50,059 nucleotides of DNA from contig JAGVXG010000003.1 of NCBI GenBank assembly GCA_018303885.1, forward strand, positions 1 through 50,059, read 5' to 3'. The translations under genes were made by a program, and so were the position numbers. This document shows positions 1 through 50,059 of the stretch, one piece after another. Within the stretch, counting starts at the first letter, position 1, and each line of letters opens with the position of its first letter. Below the pieces are notes generated by a model that searched no databases, was not told the DNA's origin, and worked only from the letters and a program-made list of their open reading frames with translations. The stretch is from Candidatus Pacearchaeota archaeon (GTDB lineage: Archaea; Nanobdellota; Nanobdellia; Pacearchaeales; GW2011-AR1).

Positions 1-3000
1 TCAAAAATTCAATTCAACTCAATGGTATCTCTATGTAAACCAAAGTAAAAATGCAACTACTGTCCTAGACACTGGAAATTACACTTATTACACTTATGCG
101 TCTGCGAATTCCGGACTTGCAAACCAAACAGATACAAGATATATTACAGTTGCGCCGCCACAAACACAATTCATTTCGCCAACACCAGCAAACGCAACAA
201 CAACATCAAACACTTCAATTGAGATTAATGTTTCAATCGTTGAATCTAATTTAGAAAACCTAACTTACAACTGGAACACTACGAATTACACGTTTTACAA
301 CGATTCTTTAGTTTTGATGATGAATTTTGATAATTTAACTGCGATTGGAGAAGGAACTAGTAATCTAACTCGTATTGTTGATGTTTCAAACTCTGGAAAT
401 AATGGCACTTGTATTGGTATGGGTACTAATTGTAACTATACAACAGGAAAATATGGAAATTCAACATATTTTGATGGAACTGATGATAGTATTTCTGTCG
501 GACTCACTGGGATTCCGGCGTTGAATAGCAATCAAACTATTTCCGCCTGGATAAAATATCCGTCCACGCCCGCGTCAGCAAGGCAAATCACCAGCCGTGA
601 GGATGTGGCTGGCTTTAAAGGTGTCTCTATGGGCTTTCATACACTAGGCGGTTGTACAGGAATGAGCCTGGGGGTATGGGGATATGGCGGGCCGTTTGAC
701 GTATGTACATCCACAATTCCAACTGCTAATACGTGGCATCATTTTGTTTATACCTATAATGGCACGACCCACCAGCTCTACCTTGATGGTTCTGAAGTCA
801 ACAAATCCACAACTGCAATTGATACTGGAACAGCGACCGCAATGAAGATTGGTGCGTGGGCTGGGGGTAACGATGAATTTTGGCTTGGCTCTATCGACGA
901 AGTCCGTATCTGGAACAGAAGCCTGACAGCAAATGAAATATCTCAATTGTACATGAGTAATCTTCAAAAATTCAATTCAACTCAATGGTATCTCTATGTA
1001 AACCAAAGTAAAAATGCAACTACTGTCCTAGACACTGGAAATTACACTGTAACTATTACAGCTGAGGCAGCAGCGCCACAAACACAATTCATATCTCCAA
1101 CACCGGCAAATGCAACAACAACAGCAAACACGTCGATTGAAATTAATGTTTCAATCGTTGAATCTAACCTAGAAAACCTAACTTATAACTGGAACACTAC
1201 GAATTACACGCTTTACAATGATTCTCTTGTTTTAATGATGAACTTTGATAATATAACTGCAATTGGAGAAGGAACCAATAATCTAACTCGTGTTGTTGAT
1301 GTTTCAGGGTATGGAAATAATGGCACCTGTATTGGTATGGGTACTAATTGTAATTATACAACAGGAAAATATGGAAATGCAACTAGTTTTGATGGTGTTA
1401 ATGATTATGTGGATACGGCAAGACTGCAGGGTATCGAAGGAGTCAGCCAACTGACCTACTCAATGTGGTTCAAGAGAATTGCTGTCAATGCAAGGGTCTT
1501 TCTCTCTAAAACAACAGCTACGGGTAGCGACGCGAATCGTATCGTAATAGAGGCATGGACTGATGGAATGGTATATCTCGAACCTAGCAATGGTAATACG
1601 AGTTACGGTTATTTCGCCAGTAATGACACAAACTGGCATCACGTGGTTATGGTATTCGATGGCACACAATCTACTAACCCCACTCGACTGAAAGGGTATT
1701 TAGATGGCGTAGAGCAAACGCTTAGCTTCCTAGGAACTATAGGGAGCACCACATCAGCGGGCGCCACTGGAAACCTTTTTATTGGAGCACTCAATGCAAC
1801 AGAGGGTATGTTTTATACCAACGGCACCATCGACGAAGTCCGCATTTGGAATCGTTCATTAACAGCCGACGAAGTTTCTCAACTTTACATGAGTAATCTA
1901 CAAAAATTCAACTCAACTCAATGGTATCTCTATGTAAACCAAAGTAAAAACGCAACTGCTGTTTTAGATACTGGAACTTATACTTATTACACTTATGCCA
2001 GTGATGTTTCCAGTAACGCAAACCAAACAGATACAAGATATATTACAGTTGCGCCGCCACAAACACAATTCATATCACCAACACCGGCGAACGCAACAAC
2101 AACTTCAAACACTTCAATTGAGATTAATGTTTCAATCGTTGAATCTAACCTAGAAAACCTAACTTATAACTGGAACACTACGAATTACACACTTTACAAC
2201 GATTCTTTGGTTTTGATGATGAATTTTGATAATTTAACTGCGATTGGAGAAGGAACTAGTAATCTAACTCGTGTTGTTGATGTTTCAAACTCTGGAAATA
2301 ATGGAACTTGTATTGGTATGGGTACTAATTGTAATTACACAACAGGAAAATATGGAAATGCGACTAGTTTTGATGGGACTGATGATGCTGTGAATTTTGG
2401 GACTCCTAATGCTCTAAACTTAAGCACTAATTTTACTATCAGCACTTGGGTAAAGGTGCGTTCATTTGTAGACCTGTCAGGAGTTGTGGGAAAGGGACCG
2501 ACGGGAGCCAATCCAACAATTTCAATTAGGGCAGATTCTAATGCAGGAGCTAACCAATTTCTATTTAGAATTAATGATGGAACAAACAATGCTGAAGATT
2601 CTTGGGCTGGCAACTCTATAAACACTTGGTATCATGTTGTTATGGTGGTGGGAGCGAGAGGGACTAGCGGGGTGCTTGGTTATGTGGATGGGGTACAAAG
2701 AGTTAGTCTTGATACTTCAGCAGTTGGAATAATTACCTCTTCAAGTAATTGGTATGTGGGATGGAATGAAAGAAATAATAAATACTTCAACGGCTCAATC
2801 GACGAAGTCCGCATTTGGAATCGTTCATTAACAGCCGACGAAGTTTCTCAACTTTACATGAGTAATCTACAAAAATTCAACTCAACTCAATGGTACCTAT
2901 ATGTGAATCAAAGTAAAAATGCGACTGCTGTATTAGATACTGGAACTTATACTTATTACACTTATGCGTCTGCGAATTCCGGACTTGCAAACCAAACAGA

Positions 3001-3020
3001 TACAAGATATATTACGATTA
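1..3020 (+). repeat. Near-identical DNA blocks flanking divergent LamG cores
   Basis: Block R (end of LamG plus linker) occurs at about 1-130, 895-1075, 1831-2047 and 2802-3020. Block L (linker plus start of LamG) occurs at about 148-490, 1075-1395 and 2048-2385. Copies of each block agree almost base for base, for example the stretch around 965-1045 repeats 2-82. The three cores between them (about 490-893, 1395-1830, 2376-2798) share the fold but almost no nucleotide identity. Core 1 is visibly richer in G and C than its flanks. Confidence 0.85.
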
Positions 3021-3244
3021 GTGCAGCAGACGACTGCACTTGCACAGACGGAGCAACGTGGTTGATTGATGATGGAAGTAATTGTCAATTATCAACTACT
3101 TGTAATTTGGGAAGCAATCCGTTTAGACTGATGAATGGAAGATTAGTAATCACAAATACTGGAAAACTTAATGCACAGGGCTGCTACATTCAAAACGCCG
3201 AAAATCTGTTTGTTCAGCAAGGCGGTGGTTTGATATGCAGATGA
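2..3244 (+). CDS. Giant LamG-repeat surface protein, 3' part
   Basis: The reading frame is open from base 2 and ends with TGA at 3242-3244, so the 5' end lies outside the window and the internal ATG at 314 is not the real start. Three LamG (concanavalin A-like lectin/glucanase) modules are visible, each opening with LVLMMNFDN and closing with DEVRIWNRSLTA. They are joined by linkers carrying QFISPTPANATTT and NLTYNWNTTNYT. The C-terminal ~70 residues are Cys-containing (DDCTCTDG...CNLG...GCYIQNA) and may be a separate cap. The protein is very rich in N-x-S/T sequons, as expected for a glycosylated cell-surface protein. Probable role is adhesion to sugars or to a host cell; this is inference from the fold family. 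No membrane anchor is visible in the part present. Confidence 0.9.
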   Translation, partial: QKFNSTQWYLYVNQSKNATTVLDTGNYTYYTYASANSGLANQTDTRYITVAPPQTQFISPTPANATTTSNTSIEINVSIVESNLENLTYNWNTTNYTFYNDSLVLMMNFDNLTAIGEGTSNLTRIVDVSNSGNNGTCIGMGTNCNYTTGKYGNSTYFDGTDDSISVGLTGIPALNSNQTISAWIKYPSTPASARQITSREDVAGFKGVSMGFHTLGGCTGMSLGVWGYGGPFDVCTSTIPTANTWHHFVYTYNGTTHQLYLDGSEVNKSTTAIDTGTATAMKIGAWAGGNDEFWLGSIDEVRIWNRSLTANEISQLYMSNLQKFNSTQWYLYVNQSKNATTVLDTGNYTVTITAEAAAPQTQFISPTPANATTTANTSIEINVSIVESNLENLTYNWNTTNYTLYNDSLVLMMNFDNITAIGEGTNNLTRVVDVSGYGNNGTCIGMGTNCNYTTGKYGNATSFDGVNDYVDTARLQGIEGVSQLTYSMWFKRIAVNARVFLSKTTATGSDANRIVIEAWTDGMVYLEPSNGNTSYGYFASNDTNWHHVVMVFDGTQSTNPTRLKGYLDGVEQTLSFLGTIGSTTSAGATGNLFIGALNATEGMFYTNGTIDEVRIWNRSLTADEVSQLYMSNLQKFNSTQWYLYVNQSKNATAVLDTGTYTYYTYASDVSSNANQTDTRYITVAPPQTQFISPTPANATTTSNTSIEINVSIVESNLENLTYNWNTTNYTLYNDSLVLMMNFDNLTAIGEGTSNLTRVVDVSNSGNNGTCIGMGTNCNYTTGKYGNATSFDGTDDAVNFGTPNALNLSTNFTISTWVKVRSFVDLSGVVGKGPTGANPTISIRADSNAGANQFLFRINDGTNNAEDSWAGNSINTWYHVVMVVGARGTSGVLGYVDGVQRVSLDTSAVGIITSSSNWYVGWNERNNKYFNGSIDEVRIWNRSLTADEVSQLYMSNLQKFNSTQWYLYVNQSKNATAVLDTGTYTYYTYASANSGLANQTDTRYITISAADDCTCTDGATWLIDDGSNCQLSTTCNLGSNPFRLMNGRLVITNTGKLNAQGCYIQNAENLFVQQGGGLICR

Positions 3245-3261
3245 TGGGACACTCCCTCAAA

Positions 3262-3278
3262 CCCATGAGAAAAATGGG
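3262..3278 (+). terminator. Possible terminator hairpin after LamG gene
   Basis: CCCAT (3262-3266) pairs with ATGGG (3274-3278) over a seven-base loop and is followed by a pyrimidine-rich tract (3280-3291). It lies about 20 bases after the LamG stop codon. Weak stem, so only suggestive. Confidence 0.35.
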
Positions 3279-3364
3279 ACTTTTCCCTCTTAAACCCAGA
3301 AAGAATAAAAAAGTTAAACATTTACTTAAAATAAACTTTCTTATTGTATATTAGATAAAACGAA

Positions 3365-3377
3365 AGGTTTATATATC
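3365..3377 (+). promoter_or_regulatory. TATA box for the abiE pair
   Basis: GGTTTATATATCC resembles an archaeal TATA box and lies about 40 bases before the ATG at 3412, with AAAGGTG at 3396-3402 as a possible ribosome binding site. This implies a short leader rather than leaderless transcription. Confidence 0.6.
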
Positions 3378-3411
3378 CTATTACATTTCACCCATAAAGG
3401 TGAATTAAACT

Positions 3412-4014
3412 ATGAATAAAATAGACACCATCTTAAGAGAAGCTAAAGGAAAAATCCTCACAAGAAAAGATTTTGATGGTTTGGCAAATAAGTATGATTT
3501 TGATAAAGATACGCTGAGAAAAGTTATGCTAAATAAAGGTTATCTCGTAACTATATTCCGGGGAGTTTACTATTTAAAAAGTCATGAAGAAAAAAAGTTT
3601 AATTCTCTAAAATACTCTCCTTATGAATTATTATCTCTTGGCTTAGAGAAAAAAAATGTTAAATGGTATTTTGGCTTGAACACTGCTTTAAAGTTTTTAG
3701 GTTTGACTCATGAAGTTTTTCCTGTAAATATTGTTATTAATAATAAATTCAATAGAACAGCGCCCCTAAAAATAGCGGGTTCAAGTTTCTTGTTTGTAAA
3801 ATTAAAACCTTCTTTATTCTTTGAAATTAAAGAAACAAAAACAAACAATAATATTCCTCTTTATTTTAGCAATTTAGAAAAAACCTTGCTAGACTTAATC
3901 TATCTAAAGAAAATTATCGACCTTAATGAATATAAATTTAATAAGTCTCTTTTTCTCAGGGAATCGGTTGAATATAATCGGATAGTAAAAAAGAGAATAA
4001 AAGAGATGCTATAA
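3412..4014 (+). CDS. abiEi: AbiEi-like antitoxin / transcriptional regulator
   Basis: A 200-residue protein with an N-terminal winged-helix-like region (about 1-60, containing LTRKDFDGLANKYDF and RGVYYL) and a C-terminal domain with YYGL-type motif WYFGLNTALKFLG and the conserved SNLEKTLLDLIYL. This layout matches AbiEi antitoxins of type IV toxin-antitoxin systems, which bind DNA at their own promoter and counter the nucleotidyltransferase toxin. The stop TAA overlaps the ATG of the next gene by one base (TAATG), so the two are translationally coupled. Identification rests on motif recognition together with the partner gene. Confidence 0.8.
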   Translation: MNKIDTILREAKGKILTRKDFDGLANKYDFDKDTLRKVMLNKGYLVTIFRGVYYLKSHEEKKFNSLKYSPYELLSLGLEKKNVKWYFGLNTALKFLGLTHEVFPVNIVINNKFNRTAPLKIAGSSFLFVKLKPSLFFEIKETKTNNNIPLYFSNLEKTLLDLIYLKKIIDLNEYKFNKSLFLRESVEYNRIVKKRIKEML

Positions 4015-4934
4015 TGGAAATAGATAAGGATAAACTTAAGAATTTCTTGATGTCAATAAAAGACAAAACAAGTATAACTGCCTTAGAGCTGATTGAAAAA
4101 GACTTTTACCTTAATATCCTGCTTTCAAAATTGAATTTTGGGGGCTATGTGTTTAAAGGAGGAACTTGCTTGGCTAAAGCGTATCTTGATTATTTCAGAT
4201 TTTCAGAAGATCTTGATTTTACTTTTGCTGATCAGAAGTTATGGCAAGGTAAACCAACAAAAAGCATAAAGAAAATTTGCAAGGAAAAAATCAATGCTTT
4301 TGGAGAGCAACTTGAAAAAATAGGATTAGAATTTAAATTTGATAAAACAGATATAAAATATGTTCAGATAGGAAGCAGTAATAAACTTGTAACTTTCAAA
4401 GTTCATTATATTTCAGTTTTAACAGGAAACCCTTCCTTTATTAAGGTTCAAATTAACTTCTTAGAAAAAATTATATTTGGCACTCAAACAAAAGAACTGC
4501 TTCCTTTAATTAAACCAAATCAATTTACAAAAGAGGATCAAATCTATTTTAAAGAATTTCTTGATTTTTACAAGCCAATCAAAACAAAAGTTTATGACAT
4601 TAAGGAGATAGTAACTGAGAAAACGCGCTCATTGTTAACAAGAAAAGCAATAAAATCAAGAGACGCTATTGACTTGCTCTTCATCTATCAAAAATTTAAT
4701 ATAAAGCCACAAGACTTCTTGAAAGAAACAAAAGAAAAGCTTCTTTTCTCAATAACTACATATAGTAAATACAAAGATAACTTGCTTTTGACAAAAGAAA
4801 AACTTCAAGCCTTAAAGTTTCAGTATAGTGAAGTTCGCCAATTGGTAATGAAACCCTTCAATAAAGAAAATTTTGATGCTTATATCAAAGAGCTTAAACC
4901 TTTATTGATTGAGTTGGCTGAAGAGATTGATTAA
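4014..4934 (+). CDS. abiEii: AbiEii-family nucleotidyltransferase toxin
   Basis: A 306-residue protein of the AbiEii/AbiGii nucleotidyltransferase family. The signature is clear: FKGGT near residues 47-51 and RFSEDLDF near 62-69, with D66 and D68 as metal-binding aspartates. These toxins transfer nucleotides to tRNA or other targets and are neutralised by the AbiEi partner just upstream. The gene overlaps abiEi by one base and is followed 12 bases later by a gene on the same strand, which may be co-transcribed. Length is typical for the family. No sign of inactivation. Confidence 0.85.
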   Translation: MEIDKDKLKNFLMSIKDKTSITALELIEKDFYLNILLSKLNFGGYVFKGGTCLAKAYLDYFRFSEDLDFTFADQKLWQGKPTKSIKKICKEKINAFGEQLEKIGLEFKFDKTDIKYVQIGSSNKLVTFKVHYISVLTGNPSFIKVQINFLEKIIFGTQTKELLPLIKPNQFTKEDQIYFKEFLDFYKPIKTKVYDIKEIVTEKTRSLLTRKAIKSRDAIDLLFIYQKFNIKPQDFLKETKEKLLFSITTYSKYKDNLLLTKEKLQALKFQYSEVRQLVMKPFNKENFDAYIKELKPLLIELAEEID

Positions 4935-4946
4935 AAAGAGGGAAAA

Positions 4947-6674
4947 TTGACAACAAATAATTTTAAACAAAGTAACTTTAAGCATAGACTAAACTATAAA
5001 AAAACATATTTCTTAGTCGTTATCTTATTTTTATTCTCAGTATTTGCAACTTTTACAGTTCTGGCAATAAACGCAACATCAGGAAATTATTCTATAGCAA
5101 TGTTCGGTTCTGGATTGCAATCGTCAAACACAAGCTCAAGCAGCTACAATGGGACACTGCTCTTGACTCATACCGGAAGCACACGTGGCGCAAACACAAC
5201 AACATATACTACAAACATAGGATTCTTTGATAATGTATCCTATTTCAGAGCTGTAAGCATAACATCATATTCAATAACACCAACTTCAGCAGTCGTCGGC
5301 TCAACAATAAGCCTGTCAATTTCAGCATTAAATTCACAATCAGTATGGGCGAATGTAACCTCTCCAAACAATCAAGTACAAAGACTAAATCTCGTAAATG
5401 GCGACACACTAGAATTTTTACCTATTCCTTCTGTTGTAGGAACATACACTGTTACGTTTTACGCAAATAGCTCAACAGGAACAATCGCAAGTGCTGTAGA
5501 TACTTTTGCCTTAACAGCAGCAAGCACGACGCCTTCTGGTGGTGGGGGTGGCGGCGGAGGCGTAACAACAATAGTACCATGCACATACAACTGGGATTGC
5601 ACGCCTTGGAGTGTTTGTGCCGATGGAAAACAAACAAGAGAATGCAAGAATATAGGAACATGCACAGGAACAGAAAGCAAACCAATAGAAGAAATAGATT
5701 GCTCAGAAGCGTTATTTGACATACTCTTGAAATTAAAAAACATTGACTTAAATGAAAACAAATCCCTGCTCTTTAGCTATGACTTAATTGAACAAATTGG
5801 CGTAGAAAAAATTGATGTTCACATAAAAACTTCTATAATTGACAGCAGAAATAATGAAATCTTCAGCAGAATAGAAACCAAAGCAGTGCAGGGAAATTTA
5901 AGCGTTATAGACAAAATAGATGAAATACGGTTCATCGATGGTGATTACATTTTAAGAGTAGATATACTCTATGGAAACCTACAAAGAGCATTTGCCGAAC
6001 AAAAATTCAAAGTTGAAAATGGAAAACTAGAAAAAATTGTCGGTGAATTGCCTGAAAGAGAAAAAATAAACTTAACTGTTCTCCTAATTTTGCTTATTCT
6101 TATTCTAGCAACCGCCATTATAATCATATTATTAAAGAAAAGGCGAAAAAGAAAGCACGAAGTTCACAGACACAGAATGGAAGCTCATAAGCATCATAAA
6201 ACCCACAAACATAAACATAGATCATCGGTAAGAAAAATCGTGATTGCAATCGCGATAGGTGCGGCAGCAATATTCCTAGAAACATCTTCCAGGGGAAAAA
6301 TAATTGGATTTGCAGTAAACGAAATTCCAAGCAAAGTTAGTTCTAATTTCCTATGGATTTTGCCGTTATTGATTCTGATTGGTTTATTAATCATTTACAG
6401 GAAAAAAATATTATCTAAGTATTTCTCAAACAAGGTTCTTGATTTAATGGATAAAGAGGTTTATACTGACTCTGGGGACTATATAGGAAAAGTTGAAGAA
6501 GTCATTATAGAAAAAAACAAAATTGACAGCTTAAGGGTTAAATTAGACGATAAAAAAACCACTTACAAAACAAAGGGGCTAATAATTAAATATAGCCAAG
6601 TAAAAGGCATAAAACACGTTATAATTATTAAGAATTTTGAATTGGGCGAGATAGAGATACATTCAGATAATTGA
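4947..6674 (+). CDS. Membrane protein: secreted N-domain, His-rich loop, PRC barrel
   Basis: A 575-residue protein starting at TTG, chosen because AGAGGG lies just upstream and no suitable ATG exists. Residues ~20-41 are a signal/anchor helix. A Thr/Ser-rich extracellular-type domain follows, then a poly-Gly linker (~195-205) and a six-Cys thrombospondin-like stretch (CTYNWDCTPWSVC...) near 211-253. A membrane helix at ~375-395 precedes a loop with about ten His among Lys/Arg (~397-428), two more helices (~430-447, ~462-482) and a C-terminal PRC-barrel (~495-573, DSGDYIGKVEEVII). PRC barrels in archaea often bind partner proteins or RNA in the cytoplasm. Function is not known; the His cluster could bind metal. 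Confidence 0.85.
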   Translation: MTTNNFKQSNFKHRLNYKKTYFLVVILFLFSVFATFTVLAINATSGNYSIAMFGSGLQSSNTSSSSYNGTLLLTHTGSTRGANTTTYTTNIGFFDNVSYFRAVSITSYSITPTSAVVGSTISLSISALNSQSVWANVTSPNNQVQRLNLVNGDTLEFLPIPSVVGTYTVTFYANSSTGTIASAVDTFALTAASTTPSGGGGGGGGVTTIVPCTYNWDCTPWSVCADGKQTRECKNIGTCTGTESKPIEEIDCSEALFDILLKLKNIDLNENKSLLFSYDLIEQIGVEKIDVHIKTSIIDSRNNEIFSRIETKAVQGNLSVIDKIDEIRFIDGDYILRVDILYGNLQRAFAEQKFKVENGKLEKIVGELPEREKINLTVLLILLILILATAIIIILLKKRRKRKHEVHRHRMEAHKHHKTHKHKHRSSVRKIVIAIAIGAAAIFLETSSRGKIIGFAVNEIPSKVSSNFLWILPLLILIGLLIIYRKKILSKYFSNKVLDLMDKEVYTDSGDYIGKVEEVIIEKNKIDSLRVKLDDKKTTYKTKGLIIKYSQVKGIKHVIIIKNFELGEIEIHSDN

Positions 6675-6803
6675 TATTCAAAGAGAGTTTTAAATTCTAA
6701 AAACACAACTTCATTGGCACCATAATTATAAATAAGATATGATTTATTAGCTAAAGTATGATAAAACTAATTAAGTTTAGTATAATTAAAAATAGGATAA
6801 TTT

Positions 6804-6830
6804 AAAAATCAAAAAAACCTTGAGATTTTT
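6804..6830 (+). promoter_or_regulatory. Hairpin abutting the Shine-Dalgarno of the DUF5679 gene
   Basis: AAAAATC (6804-6810) pairs with GATTTTT (6824-6830) and directly abuts AGGAGGA (6831-6837), the strong ribosome binding site five bases before ATG 6842. It could position or modulate the site, but an A/T stem of seven pairs is weak. Confidence 0.35.
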
Positions 6831-6841
6831 AGGAGGAATAA

Positions 6842-7030
6842 ATGGTACAAGGATATTGTGTAAAGTGTAAGGCAAAGTGTCAAATGAAAAACCCTGAAAT
6901 CAAACAGACTTCCAGGGGAGGATACATGGCTCAAGGAAACTGTTCTAGTTGTGGAACAAGAATGAGCGCCATGATGTCAAAAGATAATGCAGAAAAAGCA
7001 ATCAAAGAAGGCGCAAAAAAATCTTTTTAA
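6842..7030 (+). CDS. DUF5679-family small zinc-ribbon protein
   Basis: A 62-residue protein with CVKCKAKC near the start and CSSCG at residues ~38-42, giving two Cys pairs for one zinc. The central motif TSRGGYMAQGNCSSCG and the length fit the archaeal DUF5679 family, whose function is unknown. It has the strongest Shine-Dalgarno of this region (AGGAGGA), which suggests abundant expression, possibly as a ribosome- or chromatin-associated factor (inference). It stands alone between the membrane protein and the aIF1A cluster. Confidence 0.85.
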   Translation: MVQGYCVKCKAKCQMKNPEIKQTSRGGYMAQGNCSSCGTRMSAMMSKDNAEKAIKEGAKKSF

Positions 7031-7105
7031 TTTTTTAGCCTTAAACTTAGTCTGCATTAATTTTATAAAGCTTGTTCAGTGAGAACTTCTAAGGTTTTCC
7101 ATAAA

Positions 7106-7408
7106 ATGTTCGTAAATATAATAAAAACATATAGAAATGTTATTGCAATTTGCGATAAAGAACTGCTCGGGAAAAGGTTTGAATCTGGAAAATTTCAGCT
7201 GGATGTGAAGGAAAGTTTTTACCACGGTAAGGACGAACCCAAATCAAAAGAACAAGTTATAGAGCTAATGAAATCTTTTTCAAATGAAGATGCCACTTTC
7301 AGTATAGTTGGTAAGAAATCAGTGGCCGCGGCAATAGAAGCAGGAATTATTGACCAAGAAGGTGTGGGTGAAATTAGCGGGATTCCTTTCGCTCTTGTAC
7401 TCGCATAA
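7106..7408 (+). CDS. DUF424 family protein
   Basis: About 100 residues. The family core is visible: VIAICDKELLGKRF, FQLDVKESFYHG and a C-terminal SGIPFALVL. A GTG at 7079 extends the frame by nine residues, but the TATA box TTTTATAAA at 7061-7069 would put transcription start after it, so ATG 7106 is preferred. DUF424 is an archaeal family often found beside translation initiation genes, as here next to aIF1A; structure-based suggestions of RNA or nucleotide binding exist, but no function is established. Confidence 0.8.
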   Translation: MFVNIIKTYRNVIAICDKELLGKRFESGKFQLDVKESFYHGKDEPKSKEQVIELMKSFSNEDATFSIVGKKSVAAAIEAGIIDQEGVGEISGIPFALVLA

Positions 7409-7454
7409 TTAATTTTTCCAACAGTTTTATAAACAAAATTATTTTAAAATAATC

Positions 7455-7772
7455 ATGGATAAAAAGCAAGAGAACACTGAGGAAGTAGTCACAAGAGTAA
7501 AACTTCCAAGAAGCGGGGAAGTAATTGGAATCATTGAGCAAAGGCTTGGAGGAAACAAAATGCTTGTAAATTGCCTGGATGGAAAAACAAGAAACTGCCG
7601 CGTGCCTGGCCGGTTAAGGCGTGCTCTTTGGCTTCGTCCAGGAGACGTCGTGATAATAGAATTTTGGGAGCTTGACAAAGACAAAGGCGACGTAATCTTC
7701 AAATACAGGCCCAATCAGGTTGAATGGTTAAAAGAAAAAGGCTATCTAAAAAAAGATAAAACTGAATTCTAA
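7455..7772 (+). CDS. eif1a: Translation initiation factor aIF1A
   Basis: A 105-residue OB-fold protein with the diagnostic run of aIF1A: GEVIGIIEQRLGG, NCLDGKTRNCRVPG and LRPGDVVII. It binds the A site of the small ribosomal subunit and helps place initiator tRNA and mRNA. ATTTTATAAAC-like TATA sequence at 7424-7433 lies 22-30 bases before the ATG, so the mRNA is probably leaderless. The next gene starts two bases after its stop, forming an operon with the PNPOx-like gene, the KH protein and a wHTH protein. Confidence 0.95.
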   Translation: MDKKQENTEEVVTRVKLPRSGEVIGIIEQRLGGNKMLVNCLDGKTRNCRVPGRLRRALWLRPGDVVIIEFWELDKDKGDVIFKYRPNQVEWLKEKGYLKKDKTEF

Positions 7773-7773
7773 A

Positions 7774-8253
7774 ATGAAAATTGATAAAAATATATTAAAA
7801 TCAATAAAGAACATCTTAAACAAAAATAAACTTTTAACATTATCTACCTTTTATAAAAACCAGCCATATTCTAATACTGCATATTATACTTTTGATAGAA
7901 AATTCAATCTCTACATATGGAGCGAAACTAAAACAACTCATGAAAAAAATATCCTGAGAAATAATAATGTATCTGTTAACATTTTTGATTCTCGACAAAA
8001 GTGGGGTTCTTTACTTCAGGGATTACAAGCAACAGGTACAATTACCTTAGTAGGGAATAATAAAGAACTTATCAAAGCAGGCATATTATACATTAAAAGA
8101 TTTCCGAAATCACTAAGGTTTGTCAAAAATCCTAAAGGATTCCATAATAAAATCTTTGAATCCCGATTATATAAGATAAAATTAAATAAAATAAAGACCT
8201 TTGATGAAAAAATTTTTGGGAAGGGGGAATTTAGAGAAATATTCTTAACTTAG
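7774..8253 (+). CDS. PNPOx-like split-barrel flavin protein
   Basis: A 159-residue protein with the pyridoxamine 5'-phosphate oxidase-like split barrel: LTLSTFYKNQPYSNTAYY near the N-terminus, LYIWSETKTTHEKN in the middle and LQGLQATGTITLV after it. Members bind FMN, F420 or heme; the substrate cannot be told from sequence. It sits one base after aIF1A and one base before the KH gene, so it is in the same operon. In many archaea the gene between aIF1A and the KH protein is the RIO1 kinase, which is absent here. Confidence 0.8.
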   Translation: MKIDKNILKSIKNILNKNKLLTLSTFYKNQPYSNTAYYTFDRKFNLYIWSETKTTHEKNILRNNNVSVNIFDSRQKWGSLLQGLQATGTITLVGNNKELIKAGILYIKRFPKSLRFVKNPKGFHNKIFESRLYKIKLNKIKTFDEKIFGKGEFREIFLT

Positions 8254-8254
8254 A

Positions 8255-8776
8255 ATGGAAAAAATCATCTGCGATAAAATTGCAAGGATAACGAAAAATA
8301 GAAAAAAGCTAGAAGAAAGACTCAAGGTAAAAATCGACAACAGTGGAAAAGAAATCACCATAACAGGAAACCCAGAAGACGAATATATTGCTGTAAAAGT
8401 TATCGAGGCTTTGGATTTCGGCTTCCCTTTCTCAATAGCCCTACTAATCAAAGAAGATGATCTCTTATTCGAAGCTTTAAACATCAAAGACCACACAAGA
8501 AGAAAAGATTTAGAAGTTGTTAGGGCAAGAATCATAGGAAAAAAAGGTAAAACACTCAGAACTTTAACTGAATTGACAAAATGTCATTTTGAACTTAAAG
8601 GAAATCAATTAGGAATTCTTGGAGATCCAGAACATATTAGATATGCGCAAGAATCTGCTATCTCTTTAATACGCGGCGCAAAACAGGCAAATGTTTATGC
8701 TTTCCTAGAAAAACATCAAGTAAAACCTGTTTTTGATCTTGGATTAAAGCCAATAAAAAAGAAGAAGAAAAAATGA
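8255..8776 (+). CDS. KH-domain rRNA-processing protein, Dim2/Pno1-like
   Basis: A 173-residue protein with two KH domains. The second carries the signature RARIIGKKGKTLRTLTELTKCHFEL reduced here to its core IIGKKGKT (residues ~90-97). Archaeal Dim2/Pno1 proteins bind the 3' end of 16S rRNA during small-subunit assembly and often lie next to aIF1A. The C-terminus ends in a basic tail (PIKKKKKK). Its TGA overlaps the ATG of the following wHTH gene (ATGA), which indicates coupling. Confidence 0.9.
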   Translation: MEKIICDKIARITKNRKKLEERLKVKIDNSGKEITITGNPEDEYIAVKVIEALDFGFPFSIALLIKEDDLLFEALNIKDHTRRKDLEVVRARIIGKKGKTLRTLTELTKCHFELKGNQLGILGDPEHIRYAQESAISLIRGAKQANVYAFLEKHQVKPVFDLGLKPIKKKKKK

Positions 8777-9060
8777 AACTAACAGGTAAAGAAAAGAAGC
8801 TATTAACAATTTTGCATGAGGCAAGGTTTGTTAAGGGAAAGTTATTAAAGGAATATGAAAGATTAGTTCGCGGGAAATTTTCTTTTTCATATGAAGAAGT
8901 GCATAAATCCATTAAAAAATTTTTAAAGAGGGGGCTTTTAGAGGAACTTAAACTAAAAGATGAAGATATCATGTATTTTCATACCAAAAAGGTTAAAGAT
9001 AGTATGCTCGATAAAAGCCTAATCTTTATTGGGCAATCAAATCCAAATCAAAGAGAATAG
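8773..9060 (+). CDS. Small winged-helix-like protein
   Basis: A 95-residue basic protein overlapping the KH gene by four bases. Residues 1-70 look like a winged helix (KLTGKEKKLLTILHE, SYEEVHKSIKKFLKRGLLEEL). The rest is a polar tail. No specific family is recognised. Tight coupling with the Dim2-like gene suggests a role in RNA handling or regulation of the operon, which is inference. The next gene begins seven bases after its stop. Confidence 0.7.
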   Translation: MKLTGKEKKLLTILHEARFVKGKLLKEYERLVRGKFSFSYEEVHKSIKKFLKRGLLEELKLKDEDIMYFHTKKVKDSMLDKSLIFIGQSNPNQRE

Positions 9061-9066
9061 ACTTAA

Positions 9067-9855
9067 ATGAAAGTAAAAATATTAAATTATAACATTCTTC
9101 ATGGATTTCATCAGACGGTAGCGCCTTTTCTATTTGAAAAAGAGCGCTTAGAAAAAGCCAAAAAAATTATTGCGGCAGAAAATCCAGATATTTTAGTTCT
9201 TACAGAAGCTGCTTATGGTGGCGATAATCTTTTTCAAATTTTTGTTGATTACAAAAAGGAATTTAATTTCAAGTATGGATTTTTTGGAAAATGGGGAAAT
9301 TATGAATGGGGAAATATGATTTTGTCAAAAAGGCCTTTAATTGCGGAAATTTTCCAATTTGGAGAAAGAACAGGAATAAAATCAAGAGTAAGACTAGGTA
9401 AAAAAAGCTTGGAAATAATTGTAATTCATCCTTCTGCTGAATCAAATTTTTCAGAAGAAGTTAAAGATCTTGAAAAAGAATTAGAAAAAGTTAAGGGGTC
9501 TGCTATTGTGTCTGGAGATTTAAACTCAATTTCAAAGAGAGATTCTTACGACTTTAAAAGATTAATAAAAGGATTCAAAGCAATTACCAATAATCCAAAA
9601 TTGGTTATTAAAAGATTAAAAAATCAGAAAATTATCTCAACTCTTAAAAAATTTGGGTTTTATGATACTTTAAAAGAAAGTGAGGTAACATCCACAATTC
9701 CAACAAGTAGATATAGAGTGGGAGCTACCGATATTAGAATAGATTATATTTTCGCTTCAAGGGAGATAAAGACAATTGATTCCGGTGTAATAAAAAATGA
9801 ACTAACGGAAGAAGCATCTGACCATTACCCAATTTTCAGCGTAATTGAGATTTAA
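9067..9855 (+). CDS. Endonuclease/exonuclease/phosphatase (EEP) family protein
   Basis: A 262-residue EEP-fold hydrolase. Motifs in order: LNYNILHG at the N-terminus, NPDILVLTEA with the metal-binding Glu, VSGDLNSI with the catalytic Asp/Asn pair, RIDYIFAS, and the terminal SDHYPIFSVI with the Asp-His pair. Such enzymes cleave phosphodiester or phosphate ester bonds in nucleic acids, lipids or sugars; substrate is undetermined. No signal peptide, so it is cytoplasmic. It ends the aIF1A-KH cluster and is followed by tRNA-Asn. Confidence 0.9.
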   Translation: MKVKILNYNILHGFHQTVAPFLFEKERLEKAKKIIAAENPDILVLTEAAYGGDNLFQIFVDYKKEFNFKYGFFGKWGNYEWGNMILSKRPLIAEIFQFGERTGIKSRVRLGKKSLEIIVIHPSAESNFSEEVKDLEKELEKVKGSAIVSGDLNSISKRDSYDFKRLIKGFKAITNNPKLVIKRLKNQKIISTLKKFGFYDTLKESEVTSTIPTSRYRVGATDIRIDYIFASREIKTIDSGVIKNELTEEASDHYPIFSVIEI

Positions 9856-9893
9856 GATAAACTTTAAATATCGTTCTCTTTTTCTTAAATCGT

Positions 9894-9995
9894 GCCCGGG
9901 TAGCTCAGTTGGTTAGAGCACGCGGCTGTTACTGATAGCAAATTTATGCAACAACAGTCACCGCGGGGTCGAAGGTTCAAATCCTTCCTCGGGCG
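9894..9995 (+). tRNA. tRNA-Asn (GTT) with 28-nt intron
   Basis: All arms pair: acceptor 9894-9900 with 9988-9994, D-stem GCTC/GAGC, anticodon stem CGCGG (9921-9925) with CCGCG (9961-9965), T-arm GAAGG-TTCAAAT-CCTTC. The anticodon GTT is at 9928-9930. A 28-base intron fills 9932-9959, at the standard position 37/38. CTGTT (9926-9930) pairs with intron bases AACAG (9953-9957), leaving three-base bulges at 9931-9933 and 9958-9960, a bulge-helix-bulge as cut by EndA. The inner helix is short (GCA/TGC). G73 fits archaeal tRNA-Asn; CCA is not encoded. A TATA element CTTTAAATAT at 9862-9871 is correctly placed. Confidence 0.95.
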
Positions 9996-10017
9996 CTTTC
10001 ACTTATAACTGAAAGAT

Positions 10018-11019
10018 TTAATCAGTATCCATCATTATAGCATTATAAGATTCCTCCGTCATCTTATTTGGGTCCAAATTCCTAACTAAATATTCTGCGT
10101 CATCAGGATTCCACCCCATTACCCCAAAGAAAGTTCTGGCATAAAAAGGCATTTCGTCACTTGACATTACTTTTCTAGAAACATAAGAAGCTAGAACATC
10201 TTTTAATGTAGATAAATGATATTCTTGAATTTGGTTGTGGCTTATTTCAAATCCATCTTGTATTTTAAAAGTTTCATCTACATCAATGAGAACCAATTTT
10301 TCACCATCCCATATTTTATCATCAAATTCAGGACTATAGAAATACTGGTGTTTGTATCCTTCACGAGATAATCTAGCAAGTAATGTTGCATCAGCATTCC
10401 AAACTTCAAATCTTCTTGAACCTTCTAAAATATCTTTCGGATTTTCTCCTTCAACAAACTTAGTAAAGGCATATTGTTCTATTCCTTCCTCAAAATACCC
10501 TAACGGTTCTTCAACAGGAACACCAGCATCTGCTAACTGCACTAATGTTTCTAATTCTGTCTTTGAAGTTTTATGAGCCCCTAATCTATCAAGGGGTGTG
10601 ATCCAAGATTTTGGAGGCTGATAAAGATGCCACTTAGAGTATTTTGGTCCTTTAATAACAATTTTTTGGTAAATTCCATCTCTCCTCAGAGCGTCAACAA
10701 CCCAAACATTTCTCTCATTTGGTTCTTCTTGAATTCTTTCAGCTCTAGAAGCAAAATTGGTTGGTATAAAATTTTCAGGGTAAAACTCTTCGGCAACAGA
10801 AGGTAAAAGATAAACTCTTCCCTCAACCCTTTCTCCATCAAGATTTCTTTTTCCAAGTATCCTTTCAATTCTTAAAAATTCAGAAACTCCCCTGCTTAAA
10901 TCCATAGGCGTATTGAAAGGTATTGAATATCCAAGAAAAGAAAAAGGTGTCATGATTCCTTCTGCTGGAAAACTACTGGGAAATTCCGTAACAAAAGGAT
11001 AATTTAATTGAACATCCAT
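10018..11019 (-). CDS. Protein-kinase-fold protein, atypical
   Basis: A 333-residue protein, not assignable to a named family. Residues ~115-255 read like a divergent kinase-fold (phosphotransferase) domain: VIKG with Lys123 as a candidate ATP-binding lysine, a helix ETLVQLADAGVPVEEPLGYF, a hinge-like FTKFVEGENP, then the catalytic-loop equivalent around 221-237 and KLVLIDVDET with Asp246 in the place of the DFG Asp. The HRD motif is not recognisable, so activity is uncertain. The first ~100 residues and the C-terminal ~80 are unique. TATA sequence ATTTATAAAAACC lies about 25-30 bases upstream. It is the only gene on this strand between two plus-strand blocks. Confidence 0.65.
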   Translation of the reverse strand: MDVQLNYPFVTEFPSSFPAEGIMTPFSFLGYSIPFNTPMDLSRGVSEFLRIERILGKRNLDGERVEGRVYLLPSVAEEFYPENFIPTNFASRAERIQEEPNERNVWVVDALRRDGIYQKIVIKGPKYSKWHLYQPPKSWITPLDRLGAHKTSKTELETLVQLADAGVPVEEPLGYFEEGIEQYAFTKFVEGENPKDILEGSRRFEVWNADATLLARLSREGYKHQYFYSPEFDDKIWDGEKLVLIDVDETFKIQDGFEISHNQIQEYHLSTLKDVLASYVSRKVMSSDEMPFYARTFFGVMGWNPDDAEYLVRNLDPNKMTEESYNAIMMDTD

Positions 11020-11150
11020 TTCAAAGGAGAAAAAGAGGGGTTTTTATAAATTTCTGTAGTGGGGCGTAAACTTTTTTAACCGACATTAAACTAGTTCTTT
11101 AAGACTGAAATCAAAGATTTCGTCAAATTAAATTTTGGAAAAATTTAATA

Positions 11151-12812
11151 ATGAAAAAAACAAAGGCTAATGAATTTATCAGGATAAGGCGTTCTAAAAT
11201 ACATGGAAATGGTGCATTTGCGAAGAAAAATATAAAGAAAGGAACAAGAATAATTCAATATATTGGAAAAAAGATTACAAAGGCAGAGGCAGAAAAAGTT
11301 TCAGAAAAAGATGGCATTTTTATATTTGAGTTAAACAAAAAGTGGGACATTGACGGAAACATGCCAGAAAACACCGCGAAATTCATTAATCATTCATGCG
11401 ATCCAAACTGCACATTTGAAATAAAAAACAATCAAATATGGATAAAGGCAAGAAAAAATATAAAAATGGGGGAAGAGCTCTCATACAACTATGGGTTTGA
11501 TTTAGATGGTTATAAAAAATATCCATGTAGATGCGGGGCAAAAAACTGCGTTGGATATATTCTTGATAAAGATCATTGGAAGAAAATAAAAAGGCAAAAT
11601 AAAACTCAAAACAAAAAAACAAGAGTTTTAGTCGCAATGTCTGGTGGTGTTGACTCAAGTGTAGCTGCTTTTTTAATGAAGAAAGCTGGTTATGAGGTCA
11701 TCGGTATTTTCATGAAAAATTGGTCTGATACAAAAAATGACCTTGGGGAATGTACTTGGAAAGACGACAGGCGCGTTGCTACAAAAGTTGCGTCTGGGCT
11801 TGGAATTCCGTTAATCACTCTTGACTTTGAAAAACAATACAGAAAACAAGTTATTGATGAAATGTTCAAACTTTACCAGCGTGGGATTACACCAAATCCA
11901 GACGTAGACTGCAATAACAAAATAAAATTCCCTTTGTTATGGAAAGCTGCTAAGAAACTCAAAGCAGATTTTATTGTTACAGGGCATTATGCGAGAGTAA
12001 AAAGGATTGTAAATGGAAAAGTTGTTAATGATAAAAAGTTTAGTAAAATGATTAATAATAATGTAAAAAAATCGGGTTCTGCCATTAAAAATTTCTCAGG
12101 TAAAGGTGGAGTTAAATATGAATTGTTAAGAGCGAAGGATGAATCAAAAGACCAATCTTATTTTTTATACAGACTAAATGAAGCTGATTTGCGACACTCC
12201 CTTTTCCCAATTGGAGAATACACAAAGAAACAAGTTAGGAAAATAGCAGAAAAACATGGCTTTGAGAATTTTGCCAGAAAATCAACTGTTGGAATTTGCT
12301 TTGTGGGAAAAGTAAATTTAAAACAGTTTCTTCAGACGCGGATTCCACCAAAACCAGGAAAAATACTTAATCCAGAAGGTAAAATCATTGGCACGCATGA
12401 CGGAATTTATTATTACACGATAGGACAGAGAATTGGTCCTAGGTTTGGAATTGAAATTCAAAAAACAATGGAAAAAAATCACCAAATAAAAAGATGGTAT
12501 GTGGCTTCTAAAAACCTAAAAAAGAATGAAATTGTTGCGGCGCCAGAAGGCCATAAAATTCTTTTAAGAAAATTCCTTTTCCTAAAAAGCCCACATTGGA
12601 TAAATAAAGAGCCAAATAAAAACGACCAAATAAAGATATTAAGCAGGATAAGGCAGGTTGGAGAATTATTACCATCAAAGTTATTACATGATAAAAGCAA
12701 AAAATCTTTTAAAATAATTTTAAACAAAGCTATAACAGGCGTTTCAGAAGGGCAGGCAATTGTTCTTTACCAAGGAAAAAAGGCTCTTGGCGGTGGTGTT
12801 ATTTCGTTTTAA
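11151..12812 (+). CDS. Fusion: SET-domain methyltransferase + MnmA tRNA 2-thiouridylase
   Basis: A single 553-residue frame with two unrelated enzymes. Residues ~8-140 are a SET domain: HGNGAFA, NHSC at 80-83, GEELSYNYG and a post-SET CRCGAKNC at 126-133. Residues ~155-553 are MnmA (TrmU): P-loop SGGVDSS at 164-170, NPDVDCNNKIKF with catalytic Cys254, and VGICFVGK with the second Cys383. MnmA thiolates U34 of Glu, Gln and Lys tRNAs; SET domains methylate protein lysines. The junction (~141-157) is a basic linker, and no start codon with an RBS lies at the MnmA boundary. MnmA is a mainly bacterial enzyme, so transfer is likely. Confidence 0.9.
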   Translation: MKKTKANEFIRIRRSKIHGNGAFAKKNIKKGTRIIQYIGKKITKAEAEKVSEKDGIFIFELNKKWDIDGNMPENTAKFINHSCDPNCTFEIKNNQIWIKARKNIKMGEELSYNYGFDLDGYKKYPCRCGAKNCVGYILDKDHWKKIKRQNKTQNKKTRVLVAMSGGVDSSVAAFLMKKAGYEVIGIFMKNWSDTKNDLGECTWKDDRRVATKVASGLGIPLITLDFEKQYRKQVIDEMFKLYQRGITPNPDVDCNNKIKFPLLWKAAKKLKADFIVTGHYARVKRIVNGKVVNDKKFSKMINNNVKKSGSAIKNFSGKGGVKYELLRAKDESKDQSYFLYRLNEADLRHSLFPIGEYTKKQVRKIAEKHGFENFARKSTVGICFVGKVNLKQFLQTRIPPKPGKILNPEGKIIGTHDGIYYYTIGQRIGPRFGIEIQKTMEKNHQIKRWYVASKNLKKNEIVAAPEGHKILLRKFLFLKSPHWINKEPNKNDQIKILSRIRQVGELLPSKLLHDKSKKSFKIILNKAITGVSEGQAIVLYQGKKALGGGVISF

Positions 12813-12846
12813 TTAATTTTATAAACTTCCTGCTCTTATCTTAAAA

Positions 12847-13404
12847 ATGGACTTTGATAAATTAATAAAATCTAGGGCAAGTGTCCGCAAGTTTTCATCA
12901 AAAAAACCGGACTGGCGTAATATCATCGAGTGTATAGATGCTGCAAGATATGCTCCGACAGCAGGCCATAATTCTGCATTAAAATTTATTCTCGTTGACG
13001 ATTCAGAAAGCATAAAAAAAATTACAAAGGCTTGCCAGCAAGATTTCATTTCCTCTGCACATTATGTTGTCGTTGTATGTTCAAATCCTTCAAGATTGGT
13101 AAATGCCTATGGAGAAAGCGGTGAAGCCTATGCTAGACAGCAAGCCGGCGCTGGAATCCAGAATTTTTTATTAAAAATTGAACAAGTTGGTTTATCAACA
13201 TGTTGGGTTGGTTATTTTGCCGAAGAACAAATAAAAGAAGTATTAAAAATTCCAAAAGACGTCAACGTCGAAGCCGTCTTCCCAATTGGCTTTGAATATG
13301 AAAAAAAGAGAACAAAAAAAGCACCAATTGACTTAGACAGAATTCTTTATTTCAACAAGTACGGCAACACAAAAATGCAGGAAAAAGAAAGTATTGAGGT
13401 TTGA
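12847..13404 (+). CDS. Nitroreductase-family flavoprotein
   Basis: A 185-residue FMN-dependent nitroreductase-fold protein. Diagnostic features are IKSRASVRKF at the N-terminus (FMN phosphate binding), AARYAPTAGHNSALKFILV, the mid-region AGAGIQNFLLKIEQVGLSTCWVG and the C-terminal PIGFEYE. The physiological substrate cannot be predicted. ATTTTATAAACT at 12816-12827 lies about 25 bases before the ATG, indicating a leaderless mRNA separate from the SET-MnmA gene that ends 34 bases upstream. Confidence 0.9.
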   Translation: MDFDKLIKSRASVRKFSSKKPDWRNIIECIDAARYAPTAGHNSALKFILVDDSESIKKITKACQQDFISSAHYVVVVCSNPSRLVNAYGESGEAYARQQAGAGIQNFLLKIEQVGLSTCWVGYFAEEQIKEVLKIPKDVNVEAVFPIGFEYEKKRTKKAPIDLDRILYFNKYGNTKMQEKESIEV

Positions 13405-13585
13405 TTTTTTCTTTAGAATAAAGCTAACAGCGTAAATTTAATTTGATTATTACAATTTTAACGTTAAATATTTTGCCATTTCTTTTGTGTTGGGGCGCGT
13501 TCGTGCACTAAGGTTAAAACTATTTTAAGTAAACAAGAATAAAATTCACATTAATAAAAAAACTAGAAATATCAAAATTATGAAA

Positions 13586-13813
13586 TTATGTTAACCTCAT
13601 AAATTCTTCTCTGGAAATTTGAATATCTTTTCTTATGATTTTGTTTAATAATCCTCTATCAAGTTTTCTTCCAGGGTGATTTGGAACTACAGTTGTCCTG
13701 CCATCATCATGTCTTAAGAATATATGGCTTCCTTCTTGTCTAAGAGCCTTAAAACCAATTCTTAATAGAATTTTAATTAATTCAACAGCAGTAAGCTGTG
13801 GAAGTTTGCTCAT
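13586..13813 (-). CDS. hicA: HicA-like mRNA interferase toxin
   Basis: A 75-residue protein with the HicA double-stranded-RNA-binding fold: LTAVELIKILLRIGF, then EGSHIFLRH with catalytic His30, and VVPNHPGRKLDRGLLNKII. HicA cleaves mRNA when free of its antitoxin. It starts one base after the stop of hicB, so the order is antitoxin first and toxin second. The catalytic His is intact. Confidence 0.92.
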   Translation of the reverse strand: MSKLPQLTAVELIKILLRIGFKALRQEGSHIFLRHDDGRTTVVPNHPGRKLDRGLLNKIIRKDIQISREEFMRLT

Positions 13814-13814
13814 G

Positions 13815-14018
13815 CTAAACCTCTAATTTTTTAATACCAATAAATTTGTCGCTAATCTTTTTTTGTCTAGTTGCCTTTAAATACAAAGAAATTGCTTCCT
13901 TGGTATTTTCAAGTAATTCATTCATTGTCTTGCCTTGTGTATGGCATCCAGGCAATCCAACTACTTCAGATATTAAATAACCATCTTCTCCCTTTTCTAT
14001 AATAATATTAAACTCCAT
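13815..14018 (-). CDS. hicB: HicB-like antitoxin
   Basis: A 67-residue protein with the partial RNase-H-like HicB fold: IIIEKGEDGYLISEVVGLPGCHTQGKT and the helix ELLENTKEAISLYL. There is no C-terminal DNA-binding domain (ribbon-helix-helix or HTH), so this is the short HicB form, and promoter control must come from the complex or another factor. A TATA-like GATTTAAATAAC lies about 25 bases upstream of the ATG on this strand. Confidence 0.92.
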   Translation of the reverse strand: MEFNIIIEKGEDGYLISEVVGLPGCHTQGKTMNELLENTKEAISLYLKATRQKKISDKFIGIKKLEV

Positions 14019-14108
14019 ACCGATTTACATCCCTTAAGTTATTTAAATCTTTCTTTAATTCGGTCCTCGCTAAAACAAAAATCAAATAAAAAAACAAAAA
14101 GGAAATCA

Positions 14109-14127
14109 CCCCGAGAAAATCTCGGGG
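14109..14127 (-). terminator. Terminator hairpin downstream of ftsZ
   Basis: CCCCGAGA and TCTCGGGG form a perfect eight-pair stem with a three-base loop, the only GC-rich palindrome nearby. On the minus strand it lies about 50 bases after the ftsZ stop and is followed by T-rich sequence down to about 14080. Confidence 0.65.
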
Positions 14128-14177
14128 CAGATAAAAATAAAATAAAAATTAAACAAACTCTTTTTCAGCGATTACAA

Positions 14178-15257
14178 TTATCTCCAAACCTGGATTCCAA
14201 GATCAGAGACTTCTTTTGAAAGTGGCTGCTTGTACTCTTCCATTTCTCTTCCAAGAACATATGGGCTTTTTACGCCGGTCATTATTGTAATGACACGCAC
14301 TTTTCCTTGGAATTCTTTGCTGATTCTAGCACCGATTATCACGTTTGCCTCGGCACTCAAGTTGTCGGAAACAATTCTTCCTATCTGGTCGAATTCTTCC
14401 AGCTTCAAGTCAGAGCCACAAGTAATGTGTATCAAAGCTCCAGTAGCTCCTTTGTAATCCACGTCAAGTAGAGGATGTGTCAGGGCCTGTTTTACAGCTT
14501 CATTTACACGATCTGTTGTGTCTGATTCTCCAATGCCAATAACAGCAACACCGCCATTTTTCATTATCGCAGAAACGTCAGCATAGTCAAGGTTGATCAA
14601 ACTAGGAAGTGTAATTGTCTCGACAATTCCCTTAATCATTGTAGAAACAAGTTCATTCGCAACTGCAAATGCTTGCTCTATTGGAAGTTGTCCAGCAATA
14701 TCCACAAGCCTGTTGTTGTCCAACACAATACATGTGTCGGTAACTTCTCTCAATTCTTGAAGTCCAAATTCAGCCTTGTCAATTCTTGCCTTCTCAGCTT
14801 CAAAGGGCATTGTAACAACGCCAATGACAACTGAGCCAGTTTCTTTAGCCAACTGAGCAATTACAGGAGCAGCACCTGTTCCTGTTCCACCACCCATTCC
14901 TGTGAGAACAAAAACCATGTCTGCACCGGAAACAGCTTTCTTCAAGTCAACAATTGCTTCTTTAGCAGCCTCTCTTCCAATCTGCGGTTTTCCTCCTGCA
15001 CCCAAACCTCTTGTGAGCTCTTTACCAATGAGAACTTTCTCATCAGCTTTAGTAACACTTAAGTGTAGGGCGTCAGTGTTCGCACCGTAAACAGTTGCGC
15101 CGTTAATGCCTTTGTTAAAAAGCCATGTGACCATGTTGCAGCCGCATCCACCAGCTCCGAAAACCTTGATGTTTGCCTTACCAGCTTTAAGTTCATCAAA
15201 GTTGATACTATGTGTTCCAGCGTTTTGTATCGCCTCTTGTGCAAAATTTAACACCAT
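14178..15257 (-). CDS. ftsZ: Cell division protein FtsZ
   Basis: A 359-residue tubulin homologue that polymerises with GTP into the division ring. Seen motifs are [11 protein letters not shown] at ~33-43, the tubulin signature GGGTGTG at 122-128, and the T7 loop [15 protein letters not shown] containing the Asp needed for GTP hydrolysis. The protein ends soon after the globular core, without an obvious long C-terminal tail. The start is fixed by AGGAGG seven bases before ATG. A TATA box (15326-15337) implies a leader of roughly 45 bases. It is monocistronic: the MBL gene upstream is over 400 bases away and a hairpin follows. Confidence 0.97.
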
Positions 15258-15325
15258 TTTTTACCTCCTTTCATTACAATTTTCTTCCTGAAGTGTTTTG
15301 CTAAAAAACTTTTCATGAGAAAAGC

Positions 15326-15337
15326 TTATATAGTTGA
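15326..15337 (-). promoter_or_regulatory. ftsZ promoter TATA box
   Basis: On the minus strand the sequence reads CTATATAAGC, well separated from the ftsZ ATG at 15257. The leader between them contains the small palindrome CTTTTC-ATGA-GAAAAG (15309-15324) and the Shine-Dalgarno AGGAGGT. This differs from the leaderless layout of most neighbours. Confidence 0.6.
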
Positions 15338-15376
15338 CACACTTCCAACTAATAACAAAGAAATCAACCCAACTAG

Positions 15377-15409
15377 TTAATTTATTCAACTCCCAATTGA
15401 ATAAATTAA
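15377..15409. other. Perfect 13-bp inverted repeat
   Basis: TTAATTTATTCAA (15377-15389) and TTGAATAAATTAA (15397-15409) are exact complements around the seven-base loop CTCCCAA. It lies about 40 bases upstream of the ftsZ TATA box, in the 437-base gap between the MBL gene and ftsZ, so it could be a protein binding site for ftsZ control or an RNA hairpin. Confidence 0.6.
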
Positions 15410-15593
15410 TATAATAGATTGTTGAATAACTTCTTCTTTAAAAATATTTCTATAGCGCAAAATAAATGTTTTTTGTGATAAATTTTGTAAAATTGATGAA
15501 TTTTTGGTAAATATTTTTTGTTGTTTTTATTGAAACACGGAGTGATAATATAATTTCTAAAATAAAATTTATGTTTTTTGTGAATTAAATAAG

Positions 15594-15652
15594 AACCGGC
15601 ACCACTTTGCTTTACAAAGTGCCGAATGTTTTTCGTTCGGTTCGTGCTGGTT
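15594..15652. other. Three-way-junction palindrome (structured DNA/RNA element)
   Basis: An outer stem AACCGGCAC/GTGCTGGTT (15594-15602 with 15644-15652, nine pairs, one G-T) encloses two perfect seven-pair hairpins placed end to end: CACTTTG-CTTTA-CAAAGTG (15603-15621) and CCGAATG-TTTTT-CGTTCGG (15622-15640, one T-G). Only TTC remains unpaired at the junction. It lies about 45 bases past the MBL stop on the minus strand and is GC-rich against its surroundings. It may be a terminator, a small RNA or a dispersed palindromic element. Confidence 0.7.
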
Positions 15653-15694
15653 GAAAAAACCTTTTAAACTTCTTTTTTATACATTTCGGAACTT

Positions 15695-16363
15695 CTATTC
15701 CTTCTTCAAAACCTCTGCTTTAATTCCTTCTTCTTCACATAATTCAACAAATTCTTTTGCATCAGCCTCACTTCCGATTATGCTTCCCCAATGTATCGGT
15801 ATTGCCAACGTTGGCTTTATAATTTTAGCGGCTTCAGCGGCTTCTTCAGCAGTCATCGTGTATCTGCCGCCAACAGGAAGCAATGCAATGAATTCCTTAT
15901 CTTGCTGTTTGTATCCTGTAAGTTTTTGCATTTCAGGAATAACATCAGTGTCTCCAGCATGATAAACAATAACGCCGCCCAGTTTTATCAAATATCCAAT
16001 CCATCCTTCATCTTTAGGATGAAAATGCTTATCAATGTTGTAAGAAGGAAGCGCATATATTTTTATGTCTCCTAATTCAAGCTCTTGTTCTGGCTCTATA
16101 ATTTCCATTTTAATCGGCACATCAAACTTTGTGATAGTGCTTTGGCAATCTGCAGGCGCAACAATCATCGTCCCTTCTCTAATAATTTTTCCCATATCAG
16201 CCAAACTGCAGTGATCAGAATGGCTGTGTGTTAAAAAAACAATGTCTGCAGGCGGCAAACCATCTTTTATGTTATAAGGGTCAATGTAAATTGTCTTACC
16301 ATGCGCGTTTATCAAAAATCCTGCGTGTCCAAGCCAGCGCAATTCAACGTCTTTTATTTTCAT
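15695..16363 (-). CDS. MBL-fold metal-dependent hydrolase (UPF0173-like)
   Basis: A 222-residue metallo-beta-lactamase-fold protein. The metal motif THSHSDH is at residues 45-51. Other ligands are in APADCQST, YHAGDTDV and IPIHWGS near the C-terminus. The compact size and the N-terminal RWLGHAGFLI match the UPF0173/YtkL group, whose substrate is unknown. No secretion signal. It is monocistronic, preceded by a 134-base gap to the acidic peptide gene and followed by the three-way-junction palindrome. Confidence 0.92.
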   Translation of the reverse strand: MKIKDVELRWLGHAGFLINAHGKTIYIDPYNIKDGLPPADIVFLTHSHSDHCSLADMGKIIREGTMIVAPADCQSTITKFDVPIKMEIIEPEQELELGDIKIYALPSYNIDKHFHPKDEGWIGYLIKLGGVIVYHAGDTDVIPEMQKLTGYKQQDKEFIALLPVGGRYTMTAEEAAEAAKIIKPTLAIPIHWGSIIGSEADAKEFVELCEEEGIKAEVLKKE

Positions 16364-16496
16364 AAAACAATCAAAAATTGAATCTTTTTAAGGGTTTTGT
16401 ACGGGTTTAATGAGTTATGTTATAAATTTTATTTTCTTAACTTTTCCTTTATCAATTTATCTGTATAAAAATAAAGCAAAAAGAAAAAGTTAAAAA

Positions 16497-16586
16497 TCAC
16501 CAGCCAGAGTCGTCGTCTTCCAGCTCATCTTCGTCTTCGTCTTCGTCCATTTCTTCTTCCTCGTCTTCTTCGATTTTTTTAGGCAT
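16497..16586 (-). CDS. 29-residue highly acidic microprotein
   Basis: The frame runs ATG (16586) to TGA (16497) and encodes 29 residues, of which 19 are Asp or Glu in one block after an MPKKI start, ending DDDSGW. On the minus strand GAGGAG lies 11-12 bases before the ATG. No family is known to me. The terminal Trp and the near-pure acidic block resemble acidic tails that bind basic proteins or ribosomal surfaces, which is inference. It lies between asnS and the MBL gene, after the degenerate repeat region, in a 577-base gap that holds no longer frame. Confidence 0.6.
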   Translation of the reverse strand: MPKKIEEDEEEEMDEDEDEDELEDDDSGW

Positions 16587-16684
16587 TTTGTTTTTGTCTC
16601 CTCTTTTTTGATAAACTTCAGGATTTTTAGGGTTTTTAAAGATTTCTGCAGTCAAATCTTTATCCCCACCCACCTCTTTAAATC

Positions 16685-16915
16685 TTAAACTTACTAATCT
16701 AATTTGAATACTCTTTTTTAGTTAACAGTGTTATTCAACTTTTAATAACATGCTATTTTATCTTCAACCCTCTTTTTTATTTAATCTAAATCCTTGAATA
16801 TCTTTTACTAATCTAACTTAAAGCAACTCTTTTTAATTAACACTTTTTGCAGTCTTATTAATCAATTTACCCCAATCCTCTTTTTTAGTTAACACATTTA
16901 TTGGTTTTATTAATC
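16685..16915 (-). repeat. Four to five degenerate ~57-bp repeats
   Basis: On the minus strand a motif GTTAAYTAAAAAAGAGK recurs at plus-strand anchors 16711, 16770, 16827 and 16878 (spacing 59, 57 and 51). Each is paired with GATTARTAA (around 16693, 16779, 16804, 16908). A fifth relic AAAGAGG is near 16672. The array fills the space between the asnS stop and the acidic peptide gene. Copies have diverged, so it is not a recent duplication. Confidence 0.55.
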
Positions 16916-16940
16916 TATCGGATTGAAGTCTATAGAATCT

Positions 16941-18251
16941 TTAAGGACTGTATCTCGTCATTGTTCTTGGGAAAGCGATTGCGTCCTTGATTGTTTCCAA
17001 ACCACATATCCATGAAATCACGCGTTCGACACCCATGCCAAATCCTCCATGAGGAACAGAACCATAACGACGAGTATCAAAATAAAATTCATACTTCTCA
17101 GGGTTTTCGCCTTGTTCTTTAAGGTTTTCTTTTAATTTCTCAATGCTTTCTTCACGCTGGCTTCCTCCAACAAGTTCTCCATAGCCTTCAGGAGCAATCA
17201 TATCAAATCCAAAAACAGTTTCCTTGCCTTTTTTTGTTCCAGGAACTTGTTTCATGTAAAAAGCCTTAACTATTTTAGGATAATGTCTAACCATTATCGG
17301 CGTGTCATACAATTCCGAGAGTTTATCTTCTTCAATTGTCCTTAAGTCTTTTCCCCAAGCAATATTTATCTTCTTTTTTTCTTTCAGAAGTTTCAAGGCA
17401 TCATCATATGTAATTCTTGGAAATTTCTTTTTTAGCGTTGCTTCCAACTTTTTCCAGTCTCTTCCAATTAATTCTAATTCAGTTTTTCTTTCTTTTAAAA
17501 CTCTGGAAACAACGTGCTTGATTAATTCTTCAGCATCATCTTGCAAGTAATCAAAGTTTTCCCATGCAACTTCCATTTCTGCCATCCATAACTCTGTAAT
17601 ATGCCTGCTTGTCTTGCTTTTCTCAGCCCTGAATGCCGGCTGAATTGTGAATATTTTTTCGAGGGAAAAAATTGCGGGTTCTGCATGCAATTGCCATGTC
17701 TGGCTCAAATACATTGGTTTTCCAAAATAATCTACTTTAAACAAAGTGCTTCCGCCTTCTGCCTGCATTCCCATCAAAATAGGGGAATGATATTCATAAA
17801 ATCCTTTTTTATGCCAATGCTCCCTCATAGCATCAAGCACAGTGTCACGTATTTTCATTATAGAAGTCATCTTCCGACTACGCAACCATAAATGCCTTCT
17901 ATCTCCTAAAAGTTCTTCATTCAAGTCTTTGTTAATAGGGAATTTGTCGCTTTCTCCGACAATATTTATTTCATCAGCTTGAATTTCAAATCCAGTTGGG
18001 GCTCGCTTGTCTTCTTTTATTGTGCCACGAATTTCAACACTTGCTTCAATTTGAAGTTTGTCTATTTCAGGCCATTGTTTTTTGAAACGTTCTCTTTTCA
18101 AAACGCATTGTATTATACTTGTGGAATCGCGCAAAACAAGAAATTTAAACTCATTGCTTCCCCTTTCTCTAGCAACCCAACCTCGAACAGAAACTTTTCC
18201 CTTTCCTTGTTTTAATGCTTCTGATATTTGAATGAATTTTTGATCTGTCAT
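16941..18251 (-). CDS. asnS: Asparaginyl-tRNA synthetase
   Basis: A 436-residue class IIb synthetase that charges tRNA-Asn. The N-terminal OB fold binds the anticodon (VSVRGWVARERGSNEFKFLVLRD). The catalytic core has motif 2 FRAEKSKTSRHITEL and motif 3 GMGVERVISWICG. The Asn-type reading rather than Asp comes from EGGSTLFKVDYFGKP and the MRHYPKIVKAFYM region. The start is supported by a TATA sequence about 25 bases upstream. The window also carries tRNA-Asn, so Asn-tRNA is made directly here and GatD/GatE are needed only for Gln. Confidence 0.93.
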   Translation of the reverse strand: MTDQKFIQISEALKQGKGKVSVRGWVARERGSNEFKFLVLRDSTSIIQCVLKRERFKKQWPEIDKLQIEASVEIRGTIKEDKRAPTGFEIQADEINIVGESDKFPINKDLNEELLGDRRHLWLRSRKMTSIMKIRDTVLDAMREHWHKKGFYEYHSPILMGMQAEGGSTLFKVDYFGKPMYLSQTWQLHAEPAIFSLEKIFTIQPAFRAEKSKTSRHITELWMAEMEVAWENFDYLQDDAEELIKHVVSRVLKERKTELELIGRDWKKLEATLKKKFPRITYDDALKLLKEKKKINIAWGKDLRTIEEDKLSELYDTPIMVRHYPKIVKAFYMKQVPGTKKGKETVFGFDMIAPEGYGELVGGSQREESIEKLKENLKEQGENPEKYEFYFDTRRYGSVPHGGFGMGVERVISWICGLETIKDAIAFPRTMTRYSP

Positions 18252-18267
18252 TTTATCTTTATATAAA

Positions 18268-18519
18268 TCAATTTTTATAAATGTTCTTCCTGTGACCGGT
18301 CTTGATAATTAAAATCAGCAATTTATCATGAAAAATATCTGCTATAACTCTATAATTTCCGACTCTTAACTTATATGATTTATCTCCGACAAGTCGCTCA
18401 AAATAGCTATGGGGCCTTATTCTTGATCTATCCAAAGCAGCACTAATTCTTTCCTGGATGTCTAAAGGCAAATTGTCAAATTCTCTTTGCGCACTTTTTG
18501 TAAATTGAATGTCATACAT
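18268..18519 (-). CDS. RelE/ParE-family toxin
   Basis: An 83-residue protein of the RelE/ParE fold: YDIQFTKSAQREFDNLP at the N-terminus, then RLVGDKSYKLRVGNYRVIADI and the C-terminal IIKTGHRKNIY. RelE members cleave mRNA in the ribosome; the basic residues at Arg/Lys positions and the late His-Arg-Lys cluster are kept. It overlaps the antitoxin gene by eight bases. It ends 16 bases before the asnS start, so the asnS promoter lies inside its 3' end. Confidence 0.9.
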   Translation of the reverse strand: MYDIQFTKSAQREFDNLPLDIQERISAALDRSRIRPHSYFERLVGDKSYKLRVGNYRVIADIFHDKLLILIIKTGHRKNIYKN

Positions 18520-18742
18520 TTCTTTTTGATATCATCTTCCTTTTTACTTCTTCAAAAGAAACAACTTCTCCTTTTTTATATTCCTCTCTTGCTTTTTCAA
18601 TATCTCGCTTAGTTTCTTCAGATAATTCCATAGTATCTTCCAGCAGATCCCAAATTACATTTTCATAGCTTTCACGTGAATTAAGTTTTCGTTTATTCAA
18701 ATTGTTAACAAGTTCTTTACTAACTTGTATTGTTGTATCCAT
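18512..18742 (-). CDS. Antitoxin of the RelE-like toxin
   Basis: A 76-residue acidic protein. The first 40 residues (MDTTIQVSKELVNNLNKRKL, then RESYENVIWDLLEDT) look like a ribbon-helix-helix DNA-binding domain. The charged tail KKGEVVSFEEVKRKM is the expected toxin-wrapping segment. It overlaps the toxin gene by eight bases and lies first in the pair, the usual order. Confidence 0.85.
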   Translation of the reverse strand: MDTTIQVSKELVNNLNKRKLNSRESYENVIWDLLEDTMELSEETKRDIEKAREEYKKGEVVSFEEVKRKMISKRNV

Positions 18743-18747
18743 ATCAA

Positions 18748-18774
18748 GCTATAGAAGGCTATAGTATATAAATC
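18748..18774 (-). promoter_or_regulatory. Promoter and direct-repeat operator of the RelBE-like pair
   Basis: GCTATAG occurs twice, at 18748-18754 and 18758-18764, ten bases apart (one helical turn), directly between the TATA box (minus strand GATTTATATACT) and the antitoxin ATG at 18742. This is the expected place for an autoregulatory site bound by the antitoxin. Confidence 0.55.
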
Positions 18775-18788
18775 TTTCTTTAAGAGTT

Positions 18789-20069
18789 TTAAGGCGTTAG
18801 TCTTCTCCTGTCTCTTGGGAATAAGGTTGCCTCACGAATATTATCCAAACCAAGTATTGTTTGCGTAAGCCTCTCCAAACCAATACTCCAGCCAGCGTGC
18901 ATTGGAGCCCCGTACCTGAAAGCATCGACATACCATTTGAAATCTTCGGGATTTAATTTTTTTTCCTTGAGTTTTTTTATTAAAATTTCTGGGACATGAA
19001 CACGCTGGCCTCCTGAAGCAATTTCCATCCAACCATAAAGCATGTCAAATCCCCCGCTGGTTCCTTTTTTTGTATCTTTTGGCCATATGTAGAAAGGTTT
19101 TATTGAGCTTGGCCATTCATATGTGAAAATAACGTGATTTGGGAATAGAGAACAAAGCTTTCTTTCAGCTTCTGGCTCAAAGTCGTCGCCGGTTTTCATT
19201 TTAATTCCGTGCTTGTTCATCAAATCAACTGCTTCAGAGTAAGTAAGATATTTTGCTTTTGGAATTTCAAGCTTTACTTTTAGAATTTCCAATTCTCCTT
19301 TATTACTCTCAAGAACTTTTTTTACAATATACTTAACAACCTCTTCTGCATACTTCATTATTGCCATGTCATCATGAAAAGCGCATTCTATATCCATTTG
19401 TCTTATTTCATTTATGTGTTTCGTTGTATCATGCTTCTCTGCACGCCAAACAGCGCTTGTAGAAAAAACTTTTTCCAAAGAAATTGCCATTAACTGCTTG
19501 TACAATTGCGGACTCTGCGCTAAATAGGCAGGTTTTCCAAAATAATCTACCTTGAATAAGTCTGTACCGCCTTCTGTTGATGTTGCAATTATTCCTGGTG
19601 GCTGTATCTCTATGAATCCTTTGTTGAAAAAAAACTCTCTGAATGAATTTGCAATTGTCGATTGAATTTTAAATATGGCACGAACATTTGATTTCCTAAC
19701 ATCAAGACTTCTATTGTCCAGTCTTGCAGACAACTCTGCTTTCACGGCTTTTTCATTAACTTGAATTGGAAGTTTATCAGCTTTGTTCAAAACCTCCAGG
19801 CTCTGAATCTCAACTTCTATGTCTTTCCTTGCATTTTCTTCTCTAACATTGGCGCTTTTAACTTTTCCAGTAACTTCAATAACCGATTCCATAGTCAACC
19901 CAGAAACTTGTTTAGTTATTTTAGGTTCTTTAGCAATACACTGAACAAAACCAGTAGCGTCTCTTAGTACAATGAAAGCCATTTTTGAAAGAACACGATA
20001 GTCATAAACCCAGCCTTTCAGCAAAACGCTTTTCCCTGCTGTTAAATCTGAAATATAAGTGCGTTCCAT
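18789..20069 (-). CDS. aspS: Aspartyl-tRNA synthetase, archaeal type
   Basis: A 426-residue class IIb enzyme. The compact length without the GAD insertion of bacterial AspRS marks the archaeal/eukaryotic type. Motifs: EGGTDLFKVDYFGKPAYLAQ, SPQLYKQ, motif 2 VWRAEKHDTTKH, and motif 3 GWSIGLERLTQTILG. The minus-strand TATA sequence at about 20090-20100 overlaps the end of the arginine decarboxylase gene. Whether it also charges tRNA-Asn (non-discriminating) cannot be told, but a dedicated AsnRS is nearby. Confidence 0.94.
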   Translation of the reverse strand: MERTYISDLTAGKSVLLKGWVYDYRVLSKMAFIVLRDATGFVQCIAKEPKITKQVSGLTMESVIEVTGKVKSANVREENARKDIEVEIQSLEVLNKADKLPIQVNEKAVKAELSARLDNRSLDVRKSNVRAIFKIQSTIANSFREFFFNKGFIEIQPPGIIATSTEGGTDLFKVDYFGKPAYLAQSPQLYKQLMAISLEKVFSTSAVWRAEKHDTTKHINEIRQMDIECAFHDDMAIMKYAEEVVKYIVKKVLESNKGELEILKVKLEIPKAKYLTYSEAVDLMNKHGIKMKTGDDFEPEAERKLCSLFPNHVIFTYEWPSSIKPFYIWPKDTKKGTSGGFDMLYGWMEIASGGQRVHVPEILIKKLKEKKLNPEDFKWYVDAFRYGAPMHAGWSIGLERLTQTILGLDNIREATLFPRDRRRLTP

Positions 20070-20099
20070 GGTATCAAGGAGAAATAAGGATTTATTAAA

Positions 20100-20666
20100 T
20101 TATTGATTAGGAATTCTTGAAGTGATATCATTAATAAGAACAGCGGCAGAGATTACGGTTGTCCAAAGACCGCCCTTACCTTGTGCTGATTGTGTAACAT
20201 TTCTTGTTTTTATGATTTTTCCAGACATCTTGAATACTTCTTCCTTTTCATCCCAACCAAGACCCTCATCGATTTCTATCCCTAAAGTTGTTGCGAGCAT
20301 AGTGGCTGCCAAGTCTTCCGCATAATTCCCTGCCGCCTCGTCTGTTTCTCCGTAGCCATGGTGCTCAGAAAGGTATCCATATTGATCCGAGTCTGCGGGA
20401 ATAGCGACACCAATAGAAGCGGCGACTAATCTGTTATGCTCATTAGTTTCTGCCCTTGCCATAACACAATGAACAATTTCTCCTGGACTGAGATACCTCA
20501 ATCCTTCTTCCCTAGTAACTGATTTACAATTTGGTGGATAGATACTTGAGACATAAATAAGATTATATTTTTCTATTCCTCCATCTCTAAGAGCTGCTTC
20601 AAAACTAGCAAGCTTTTCCTTATGCCTTCCTACTCCCTTCGTAAAGAAAATTTTATTCGGAACCAT
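20100..20666 (-). CDS. pdaD: Pyruvoyl-dependent arginine decarboxylase
   Basis: A 188-residue proenzyme that cleaves itself at a Ser-Ser bond; here VSSIYPP puts it at Ser40-Ser41, the upstream part becoming the beta chain and Ser41 the pyruvoyl group. It turns arginine into agmatine, the archaeal entry to putrescine and spermidine and the source of agmatidine in tRNA-Ile2. Other family hallmarks are [12 protein letters not shown] and the [18 protein letters not shown] stretch. It sits between gatE and aspS on the same strand, and its product feeds the deoxyhypusine synthase encoded at 32387-33379. Confidence 0.95.
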
Positions 20667-20709
20667 TTAAAATTTATTATCTAATTAGTTTTTAAGATTT
20701 TCTATAATT

Positions 20710-22182
20710 TTACTTTACATACTTTTTAATGATTTCTGCTGCCTCATTTCCAGAAATCTGGCCTTTGAATTGTTTCATTACAATTCCCATATAAGCATTG
20801 AAGGAAAGTCCTGGTTTGTCTTTAATAATCTTCATAATTTTCTCTTCAACTGATGAAGAGTCCTCTTTTTTAATCTCGAAAGTTCTATCATGATCTCCCC
20901 CCCTAGCAACCTCGATTAAAATTCTGCTTAAAACATGTTTCAAATCTCCTTCAGAAATCTTTCCTTTTTTCAGATTTTCCAGCACATTTACAAGAACATC
21001 CTTGTTCAAAATCTTCTCTGTTTTGTTAAGCGGAATTTTCTCTCTGGCTGAAATCTCTTTAGGATAAATAAGAAGAACTTTTGCGACGACTTGCGGGTTT
21101 TCAACAACTTTCATGAGTTCTTTGAAATCTTCAACTTTATTTTCTTTTAACAACAAAGAAGTCATTTCTTTATTCAAGCCATGGCTCGCTAATTCACTCT
21201 CAATGTCTTTTTTCAATCTTGGAAGATTTTTCTTTGCTTCGTTAATCATGTCTCTAGAAATTTTCAAAAGTGGAAGGTCTGTCTCTGGATACATTCTCGC
21301 AGCTCCAGGCATTGGCCTCAAAAATTCGCTGACTCCATTTGGCAAAACTTTTCTGACTTCAGAAATACTTTTTCCTTTTCTTACTAAATCTTGTTGTCTT
21401 TTTACCTCTGTTCCCATTGCTCTCTCAATATTAGAAATGTCTTGGAAGCCTTTTAATTCAACACGCTTGCCAGTTTTAATTGAGAGGTTCACATCTTGTC
21501 TTATTGTGCCTAAGCCGCGTTTTACTTTTGCGCTTCGTAAAATTTCTCCGATATGCAATGCAACTTCTTTTGCTTGTTCTGGCGTCTTAATTTCCGGCTC
21601 TGTCGCAATTTCAATCAATGGTATTCCAAGCCTGTCAAGTCTATAAACAGCAATTTTTTCTCCACCTTTATCTCCAATGATTCTAGCAGAGTCTTCTTCT
21701 AAACATATTGTTGCAATTCCAACTCTTCCGCTTTGAGTTTCAACAAAACCATCTCGAGCAATAAGAACTGTTCTTTGAAATCCACTCGTGTTTGAACCGT
21801 CAACAACTGTCTTTCTCATGACCTGTGCTATTGAAAGTATTTTTGCGTTCAAAAGCAGGGAAATTTGCAATGCTATTTTTAACGCTTCTTGGTTTATTTC
21901 ATGACAGGGTTCTTCGTCAAGTTCAAATAAACAAGTGGTATCATAACCTTCATAAGAAAATTCCCTGTCCAACGAAGCTTCGTGTTTTGCGGCAATATCA
22001 ACTTCACCAGACTCGCCGGCAACAGCATGAAGTTTTCTTTTCACTATAAAATCAGGCTCGTCTTTCCTTAAAACAGAAGGACAATTGCAGAATAGCTTTT
22101 TTGTGTCAAGCTGCTGATGAATTTCTAAGCCACTTTTTAATCCTATTTTTCCATAATCAACTTCAGGCTTTTGTTCAGACAT
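20710..22182 (-). CDS. gatE: Glu-tRNA(Gln) amidotransferase subunit E, lacking the GAD insertion
   Basis: A 490-residue GatE: GLEIHQQLDTKKLFCNCP at the N-terminus, MRKTVVDGSNTSGFQRT, LGTIRQDVNLSI, and PMPGAARMYPETDLP. These separate it from GatB. It activates Glu on tRNA-Gln and receives ammonia from GatD. Typical GatE proteins are about 620 residues because an AspRS-like GAD domain interrupts the chain before the RMYPETD motif. Here EVKRQQDLVRKGKSI runs straight into SEVRKVLPNGVSEFLRP, so the insertion is absent. The C-terminal YqeY-like tail (GLSFNAYMGIVMKQFKG) is present. A TATA-like CTTTAAATATTG is ~25 bases upstream. Confidence 0.93.
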   Translation of the reverse strand: MSEQKPEVDYGKIGLKSGLEIHQQLDTKKLFCNCPSVLRKDEPDFIVKRKLHAVAGESGEVDIAAKHEASLDREFSYEGYDTTCLFELDEEPCHEINQEALKIALQISLLLNAKILSIAQVMRKTVVDGSNTSGFQRTVLIARDGFVETQSGRVGIATICLEEDSARIIGDKGGEKIAVYRLDRLGIPLIEIATEPEIKTPEQAKEVALHIGEILRSAKVKRGLGTIRQDVNLSIKTGKRVELKGFQDISNIERAMGTEVKRQQDLVRKGKSISEVRKVLPNGVSEFLRPMPGAARMYPETDLPLLKISRDMINEAKKNLPRLKKDIESELASHGLNKEMTSLLLKENKVEDFKELMKVVENPQVVAKVLLIYPKEISAREKIPLNKTEKILNKDVLVNVLENLKKGKISEGDLKHVLSRILIEVARGGDHDRTFEIKKEDSSSVEEKIMKIIKDKPGLSFNAYMGIVMKQFKGQISGNEAAEIIKKYVK

Positions 22183-22219
22183 AGAATGAAAAAACTAAAT
22201 CAATATTTAAAGATAATGA

Positions 22220-22993
22220 TTAATGTTCAAAGTTAGATTTCTCTGAATATTTTCTGGTATGTTCACTTATCCTTCCTATTCCTTGAGGTGAAACATCTAC
22301 TGGATCAACACCAAAATATCTTGCAGTATCTCCGAGAAAAGCTTGGTATTTAGGAGTAATTCTTATATCCCCCACAGTTGGGAAATAACCCTGGCCATTC
22401 CATCCATTTGAAGTAGGATGATCAAAAACAGCGATATGCATGTCCGGATCGTCCATAGTTAAGATTTTTTTAACAGGAATTTCTTCAATTCTACCTTTTC
22501 TAACCTCTTCCTCATATTTCTTCCTTGTTCTAACTCTAGCTTCTTTAATTCCGATTATTCTTAATGGGAATTGTCCTGCAAGATGTTCAACTTCTTTTGT
22601 AATTGCTGGCCTATCATGCTTACCAACATTATGCTTTCCAACAATTCTTAATGCAGTATCATAAGCATTTAATATCTTGCTCACAGAACCGCCGCTAACA
22701 ACTTCATCTAAACTTAGAATTCTTTGTGGTTCACTTCCTTGATGTTGTCTTTCTAATAACAAATTAGTAAAGCACCTTTCTGCAACCTTTCCAGAATCCA
22801 TTATTTTGCTAGAAATTGGAAAATATACGGCTAATGATGGATCAACATTTCTATCTGCTATTGTTAAAACATCAAACAGAGGTTGCCCTCCATTTAAACT
22901 AACCATATAAATACTTGGATTAAAAGCCCTGACTAATCCAGCGGCTTTTTGCATCCCTTTCATAAAATCTTCAAAATCTTCTCTTGAATACAT
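22220..22993 (-). CDS. Phosphoribosyltransferase-like protein
   Basis: A 257-residue protein of unknown role. Residues ~90-110 contain RILSLDEVVSGGSVSKIL, which resembles the PRPP-binding loop of type I phosphoribosyltransferases (hydrophobics, acidic pair, then a Gly-Gly-Ser turn). The segment FNPSIYMVSLNGGQPLFDVL also fits the fold. The C-terminal half (NGWNGQGYFPTVGDIRIT) is not recognised. It lies between gatD and gatE in the same direction. A link to amidotransferase function is not evident. Confidence 0.55.
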   Translation of the reverse strand: MYSREDFEDFMKGMQKAAGLVRAFNPSIYMVSLNGGQPLFDVLTIADRNVDPSLAVYFPISSKIMDSGKVAERCFTNLLLERQHQGSEPQRILSLDEVVSGGSVSKILNAYDTALRIVGKHNVGKHDRPAITKEVEHLAGQFPLRIIGIKEARVRTRKKYEEEVRKGRIEEIPVKKILTMDDPDMHIAVFDHPTSNGWNGQGYFPTVGDIRITPKYQAFLGDTARYFGVDPVDVSPQGIGRISEHTRKYSEKSNFEH

Positions 22994-23059
22994 ATAAAAA
23001 TATTTGCTTCTTTACTTTTAAATCTTTCTATTGTGTCGTCACTTGATAAAAGGAACAAA

Positions 23060-24358
23060 TTATTCTTCTAATCTATCATTCAGCTCATTGGCCATATTTG
23101 TCAGCATCATTTCTTTAATCTTTTCCTTGTTTTTTGCCCAATCTTTGTGCCCAAGAACCCAAGAAAGTTTCACAAGCGCCGTCTCAGCGAGCATGTCTTC
23201 AAGATAAATCACCCCTGTTTTCATTATATCTCTTCCATTGCTATAGACTAAAGGATCGAGCCTTCCATAAATAGTTTGTGCTGCAGCGCAAATAATCACT
23301 CCTTTTTTTTGAACATCTCTAAGTTTTTTTATCCATCCTTTTCTTGCACGCATTGTGGAAACATGTCCTAGCCCACCCATCTCCAAAACAATTCCTTTGT
23401 ATTTATTCTTCAAGTAATAGTCCAAAATAGAAGGGTCCTGACCAGGATAAAACTTAACCAAAGCAACTTTCTCTTCAAATTTTGCATCAAGCTTAACCTT
23501 GCCTGAATGTCTTCTGTTATACTCTCTTAAAATTTCAATTCTGTCAGAAAATATTTTTGCAAATGGCTTTCCATTAACAACTTTGAAGGCATCTCTTCTC
23601 GAAGAATGTAGTTTTCTCACTTTTGTTCCAGGCATTGCATAACAGTAATCATCATTTGTAGAAGCATGTCCAACAAGCATAACCTCTGCAATATCTGAAA
23701 TCGCTGCAATAGCGGCACATTGTAAATTTAAATTTGCGTCGCTAGAAGCCCTGTCAGTGCTTCTTTGACTATAAGTCAAGACAACAGGCTTATTCAAATT
23801 TTTCAGAAAAAAAGATAGTGCAGAAGATGTGTAATGCAAAAAGTCAGTTCCGTGAGTAATAATAACCCCTTTAATGTTTGAATCATTCAAAAGTTTTTCA
23901 GCAGTCATCGCGATTTTTTTCCAGTCTCTGAAATCCATATCTTCTGAGGCTTTCATAAAAGGAATTTCAATTTTGATGACGTTCACTTTATCAAAAATTC
24001 CATGATAGAACTTAAACAAATCCTCAGGAGAAGTAAGCCAGTCAGTTCCTCCTTTTTTAGGATTTAGACGTGCAGCAATAGTTCCCCCTGTGATAATCAT
24101 CGCGATATTCGGCTTTTCATCGTCCTTTTTAACTTCATATTTTTCTTCTTTTTTCTCAAATCTCTTAAGAAGTTTAATCTCAAGAATATCTTTTCTATTA
24201 AATCCAATATTATAACCAGAATCAAGTTTCAAAAGAACAACGCCGCGCTCATCCTCAGGAACCTCCAAAAGCGTACCTTCATAGATAACTTTGATTAAAT
24301 GTACCTCGACTAAATCTCCTGGTTGTGGCCTTTGTTTTACTATTATTGGTTTTTTCAT
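23060..24358 (-). CDS. gatD: Glu-tRNA(Gln) amidotransferase subunit D
   Basis: A 432-residue asparaginase-like glutaminase that supplies ammonia to GatE. The N-terminal ~70 residues form the GatD-specific beta barrel (GDLVEVHLIKVIYEGTLLE). Next come the type I/II asparaginase motifs ITGGTIAARLN with the nucleophilic Thr, and THGTDFLHYTSSAL with the catalytic Thr-Asp. Length matches other archaeal GatD proteins. It is separated from gatE by the PRTase-like gene, with 66- and 37-base gaps, so the three could be one transcript. Confidence 0.95.
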   Translation of the reverse strand: MKKPIIVKQRPQPGDLVEVHLIKVIYEGTLLEVPEDERGVVLLKLDSGYNIGFNRKDILEIKLLKRFEKKEEKYEVKKDDEKPNIAMIITGGTIAARLNPKKGGTDWLTSPEDLFKFYHGIFDKVNVIKIEIPFMKASEDMDFRDWKKIAMTAEKLLNDSNIKGVIITHGTDFLHYTSSALSFFLKNLNKPVVLTYSQRSTDRASSDANLNLQCAAIAAISDIAEVMLVGHASTNDDYCYAMPGTKVRKLHSSRRDAFKVVNGKPFAKIFSDRIEILREYNRRHSGKVKLDAKFEEKVALVKFYPGQDPSILDYYLKNKYKGIVLEMGGLGHVSTMRARKGWIKKLRDVQKKGVIICAAAQTIYGRLDPLVYSNGRDIMKTGVIYLEDMLAETALVKLSWVLGHKDWAKNKEKIKEMMLTNMANELNDRLEE

Positions 24359-24408
24359 AAAACGATAATAGATAAATAATATAAAAATCTATTTAATTTC
24401 AAAAGGTT

Positions 24409-24690
24409 CTATTTTCTTGTAGTAGAATCGCTCAGATAAAATTGCCCTTTAGGAGTTCCGTATAAAATAAATTCTCTTCCACCATTAGTTTTTATTCTAA
24501 GATCTAGATAAGGATCTTTATTAATATAAGAGATATCTGCGCGTATTGGTTCTGATGATCTTTTCTCAGAATAGTGTCCTATTAAATTTGCGCCGAGCAT
24601 GCCAACATTTATAGCCGTAACTATAGCTAACCATTCTAAAGGTCCAAAACCTCCTAAACCTTCGTGCTCATTTGTTTCTTCGTTTTCCAT
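24409..24690 (-). CDS. Small single-pass membrane protein
   Basis: A 93-residue protein. Residues ~18-40 (LEWLAIVTAINVGMLGANLI) form one membrane helix after an acidic N-terminus. A polar soluble domain of ~50 residues follows, ending in REFILYGTPKGQFYLSDS. No family recognised. A sequence matching the promoter-region motif of the upstream HTH_10 gene lies about 90 bases before its ATG (24777-24792), so it may belong to that regulator's targets. Confidence 0.6.
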   Translation of the reverse strand: MENEETNEHEGLGGFGPLEWLAIVTAINVGMLGANLIGHYSEKRSSEPIRADISYINKDPYLDLRIKTNGGREFILYGTPKGQFYLSDSTTRK

Positions 24691-24776
24691 TTTTATTTTT
24701 GTTTCAATTTAATTTTTAGCTGCTATTGTGTAGCACTTATTTTAGTATTAATAGTAGAATATAATAGTTTTACCAA

Positions 24777-24792
24777 ACATGTATGGTATAAT
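24777..24792 (-). promoter_or_regulatory. Operator-like site, copy A
   Basis: ACATGTATGGTATAAT differs by one base from copy B at 25449-25464. Copy A overlaps the stop codon of the HTH_10 gene and lies upstream of the 93-residue membrane protein gene. Read on the minus strand it supplies ATTATA as a possible TATA element. Confidence 0.5.
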
Positions 24793-25448
24793 TACTTAAA
24801 AGAATAAAGTAAATCCGGAATTAATTTACGTTCAGCTGCTCTTAAATGTTGGTTAAATGTTGCTAAAGAAAGGCCCATAGTCTTTGCAAGCTTACGAAGA
24901 TCAGTTTTTCTTGGGTTTTCGTAATATCCGTTTTTTATGGCCAACTCAATCGCTCTTTTTTGTTTATCTGTAAGATTTGGAAGGAGTTTAGGGAAAAAAA
25001 CATTATCTAAATTAATGGTATTAAATTTTAAAAGTTTAAAATAAGGGAAATTTTTCTCAACTTTTTCAATAAATTTGGAAATTTCTTCTTTTTCCCAAGA
25101 CCCTACTTCCCAGGTTTCGTATCCCTTTTCATCAATCAGAACAGGCTTAATAAAAATGATTTTCGGGTTATGATATGCAACGGCTTTTTCTTTTGCATTT
25201 TCTAGAAGCAAAAAGATGTTTCCTTTTGATTCTAACTTGATAACTTTTTTATCTTTTTTTAAATCCTTGATAAAATTTTGAATGTTCTTTGGGTCGCCTG
25301 AGATATAGTGCATAGAAGAAGTGACAACTTTTCCTTTTTCCTTAAACGTCGAGAAATTAACTGACTGAAGAACAACTTTAAATTTCTCGCATCTATTCCC
25401 TAAAATACAGTCGTGTTTTATTATAAATTTAGCAATCCACATGTACAT
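24792..25448 (-). CDS. HTH_10 (bacterio-opsin activator-like) transcription regulator
   Basis: A 218-residue protein whose last ~60 residues are the HTH_10 domain: LTDKQKRAIELAIKNGYY, then TDLRKLAKTMGLSLATFNQHLRAAE with the recognition helix. The N-terminal ~150 residues are an input domain of the kind found with HTH_10 in archaea, with a CEKFKVVLQ opening; the ligand is unknown. Start is ATG 25448 or ATG 25442. A near-identical 16-base motif lies at both ends of the gene, which suggests control of itself and of the next gene. Confidence 0.85.
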   Translation of the reverse strand: MYMWIAKFIIKHDCILGNRCEKFKVVLQSVNFSTFKEKGKVVTSSMHYISGDPKNIQNFIKDLKKDKKVIKLESKGNIFLLLENAKEKAVAYHNPKIIFIKPVLIDEKGYETWEVGSWEKEEISKFIEKVEKNFPYFKLLKFNTINLDNVFFPKLLPNLTDKQKRAIELAIKNGYYENPRKTDLRKLAKTMGLSLATFNQHLRAAERKLIPDLLYSFK

Positions 25449-25464
25449 ACATGTATGCTATAAT
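25449..25464 (-). promoter_or_regulatory. Operator-like site, copy B, with 12-bp palindrome
   Basis: ACATGTATGCTATAAT abuts the HTH_10 start. It overlaps a perfect palindrome CATACATGTATG at 25446-25457, covering the region between the minus-strand TATA element (about 25458-25471) and the start codon. Good position for autoregulation. Confidence 0.55.
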
Positions 25465-25480
25465 ATAAAAATCTTTTCCA

Positions 25481-25552
25481 TGAGCCTGCTAGGATTCGAA
25501 CCTAGATCAGCGGGGCCGAAACCCGATATTCTGTCCATTAAACTACAGGCCC
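25481..25552 (-). tRNA. tRNA-Arg (TCG)
   Basis: On the minus strand the acceptor GGGCCTG pairs with CAGGCTC (one G-T), D-stem GTTT/GAAT has two wobbles, the anticodon loop TTTCGGC holds TCG, and the T-arm is CTAGG-TTCGAAT-CCTAG. Four of five anticodon-stem pairs form; the top pair 27-43 is T-C. Variable loop has four bases (TGAT). Discriminator A73; CCA not encoded. A TATA-like ATATAAAAACC lies upstream in the gap shared with the divergent methyltransferase gene. Confidence 0.88.
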
Positions 25553-25611
25553 TAATTCAATAAAATAAAAGATAGGTTAGGTTTTTATATCTTAATATTT
25601 TTTAGTTTTAT

Positions 25612-26475
25612 ATGGAGTTAAATAGAAATAAAATAAAAGAGTACTATAGAGATACAGATGTTGCATATAAAATTATTTGGAGAGATAGAACTTCATTAGG
25701 AATGCATTTTGGTTTTTGGAATAAAAATACAAAATCTCACAAAGAGTCACTTATAAATCAAAACTTATTTATGGAAAATGTTAGCAAAGTAAATTCAAAA
25801 GATATAATACTAGATGCTGGATGTGGTGTTGGGGGAAGTAGCATTTGGCTTTATAAAAGATTTAAGGCAAAAATTTACGGGATTAGTATTAGCGGTTTTC
25901 AAATCAAAAAAGCTAAAGATTTTTCAAAAAAAGAGGGGTTTAAAAATTTGATAAATTTTTCTGTTCAGGATTATTCTAACACAAAATTTGAAAGTAATAA
26001 ATTTACATTGCTGTGGGCACAAGAGAGCCTGCCTCATGAGGATAAAAAATTAAAGTTTCTTAAGGAGGCTTATAGAATTTTAAAAAAAGGTGGGCGGTTG
26101 GTCAGCGCCGATTATTTTTCCGTTAAAGAAAGGTATATTGTAGACGAAAAAAGAATAATGAACGATTTTACTAGGGGGTGGGCAATGGCAAATTTCATAA
26201 CTAAAGAGAAATTTATTAGATTAGCAAAAAAGGCTGGTTTCAAAAATATAAAGTATTATGATACAAATAAATTAATTGGGCCATCATTAAAAAGACTGCT
26301 TTACGCTTATTTGTTTTTCAAGCCACTATCTAAAGTTAAACAAATAGTCCAAATATCTAATTTTTTCAATCTTCCTGTAGAGACTCAAGTAAAAAATATT
26401 GATTCGGTAAAGTCGGGTTATCAAGCTTATAAGGGCGGCCTTTGGAAACATGGGGTTATTTATATGGAAAAATGA
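25612..26475 (+). CDS. Class I SAM-dependent methyltransferase
   Basis: A 287-residue Rossmann-fold methyltransferase. Motif I is ILDAGCGVGGSSIWL, followed by YGISISGFQIKKAK, an acidic motif, and LKKGGRLVSADYF. The GVGGSS form and MHFGFW upstream resemble the tocopherol/sterol/phosphoethanolamine methyltransferase group acting on lipids or quinones, but substrate is uncertain. A TATA-like sequence (TTTTTATATC) precedes it and shares the short gap with the divergent tRNA-Arg. The gene is AT-rich and lies alone between tRNA-Arg and the protease operon. Confidence 0.85.
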   Translation: MELNRNKIKEYYRDTDVAYKIIWRDRTSLGMHFGFWNKNTKSHKESLINQNLFMENVSKVNSKDIILDAGCGVGGSSIWLYKRFKAKIYGISISGFQIKKAKDFSKKEGFKNLINFSVQDYSNTKFESNKFTLLWAQESLPHEDKKLKFLKEAYRILKKGGRLVSADYFSVKERYIVDEKRIMNDFTRGWAMANFITKEKFIRLAKKAGFKNIKYYDTNKLIGPSLKRLLYAYLFFKPLSKVKQIVQISNFFNLPVETQVKNIDSVKSGYQAYKGGLWKHGVIYMEK

Positions 26476-26524
26476 TATTAACAAAAGAAGGAAAATTAAT
26501 AAACATTAAAAGATAAACTTAAGT

Positions 26525-27445
26525 ATGCCATCAAAATACTCACAACACCCTGCAGTGGTTCATCATCACATAGTTCTCAAGCCGCATCATAAATGGCTAA
26601 TTGGAAGTTTCACAACCTTGATTGTTATTTTCATGATAACTTTAAGCGTATTCTCTTATATGATATACACAAAACAGGAAGTCAATAAAAAAGTCCTGGA
26701 AAAAAAAATCGCAGACCTAAAGGCAGAAACTCAAGGAAATATTAATTCATTATCAGAAAGCATGATTCAGACAAGAGAAAACATCGAGAATATTGGTTCT
26801 CAAATAGGAGTCATTAACAAAGAATTTGCGTCTTTAAAGGCATCCGCCGGCGAAGACTTCTCTGGAATAATAGAGACTTCTGTGCCGGCTGTTGTTTCAG
26901 TAAGAACAGACGTCAGCCAAGGCACTGGTTTCATAATTCATGGTTCTGGATACATTGTAACAAACGCGCATGTGCTTGCGGATGAAAATGGAAATCTAGC
27001 ATCTGGCATTCAGGCAGTAACATATGAACAAGGGACAAAAAATGCAGAATTCATAGGATACGACGGCGTTTTGGATATTGCTTTATTAAAAATCTCCGGA
27101 ACATATGATGATTTAAATCTTGGCGATTCAGACGATGTTCAAGTTGGAGAAAGAGTAATTGCAATAGGAAATCCTCTGGGACTTCAATTCTCTGTTTCTC
27201 AGGGAATTGTTTCTGCTGTCCATAGAAAGGGCCCAAATGGATTAAATTATTACATACAAACAGACACTGCCTTAAATAGGGGGAACTCTGGCGGCCCTCT
27301 TATAAACAACCAAGGAAAAGTAATAGGAATAAATAATTTCAAAATAGGAGACAGCGAAAACATCGGCTTCGCTCTTGAATCAGATTATATAAAAGAAGCA
27401 GTCAATAAAATTTACAATGAAAAGTTTAACGAGGATTTGATTTAA
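26525..27445 (+). CDS. Membrane-anchored HtrA/DegP-like serine protease without PDZ
   Basis: A 306-residue protein with a His-rich cytoplasmic N-terminus (VVHHHIVLKPHHK), one membrane helix (~24-48), a coiled-coil stalk (~50-105) and a trypsin-like protease domain outside the cell. The triad is His149 (TNAHV), Asp184 (LDIALLKI) and Ser255 (GNSGGPL). HtrA proteins usually carry PDZ domains; this one ends right after the protease. Likely job is quality control of surface or exported proteins. Its stop is one base before the proS ATG. Confidence 0.93.
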   Translation: MPSKYSQHPAVVHHHIVLKPHHKWLIGSFTTLIVIFMITLSVFSYMIYTKQEVNKKVLEKKIADLKAETQGNINSLSESMIQTRENIENIGSQIGVINKEFASLKASAGEDFSGIIETSVPAVVSVRTDVSQGTGFIIHGSGYIVTNAHVLADENGNLASGIQAVTYEQGTKNAEFIGYDGVLDIALLKISGTYDDLNLGDSDDVQVGERVIAIGNPLGLQFSVSQGIVSAVHRKGPNGLNYYIQTDTALNRGNSGGPLINNQGKVIGINNFKIGDSENIGFALESDYIKEAVNKIYNEKFNEDLI

Positions 27446-27446
27446 A

Positions 27447-28919
27447 ATGCAAAAGAAATCCAAAGAGCAAGAACAAAAACCAAAATCACAGGAAGGATTA
27501 ACAGTAAAAAAAGAGGAAAATTTTTCAGAGTGGTACAATCAAGTAGTTCAAAAAGCAGAACTTGCAGACTACAGCGACGTCAAGGGCTTCATGGTGATAA
27601 GGCCAAACGCATATTCAATCTGGGAAGCAATACAATCTTATCTTGATAAAAGGATAAAATTACTTGGAGTAAGAAATGCGTATTTCCCTTTATTAATTCC
27701 AGAATCTTTTTTTAAAAGGGAGGCAGAACACGCACAAGGTTTTACGCCAGAAGTAGCATGGATAGCAAATAAAAATGATCAAGAACATGGAAAGACAGAG
27801 CGTCTAGCAATACGCCCAACTTCAGAAACAATTATTTATGATTCTTACTCGAAATGGATTCGTTCGTGGCGTGATTTGCCCTTAAGAATAAATCAGTGGT
27901 GCAATGTTGTACGATGGGAAACACGGGCAACAAGGCTTTTTTTAAGAACCCGTGAGTTTTTATGGCAAGAAGGACATTGTGTTTACAGTTCCAAAGGGGA
28001 ATGTGACAAAGAAACTCTTCAGTTTCTGGAAGAATACAAAAAAATGTGTAAAGAGATTTTAGCAATTCCTGTTTTAGCCGGCAGAAAAACAGACAATGAA
28101 AAATTCTCTGGAGCCTTATACACATTAAGCATAGAAGGGATAATGCCAGATGGAAAAGCACTTCAACTAGGAACTTCACATAATCTAGGCCAAGGTTTTG
28201 CAAAATCATTCAACATAAGTTTCCTTGATAAAAACGGAAAAAGTGGCGTTCCATGGCAAAATTCATGGGGCGTGTCCACGCGTCTTATAGGAGCAGTAGC
28301 AATGGCTCATGGCGATGATAGGGGTTTAATTCTACCACCAAAAGTTGCATACAATAAAGTTGTCGTAATCCCTTTATTGTTCAAGGGTAAAGAAGAAAAA
28401 GTTTTGGCTAAAGCAAAAGAAATTTCAAAAGAACTTGAAAGCTTCAACCCAATACTAGACGACAGAGATAATACTCCTGGCTGGAAATTTAGCGAACACG
28501 AGCTAAAGGGAATTCCGATAAGAATTGAAATAGGCCCAAAAGACATTGAGAAGCGCCAGGTTACAATTGTTAGAAGAGACACAGGGAAGAAATTAGAAAT
28601 AAAAGAAGCCGGCATCAAAAAAGAAGTTGAAAACTTGCTCAATGACATCCAAGATTCTTTATTTAAAAAAGCAAAAAAAAGTTTTGATGAAAAAATCACA
28701 CAAGTCAAAGACATGCCTGAGCTTAAAAGAGCAATCACCAGCCAAAAAGTGGCTTTGGCTTTTTTCTGTGAAAGTTCTAAATGTGAAGAAGACATTAAAG
28801 AAAAAACAGATGGTGCAAAAGCCATAAACATGCCCTTAGAAAAGATGAAAAAACAGGGTAAATGTGTTGTCTGCAATAAAAAAGTAACAGAAGTTGTTTA
28901 TATTGGAAAGAGTTATTGA
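27447..28919 (+). CDS. proS: Prolyl-tRNA synthetase, archaeal/eukaryotic type
   Basis: A 490-residue class II enzyme. Motif 1 region FMVIRPNAYSIWEAIQ, the RPTSE motif 2 (IRPTSETIIYDSY), TREFLWQEGH, and motif 3 around GDDRGLILPP. The C-terminal zinc-binding domain of the archaeal type is present (FFCESSKCEE and CVVCNKK). There is no bacterial editing insertion. It charges tRNA-Pro. It begins one base after the protease stop, an unusual pairing that suggests a shared transcript. Confidence 0.96.
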   Translation: MQKKSKEQEQKPKSQEGLTVKKEENFSEWYNQVVQKAELADYSDVKGFMVIRPNAYSIWEAIQSYLDKRIKLLGVRNAYFPLLIPESFFKREAEHAQGFTPEVAWIANKNDQEHGKTERLAIRPTSETIIYDSYSKWIRSWRDLPLRINQWCNVVRWETRATRLFLRTREFLWQEGHCVYSSKGECDKETLQFLEEYKKMCKEILAIPVLAGRKTDNEKFSGALYTLSIEGIMPDGKALQLGTSHNLGQGFAKSFNISFLDKNGKSGVPWQNSWGVSTRLIGAVAMAHGDDRGLILPPKVAYNKVVVIPLLFKGKEEKVLAKAKEISKELESFNPILDDRDNTPGWKFSEHELKGIPIRIEIGPKDIEKRQVTIVRRDTGKKLEIKEAGIKKEVENLLNDIQDSLFKKAKKSFDEKITQVKDMPELKRAITSQKVALAFFCESSKCEEDIKEKTDGAKAINMPLEKMKKQGKCVVCNKKVTEVVYIGKSY

Positions 28920-28974
28920 TTTCTAGAGATTGTTGAATATAAATTTATATAAAAGACTCAAGTTTTAAGTTTTT

Positions 28975-29397
28975 ATGATAGCGGGAATTAGTAATCAGTC
29001 AGATATAGACTTATATTTAGAATCTGAAGAAATAACAAGACTCGAAAAAGAAACTCTTGAAGGAGTTCTTATAAAAACAAGAAGACCAAAAAGACAGGGA
29101 ACAATTTCTATTTCAATCAATGAAAAAAGAAAATATGAAAATGGGTTCGGAATAGGAATTTATGATAAAAGATACTGGGGTTTTGAAGATGGTTTTCATA
29201 TAGATATTTTTATGGGGAATGAATGTTATGAAGAGCTAAAGAGAAGGGGTGTTATAGGATTGAGGCAAAGAATGAGAGATGGGAGTAAAATTAATGTTTA
29301 TGATATATCAAAACTCAATGGCCTCTCCAAAATTGGCGCAGAGCAATTAGAGTTTTATCGGGATAATAGAGAAAAATTATCAGATCTTTTAGGGTAG
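28975..29397 (+). CDS. Uncharacterised 140-residue protein
   Basis: No family is recognised. The protein is soluble and charged, with a central part rich in aromatic residues and Gly (GFGIGIYDKRYWGFEDGFHI). A TATA sequence (TTTATATAAAAG) about 25-30 bases before the ATG supports a real, leaderless gene. It starts 55 bases after proS and is probably independent. Confidence 0.6.
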   Translation: MIAGISNQSDIDLYLESEEITRLEKETLEGVLIKTRRPKRQGTISISINEKRKYENGFGIGIYDKRYWGFEDGFHIDIFMGNECYEELKRRGVIGLRQRMRDGSKINVYDISKLNGLSKIGAEQLEFYRDNREKLSDLLG

Positions 29398-29446
29398 GAT
29401 CAAATTACACCAGCTACTAAGACCAAATTCATGTTAGTCGGTTAGA

Positions 29447-29632
29447 CTACTCGTCTCTAAGTCTGACAGCAAGCTCAAGCTCATATTCAAGCCTGTATGT
29501 AGTCTCGAACAAAGAGATAAGTTCTCTTTCCAGCTCTCTTCCATCACTTGCTTCTAAAAGTTCTTCTGTTTGTCTCATTTTTTTAAACAAACTCAAATTA
29601 AATTCCGTCCCATTCGAGCCCAAATTTATCAA
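29447..29632 (-). CDS. Small acidic hypothetical protein, start uncertain
   Basis: A 61-residue frame from a TTG; the internal ATG at 29578 would give 43 residues (MRQTEELLEASDGRELEREL onwards). The sequence is a single amphipathic, Glu-rich helix, possibly a coiled coil. No clear ribosome binding site or TATA box supports either start, so it may not be translated. Confidence 0.35.
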   Translation of the reverse strand: MINLGSNGTEFNLSLFKKMRQTEELLEASDGRELERELISLFETTYRLEYELELAVRLRDE

Positions 29633-29641
29633 GAAGTAAAT

Positions 29642-29770
29642 CTCAATTCATTCAGACTCTTTAAGGAAGCGCTGAATTAAATTGAGTTATTCATATATTT
29701 AATGAATATCTTTGCAGTCCATGCTAGGTTAAATTTACAGGAAACATTCCTAACTCCACGTTCATTTAAC
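29642..29770. other. Intergenic region with nested inverted repeats
   Basis: The 218-base gap between the small acidic ORF and the DHH gene holds a long hairpin (29642-29655 with 29672-29686, 13 pairs with one mismatch and one bulge), ATTCAT/ATGAAT just after it, and GTTAAAT/ATTTAAC (29728-29734 with 29764-29770) enclosing GGAA-ACA-TTCC. No frame of note. It may encode a structured RNA or be a regulatory region. Confidence 0.4.
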
Positions 29771-29851
29771 TCAGCATCCATAATTTGGTGAAGAAAAAAC
29801 GCTTTTTATATTTTTCTATGTTTCAATATTCATTCTTCAGTTAATATGTTT

Positions 29852-30895
29852 TCAGATGATTTTCTCGATATTCTCTCTAAACCTTTCAACATCCTCGATT
29901 TTCATTTGTCCGCCGACAGCGACTTCGTGTCCGCCGCCTCGAGCACCTTCTAAACCTTTAATGGCTTCTGAAAAAATCTCCCTGACATTTTTTCCGCGCA
30001 TGGAAATATTCGCCTTTCCACCTTTAATATAAACAACGACAATTGTTTTTTCTGGAAAATTATACATAAGTTCATTTGATATATCACCGCTAGCGCTCAA
30101 ATCCCCTCCATATTGAAAGAAAAGCAGCTTGCCCTTTTTTCTACTCAAAGAAATTGCCTTTTCCACTAATCTTCTGTATTTGGTTTCCAATTGGATATAT
30201 CTGTGATGCATAGAGTAATTTTTGTTGTTTTCAATTAAGACTTCGTCTGGGCCTTTGACTTTGATTAAAAATCTTATCATGCTTACAACATTTGTCGTTG
30301 TGTCTTTAAGTCCAAAGCCAAGGATTTTTGCAATCCTTCCTATCTGTGATTTGTAATAAATATCCGCAGCATCTTTTGATTTTATGGCTAAATCAGGGTA
30401 TTTTTTTTCAAACCTACTGTAAAACTTAGGCACATGCCTGTCAGAAATGCATCCTGTAACAGCAATCCACGAATCATCTTTCTTGTTTGTTACTTGATAG
30501 CATAAAGCTGTAACAGGCTCGTCTGTCTTTTTCCTGTTTTGTGTAGGATTGTAATAATTTACGAAACCAGGTATAATGGCATCTTTATCTACCATATGAT
30601 GATCAATCCATACAACAGGAATGTTTACTTTTTCTGCTTCTAGAAAAAATTCATTTGAAACAACTGGTTTATCTAAAATAAAAATATAATCTGCTTTCAA
30701 TTCATGAACTTTCCTGAAATATTCCACAGACAAATCTGGAAATGATTTTATCGAAACGCCTTTTCCTCTGCCAAGATAACGTTGAAGCAGTAAAAAAGAG
30801 CAAAGTCCGTCCTGGTCATTATCAAAAAAGAATAGGGGATTCTGGGCTTTACTTAGATGTTCTTTAATTTCCTTGACTTGTTTTCTGGTCAGCAT
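29852..30895 (-). CDS. DHH-family phosphoesterase (RecJ/GAN-like)
   Basis: A 347-residue protein with a DHH domain, DNDQDG at 25-30 and IDHH at 97-100, and a DHHA1 domain ending in GARGGGHEVAVGG. Both parts are complete, so it should be an active metal-dependent phosphoesterase. In archaea this group includes the RecJ-like nuclease that works with the CMG helicase and enzymes that degrade nano-RNA or cyclic dinucleotides. Its neighbour (31118-32317) makes c-di-AMP, so a role in removing that signal is worth considering (inference). A TATA sequence GATTTAAATAC lies ~25 bases upstream. Confidence 0.9.
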   Translation of the reverse strand: MLTRKQVKEIKEHLSKAQNPLFFFDNDQDGLCSFLLLQRYLGRGKGVSIKSFPDLSVEYFRKVHELKADYIFILDKPVVSNEFFLEAEKVNIPVVWIDHHMVDKDAIIPGFVNYYNPTQNRKKTDEPVTALCYQVTNKKDDSWIAVTGCISDRHVPKFYSRFEKKYPDLAIKSKDAADIYYKSQIGRIAKILGFGLKDTTTNVVSMIRFLIKVKGPDEVLIENNKNYSMHHRYIQLETKYRRLVEKAISLSRKKGKLLFFQYGGDLSASGDISNELMYNFPEKTIVVVYIKGGKANISMRGKNVREIFSEAIKGLEGARGGGHEVAVGGQMKIEDVERFRENIEKII

Positions 30896-31117
30896 GAAAA
30901 ATTCTAATAATTGAAGTATTTAAATCGCTCGCTTTCAGCTCGCTAATTACTTTTATTGTTAATGCCACATATTCTAATATTAAAAATGAAATTTTATTGT
31001 TAATATCTTACAACTTAACCTGATTAACCACTACAAAAATATTTATTAAAAACCTTAATCTTCTTACCCATAAGTATCTTCTCTTTAACTCAGCCAAGCT
31101 TGGACGAGTTTGAAAAA

Positions 31118-32317
31118 CTATATTTTCTTCCCCATCAATATCTTTTCCTTCAGATTTCTTATCTCATTGATTATGGAATCGACGAGGTTCTCATTCTTAA
31201 ACAAGGGTCTTAAAGATTCGCCGTCAAGATTAAATACTCTGTCAAGAGTCTTAAAATTTTCCATGATTAATTCTGCATCTTTTTCAAAAATATTTGTTTT
31301 TCTGAGGATTCTTGTGCCTTTTGGAGATATCGGCCTGTCATGAAGCTCTGCAAACAGCACGCGAAGTACGCTCGATGTTTCTAACAAAAAATCGAAGTTG
31401 ATATTTTCCAGTATTTTATCAACTTCTGTATATCTTGAAACAAAATAATCAAGAATAATCTGCTCTCTTTCTTTGCTGAGATTCTTTGTGAGCTCTTTTA
31501 ATCTCATGCTTACGATTGTTCCTTCTTTACCTAATTCAATTAAATATCTTCGAACTATATCCGAAATTCTCCTGACCATTTCCAGCGTTTGTAACACACT
31601 GCAAACGTCACTCATAGTCGTAAGATTTGTTATCTCAAGGATGTTCAAATGTGAAAGAAGGTCATTAAGCATGTCTACCTGCTTTTCAAGTATCTGTAAG
31701 GTTTCAGCCGCCCTCCTCAAAATTTCAGAAGTTTCTTCAAGAAAATAACTCTCGTTTTTAAAATAAAGCGTTATTTTATTTCTTCTTTCTGAAACAGCAA
31801 TCGTTATTGTTCCGAATTGTTTGGCAGTTCTTTCTGCTGCCTTGTGTCTTGTTCCTGTTTCCTGTGTAGAAACCTTTGCACTCGGTGTTAAAAGAGTATT
31901 TGCGTAAAGAATTTTTTTTAAATCCTGTGAAAGAATTATGGCGCCGTCCATTTTAGCCAGCTCTACAAGCTTTTGTGGGCTGAATCTGCAGTTAATTTTA
32001 AATCCTCCTTCTAAAATGCCTTCTATATTTTCTTTTTCAAGTACAATTAATGCGCCCATTTGGGCCCTAAGAATATCATCAAGAGCAGTTCTTATCGCAG
32101 TTCCTGGAGAAAAAATCTTCAAAACATCGAGAAAATCCTTTCTTTCTAAATCAAATACGCTTGCAAAATCAGTGCTCGGGCCTAAATTATAAAAGGCTTC
32201 TTTCAAATCAACTTTAGAAGTAACGTCTTGCTTTACATCTCCCGGAGTAATTATTATTTCAAAATCTTGTTTTAGTCCAGATTCATTGATACGAGCCTCT
32301 TTTTTTTCATCCATCAT
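31118..32317 (-). CDS. disA: DisA-like diadenylate cyclase
   Basis: A 399-residue protein with the DAC domain at ~65-195: MDGAIILS with the DGA motif (124-126) and ETGTRHKAAERTAKQ with the RHK variant of RHR (157-159). Then comes the DisA linker domain (MSDVCSVLQTLEMVRRI) and a C-terminal region (~340-390) aligned with the helix-hairpin-helix of bacterial DisA. The Gly-rich hairpin that contacts DNA is missing there (FKNENLVDSII). About 55 extra residues precede the DAC domain. It should join two ATP into c-di-AMP. Archaeal c-di-AMP enzymes are usually of the DacZ type, so the DisA layout is unusual. The TATA box is ~22 bases upstream. Confidence 0.88.
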   Translation of the reverse strand: MMDEKKEARINESGLKQDFEIIITPGDVKQDVTSKVDLKEAFYNLGPSTDFASVFDLERKDFLDVLKIFSPGTAIRTALDDILRAQMGALIVLEKENIEGILEGGFKINCRFSPQKLVELAKMDGAIILSQDLKKILYANTLLTPSAKVSTQETGTRHKAAERTAKQFGTITIAVSERRNKITLYFKNESYFLEETSEILRRAAETLQILEKQVDMLNDLLSHLNILEITNLTTMSDVCSVLQTLEMVRRISDIVRRYLIELGKEGTIVSMRLKELTKNLSKEREQIILDYFVSRYTEVDKILENINFDFLLETSSVLRVLFAELHDRPISPKGTRILRKTNIFEKDAELIMENFKTLDRVFNLDGESLRPLFKNENLVDSIINEIRNLKEKILMGKKI

Positions 32318-32386
32318 ATGGATTATAAATACAACATGTATATAAATTTTTTTGGCTTTGGGTTGGTGACAAAAGTCTCTCAGGTT

Positions 32387-33379
32387 TTAGTGTTTAGCAA
32401 AACTCTCGGCAACAAGCAATGGAAATAAAATCGTCGCATCGCCAAAAACTTTTACATTTTCTGCCTTAGGTGTGATTTTTCCCCACGAAATAGCTTCTTC
32501 AGGCAAAGCTCCGGCATCACTTCCGTCAAATTCCTGGGAATTATTTATGTAAACAGCGTAATCCAATCCGTTTCTGAACATATTTGCATTTAATATTTGA
32601 TGTTTTACAACGCCTGAGCCCAAAAGAATCGCGCCAGATTTTTTCAATCCAAACACAGAATCATTCATCTGTTTTATGTCTTCGGCTAAATCCAAGATAA
32701 AATCTGGATGCTTGTATTTGAAAAACCAGATATTGTCTCCCAAAGCCCCGTCTGTAATTGCAGGGCAGAAGATTTTTATTTTGTTTTTCCATGCCCAATA
32801 ACAAATGCTTCTTTCATCTCCTATCTTTTCTCCGAGTTTCCAAACAAGCTCAGAAGCAGTTATCACTTTTCCTGTTTTTTTCTGTTCTTGATAAAGCTCT
32901 TCAAGCAGTTTCTGAAAAAAACTTTCAAATTCTACATATCTGCTATTAGAAATAAAAACATTTCCTATTCTGTTTATTCCTTTTTTTCTTAATACACTGC
33001 CAGAAGCGTTAAATTCTCCTAGAACAAAATCACCCATGCATTTGATAATATCTTCCTCGATTCCGCCAGCAGTTGTAACAACAAGGTTAATTTTTTTATT
33101 CTTTACAAGATATCTAAAAATATCTCTCAAGCCAGAACTCACCATATTTGAAGTATATCCAAGGTAAATAAATGCCTTATTTTCGATCATTTTATTTGTA
33201 ATCTCTATTGCCCTATCTAAAAGCGAAGCCTGAAAACCAGTCGAAGAAAAGCTCTTTATAATTTCCCCATAATCAACGCCTTTATCAAAATCATACCCTT
33301 TAATAGAAATTCCATCTATACTCCTGCCTTTTCTAAGGATGTTTTTCCTTGCAATTTTTTCTTTTTCTGAAGTTTTCAT
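32387..33379 (-). CDS. dys: Deoxyhypusine synthase
   Basis: A 330-residue enzyme that moves the aminobutyl group of spermidine to a lysine of aIF5A. Motifs: YLGYTSNMVSSGLRD, VVTTAGGIEEDI, FCPAITDGALGD, and the C-terminal EEAISWGKI with catalytic Lys301. NAD and spermidine contacts (GSDAGALPEE) are kept. Length is as expected. It is preceded by a TATA-like GTTTATACAA, and followed by the disA-like gene after 69 bases. Depends on polyamine supply from the arginine decarboxylase encoded at 20100-20666. Confidence 0.96.
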   Translation of the reverse strand: MKTSEKEKIARKNILRKGRSIDGISIKGYDFDKGVDYGEIIKSFSSTGFQASLLDRAIEITNKMIENKAFIYLGYTSNMVSSGLRDIFRYLVKNKKINLVVTTAGGIEEDIIKCMGDFVLGEFNASGSVLRKKGINRIGNVFISNSRYVEFESFFQKLLEELYQEQKKTGKVITASELVWKLGEKIGDERSICYWAWKNKIKIFCPAITDGALGDNIWFFKYKHPDFILDLAEDIKQMNDSVFGLKKSGAILLGSGVVKHQILNANMFRNGLDYAVYINNSQEFDGSDAGALPEEAISWGKITPKAENVKVFGDATILFPLLVAESFAKH

Positions 33380-33617
33380 TTTATATTGTATAAACAGTGC
33401 TTAATCTTGATTAAATTACCAATTTATTTAACGATAATGGTTTTAATTAAAACTAGAAGAATCTGCAGATAGGAATAGCTAAACTTTCAAATATTTCCGT
33501 GGTTTTAGTATTTTGGCTCATGTTCAATTAAAAAAATAGTTGTTTATAAAACTATCTTAAAGAAAACTAGTAATCCATCACAAGAATCTTTTTAAATCAA
33601 CCTTTGATTTATTTAGC

Positions 33618-33833
33618 ATGGATAAATGGTCTGAATTGGTTCTTGGATTGATTCTCTTAGTAGCAGTAATCCTTATTACCTGGGCATCTTCGGCATATAA
33701 TTGGGTATTACTTGGCAAAGACTTTAATTTTTTGCACTCTGCATGGATATTCCTTAAAGGCGGGATTTTCTGGCTTGCCACAGCCATAGCGCTGCTTTTA
33801 ATTGTCTTAGGAATAAATGATTTAAGAGAATAA
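33618..33833 (+). CDS. Two-helix membrane protein, 71 residues
   Basis: Two hydrophobic helices (~7-26 and ~45-66) separated by WVLLGKDFNFLHSAWIF, with short charged ends (MDKWSE, NDLRE). No family is recognised with confidence. A TATA-like TTTTTAAATC about 25-30 bases before the ATG supports a real leaderless gene. The 33834-34037 stretch after it holds no frame of note. Confidence 0.7.
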   Translation: MDKWSELVLGLILLVAVILITWASSAYNWVLLGKDFNFLHSAWIFLKGGIFWLATAIALLLIVLGINDLRE

Positions 33834-34037
33834 GATTCTATATGTTAAGACTTTGCTATACGTTCTAAATTTATAAATATCTACAAGTAAAAACTTAATT
33901 AATCACCGATTACTAACCCCCATTTAACTAAAATCGTTCTTCTTTACAAGTAATTAGAAAAAACAAAATTCAGAAAAATCTCATTTGAGATAGATTACTG
34001 AATACTAAAAAATAAAAAATAAAATTAAAGGAGAATT

Positions 34038-34190
34038 TTATTTGCCTAAAGCTGCCCAAGCCCCAAAGACAATTGATAGTATTGCTCCAAGCCAAACTGC
34101 CCAGGACCCTAAACCAAGACTAAGACCAGCCTCGAGTAATACTAAAAGTCCTCCAACAGCCGCAACCCATCCTGCCCACATTGCTGCCAT
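34038..34190 (-). CDS. 50-residue two-helix membrane microprotein
   Basis: The frame runs from ATG 34190 to TAA 34038. It encodes 50 residues that are nearly all hydrophobic with Gly and Trp (MAAMWAGWVAAVGGLLVLLE, then two predicted helices around residues 6-25 and 29-48), ending LGK. Translation is strongly supported by AAAGGAGGTAAAAAATG, the same 5' context as ftsZ, and a minus-strand TATA box GATTTATATACT at about 34235-34246. The protein resembles small archaeal membrane proteins of unknown role. Confidence 0.8.
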   Translation of the reverse strand: MAAMWAGWVAAVGGLLVLLEAGLSLGLGSWAVWLGAILSIVFGAWAALGK

Positions 34191-34314
34191 TTTTTACCTC
34201 CTTTTAACCTCTTTATAATATAATATACCGGGAAAATAAGTATATAAATCTTATCTCTTTTTCGATTTTAATAAGAGAAAATTAAGATATTTCAAGGGAA
34301 AAATAAGTTTTTGA

Positions 34315-34923
34315 TTAACTAAAGAAAAAAATTAATGTGCTTTCTATTAATGCGGCAATGACCAACAAAGGTATAATTACAAAGAAAAAAGCTTTTAGGG
34401 ATTTTAAAAAGAATTCTTTTAAAGACTTTGTCTTATTCTTTCGAAAAATAAATGTTCCCATCTTTAGTCCAAGGCCCATTGAAACTAATACGGCAGGAAG
34501 TTCAAAAATTCCATGGGGCAAAAGTCTCCATAAAACAGCAAACCCCTGTGTTTCTACCATTCTAACCGACACAAAACCCAAAAGATATCCGTTTACTACA
34601 ACAGTTATAACAGAAAAAATTCCAAAAGCTAATCCAAAAATCATTCCGAAAAAACTACTCTGCAGGTTATTGAAAAAAATAAAGCCGACAAGTCCGGCCC
34701 ATGACAGGTTCTCTGTTCTGCTCAACAACTCGTCAATAAATTCTAAAATAGCTCTCTCAATAAATTCTGGAGCAGGAATAAAATACCCAATGAGAATAAA
34801 CAAAAGGAAAATAGCGGAAATAATGTAAACAAAATTCTTAGATTCTTTAATATAGCTCCAGCCAGAAGCAACGCCTTCTCCAAAAAAACTTTCTTGTTTT
34901 TGCTTTCTTCTTTTTTTTGCCAT
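34315..34923 (-). CDS. SpoIIM-like membrane protein
   Basis: A 202-residue protein of the stage II sporulation M (DUF95) family with about five membrane helices. Characteristic parts are FFNNLQSSFFGMIFGLAFGI and the LLPHGIFELPAVLVSMGLGLKMG stretch with the conserved His-Gly. In Bacillus SpoIIM works in membrane remodelling; in archaea the family is widespread and its role is unknown. A basic N-terminus (MAKKRRKQKQE) faces the cytoplasm. It lies among other membrane proteins. Confidence 0.92.
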   Translation of the reverse strand: MAKKRRKQKQESFFGEGVASGWSYIKESKNFVYIISAIFLLFILIGYFIPAPEFIERAILEFIDELLSRTENLSWAGLVGFIFFNNLQSSFFGMIFGLAFGIFSVITVVVNGYLLGFVSVRMVETQGFAVLWRLLPHGIFELPAVLVSMGLGLKMGTFIFRKNKTKSLKEFFLKSLKAFFFVIIPLLVIAALIESTLIFFFS

Positions 34924-35100
34924 CTTTTTATATGAAACATTAAAGAGATATTAACTTAAAAGTCTTTTTAAAACTTCAAACCATAACAAGTATTAATAAC
35001 AAGTATGCGGGTAAAATAAAGTTGGCGATTTAACATATTCCTTTGCATTTATTCTTTAAAGTTATTGGAGATATTTTTGCAAACCATCTTGATATTTTAT

Positions 35101-35781
35101 CTAGCTGAAACGTTTGCTTATGTATCTTGTTTTTTTACCGTATTTCTTTTTAAGATAAATTCCATAGGCTATTCCTGCAATAAGGCCTCCAAAATGCGCT
35201 GTATTTCCTATTGGAACATCTCCTGCAATCGAGATAAGCCAAAGAAGAACAAGTAAACCTGGAATAGCATATTTTGCTTTTATTGGGATCGGAATAAACA
35301 TAACATACAAAGGAAGGTTTGGTGTCAGCACTGCCATTAATCCGGCAATACCAAATATGGCTCCAGAAGCTCCTACTGCAAATGTATTTAGGTCGCTGGT
35401 AAATATCAAAGAAGAAGCAACAAAAAACAATCCTGCAAGCAATCCAGAAATCAGGTAAAAGAAAAGATATCTTTTTTGTCCGATAATTCTTTCAACAAAT
35501 GTGCCGATAAAAATCAAAGAGAGCATATTTGCAAATAGATGGAAAAATCCAGCCTGCATAAACATGCTCGTGATAAAGGTCCATAGGTATTTTCCTTGAA
35601 GTATATTTGAAGGTTTTAGGGCAATGTAATCATATAAAAGTTCTGGATTGTTTCTAAAAAGAGTCAATAGAATTAAGGAAATAATAAAAAGGGCGACATT
35701 AATCAAAACCAAAGTGAGAGTCACGCTAAGAAAACCAAAAATACTTCTTTTTTTAGGGTAAAAACTGTAGATTTCTGCCAT
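35101..35781 (-). CDS. Rhomboid intramembrane serine protease
   Basis: A 226-residue protein with six or so membrane helices. The catalytic pair is visible: GASGAIFG with Ser139 and the AHFGGLIAG helix with His196. The HLFANM motif lies in helix 2. It cuts membrane-embedded helices of client proteins. Its ATG lies four bases after the stop of the TFE gene, so the two are co-transcribed. Basic C-terminus KKYGKKTRYISKR. Confidence 0.95.
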   Translation of the reverse strand: MAEIYSFYPKKRSIFGFLSVTLTLVLINVALFIISLILLTLFRNNPELLYDYIALKPSNILQGKYLWTFITSMFMQAGFFHLFANMLSLIFIGTFVERIIGQKRYLFFYLISGLLAGLFFVASSLIFTSDLNTFAVGASGAIFGIAGLMAVLTPNLPLYVMFIPIPIKAKYAIPGLLVLLWLISIAGDVPIGNTAHFGGLIAGIAYGIYLKKKYGKKTRYISKRFS

Positions 35782-35785
35782 AAAA

Positions 35786-36529
35786 TCATCTCTTTTTTTT
35801 CTTCTTCAGATTCTTTCTAGCTTTATGTTTCTTAAAAAGCTTCTTAAAAAACTTTTTTCGTGGAATTTTTTTCTTTTTTATTTTTACAGGTTTTATTTTT
35901 TTTAATGTTTTTTTCTTTATTCTAGCCAGTTTTTGGGAACGTTTTTTTGCTTCAATTTCCTTTCTTTCTTTTTTCATTTCTTTTGATTTTTTCTTTTCTA
36001 GAACTTGATTTTCCTTAGCTATTTCCTGCTGCACAAATCCTAAATCTTTTTTTAGTCTTTCTAAATTTCTTTTCATTTCATTTATCATCTTAGTATTATC
36101 TCTCATAACCAGAATAGAACCGCATTCAGTACATGTAAAATTATTGAATAGAGCATTTTCTTCATTAAGTTCAACATGGCATTTCTCGCAGACATAAAAT
36201 CTCTTAGTTTCCCTACTCTTAATCTGATGTTGCAAATTATCCATTTTTTTTAGCAAATCATTTCTAATGAACTCTAAAGATTTTAAGATTTCAATCTTCC
36301 AAAAATAGGTATACCATCCTTTTCTTTTATCTTTCTTTCTTATTGAGGAAACAAGCCCATAATCTGAAATTTTATATAAAATATTTCTTGTTTGATTTAT
36401 TGTCAGGTTTAATTTCTTGGCAATGATGAACTCATTAACATGTTTATGTGTATCTAGCAAGTCAACAAGATCCTCAGCTGGTTTGCCGGCAATAAGGGCC
36501 ATAGCTTCTTTGAGAAATTTTTTTAACAT
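35786..36529 (-). CDS. tfe: Transcription factor E (TFE-alpha) with long basic tail
   Basis: A 247-residue protein. Residues 1-80 are the winged helix (VDLLDTHKHVNEFIIAKKL, NQTRNILYKISDYGLVSSIR, RKGWYTYFW). The zinc ribbon uses Cys114, Cys117, Cys133 and Cys136. TFE helps RNA polymerase open the promoter. Usual archaeal TFE is about 170-190 residues. Here residues ~150-180 add a coiled coil and 180-247 a Lys/Arg-rich tail with few other residues. The TATA box GGTATTTATTCG lies 20-30 bases upstream; beyond it begins the tandem hairpin array. Confidence 0.93.
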   Translation of the reverse strand: MLKKFLKEAMALIAGKPAEDLVDLLDTHKHVNEFIIAKKLNLTINQTRNILYKISDYGLVSSIRKKDKRKGWYTYFWKIEILKSLEFIRNDLLKKMDNLQHQIKSRETKRFYVCEKCHVELNEENALFNNFTCTECGSILVMRDNTKMINEMKRNLERLKKDLGFVQQEIAKENQVLEKKKSKEMKKERKEIEAKKRSQKLARIKKKTLKKIKPVKIKKKKIPRKKFFKKLFKKHKARKNLKKKKKR

Positions 36530-36560
36530 CTAAAGATTAAAAATTATTCGAATAAATACC

Positions 36561-36790
36561 TTTCGGTTTTCAACTTTGTTGAAAATCGTTTACGAAATTT
36601 CTAATTTCAGTTTCGGTTTTGATTTATCAAAAACGTATGCAGAATTTCCTAATTCTAGCTTCGGTTTTCAATTTTATTGGAAAACGTTTACGGAATTCCT
36701 AATTCCAGTTTCGGTTCTGATTTATCAAAAACATACACGAAAAATCTTCATTTTTCAGTTCCTGTTTGCAATTTTCATTTGTAAAAATAA
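36561..36790. repeat. Tandem double-hairpin array, 4 full units plus a relic
   Basis: Units start at 36561, 36611, 36659, 36709 and (relic) 36759, spacing 50, 48, 50, 50. Each unit reads TTTCGGTTT, a first hairpin, CGT-type spacer, a second hairpin, AG. First hairpins: TTTTCAAC/GTTGAAAA (unit 1), TTTTGAT/ATCAAAA (2), TTTTCAAT/ATTG-G-AAAA (3), a GAT/ATC form (4). Second hairpins: GAAATT/AATTTC (36594-36608), AGAATT/AATTCT (36641-36656), GGAATT/AATTCC (36692-36706), GAAAAAT/ATTTTTC (36739-36756). Arms change together between units. It lies between the divergent TFE and coiled-coil promoters, in a 318-base gap without a real gene. Confidence 0.8.
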
Positions 36791-36810
36791 AGCTTTTTAA
36801 ACCTGAGCGC

Positions 36811-36829
36811 ATTATATATATTATAAAAT
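36811..36829 (+). promoter_or_regulatory. Promoter of the coiled-coil gene pair
   Basis: An extended TATA-like stretch ATTATATATATTATAAAAT lies 20-37 bases before ATG 36848. GGAGTGAT just before the start may act as a ribosome binding site on a very short leader. Confidence 0.55.
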
Positions 36830-36847
36830 CTATATTGGAGTGATAAG

Positions 36848-37420
36848 ATGGGACTATTTGGAAAAGATAAAAAAGAGGAAAAGAAAAAAGACGAAATTCC
36901 ACAACTACCTTCTCTCCCAAAATTGCCTGAATTTCCTGGATTCGAAGAAGATTCAACTCAATCAATGCAAATTCACAGGCTTCCAAGCTTTCCTTCTGGC
37001 TCTTTGGGAACAAAATTTTCTCAGAATACTATAAAAGAAGCAGTAACTGGGGAAGAAAGAGGTGATTTTTCTAATGAAGATGCAAATGATTTCGAAGATG
37101 AAGATGTGGACACGATGAGAGTGATGCAGAAACCATTAAAAAAACCGCTTACAGAAGAACTGGGAAATAGGAGATTTCCCTCGGGGTTTTCTGGGGGAAT
37201 GGCTCCAGAACAAGTGTTCATAAGAATAGATAAGTTTGAAAATGCAATGAGTATTTTTAATCAAGCTAGGAAAAAAATTTCAGAAATAGAGGCGACTCTT
37301 GAAGAAATAAAAGGAATAAAGGAAAAAGAGGATAGAGAGTTGGAAGCCTGGGAAAACGAAATCAAATCAATGAAAGATCAAATAGAAAAAGTTGATAGGG
37401 ATATCTTTTCTAGAGTATAA
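36848..37420 (+). CDS. Uncharacterised protein with Pro-rich region and coiled coil
   Basis: A 190-residue protein. Residues 1-15 are basic (MGLFGKDKKEEKKK). Residues 17-60 are rich in Pro and Leu (IPQLPSLPKLPEFPGF). An acidic stretch (~70-95, NDFEDEDVD) follows, and ~125-187 form a coiled coil beginning VFIRIDKFENAM. I recognise no family. Its stop overlaps the next start by one base (TAATG). The pair may be scaffolding proteins; this is inference. Confidence 0.75.
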   Translation: MGLFGKDKKEEKKKDEIPQLPSLPKLPEFPGFEEDSTQSMQIHRLPSFPSGSLGTKFSQNTIKEAVTGEERGDFSNEDANDFEDEDVDTMRVMQKPLKKPLTEELGNRRFPSGFSGGMAPEQVFIRIDKFENAMSIFNQARKKISEIEATLEEIKGIKEKEDRELEAWENEIKSMKDQIEKVDRDIFSRV

Positions 37421-37797
37421 TGGCTACCAAAAAAAGTGTTGATGCAAATGAAAATTTAATACACATAAAGCTTGAACGTGGAGAAGCCTTAGAATCAAAG
37501 AGAGATGTGCTAGCATCACAAATCGCGCTTTTAAAAATTCTAAAAAAAGTAAACGCTTATAGGGTATATAGAGCTAGAGATTTTGAATTGAAAATAGAGC
37601 TTTACAAAAAAATGGTGGGATTGAAAACAAGCTTAAGGAATTTAGAAAAAACCCTTCCAAAGTTAAAGATTCCAAAAACGCTAAACAAAGAAGAACAGCA
37701 TGAAAAAAAGATTCTTAAGACAGAAGCCGGTGATTTAAGTATAGAAGGACAATTACAGGAAATTCAAAGGAAGCTTGAAGAGTTGCAGAGAAGATGA
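37420..37797 (+). CDS. Uncharacterised coiled-coil partner protein
   Basis: A 125-residue, mostly helical basic protein. The central segment LASQIALLKILKKVNAYRVY and the C-terminal QGQLQEIQ-like heptads (EGQLQEIQRKLEELQRR) predict coiled coils. It overlaps the preceding gene by one base, so the two proteins are made together and probably form a complex through their coiled coils (inference). Confidence 0.7.
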   Translation: MATKKSVDANENLIHIKLERGEALESKRDVLASQIALLKILKKVNAYRVYRARDFELKIELYKKMVGLKTSLRNLEKTLPKLKIPKTLNKEEQHEKKILKTEAGDLSIEGQLQEIQRKLEELQRR

Positions 37798-37972
37798 TTT
37801 TATTTTTATTAGTTTGATTCTAATATTAAACTCATTGAAAGTATAGTCAATATTAATCAAATTAGCCTAACTTTATTATATTTATTATTAAGTTATCCCT
37901 ATTAGCTAGATTATATGCCAACTATTAATCCCCATACAAATAGTTTTTAAAAACAGTATCCTTTAAAAGAAT

Positions 37973-39724
37973 ATGATAACAAGGAAAGAGCTAATAGAAA
38001 AGTATCTCGAATTTTTCAAGTCCAAAAAGCACAAGGTAATTCCTTCTGCGTCTCTTATTCCTGAGAATGACCCAACTGTTCTGTTCACGACAGCAGGAAT
38101 GCATCCATTAGTTCCCTATCTTTTAGGAAACAAGCATCCTTTAGGAAAAAGACTTGTAAATATTCAGAAATGCATAAGAACAACAGATATTGATGAAGTC
38201 GGAGATTACTTCCACCACACATTCCTTGAGATGTTAGGTAACTGGTCTTTAGGAGATTACTGGAAAGAAGAAGCAATTAAAATGACTTTTGAATTCCATA
38301 CAAAAATACTAAAAATTCCTTTAGAAAGATATGCTGTAACAGTATTTTCAGGAAATAAAGATGTAAAAAAAGATGAAGAATCCATAAAAATTTGGGCTTC
38401 ACTTGGAATAGCTAAAGAAAGAATAGCTTTGCTTGACGATAACTGGTGGGGTCCTGCCGGGGAAACCGGCCCTTGCGGACCAGATACTGAGATGTTTTAC
38501 TGGACGCCAAATAATCTCCCTGCTCCAAAAAAATATGACCCTGATGATGATAGGTGGGTAGAGATAGGAAATGATGTTTTAATTGAATTTGTAAAAGAAA
38601 AATCTGGCAAACTCATAAAGGCCAAGCAAAAAAATATAGATTTCGGGGGAGGTCTTGAAAGAACGCTTACTGTATTGAACGGACTAGATGATAATTACAT
38701 GTCAGAGGTTTGGAAACCAATAATCCAAGAAATCGAGCATTTATCTAGAAAATCTTATGAAAAAAACAAAAAGGCCATGAGGATAATTGCAGACCACATA
38801 AAGGCATCGGTTTTTATCATTGCTGACGGCATTGTTCCAAGTAATACCAGCCAGGGATATGTTCTAAGAAGATTGATAAGAAGAGCTGTAAGGTATGGTA
38901 AAGGTTTGGAGTTAAATAATTTCACAGATAAAGTTGCAGAACCAGTATTTCAAATTTACAAAGATTATGATGAACTAAAAAGTAATAAAAACAAAATATT
39001 AAAAGCATTAAACGAAGAAGAACAAAAATTCAATAAAACAATAGGTAAGGGATTAAACATTTTTGAAAAACTTATCAAAAATAAAAAAACAATTTCGGGA
39101 AAAGATGCTTTTCTTTTATATCAAAGTTACGGCTTCCCAATAGAATTAACTCAGGAATTATCAAAAGAAAAAGGCATTAAAACAGATATTAAAGAATTCG
39201 AAAAAGAGCTAAAAAAGCATCAAGAGCTCTCAAGAACAGCGTCTGCAGGAGCTTTCAAATCAGGCCTTTCTGACAATTCAACCGCAACAACGAGCCTTCA
39301 TACAGCAACACATCTCTTAAACGAAGCTCTTAGAAAAGTTCTTGGCCAAGAAATAAAACAACGTGGCTCGAATATAATGCCAGAAAGATTGCGATTTGAT
39401 TTTAATTTCCCAAGAAAACTTACAGAAGCCGAAGTTAAAAAAGTAGAAGATTTAGTTAATGACAAAATCGAACAGGGCTTACCTGTTATCCGTCAAGAAA
39501 TGAAGTTAAAAGATGCATTAAAATCAGGAGCACAAGCAGAATTTGGAATGAAATACCCTGATGTTGTCTCAGTTTATTCAATAGGACATGGCGAAAACCT
39601 TTTTAGCCGAGAAATTTGCACAGGTCCTCATGTAAAAAACACTCGCGAAATCGGAAAATTCAAAATCATAAAAGAAGAATCAATATCTTCTGGCGTTAGA
39701 AGAATTAAGGCGGTTGTTGAATAA
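37973..39724 (+). CDS. alaS: Alanyl-tRNA synthetase, short form without C-Ala
   Basis: A 583-residue class II enzyme. The catalytic domain (~1-240: FFKSKKHKVIPSASLIP, FTTAGMHPLVPYLLG, GGGLERTL), the tRNA-binding domain and the editing domain are present. The editing site keeps His443 and His447 (HTATH) and Cys549/His553 (CTGPH). It stops right after the editing domain. Usual AlaRS adds ~280 residues of dimerisation and C-Ala domain. No remnant lies downstream, where a PIN gene runs the other way. The short N-terminus is of bacterial rather than archaeal type, as in some reduced bacteria. TATA GTTTTTAAAAAC is ~25 bases upstream. Confidence 0.93.
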   Translation: MITRKELIEKYLEFFKSKKHKVIPSASLIPENDPTVLFTTAGMHPLVPYLLGNKHPLGKRLVNIQKCIRTTDIDEVGDYFHHTFLEMLGNWSLGDYWKEEAIKMTFEFHTKILKIPLERYAVTVFSGNKDVKKDEESIKIWASLGIAKERIALLDDNWWGPAGETGPCGPDTEMFYWTPNNLPAPKKYDPDDDRWVEIGNDVLIEFVKEKSGKLIKAKQKNIDFGGGLERTLTVLNGLDDNYMSEVWKPIIQEIEHLSRKSYEKNKKAMRIIADHIKASVFIIADGIVPSNTSQGYVLRRLIRRAVRYGKGLELNNFTDKVAEPVFQIYKDYDELKSNKNKILKALNEEEQKFNKTIGKGLNIFEKLIKNKKTISGKDAFLLYQSYGFPIELTQELSKEKGIKTDIKEFEKELKKHQELSRTASAGAFKSGLSDNSTATTSLHTATHLLNEALRKVLGQEIKQRGSNIMPERLRFDFNFPRKLTEAEVKKVEDLVNDKIEQGLPVIRQEMKLKDALKSGAQAEFGMKYPDVVSVYSIGHGENLFSREICTGPHVKNTREIGKFKIIKEESISSGVRRIKAVVE

Positions 39725-39772
39725 ATGGGCTAAGATGGACTTGTTCTACAAAAAAATTCTTCAGATAACCCC

Positions 39773-40252
39773 TTAAAATCGATCTTTCATTTTATCTTTT
39801 CTTGTAAATTTGCCTATGCCTTTCAAAGCTCCAAACCAATCAATCTTTTTTAAGAATTTTTTAATAAATTCGTCTGTTGTGAAAATCTTTACTATCTTCT
39901 GTTTTTTAAAATGCTCGTCATTTGACCAAATAAAGGCATTCAAAGCAATTGCACAAGCCAAGAAAGAAATATCTTTTTTATCTTCTATTAAATCTAAAGA
40001 TTTAGGAATATGGGCTCTATAATAATGCATCGGAATAATTTCTACATATTCAAAGGTTTTATTAAATAATATCTCAAACTGCTTTTCGTTAATTTTGGCT
40101 TTGTTGCAAATATATTTTTTATATTTAAATATTTCACTTAAAGCGAATGAGGGCGTAAAAAATTCAAAATCAAGATTAGTGATAATTTTTCTAGTCAAAC
40201 CATTTTTAATTAGCGCGGATAATATTATATTTGTATCTAAGACGAATCTCAT
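39773..40252 (-). CDS. PIN-domain ribonuclease (VapC-like toxin)
   Basis: A 159-residue PIN-domain protein. Acidic metal ligands are in place: Asp6 (FVLDTN), Glu40 (SEIFKY), Asp94 (KKDISFLA) and Asp112 (WSNDEHF). VapC toxins cut tRNA or rRNA when the antitoxin is lost. Its ATG overlaps the antitoxin stop (ATGA). The last ~25 residues are a basic extension (KGIGKFTRKDKMK). Confidence 0.9.
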   Translation of the reverse strand: MRFVLDTNIILSALIKNGLTRKIITNLDFEFFTPSFALSEIFKYKKYICNKAKINEKQFEILFNKTFEYVEIIPMHYYRAHIPKSLDLIEDKKDISFLACAIALNAFIWSNDEHFKKQKIVKIFTTDEFIKKFLKKIDWFGALKGIGKFTRKDKMKDRF

Positions 40253-40473
40253 TTGATTCCGTGTCTTTTTGCAATTCCTTCTTTAATCTTTTTCCCAATT
40301 TCCTCAACATCTTCCTCAGTAAATTTGCTTTTTGAAACTATTTTATCCATAATCTCCAAATCTTCAAGTCTCTTTTCTAAAATTCTTCTAATTACATCAC
40401 TCCATCTAATTTCGCTATGAGTTTTTAATTTCTTATGAAGTGCATCTGGAATAGCTAAAGTTATATTTACCAT
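40249..40473 (-). CDS. VapB-like antitoxin
   Basis: A 74-residue protein. Residues 1-40 (MVNITLAIPDALHKKLKTHS, then SDVIRRILEKRL) form a ribbon-helix-helix DNA-binding domain. The rest, rich in Glu and Lys, is the toxin-binding part. I chose ATG 40473: an in-frame ATG 18 bases upstream lies within the palindromic operator and would fall upstream of the expected transcription start. Four-base overlap with the toxin gene. Confidence 0.85.
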   Translation of the reverse strand: MVNITLAIPDALHKKLKTHSEIRWSDVIRRILEKRLEDLEIMDKIVSKSKFTEEDVEEIGKKIKEGIAKRHGIK

Positions 40474-40475
40474 AA

Positions 40476-40497
40476 AAATCTGTGTTTTCACAGATTT
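40476..40497 (-). promoter_or_regulatory. Palindromic operator at the vapBC promoter
   Basis: AAATCTGTG-TTTT-CACAGATTT is a perfect nine-base inverted repeat that overlaps the minus-strand TATA box (GATATATAAATC, 40494-40505) and ends three bases before the antitoxin ATG. This is the expected site for autorepression by the RHH antitoxin. Confidence 0.75.
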
Positions 40498-40519
40498 ATA
40501 TATCTTTCTATTTTATCAT

Positions 40520-41563
40520 TCACTCAACCTGATATTCTTCAATCAAACCATATTTTTTCTTTAGGGCTTCAAATTTTTTGTTTTTATTAAAAATAAACCA
40601 ACTTCCTTCGCGTATTTTTCTCATTGTCTTGGCGTCTTTATATTCTTGCATTTTTTCTGGAAGCGATTTTCCGTCCGAAATAACAATTACTTCTGGCTCT
40701 GACTCTAGTTTTATTCCGCCGACATACTCTATAAAGGAATCAGTAATTATTGCAGGCCCGCCGGTTTCAACAAAACAATACCCGCTTCCACGGAAACTTT
40801 TTTCTGCAGGGCATTTTATGCCAACTACCTCATGGTTCTCTTCTGAAAAATAAAATATTGAAACGCCATACCCTAACTCTTTTAATAAAAACGCCATAAG
40901 CGCGGATTTCTCGCCGCAGATTCCTTGATTATAATAAAGGACTTCATAAGGGTATTGGGAATAATTTATTTCACCGCTTGCAAAGAAAACCGTTTTGTCT
41001 GTTGATCCATAAGGAATATTCTGTACAATACTCACAGCTATCCTTGCCTGTTCAACACCGTCATTTGCTAAATTCTGTATTTTTACAACCAATGGCATCA
41101 AAAGTTCTCTTTGTTCTTCGTCATTTATTGTTTTAAGCTTAAAATCTGCCCTAGAAGGTTTTTCATCTTCCCTGTATTCAATAACTCTAGAAACCCTAGA
41201 AATATAGTCTGCCATTTCACCATACATTGTAAAGTCTATTTCTTTTTCGGTTCTATTGAGAATGTATTTCAAAGTAATCTTCTCCGGGTAAGATTGATGT
41301 ACTGAGTAGCAAGAGCCCCCTAAATTTTTAGATAAACTGCTGCAACCGCAAACAGAAATTTTTTCTACTAAAATACCTTGTTCGCAGAGATATGGTTTAG
41401 TTACTGAACAAGTTTCGTAAAGTGTTCCATCACCACATATTGGAGTTTCGGATTTTTCCTCTTTTAAAGAATTTTTAGTAAAAAAAGGAAAAGCTGTAAT
41501 AAAAGATGCTATTAAAATAATCGTAACAAAAAAAACAATCACTTTATTTTTCATTTTAAGCAT
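40520..41563 (-). CDS. Membrane-anchored transglutaminase-like protein
   Basis: A 347-residue protein with an N-terminal signal anchor (~6-26), a Cys-rich segment (~42-86, seven Cys) and a transglutaminase/papain-like domain. The catalytic triad candidates are Cys216 (NQGICGEKSALM), His244 (EENHEVVG) and Glu266 (CFVETGG). It may cut or crosslink peptides at the cell surface. The Cys-rich region suggests disulfides outside the cell. It follows leuS on the same strand after 13 bases and may be co-transcribed with it. Confidence 0.85.
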   Translation of the reverse strand: MLKMKNKVIVFFVTIILIASFITAFPFFTKNSLKEEKSETPICGDGTLYETCSVTKPYLCEQGILVEKISVCGCSSLSKNLGGSCYSVHQSYPEKITLKYILNRTEKEIDFTMYGEMADYISRVSRVIEYREDEKPSRADFKLKTINDEEQRELLMPLVVKIQNLANDGVEQARIAVSIVQNIPYGSTDKTVFFASGEINYSQYPYEVLYYNQGICGEKSALMAFLLKELGYGVSIFYFSEENHEVVGIKCPAEKSFRGSGYCFVETGGPAIITDSFIEYVGGIKLESEPEVIVISDGKSLPEKMQEYKDAKTMRKIREGSWFIFNKNKKFEALKKKYGLIEEYQVE

Positions 41564-41576
41564 AAAACTCCAAATC

Positions 41577-44054
41577 CTATTCTAAGTATATCCCGGGTTT
41601 TCCTGGTTTAGCTTTCTTAGACTTGTTTTCAGGATCATGCTTATTTTTATCAGAAACAGAAAAAACCTTGACTTTTAGCGTCGTTCTTTTTTCAATTTCC
41701 TTTAAATTATTAAGATAAATAGACGTTTCATTAGGCAGGGCATATAAGTACAATTTACCGGCACTTTTCCCTTTCTCATTAATTATTTTAGCAACATTAT
41801 TCACATCACTAATTAAATATTCAATAGCTTTTTCTTCCTCGTCAAACTTTTCATTAATCTTGCTTTCATTAGCCAAAGGCCATTTTTCCAAGCTAATAAA
41901 TGTTTTATTTCCAAGTTTTTGCCAGAGTTCTTCTGAGATGTGCGGGCAGAATGGATGTAAAATCTTCAAAAAATCTTCGGCTGTTTTTTTATCTATATTT
42001 TCAGGCAAATTATTAAAAAATTCTCTAATCTTTATTACAGCAAGGTTATACTCAAAAGTTTCTATATGTTGAGTAACTTCTTTTACTGTCTTGTTTATTT
42101 TATGCTCTGTTTTTTCGCCTGATTTTCCTAGTTTAATTTTTTTAAAATAATCCATGGCTTTATTAACAAATCTAGAGCTTCCTTCTATTCCATTTTCACT
42201 CCATTGTATGTCTTTATCAGGAGAAGCAATTGAAACTAAAAAAAGTCTGGCCGTGTCTATTCCGTATTTTTCGGAAACTTCTTCAGGCAAGACAACATTT
42301 CCTCTTGATTTTGACATGACAAAACCGTCTTCCCCATGAAGCATTCCTTGATTGAATAATCTTTTAAATGGCTCATTAAATTTTAGGAAGCCAAGGTCGC
42401 GAAGTGCTTTTGTAAAAAATCTTGCATAAAGTAAGTGCATACATGCGTGCTCTGCTCCTCCAATATACTGGTCCACAGGCATCCAATCACCAACTTTCTT
42501 TTTATCAAAAGGTACTTTGGAATTTTTATTGTCTATATACCTCAGATAATACCATGAAGAATCAAAAAAAGTATCCATTGTATCTGTTTCTCTTCTTGCC
42601 TTTTTACCGCATTTTAGACATTTAACATTAACAAATTCGCTATTTGTTTCTAAAGGATTTCCTTTGCCAAATTTTACTTTTTCAGGAAGCAAAACAGGGA
42701 GATTTTTTTCTGGAACAGGAACAACGCCGCAAGACTCACAATAAACAACTGGAATTGGCGTCCCCCAATATCTTTGTCTGGAAACAAGCCAATCTCTCAT
42801 TTTATACTGAACCATTTTTCTTCCGAGTTTTTTAAACTCTAGGGCTTTTGTAATATGCGTCTTTGCTTCTTCTGTAAACAAGCCATCAAATTCTTTTGAA
42901 TTAATTAAAACGCCAGCGCCGTCATGAGCTTCTATCATTTTCTTTTCATCAATTTTTTTGTCTTGTGGTTGTATAACAAGTTTTATCGGAAGCTTATATC
43001 TTTTTGCAAACTCAAAGTCTCTCTGGTCATGAGCAGGGACGGCCATAACCATTCCAGAGCCATAGTCTGCTACAACAAAGTTCCCTGCCCAAATTGGAAT
43101 TTTTTCTTTTGTTAAAGGATTTATAGCATAAGTTCCGGTAAAAACTCCTTCTTTTTCCATTTCATCAAGTTCTTTCTCGCTGACGGATTTTATTTTCTTT
43201 ATTAAACTTTCAACCTGTTTTTTTTGATTTTCTGTCACAATTCTCATTAAATCAGGATGTTGGATAGAAACAACCATAAATGTAACGCCAAAAATCGTGT
43301 CGGGCCTAGTCGTGAAAACTGGCCATTTTTTTCCGTTTATATCAAAATCAATTTCTGTTCCTTCACTACGCCCAATCCAGTTTTTCTGCATAGTTTTTAT
43401 TCTCTCTGGCCATTCCAACTTTTCAACATCTCTTAACAACTCTTCAGAATATTTTGTTGTTTTTATGAACCATTGTTCCAAATGTTTAATTTCAACACCT
43501 GTGCCCTTATGAACCCAACACTTTCCATTAGGTACTTGCTCATTTGCAAGAACGCTTTCGCATTTAGGACACCAATTAACAGGAGATTTTTTTCTGTATG
43601 CCAACCCATTTTCTAAAAACTTCAAGAAAAAAAACTGATTCCATTTGTAATATTCTGGCTTATGAGTCATCAAAATCCTAGACCAATCATAACTCAGTCC
43701 AAGATTTTTTTGTTGTATTATAAAATTTTCAATCGCTTTTTCAGTATACTTTTTTGGGTGAATTCCTTCTTTAATAGCCGCGTTTTCAGCAGGCAATCCA
43801 AAAGAGTCATATCCCATTGGATAAAGAACATTAAACCCTTGCATTCGTTTGAATCTAGCGTAGATATCTCCTACAGTATAATTAAAAGCATGCCCCATAT
43901 GCAACCCAGAACCAGAAGGGTAAGGATACATCTCTAAAACATAGAATTTCTTTTTATTTTTACTTTCCTTTACTTCAAAAATCCCAGCTTTCTCCCATTT
44001 CTTCTGCCATTTTTCTTCTATTTTTTTAAAGTCAAAATCTGCTTTTTCCGCCAT
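41577..44054 (-). CDS. leuS: Leucyl-tRNA synthetase, bacterial type
   Basis: An 825-residue class I enzyme. HMGH at 52-55, the CP1 editing domain (FTTRPDTIFGVTFMV and GSGMVMAVPAHDQRDFEFA), DSSWYYLRYI, DQYIGGAEHACMHLLYARF and the MSKSRGN signature are complete. The motifs and length are those of bacterial LeuRS, not the archaeal/eukaryotic form (~950 residues with a different editing insertion). A zinc-binding CP region has CPKCESV and CLKCGKK. Gained by transfer, probably from bacteria with small genomes (inference). Next to endA, which is divergent. Confidence 0.95.
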   Translation of the reverse strand: MAEKADFDFKKIEEKWQKKWEKAGIFEVKESKNKKKFYVLEMYPYPSGSGLHMGHAFNYTVGDIYARFKRMQGFNVLYPMGYDSFGLPAENAAIKEGIHPKKYTEKAIENFIIQQKNLGLSYDWSRILMTHKPEYYKWNQFFFLKFLENGLAYRKKSPVNWCPKCESVLANEQVPNGKCWVHKGTGVEIKHLEQWFIKTTKYSEELLRDVEKLEWPERIKTMQKNWIGRSEGTEIDFDINGKKWPVFTTRPDTIFGVTFMVVSIQHPDLMRIVTENQKKQVESLIKKIKSVSEKELDEMEKEGVFTGTYAINPLTKEKIPIWAGNFVVADYGSGMVMAVPAHDQRDFEFAKRYKLPIKLVIQPQDKKIDEKKMIEAHDGAGVLINSKEFDGLFTEEAKTHITKALEFKKLGRKMVQYKMRDWLVSRQRYWGTPIPVVYCESCGVVPVPEKNLPVLLPEKVKFGKGNPLETNSEFVNVKCLKCGKKARRETDTMDTFFDSSWYYLRYIDNKNSKVPFDKKKVGDWMPVDQYIGGAEHACMHLLYARFFTKALRDLGFLKFNEPFKRLFNQGMLHGEDGFVMSKSRGNVVLPEEVSEKYGIDTARLFLVSIASPDKDIQWSENGIEGSSRFVNKAMDYFKKIKLGKSGEKTEHKINKTVKEVTQHIETFEYNLAVIKIREFFNNLPENIDKKTAEDFLKILHPFCPHISEELWQKLGNKTFISLEKWPLANESKINEKFDEEEKAIEYLISDVNNVAKIINEKGKSAGKLYLYALPNETSIYLNNLKEIEKRTTLKVKVFSVSDKNKHDPENKSKKAKPGKPGIYLE

Positions 44055-44107
44055 AATAAAGAAGACATCTTAGCAACTTTTAAATATTATCTTTGATTCT
44101 GATGTTC

Positions 44108-44623
44108 ATGGAAATTTCATCGCATCTCCTGGGAGAAACTGTTTCAAGCAACTCAACCGAAGCATTCACACTCTACAAAAAAAGCCATTTTGGAGAGCCC
44201 CTAGGAGAAAAAGTCCAATATTCCTTGCCTGAAGCTTTATTTCTTGTTGAAAAAGGCAAAATGGAGGTTTTTCATAAGAACAAAAGGATATCTACAAAAG
44301 AACTCTTAAGGAAAGCAAACATAGCAGATAAAAGAATTAACATCAAATACCCTGTTTTCAGGGATTTGCGAAATCGCGGCTATGTGGTAAAAACAGCATT
44401 GAAATTTGGAGCAGACTTCCGTGTTTACGAAAAAGGAGCGAGTCCTGGAAAAAAACATGCAAAATGGATAGTTTTTACAGATCACGAGTCAAAAAGGCTA
44501 ACATGGCATGAATTTTCTGCAAAAAACCGTGTTGCCCATAGCACAAAAAAGAATCTTCTTCTTGCCATCTTGGACGATGAAGGTGATGTAAGCTATTACG
44601 AGGTTCATTGGATCAAACCATAA
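44108..44623 (+). CDS. endA: tRNA-splicing endonuclease EndA
   Basis: About 171 residues, the homotetramer (alpha4) type. N-terminal domain ~1-75 (STEAFTLYKKSHFGEPLG, PEALFLVEKGKMEV); catalytic domain with YPVFRDLRNRGYVVKTALKF, Tyr107 (FRVYEKG), His117 (KKHAKWIV) and Lys148 (STKKNLLLA). It cuts bulge-helix-bulge introns such as the one in tRNA-Asn of this window. Start choice: TATA TTTTAAATA at 44078-44086 favours ATG 44108; ATG 44102 and TTG 44093 are alternatives. Confidence 0.95.
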   Translation: MEISSHLLGETVSSNSTEAFTLYKKSHFGEPLGEKVQYSLPEALFLVEKGKMEVFHKNKRISTKELLRKANIADKRINIKYPVFRDLRNRGYVVKTALKFGADFRVYEKGASPGKKHAKWIVFTDHESKRLTWHEFSAKNRVAHSTKKNLLLAILDDEGDVSYYEVHWIKP

Positions 44624-44657
44624 AAATCTTTATAATCTCTTTGTGTTTATTTGAATT

Positions 44658-45572
44658 ATGCCGCCTCAAGATACCACAGATATAAGGGATAAAATTGTTT
44701 TATCAATAAAAGAAAAGGGTCCAACGATTCCTGTTTTTATTGCCAAGGAGATTGGGTCAAGCATACTTTTTACATCTGCTTTTCTTTCAGAGCTTCTTTC
44801 TGAAAAAAGATTGAAAATGAGTCATATGAGAATTGGAAGTTCTCCTTTGTATTTCATAGAAGGCCAAGAACCAATGCTGGAAAATTTTTCTCACCACTTG
44901 AAAAGCAAGGAAAAAGAAGCATTCACTATTCTAAAAGAAAAAAAATTCATGAAAGATATTGAGCAAGAGCCTGCGATAAGAGTTGCCTTAAGGGAAATAA
45001 AAGATTTTGCGGTTCCGTTTAAACGTGGCGAGGATTTATTTTTTAGGTTTTTTACAGTTCCAGAAACAGAATTTGTCATAGAAGAAAAACCATTGGCTTT
45101 GCCTATAAAACCTATAACATTGCCTGTTGAGGAAGTAAAAGAAAAAATTGAGTTTCCAGTCATCATTGAAGAGATAAAAGAAAAGAAAAAAGTAAGAGAA
45201 GAAAAAGAGAAGAAAAAACCAAAAGCAAAAACAAAAATCACCAGGAAGAGAGGCTCTTCAACAGCGAAACACGATGAAAAATTCCTGGAAAAAGTGAAAG
45301 AATTTTTGTCAAAAAACTCAATTGAAATAGTTAATATAGAAGGCTTGAAAAAAGATGAACTCTTACTAAGAATAAAAGTTAATGGCAATGAACAATTGCT
45401 TGTGGCTTACAAAAAAAAGAAAATTTCTGAAAATGAAATAATAAAAACTGCTAAAAAAGCCTCTGAAATGAATTTAAGATATTCTATTCTTTCTATGGGA
45501 GAGCTGCCAAAAAAAATCTCTGGATTGATTAAAGCCTTGCAGAACATTAATGATATCAAGAAAGTTGAATGA
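44658..45572 (+). CDS. Winged-helix protein with C-terminal nuclease-like domain
   Basis: A 304-residue protein. N-terminal ~65 residues are winged-helix (IRDKIVLSIKEKGPTIPVFIAKEIGSS trimmed to its core GPTIPVFIAKEIG). A Lys/Glu-rich linker spans ~150-200. The C-terminal ~100 residues (DELLLRIKVNGNEQLLVAYK, KKISENEIIKTAKKA) resemble a restriction-endonuclease-like core with Asp in DELLL and the Lys in VAYKKKK, but the Glu is not clear. DNA binding is likely. TATA CTTTATAATC ~25 bases before ATG indicates a leaderless gene. Confidence 0.65.
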   Translation: MPPQDTTDIRDKIVLSIKEKGPTIPVFIAKEIGSSILFTSAFLSELLSEKRLKMSHMRIGSSPLYFIEGQEPMLENFSHHLKSKEKEAFTILKEKKFMKDIEQEPAIRVALREIKDFAVPFKRGEDLFFRFFTVPETEFVIEEKPLALPIKPITLPVEEVKEKIEFPVIIEEIKEKKKVREEKEKKKPKAKTKITRKRGSSTAKHDEKFLEKVKEFLSKNSIEIVNIEGLKKDELLLRIKVNGNEQLLVAYKKKKISENEIIKTAKKASEMNLRYSILSMGELPKKISGLIKALQNINDIKKVE

Positions 45573-45687
45573 AATAAAATCAATACGATAGCCATACAAA
45601 CTTAAAGAAAACTTTAAAAACAAGAAAACAAACAGATTAAAAGACTAGAATCAAAAGTTCTGTCAATGTAAATTTAATAAAATTTCC

Positions 45688-45879
45688 ATGGGAAAAATAA
45701 AGTCAAAACAGGTAAAGAGGTCTGCTCGCGAGCTTGTGAAAAAAGGGGTTGTGTTTAGTGGCAGCTTTGAAGATAACAAAAAAGTTCTTGGAATGACTAT
45801 GCCAAGCAAAAAAATAAGAAACCAGATGGCGGGCTATCTGGCGAAACTGAAGAAAACAGAATTAAGAAAAGCCCAATAA
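45688..45879 (+). CDS. rps17e: Ribosomal protein S17e
   Basis: A 63-residue basic protein of the small ribosomal subunit, found only in archaea and eukaryotes. The core KRSARELVKKG, FEDNKKVLGMT and SKKIRNQMAGYLAKLKK match the family. No zinc motif is needed. The 115-base gap upstream has a TATA-like sequence. Single gene. Confidence 0.95.
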   Translation: MGKIKSKQVKRSARELVKKGVVFSGSFEDNKKVLGMTMPSKKIRNQMAGYLAKLKKTELRKAQ

Positions 45880-45891
45880 AACCTAAAATAA

Positions 45892-46098
45892 TTAGTCTAT
45901 CTGTTCAAGGATTTTGTTTACCTTTTTTTCAATCCTCTTAATATTTTTATTAATAGCAGTTAATTCTTTCAATTTTTTCTTATTAGAAATAAAAGAAATC
46001 ACATTAAAGAGTATCATAAGTAAAATAACAATACCAAGCGCTTGTAGCCACAATCCAATCTCTCCTACTTGGGTTAGTATCTCGTCAATCTGTGCCAT
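45892..46098 (-). CDS. Small membrane protein with coiled coil
   Basis: A 68-residue protein: one membrane helix (~15-38, LGIVILLMILFNVISFI) and a basic coiled-coil tail (KKLKELTAINKNIKRIEKKV). Archaeal phage-shock-like or respiratory accessory proteins look similar, but no family is assigned. TATA ATTAATAAAACC lies ~25 bases upstream, sharing a short gap with the divergent tRNA gene. Confidence 0.7.
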   Translation of the reverse strand: MAQIDEILTQVGEIGLWLQALGIVILLMILFNVISFISNKKKLKELTAINKNIKRIEKKVNKILEQID

Positions 46099-46158
46099 CT
46101 TTTAGTTAAAGTTAAAGGTTTTATTAATCTTTTTAAACCCCTGCACTCTTTTAATTTT

Positions 46159-46230
46159 GTCTCTGTAGCTCAGCGGTAGAGCGCCAGTCTCATGAGCTGG
46201 AGGTCGGGAGGTCAGCACTCCCCAGAGACA
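46159..46230 (+). tRNA. tRNA with anticodon CAT (Met or Ile2), non-canonical T-loop
   Basis: Acceptor GTCTCTG pairs fully with CAGAGAC. The D-arm is GCTC-AGCGGTA-GAGC. Anticodon stem CCAGT/GCTGG; loop CTCATGA gives CAT with G at position 37. T-stem GGGAG/CTCCC is perfect, but the T-loop is GTCAGCA, so positions 54, 58 and 60 differ from the TTCRANY norm. Discriminator A73; no encoded CCA. The stem lacks the three G-C pairs of an initiator. TATA TTTTTAAACC is at 46130-46139. Confidence 0.85.
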
Positions 46231-46341
46231 TTTGTTGCAAATGGATTACGACAGTTAATCTAGGACAAGAGCCATTTGATATTTCAAATAAAGCAAAAAA
46301 TCACAATAATGCTTTTAATCATCTTTTAACTAATTTCTTTA

Positions 46342-46716
46342 ATGATTGGTTATTTAGAAAAAAATAAGAGGTTTTCCATTATTTTTATGGTTTTGATGGC
46401 CGTAGAAATTTTTGTCATTTCCTCAATTCCTGGCAGAGATTTCCCAGCTGTTGGTATAGATCCTTCATTAGCCTATCATTTAATTGTTTTCTTTCTTTTC
46501 AATTTTTTTCTTATTTTATCAATAATAGGAAAGAAAAACGTGAAGGTGAAATACTTGGTCTTATCAATTGTTTTTTCTATAATATATGCGGTTTTAGACG
46601 AAATTCATCAATTCTTTGTACCATTAAGACTCCCGTCTGTAAGAGATGTTTTGATAGATGCTGCAGGTGTTTCCCTGTCTACAATAACTTACCTGTATTA
46701 TAAAAGAAAAATCTAG
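46342..46716 (+). CDS. VanZ-like membrane protein
   Basis: A 124-residue protein with four membrane helices. The VanZ-family motif is in the last third: LDEIHQFFVPLRLPSVRDVL followed by IDAAGV. VanZ-like proteins are widespread, with unclear function; some change cell-surface antibiotic binding. No signal peptide beyond helix 1. Single gene downstream of the tRNA. Confidence 0.88.
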   Translation: MIGYLEKNKRFSIIFMVLMAVEIFVISSIPGRDFPAVGIDPSLAYHLIVFFLFNFFLILSIIGKKNVKVKYLVLSIVFSIIYAVLDEIHQFFVPLRLPSVRDVLIDAAGVSLSTITYLYYKRKI

Positions 46717-47028
46717 TAAAACCATAAAAAACAAATAAAATAAATTCAACGAACAGATACTGGCAATAACAGACCACTGTCCGATAGCGAAATTAAGATG
46801 TCGCATAAACTTCATGTTGGAAAACTGAATTAAAAGTTAAAATAAAAAATAAAATTTTTACTGTTCTATCTTCTTTTCTTTTTTTTCTTAGCCATTTTGT
46901 TAATTCACCCCTATTTTAATTGCATATGTTAAGATATTATTATTTAAAAAGTTTTGTTTTTTCGGAAAACTTTAAAAAAATAATCTTTTTTCTTATCGAC
47001 GGGAAAAATAAAAACACGCAAAGTGCTA
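46717..47028. other. 312-base intergenic region; possible 9-codon ORF
   Basis: No ORF of normal size. On the minus strand a tiny frame runs from ATG 46895 to TAG 46866 and encodes MAKKKKKRR. AGGGGTG lies about 8-14 bases before it, and a TATA-like tract (TTTTTAAATAATA) sits around 46940-46955. The segment 46760-46810 is less AT-rich and may hold a small RNA, with no structure I can support. Confidence 0.25.
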
Positions 47029-48786
47029 TCATAAATTCTCAAAAGCAGTTTCTTTTTCAATTAATTTTCTCAAAATGTCTTTCAAATCAGAAATTTTTAC
47101 GCGAACTTGTTTTTCTGTGTCTCTGTTTCTGATTGTAACGTCTTTTTTTTCCAAACTTTCATAATCAATCGTTACCGCAAAAGGAGTTCCAGCAGAAGCA
47201 GATCTTAAATATCTTCGCCCAATGCTTCCGGATTCATCGTAATCAACAACGAAATTCTTTTCAAGCATCTCTTTAACATTTCTAGAGATTTTAATCAACT
47301 CTGGTTTTCTCATCAAAGGGAATATAGAAACGTCGATTGGCGCAATGCCATAAGGTATTCTAAATGTTGTTTTGCCTTCCTCTTCTGATTTTTTCTCGTA
47401 AAAAATGTCTATTAAAGCGTAAGTCGGCCTGTCAGTGCCAAATGCAATCTCAAGGATATGTGGTATGAATTTTTCTCCATTCTCCCGCATTGCTTCAAGG
47501 TTAATTCCTGATTCTTTTGAATGCTGCTTTAAATCATAATCTGTTCTGTCATGAACACCGCATAATTCTGTCCACCCATAACTATTCAAATTTATTTCAA
47601 TATCCCAAGCATCGTCGGCATAAAATGCTTTTTCATCTGGATGATGCTGTCTCAATCTTATTCTTTCTTTAGGAATTCCAAAATTCAAGAATTGGTTGTA
47701 AGCAAGCCACAAGCACCAAGCATATGCCTTGCTTTTCACAAGTCCTGTCTCAAAAGCTTCTCCGACTTTTGTTTCTGTCCATTCTTTTTCACTTTTCTGA
47801 TTTTTTGAACTCCAAAGGGGAATTTTTTCATTTTTTATTTCATTAAATTCTGGCCAATCATTTTTCTTAAGGGGATCCACGAAAATTTGTCCTTCTGCCT
47901 GCGTAAATTCCCTGCCTCGAATAACATTTTGCCTTGGCGAGATTTCATTTCTGTAGGCTTTTCCTATTTGATAAACGGCAAAAGGCAATTTTTTTCTAAA
48001 ATAGTTCCATAATCTTAAAAAAGGAAGATAAGTTACTGTCGCGGTTTCTGGCCTTAACGAAGCATCGACCCCTGCAACATTTGTCTTCATCATCAGACTT
48101 TGGTATTCAATCTTCTCTGCAAGTTCTTTTCCATTCGGCGCTTTTATTTTATTCTTTTTTATCAGTCCAAGCAAATAATCCTTATCCTGACTTTTAACTT
48201 CAATTCCATTTTCCTCAAGCAACTTATCAACTCTGTAATTTTCTTTTCCATCTTTTGTCTTAATGACTGGGTCGGTAAATGTATTTAAATGTCCTGAAGC
48301 CTTCCAAACAATGTCTGGCATCACTGTAGGGCCCTCAAGCTCTCTAAATCCGTTTGAATTAAACACTCTGCGAACAGAATTTTCAACTTTATTCTTAAGA
48401 AGTTTTCCAATTGGCCCATATGTATAAAAGCCGGCTAATCCACCATAAATTTCCGGCTCAGGCCCCCAAATAAAACCGCCTTCCTGCACAAAACTAGTAA
48501 ACTCTTTGCTTTCATTCAAAATTTTCTCTTTTTGAACATTTTTAATTTCATCTTGGTTTTTTATTTCAAAATTTTTGTCGCGTTTAATTTTTTTCAGGTT
48601 TTCTTCATTACCTTCTTTCTTTTCGTTTCTGCTTTTGATTATCTCGTCTGATTTTGCCTTCGCTTGCTGTTTTGTTTTGCCAAGATAGGCTATAGTTTTT
48701 GTCTTAACCTTACCATTTACTCTCTTATTCTCATTAAGATAGTAATATTCCCTTCCGTGAATTGTTTTTTTTACGATAAATGCCAT
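47029..48786 (-). CDS. glyS: Glycyl-tRNA synthetase with transposase-like N-terminal domain
   Basis: A 585-residue alpha2-type GlyRS: IWGPEPEIYGGLAGFYTYGP, motif 1 region, RPETATVTYLPFLRLW, FRNEISPRQNVIRGREF in part (AYRNEISPRQ), and motif 3 plus anticodon domain (PYGIAPIDVSIFPLM). Start is ATG 48786 because GAGGG lies five bases upstream; the upstream ATG 48810 lacks one. Residues 1-40 are not part of normal GlyRS: FIVKKTIHGREYYYL, then RVNGKVKTKTIAYLGK resembles the N-terminal domain of IS1634-type transposases. A charged linker (~41-90) joins it to the enzyme. Confidence 0.93.
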   Translation of the reverse strand: MAFIVKKTIHGREYYYLNENKRVNGKVKTKTIAYLGKTKQQAKAKSDEIIKSRNEKKEGNEENLKKIKRDKNFEIKNQDEIKNVQKEKILNESKEFTSFVQEGGFIWGPEPEIYGGLAGFYTYGPIGKLLKNKVENSVRRVFNSNGFRELEGPTVMPDIVWKASGHLNTFTDPVIKTKDGKENYRVDKLLEENGIEVKSQDKDYLLGLIKKNKIKAPNGKELAEKIEYQSLMMKTNVAGVDASLRPETATVTYLPFLRLWNYFRKKLPFAVYQIGKAYRNEISPRQNVIRGREFTQAEGQIFVDPLKKNDWPEFNEIKNEKIPLWSSKNQKSEKEWTETKVGEAFETGLVKSKAYAWCLWLAYNQFLNFGIPKERIRLRQHHPDEKAFYADDAWDIEINLNSYGWTELCGVHDRTDYDLKQHSKESGINLEAMRENGEKFIPHILEIAFGTDRPTYALIDIFYEKKSEEEGKTTFRIPYGIAPIDVSIFPLMRKPELIKISRNVKEMLEKNFVVDYDESGSIGRRYLRSASAGTPFAVTIDYESLEKKDVTIRNRDTEKQVRVKISDLKDILRKLIEKETAFENL

Positions 48787-48897
48787 TTTCCCTCTATACA
48801 ATTTAACCACTACAAAATATTATTTAAATCTTTTGGTAGGCACTACTATATTTTATGGGGCAACATTGTCAGAAAAATTTATAAATTAACTATGCAT

Positions 48898-48923
48898 TAA
48901 AGATTAGTTATAAAGATTAGTTA
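48898..48923 (+). repeat. Perfect 13-bp tandem direct repeat before a wHTH gene
   Basis: TAAAGATTAGTTA is repeated exactly at 48898-48910 and 48911-48923, followed by TATAG. It lies 40-65 bases before the ATG of the small wHTH regulator and overlaps the likely promoter, so it is a candidate operator. Confidence 0.65.
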
Positions 48924-48962
48924 TATAGTTGTTCAATAATAATTAGCGTTAATGCACTGTAA

Positions 48963-49160
48963 ATGAAAACAAAAAAAGAAGCTGTTTCAGATTTACTTAA
49001 GAAAAATTTTATGGGGCTTACAATCATAGAAATTTCTAGGCTATTAAAAATTTCAAGAAATACCGTTGCAGTCGCTCTTGCTGAGTTGAAAGGAGAAAAA
49101 GTCATAACAATAAGGCCCATCGGAAAAGCGAAATTACATTATTGGAGGGGGTTTAAATGA
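48963..49160 (+). CDS. Small winged-helix transcription regulator
   Basis: A 65-residue protein that is only a winged helix: KEAVSDLLKKNFMGLTIIEI, then SRNTVAVALAELKGEKVITIR as helix and wing. Comparable to stand-alone MarR/Lrp-like domains. Its TGA overlaps the ATG of the following secreted protein (ATGA), so regulator and surface protein are translated together. A perfect direct repeat upstream suggests self-regulation. Confidence 0.8.
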   Translation: MKTKKEAVSDLLKKNFMGLTIIEISRLLKISRNTVAVALAELKGEKVITIRPIGKAKLHYWRGFK

Positions 49161-50059
49161 AAATTAAAATAAATATAATCATCTCTATTTTAGCGTTTGT
49201 GCTATTCTTAAACGTAGTTTCTGCTGCGTTAAATGTATCATTGGCAGATCATGGTTCTAATATTAAAAATAAAAGTAGTGGCGCAATTTTAACTTCTGGA
49301 AATTTAAGGATTGAAGTTTATAGTGCTTCAAGCGGGGGAACTTTAATTTATAATGAGACTTTTGCAAGTGCAATTGTTAATGGTTCATGGAACGTAATGT
49401 TGGGTGAAAATTCATCAAACCCCCTGTCTCTTGAATTTGGAAAAATTTACTATAAAGATTATCTTATTAATGGGGAGAATGTGAACTTTACAAATTTAAC
49501 TGGATCAAATGTTGACAGGCAGTTTTTTTACGCGCCTTTGGGAGATATTGGGGGAGAAGATATCAATCAGTCAACAAACATAACAGCTTCATGGTTTATT
49601 GGAAATATAAATGGAACAGGAACAGTTTATGCACAATCAACAAAGAACCTTTCATTAGGGTATGATTTTGCAACTAATGGAACACTTATTAGCTGGGTGA
49701 ACGCAATTAATGGAACCTTAGCCTCGACTATTGCCGCAAACACCTTCGGAAATTTCAACCAAACATTCAACAGCACAACTTTATTTTTATGGAGTCTATT
49801 AAATCGGATTGGTATTGGAACAACAAGTCCGCAAAATGTATTGAATGTTTTAGGTGATATAAATGCAACCACGACCGTGTTTTCGCAGGGTAAGAACTTA
49901 TCTTTAGGATATGATTATGCACTTAATGCAAGTTCCTCTGGAATTTCATGGACTAACGCTATTAATGGAACTCTATTGAATTATACAGATGCGTTGAATG
50001 GGACTTTGGCTTTGAATTCTTCGTTGGCATCTTATGTTAAAACAATAAATTGGAATTCA
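49157..50059 (+). CDS. Large secreted protein, 5' part (cut by window end)
   Basis: 301 codons are present with no stop. A signal peptide is clear at residues 1-21 (IIISILAFVLFLNVVSA). The first domain (~22-150) has the feel of a small beta domain (LRIEVYSASSGGTLIYNETF). Then come repeats built on INGT, with KNLSLGYDFATNGTLISWVN echoed by NLSLGYDYALNASSSGISW, and the tail-fibre-like IGIGTTSPQNVLNVLGDI. The last motif is typical of fibre proteins with C-terminal chaperone domains. Many N-x-S/T sequons. Likely a surface adhesin. Confidence 0.85.
   Translation, partial: MKIKINIIISILAFVLFLNVVSAALNVSLADHGSNIKNKSSGAILTSGNLRIEVYSASSGGTLIYNETFASAIVNGSWNVMLGENSSNPLSLEFGKIYYKDYLINGENVNFTNLTGSNVDRQFFYAPLGDIGGEDINQSTNITASWFIGNINGTGTVYAQSTKNLSLGYDFATNGTLISWVNAINGTLASTIAANTFGNFNQTFNSTTLFLWSLLNRIGIGTTSPQNVLNVLGDINATTTVFSQGKNLSLGYDYALNASSSGISWTNAINGTLLNYTDALNGTLALNSSLASYVKTINWNS

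Follow-up and report, generated by a model that had tools for sequence, protein, structure and literature searches.

The intergenic DNA between the divergent promoters of the TFE alpha gene and of a coiled-coil operon in a Candidatus Pacearchaeota archaeon (GCA_018303885.1) contains a tandem array of double hairpins, which we interpret, with a probability of about 0.4, as a locus-specific, non-transcribed tandem inverted-repeat DNA element that is retained as a torsion-sensitive promoter spacer. The DNA analyzed here (the window) is the whole of contig JAGVXG010000003.1 (50,059 nt; contig C12 of genome G000), part of a 720-kb genome in 17 contigs that is 85% complete and of which 701 kb were covered by our genome-wide scans. 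For comparison, TFE upstream regions were drawn from about 100 relatives bearing the names Pacearchaeota or Nanoarchaeota, all of the genomes being draft metagenome assemblies. TFE, a factor that helps RNA polymerase to open DNA, is encoded on the minus strand at 35,786-36,529 (PF02002, E 2.3e-11; ATG at 36,529), and the operon starts at 36,848 on the plus strand with two genes for coiled-coil proteins of 190 and 125 aa (36,848-37,797) that have no family assigned and keep the same neighbors in relatives.

Structurally, the array comprises four units of 48-50 bp at 36,561-36,758 (plus strand) and a decayed fifth at 36,759-36,793, with a unit layout of TTTCGG box, hairpin 1, a linker of roughly 5-8 bases, hairpin 2, and AG; Tandem Repeats Finder reports it at 36,561-36,732 with a period of 48-50. 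Unit 1 (36,561-36,610) has its hairpins at 36,564-36,588 and 36,594-36,608, unit 2 (36,611-36,658) at 36,614-36,635 and 36,641-36,656, and unit 3 (36,659-36,708) at 36,662-36,686 and 36,692-36,706, whereas unit 4 (36,709-36,758) has an intact hairpin 2 (36,739-36,756) and a broken hairpin 1 (TTCTGAT/ATCAAAA, with a C-A foot). The first-pass annotation had counted five units: four are present, and the fifth is a remnant of the hairpin-1 part only, placed by positional alignment with a partial last unit in the related genome G009, that abuts the operon promoter, has a TTCCTG box and lacks the feet. All of the arms quoted in that annotation are there, both in hairpin 2 (GAAATT/AATTTC, AGAATT/AATTCT, GGAATT/AATTCC, and GAAAAAT/ATTTTTC) and in hairpin 1 (CAAC/GTTG, GAT/ATC, and CAAT/ATTG), but the loops (TCT, TCCT, CCT, CTTC) and boxes (in order, TTTCGG, TTTCGG, CTTCGG, TTTCGG, and TTCCTG), which it described as constant, vary among units. 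A repeat search pairs 36,562-36,654 with 36,660-36,752 (82% identity over 93 nt, spacing 98 bp), and units 1 and 2 thus resemble units 3 and 4, a pairwise likeness explained by tandem duplication and in line with the earlier proposal that the array grew by doubling a pair. Identity is 84% between units 1 and 3, 78% between units 2 and 4, and 68-78% for the remaining pairs; by hand count, four of the eight substitutions separating units 1 and 3 amount to two pair changes on both sides. Unit spacing is variable (about 40-50 bp), and helical phasing is absent.

Positionally, the array fits between two core promoters with no bases to spare. Of 80 relatives, 65 have a CGAAA motif no more than 60 nt from the TFE start codon, 52 of them at a distance of 36 nt from the ATG, in a consensus context, A-CCGAAA-GG-TATTTATT, that we take to be the BRE and TATA box of a leaderless gene. 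In the window, this core promoter spans 36,551-36,566 on the minus strand (BRE CCGAAA at 36,561-36,566, TATA box TATTTATT at 36,551-36,558), and the operon is preceded on the plus strand by a TATA-like box, TTTTTAAA (36,794-36,801), that is conserved in relatives. On the opposite strand CCGAAA reads TTTCGG, so unit 1 has the TFE BRE itself as its left end, and the TTTCGG boxes are copies of this promoter edge rather than a motif in their own right; the foot of hairpin 1 in unit 1 contains the CG of the BRE. The array therefore begins exactly at the TFE BRE and its right end abuts TTTTTAAA, confirming the previously noted location between divergent promoters. Lying between the BRE and the opposite TATA-like box, it is upstream of both promoters and, judging from promoter geometry, would fall outside both predicted transcripts. 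Another occupant of the same spacer is found upstream of TFE in GW2011_AR19 (L102), where a MITE-like insertion with long inverted ends (GGCTCTGTCCGGAATT / AATTCCGGACAGAGC) sits between the core promoters, which implies that this spacer tolerates foreign DNA.

Energetically, the array region folds as single-stranded DNA with a z-score of −5.1 (0 of 200 shuffles reach the real fold), compared with −3.0 and −2.0 for RNA of the plus and minus strands. DNA folding energies of the successive units, starting next to TFE and ending next to the operon, are −10.3, −8.7, −8.5, −4.4, and −1.4 kcal/mol (z −4.5, −4.9, −3.3, −2.0, and +0.5), and in most arrays, here and in relatives, the first unit is well folded and the last is the weakest. 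Nowhere else in the 701 kb scanned are short hairpins packed as closely: the array has six per 230 bp, and the maximum elsewhere is four. Double hairpins show no genome-wide excess (39 observed versus 34 in one shuffle), which argues against a dispersed family in G000. As a more general feature of this genome, short hairpins (stem of 7 or more) are about twice as frequent in every class of intergenic DNA as in shuffled sequence, and divergent intergenic regions are not richer in them than the other classes; torsion-driven hairpin enrichment at divergent promoters generally was consequently rejected for G000, and a general torsion explanation is weakened. Separately, three consecutive short hairpins lie directly upstream of an apparent split tRNA gene (L168, about 4512-4570).

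Comparatively, in most relatives the same two core promoters stand 20-50 bp apart, with no array or significant structure in between, while arrays of one to five units occupy the TFE locus in at least five genera of Pacearchaeota: G003, G004, G005 (degenerate), and G009 in the same genus, and G137, G073, G013/G097, and G114/G081 in others (unit borders placed by eye). Units of these relatives share the feet (CGGTT and AAACG, the most conserved letters of the unit) and linker, and their arms are different yet paired. In an alignment of hairpin 1 from nine units, 96% of cells are paired and five pairs are altered on both sides; none of 500 shuffles matches the pairing or the covariation score, and versions slid out of register are 30-49% paired, a generous control since the structure was drawn on the very sequences tested. 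Pairing is thus kept through two-sided changes between species as well as between units, as the first-pass annotation had described for the units; for hairpin 2, whose columns are not alignable, pairing was judged by eye and by folding. A covariance model built from the nine units (R1) matches nothing in the scanned 701 kb of G000 but the four units of the window, and a model built without window sequences (R2) ranks the same four first, with E-values, rough because calibration was shortened, of 2.2e-7 to 0.005 and 0.38 for the next match; unit 2 scores best with either model. Neither model nor a unit BLAST finds a second copy of the array in those 701 kb. Across 180 family genomes, R1 recovers the TFE loci of five genomes, all in its training set, plus three matches elsewhere (two in G118 and one in a G009 tRNA intron), close to the chance number at the threshold, and matches to the feet pattern away from TFE are not above control. 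R1 misses or weakly scores the units of G004, G005, G013, G097, and G114, which are therefore counted as members by their position and design. On the refutation test proposed in the first-pass annotation, similar paired units do exist in relatives, though at the TFE locus only and with many relatives lacking any.

Mechanistically, we posit that the TFE BRE was the seed of the array, that units would multiply via tandem duplication between TTTCGG copies, and that arms may be rewritten in blocks through replication template switching, by which pairing would be kept. A retained array would then work as DNA, as a spacer between back-to-back promoters: its short-loop AT-rich palindromes, to go by their folding potential, could extrude under the negative supercoiling between divergent genes, and extrusion of the first hairpin in unit 1 would be in competition with the binding of TFB/TBP, bringing TFE expression down at high torsion. 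A DNA-level role is favored because the array lies between divergent promoters and outside the expected transcripts, with a first stem that shares its CG with the BRE. The recurrence of one design at one spot in at least five genera and the clear ranking of the window units by R2 speak for this reading, as do the DNA fold exceeding that of either RNA strand, the exact span from BRE to TATA-like box, and the hairpin-1 covariation. So, too, do the gradient of folding from first to last unit and the likeness of unit 4 to a G009 unit, 84% identical where TFE is 64% identical. Against it stand the relatives that have the same promoters and no array, the unphased spacing, and the lack of a hairpin excess in divergent regions.

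Evolutionarily, the array is dispensable and fast-changing in some relatives and conserved between others. That it is not needed follows from the many relatives, sister species among them (L047, L054), that have both promoters without it, and the TFE tree requires eight gains or losses, at least four of them forced by well-supported branches. Locus L047 is an empty site, whereas L056, with a TFE 96.5% identical, has one unit between TTCGGTCT repeats, a picture that loss between tandem copies would produce as readily as insertion. Between L045 and L046 (94%), flanks are nearly identical and the arms of both hairpins wholly different, and between L048 and L066 (84.5%), common unit types appear in changed order. 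Whole-arm change between close relatives fits template switching, a mutation process with evidence for creating and maintaining hairpins (PMC8794818). Compensatory changes are commonly taken as a mark of selection for structure, but as this process can make and repair a hairpin in one event (PMC8794818) and replacement between sister species looks block-wise, the compensatory arms are no proof of the selection to which they had been taken to point. At the other extreme, G114 and G081 differ at 0 of 136 bp from BRE to TATA box and at 35 of 568 (6%) in the neighboring gene (p about 2e-4, assuming independent sites), which counts in favor of the retained DNA element, although this is a single conserved sister pair and recombination could account for the identity.

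The same tempo makes a neutral origin a serious possibility, nearly as likely as the torsion-sensitive spacer. Under this alternative, the array is a hairpin minisatellite that arose by slippage and duplication from the TFE promoter edge, owes its pairing to template switching alone (quasipalindrome correction), and is tolerated because the DNA separating the core promoters is free to change. The patchy distribution on the TFE tree, the empty, arm-replaced, and reordered loci, the decay of units towards the operon, a published mechanism (PMC8794818), and the roughly twofold enrichment of short hairpins in all intergenic classes of G000 all suit it. It accounts less well for the invariance between G114 and G081, for feet retained in units that are not promoters, and for likeness of linker and hairpin 2 across genera (window unit 2 is 80% identical to a G073 unit), which drift should have erased. 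Compared with promoter minisatellites (VNTRs), the array likewise has tandem units of 48-50 bp, species-variable number, and block duplication, but keeps two hairpins per unit although arm letters change. With quasipalindromes remade by template switching (PMC8794818) it shares paired arms that change together, block-wise, in close relatives, and it differs in being tandem, with a conserved frame that several genera have at a single promoter.

A more ambitious version of the DNA-level role is a structural switch, in which negative supercoiling would drive the extrusion of BRE-footed hairpins and so control the binding of TFB/TBP, torsion would thereby feed back on TFE, and the array would be selected as structure and rebuilt repeatedly with new arms; we regard this as unlikely. 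If expression is affected, though, the locus would be a case of a general transcription factor controlled through DNA shape, in a group of archaea whose genomes are very small and whose known regulators are few. It is also a natural experiment on the evolution of paired arms, with wholly different arms on one two-hairpin frame at one locus in close relatives, a comparison by which selection for structure can be told apart from template-switch repair.

Somewhat less probable still is a mobile element of palindromic type, similar to MITEs, REPs or RPEs, for which the conserved TTTCGG of the TFE promoter would serve as the target and be duplicated on insertion. The clean empty site at L047 against the single repeat-flanked unit at L056, similar units in distant genera with gaps between, and a dispersed two-hairpin palindromic element in relatives of genus g17 would all be expected of such an element. 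A single locus, with no second copy in G000 and other matches in the 180 genomes near chance, would not, nor would units 1+2 and 3+4 as block duplicates or a hairpin-1 foot in common with the BRE. REP/BIME sequences are short imperfect palindromes, tandem or paired, in intergenic DNA, scattered in high copy number and frequently associated with a Y1 transposase (PMC3733652, PMC12306157). The array resembles them as short intergenic palindromes in tandem and differs in occupying a single locus, in a genome (85% complete) where the Y1 transposase family PF01797 was not found; identity as a REP/RAYT element was rejected on these two grounds, and among relatives the presence of Y1 transposase shows no clear link to arrays.

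Two proposals of the first-pass annotation fare worse. A repeated structured RNA, expressed from a hidden promoter and titrating a protein, would gain from the plus-strand fold and the hairpin-1 covariation, but is improbable given that the core promoters on either side both have the array upstream of them, that DNA folds more significantly than either RNA strand, that loops and linker are not constant, that the few wobble pairs (GU/AC, hand count) favor neither strand, and that no Rfam family fits. The slimmest chance of all goes to an operator array whose unit feet, CGGTT and AAACG, are read by a dimeric transcription factor: the feet are the most conserved letters, yet they are not symmetric half-sites (the left one is the BRE), their spacing is variable, their pattern away from TFE does not exceed control, and such a factor needs no pairing of inner arms, which nonetheless pair in unrelated sequences, the wholly different arms of the close pair L045/L046 making a dyad read by one protein unlikely.

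Several known identities were rejected. At gathering cut-offs, Rfam families are absent from the window and from eight relatives, excluding a known RNA family; the best score in the window is 23 bits where the gathering cut-off is 47, and the CRISPR-DR50 match there is weak and far below its gathering score. The array shares tandem units and one-end decay with CRISPR arrays and has neither spacers nor a constant repeat, its units running head to tail, so the earlier judgment that it is no CRISPR holds. A replication origin was discarded, since 85-110 kb separate cdc6 from TFE in G009, G008, and G012 and the two are on different contigs in G000. A virus link was discarded as well, a degenerate pattern having matched 40 viral contigs whose E-values under the unit model were all 0.73 or higher. 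A dispersed TTCCT-loop motif of other genera was also dropped: in G052, the three matches inspected beside start codons (L198, L208, L212) turn out to be Shine-Dalgarno sequences seen from the opposite strand, in g17 the motif belongs to a separate palindromic element, and the remaining genera are near control level.

That element of genus g17 (G026, G098, G118) is a dispersed two-hairpin palindrome with 8-13 pattern matches per genome (e.g., TTTAACTCGACCACGCTTGGGCGAGTTTGTCAAAAAATTTCCTATTTTTTGTTC; loci L209, L214, L215, L204, L211, and L217), in which the arms of hairpin 1 vary but still pair. Several copies are in-frame parts of open reading frames, where they code for EQKTGNFLTNSPKRGRVK-like peptides, a likeness to Rickettsia palindromic elements. 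In G118, two near-identical stretches of ~50 bp (L182 and L185), with a ribosome-binding site inside, precede the start codons of unrelated genes. In G009, an apparent tRNA gene with anticodon CAT and a long intron (L191, the same as L186; contig C2, about 75975) carries in that intron a two-hairpin stretch, GATTTGAGCTTGTTCAAAT...GAAAACTTCCTGTTTTTAG, resembling an array unit at a chance-level E-value. Elsewhere in the window, 31,118-32,317 encodes a DisA-like protein (PF02457 with a PF10635 linker), which suggests cyclic di-AMP synthesis in a small archaeal genome.
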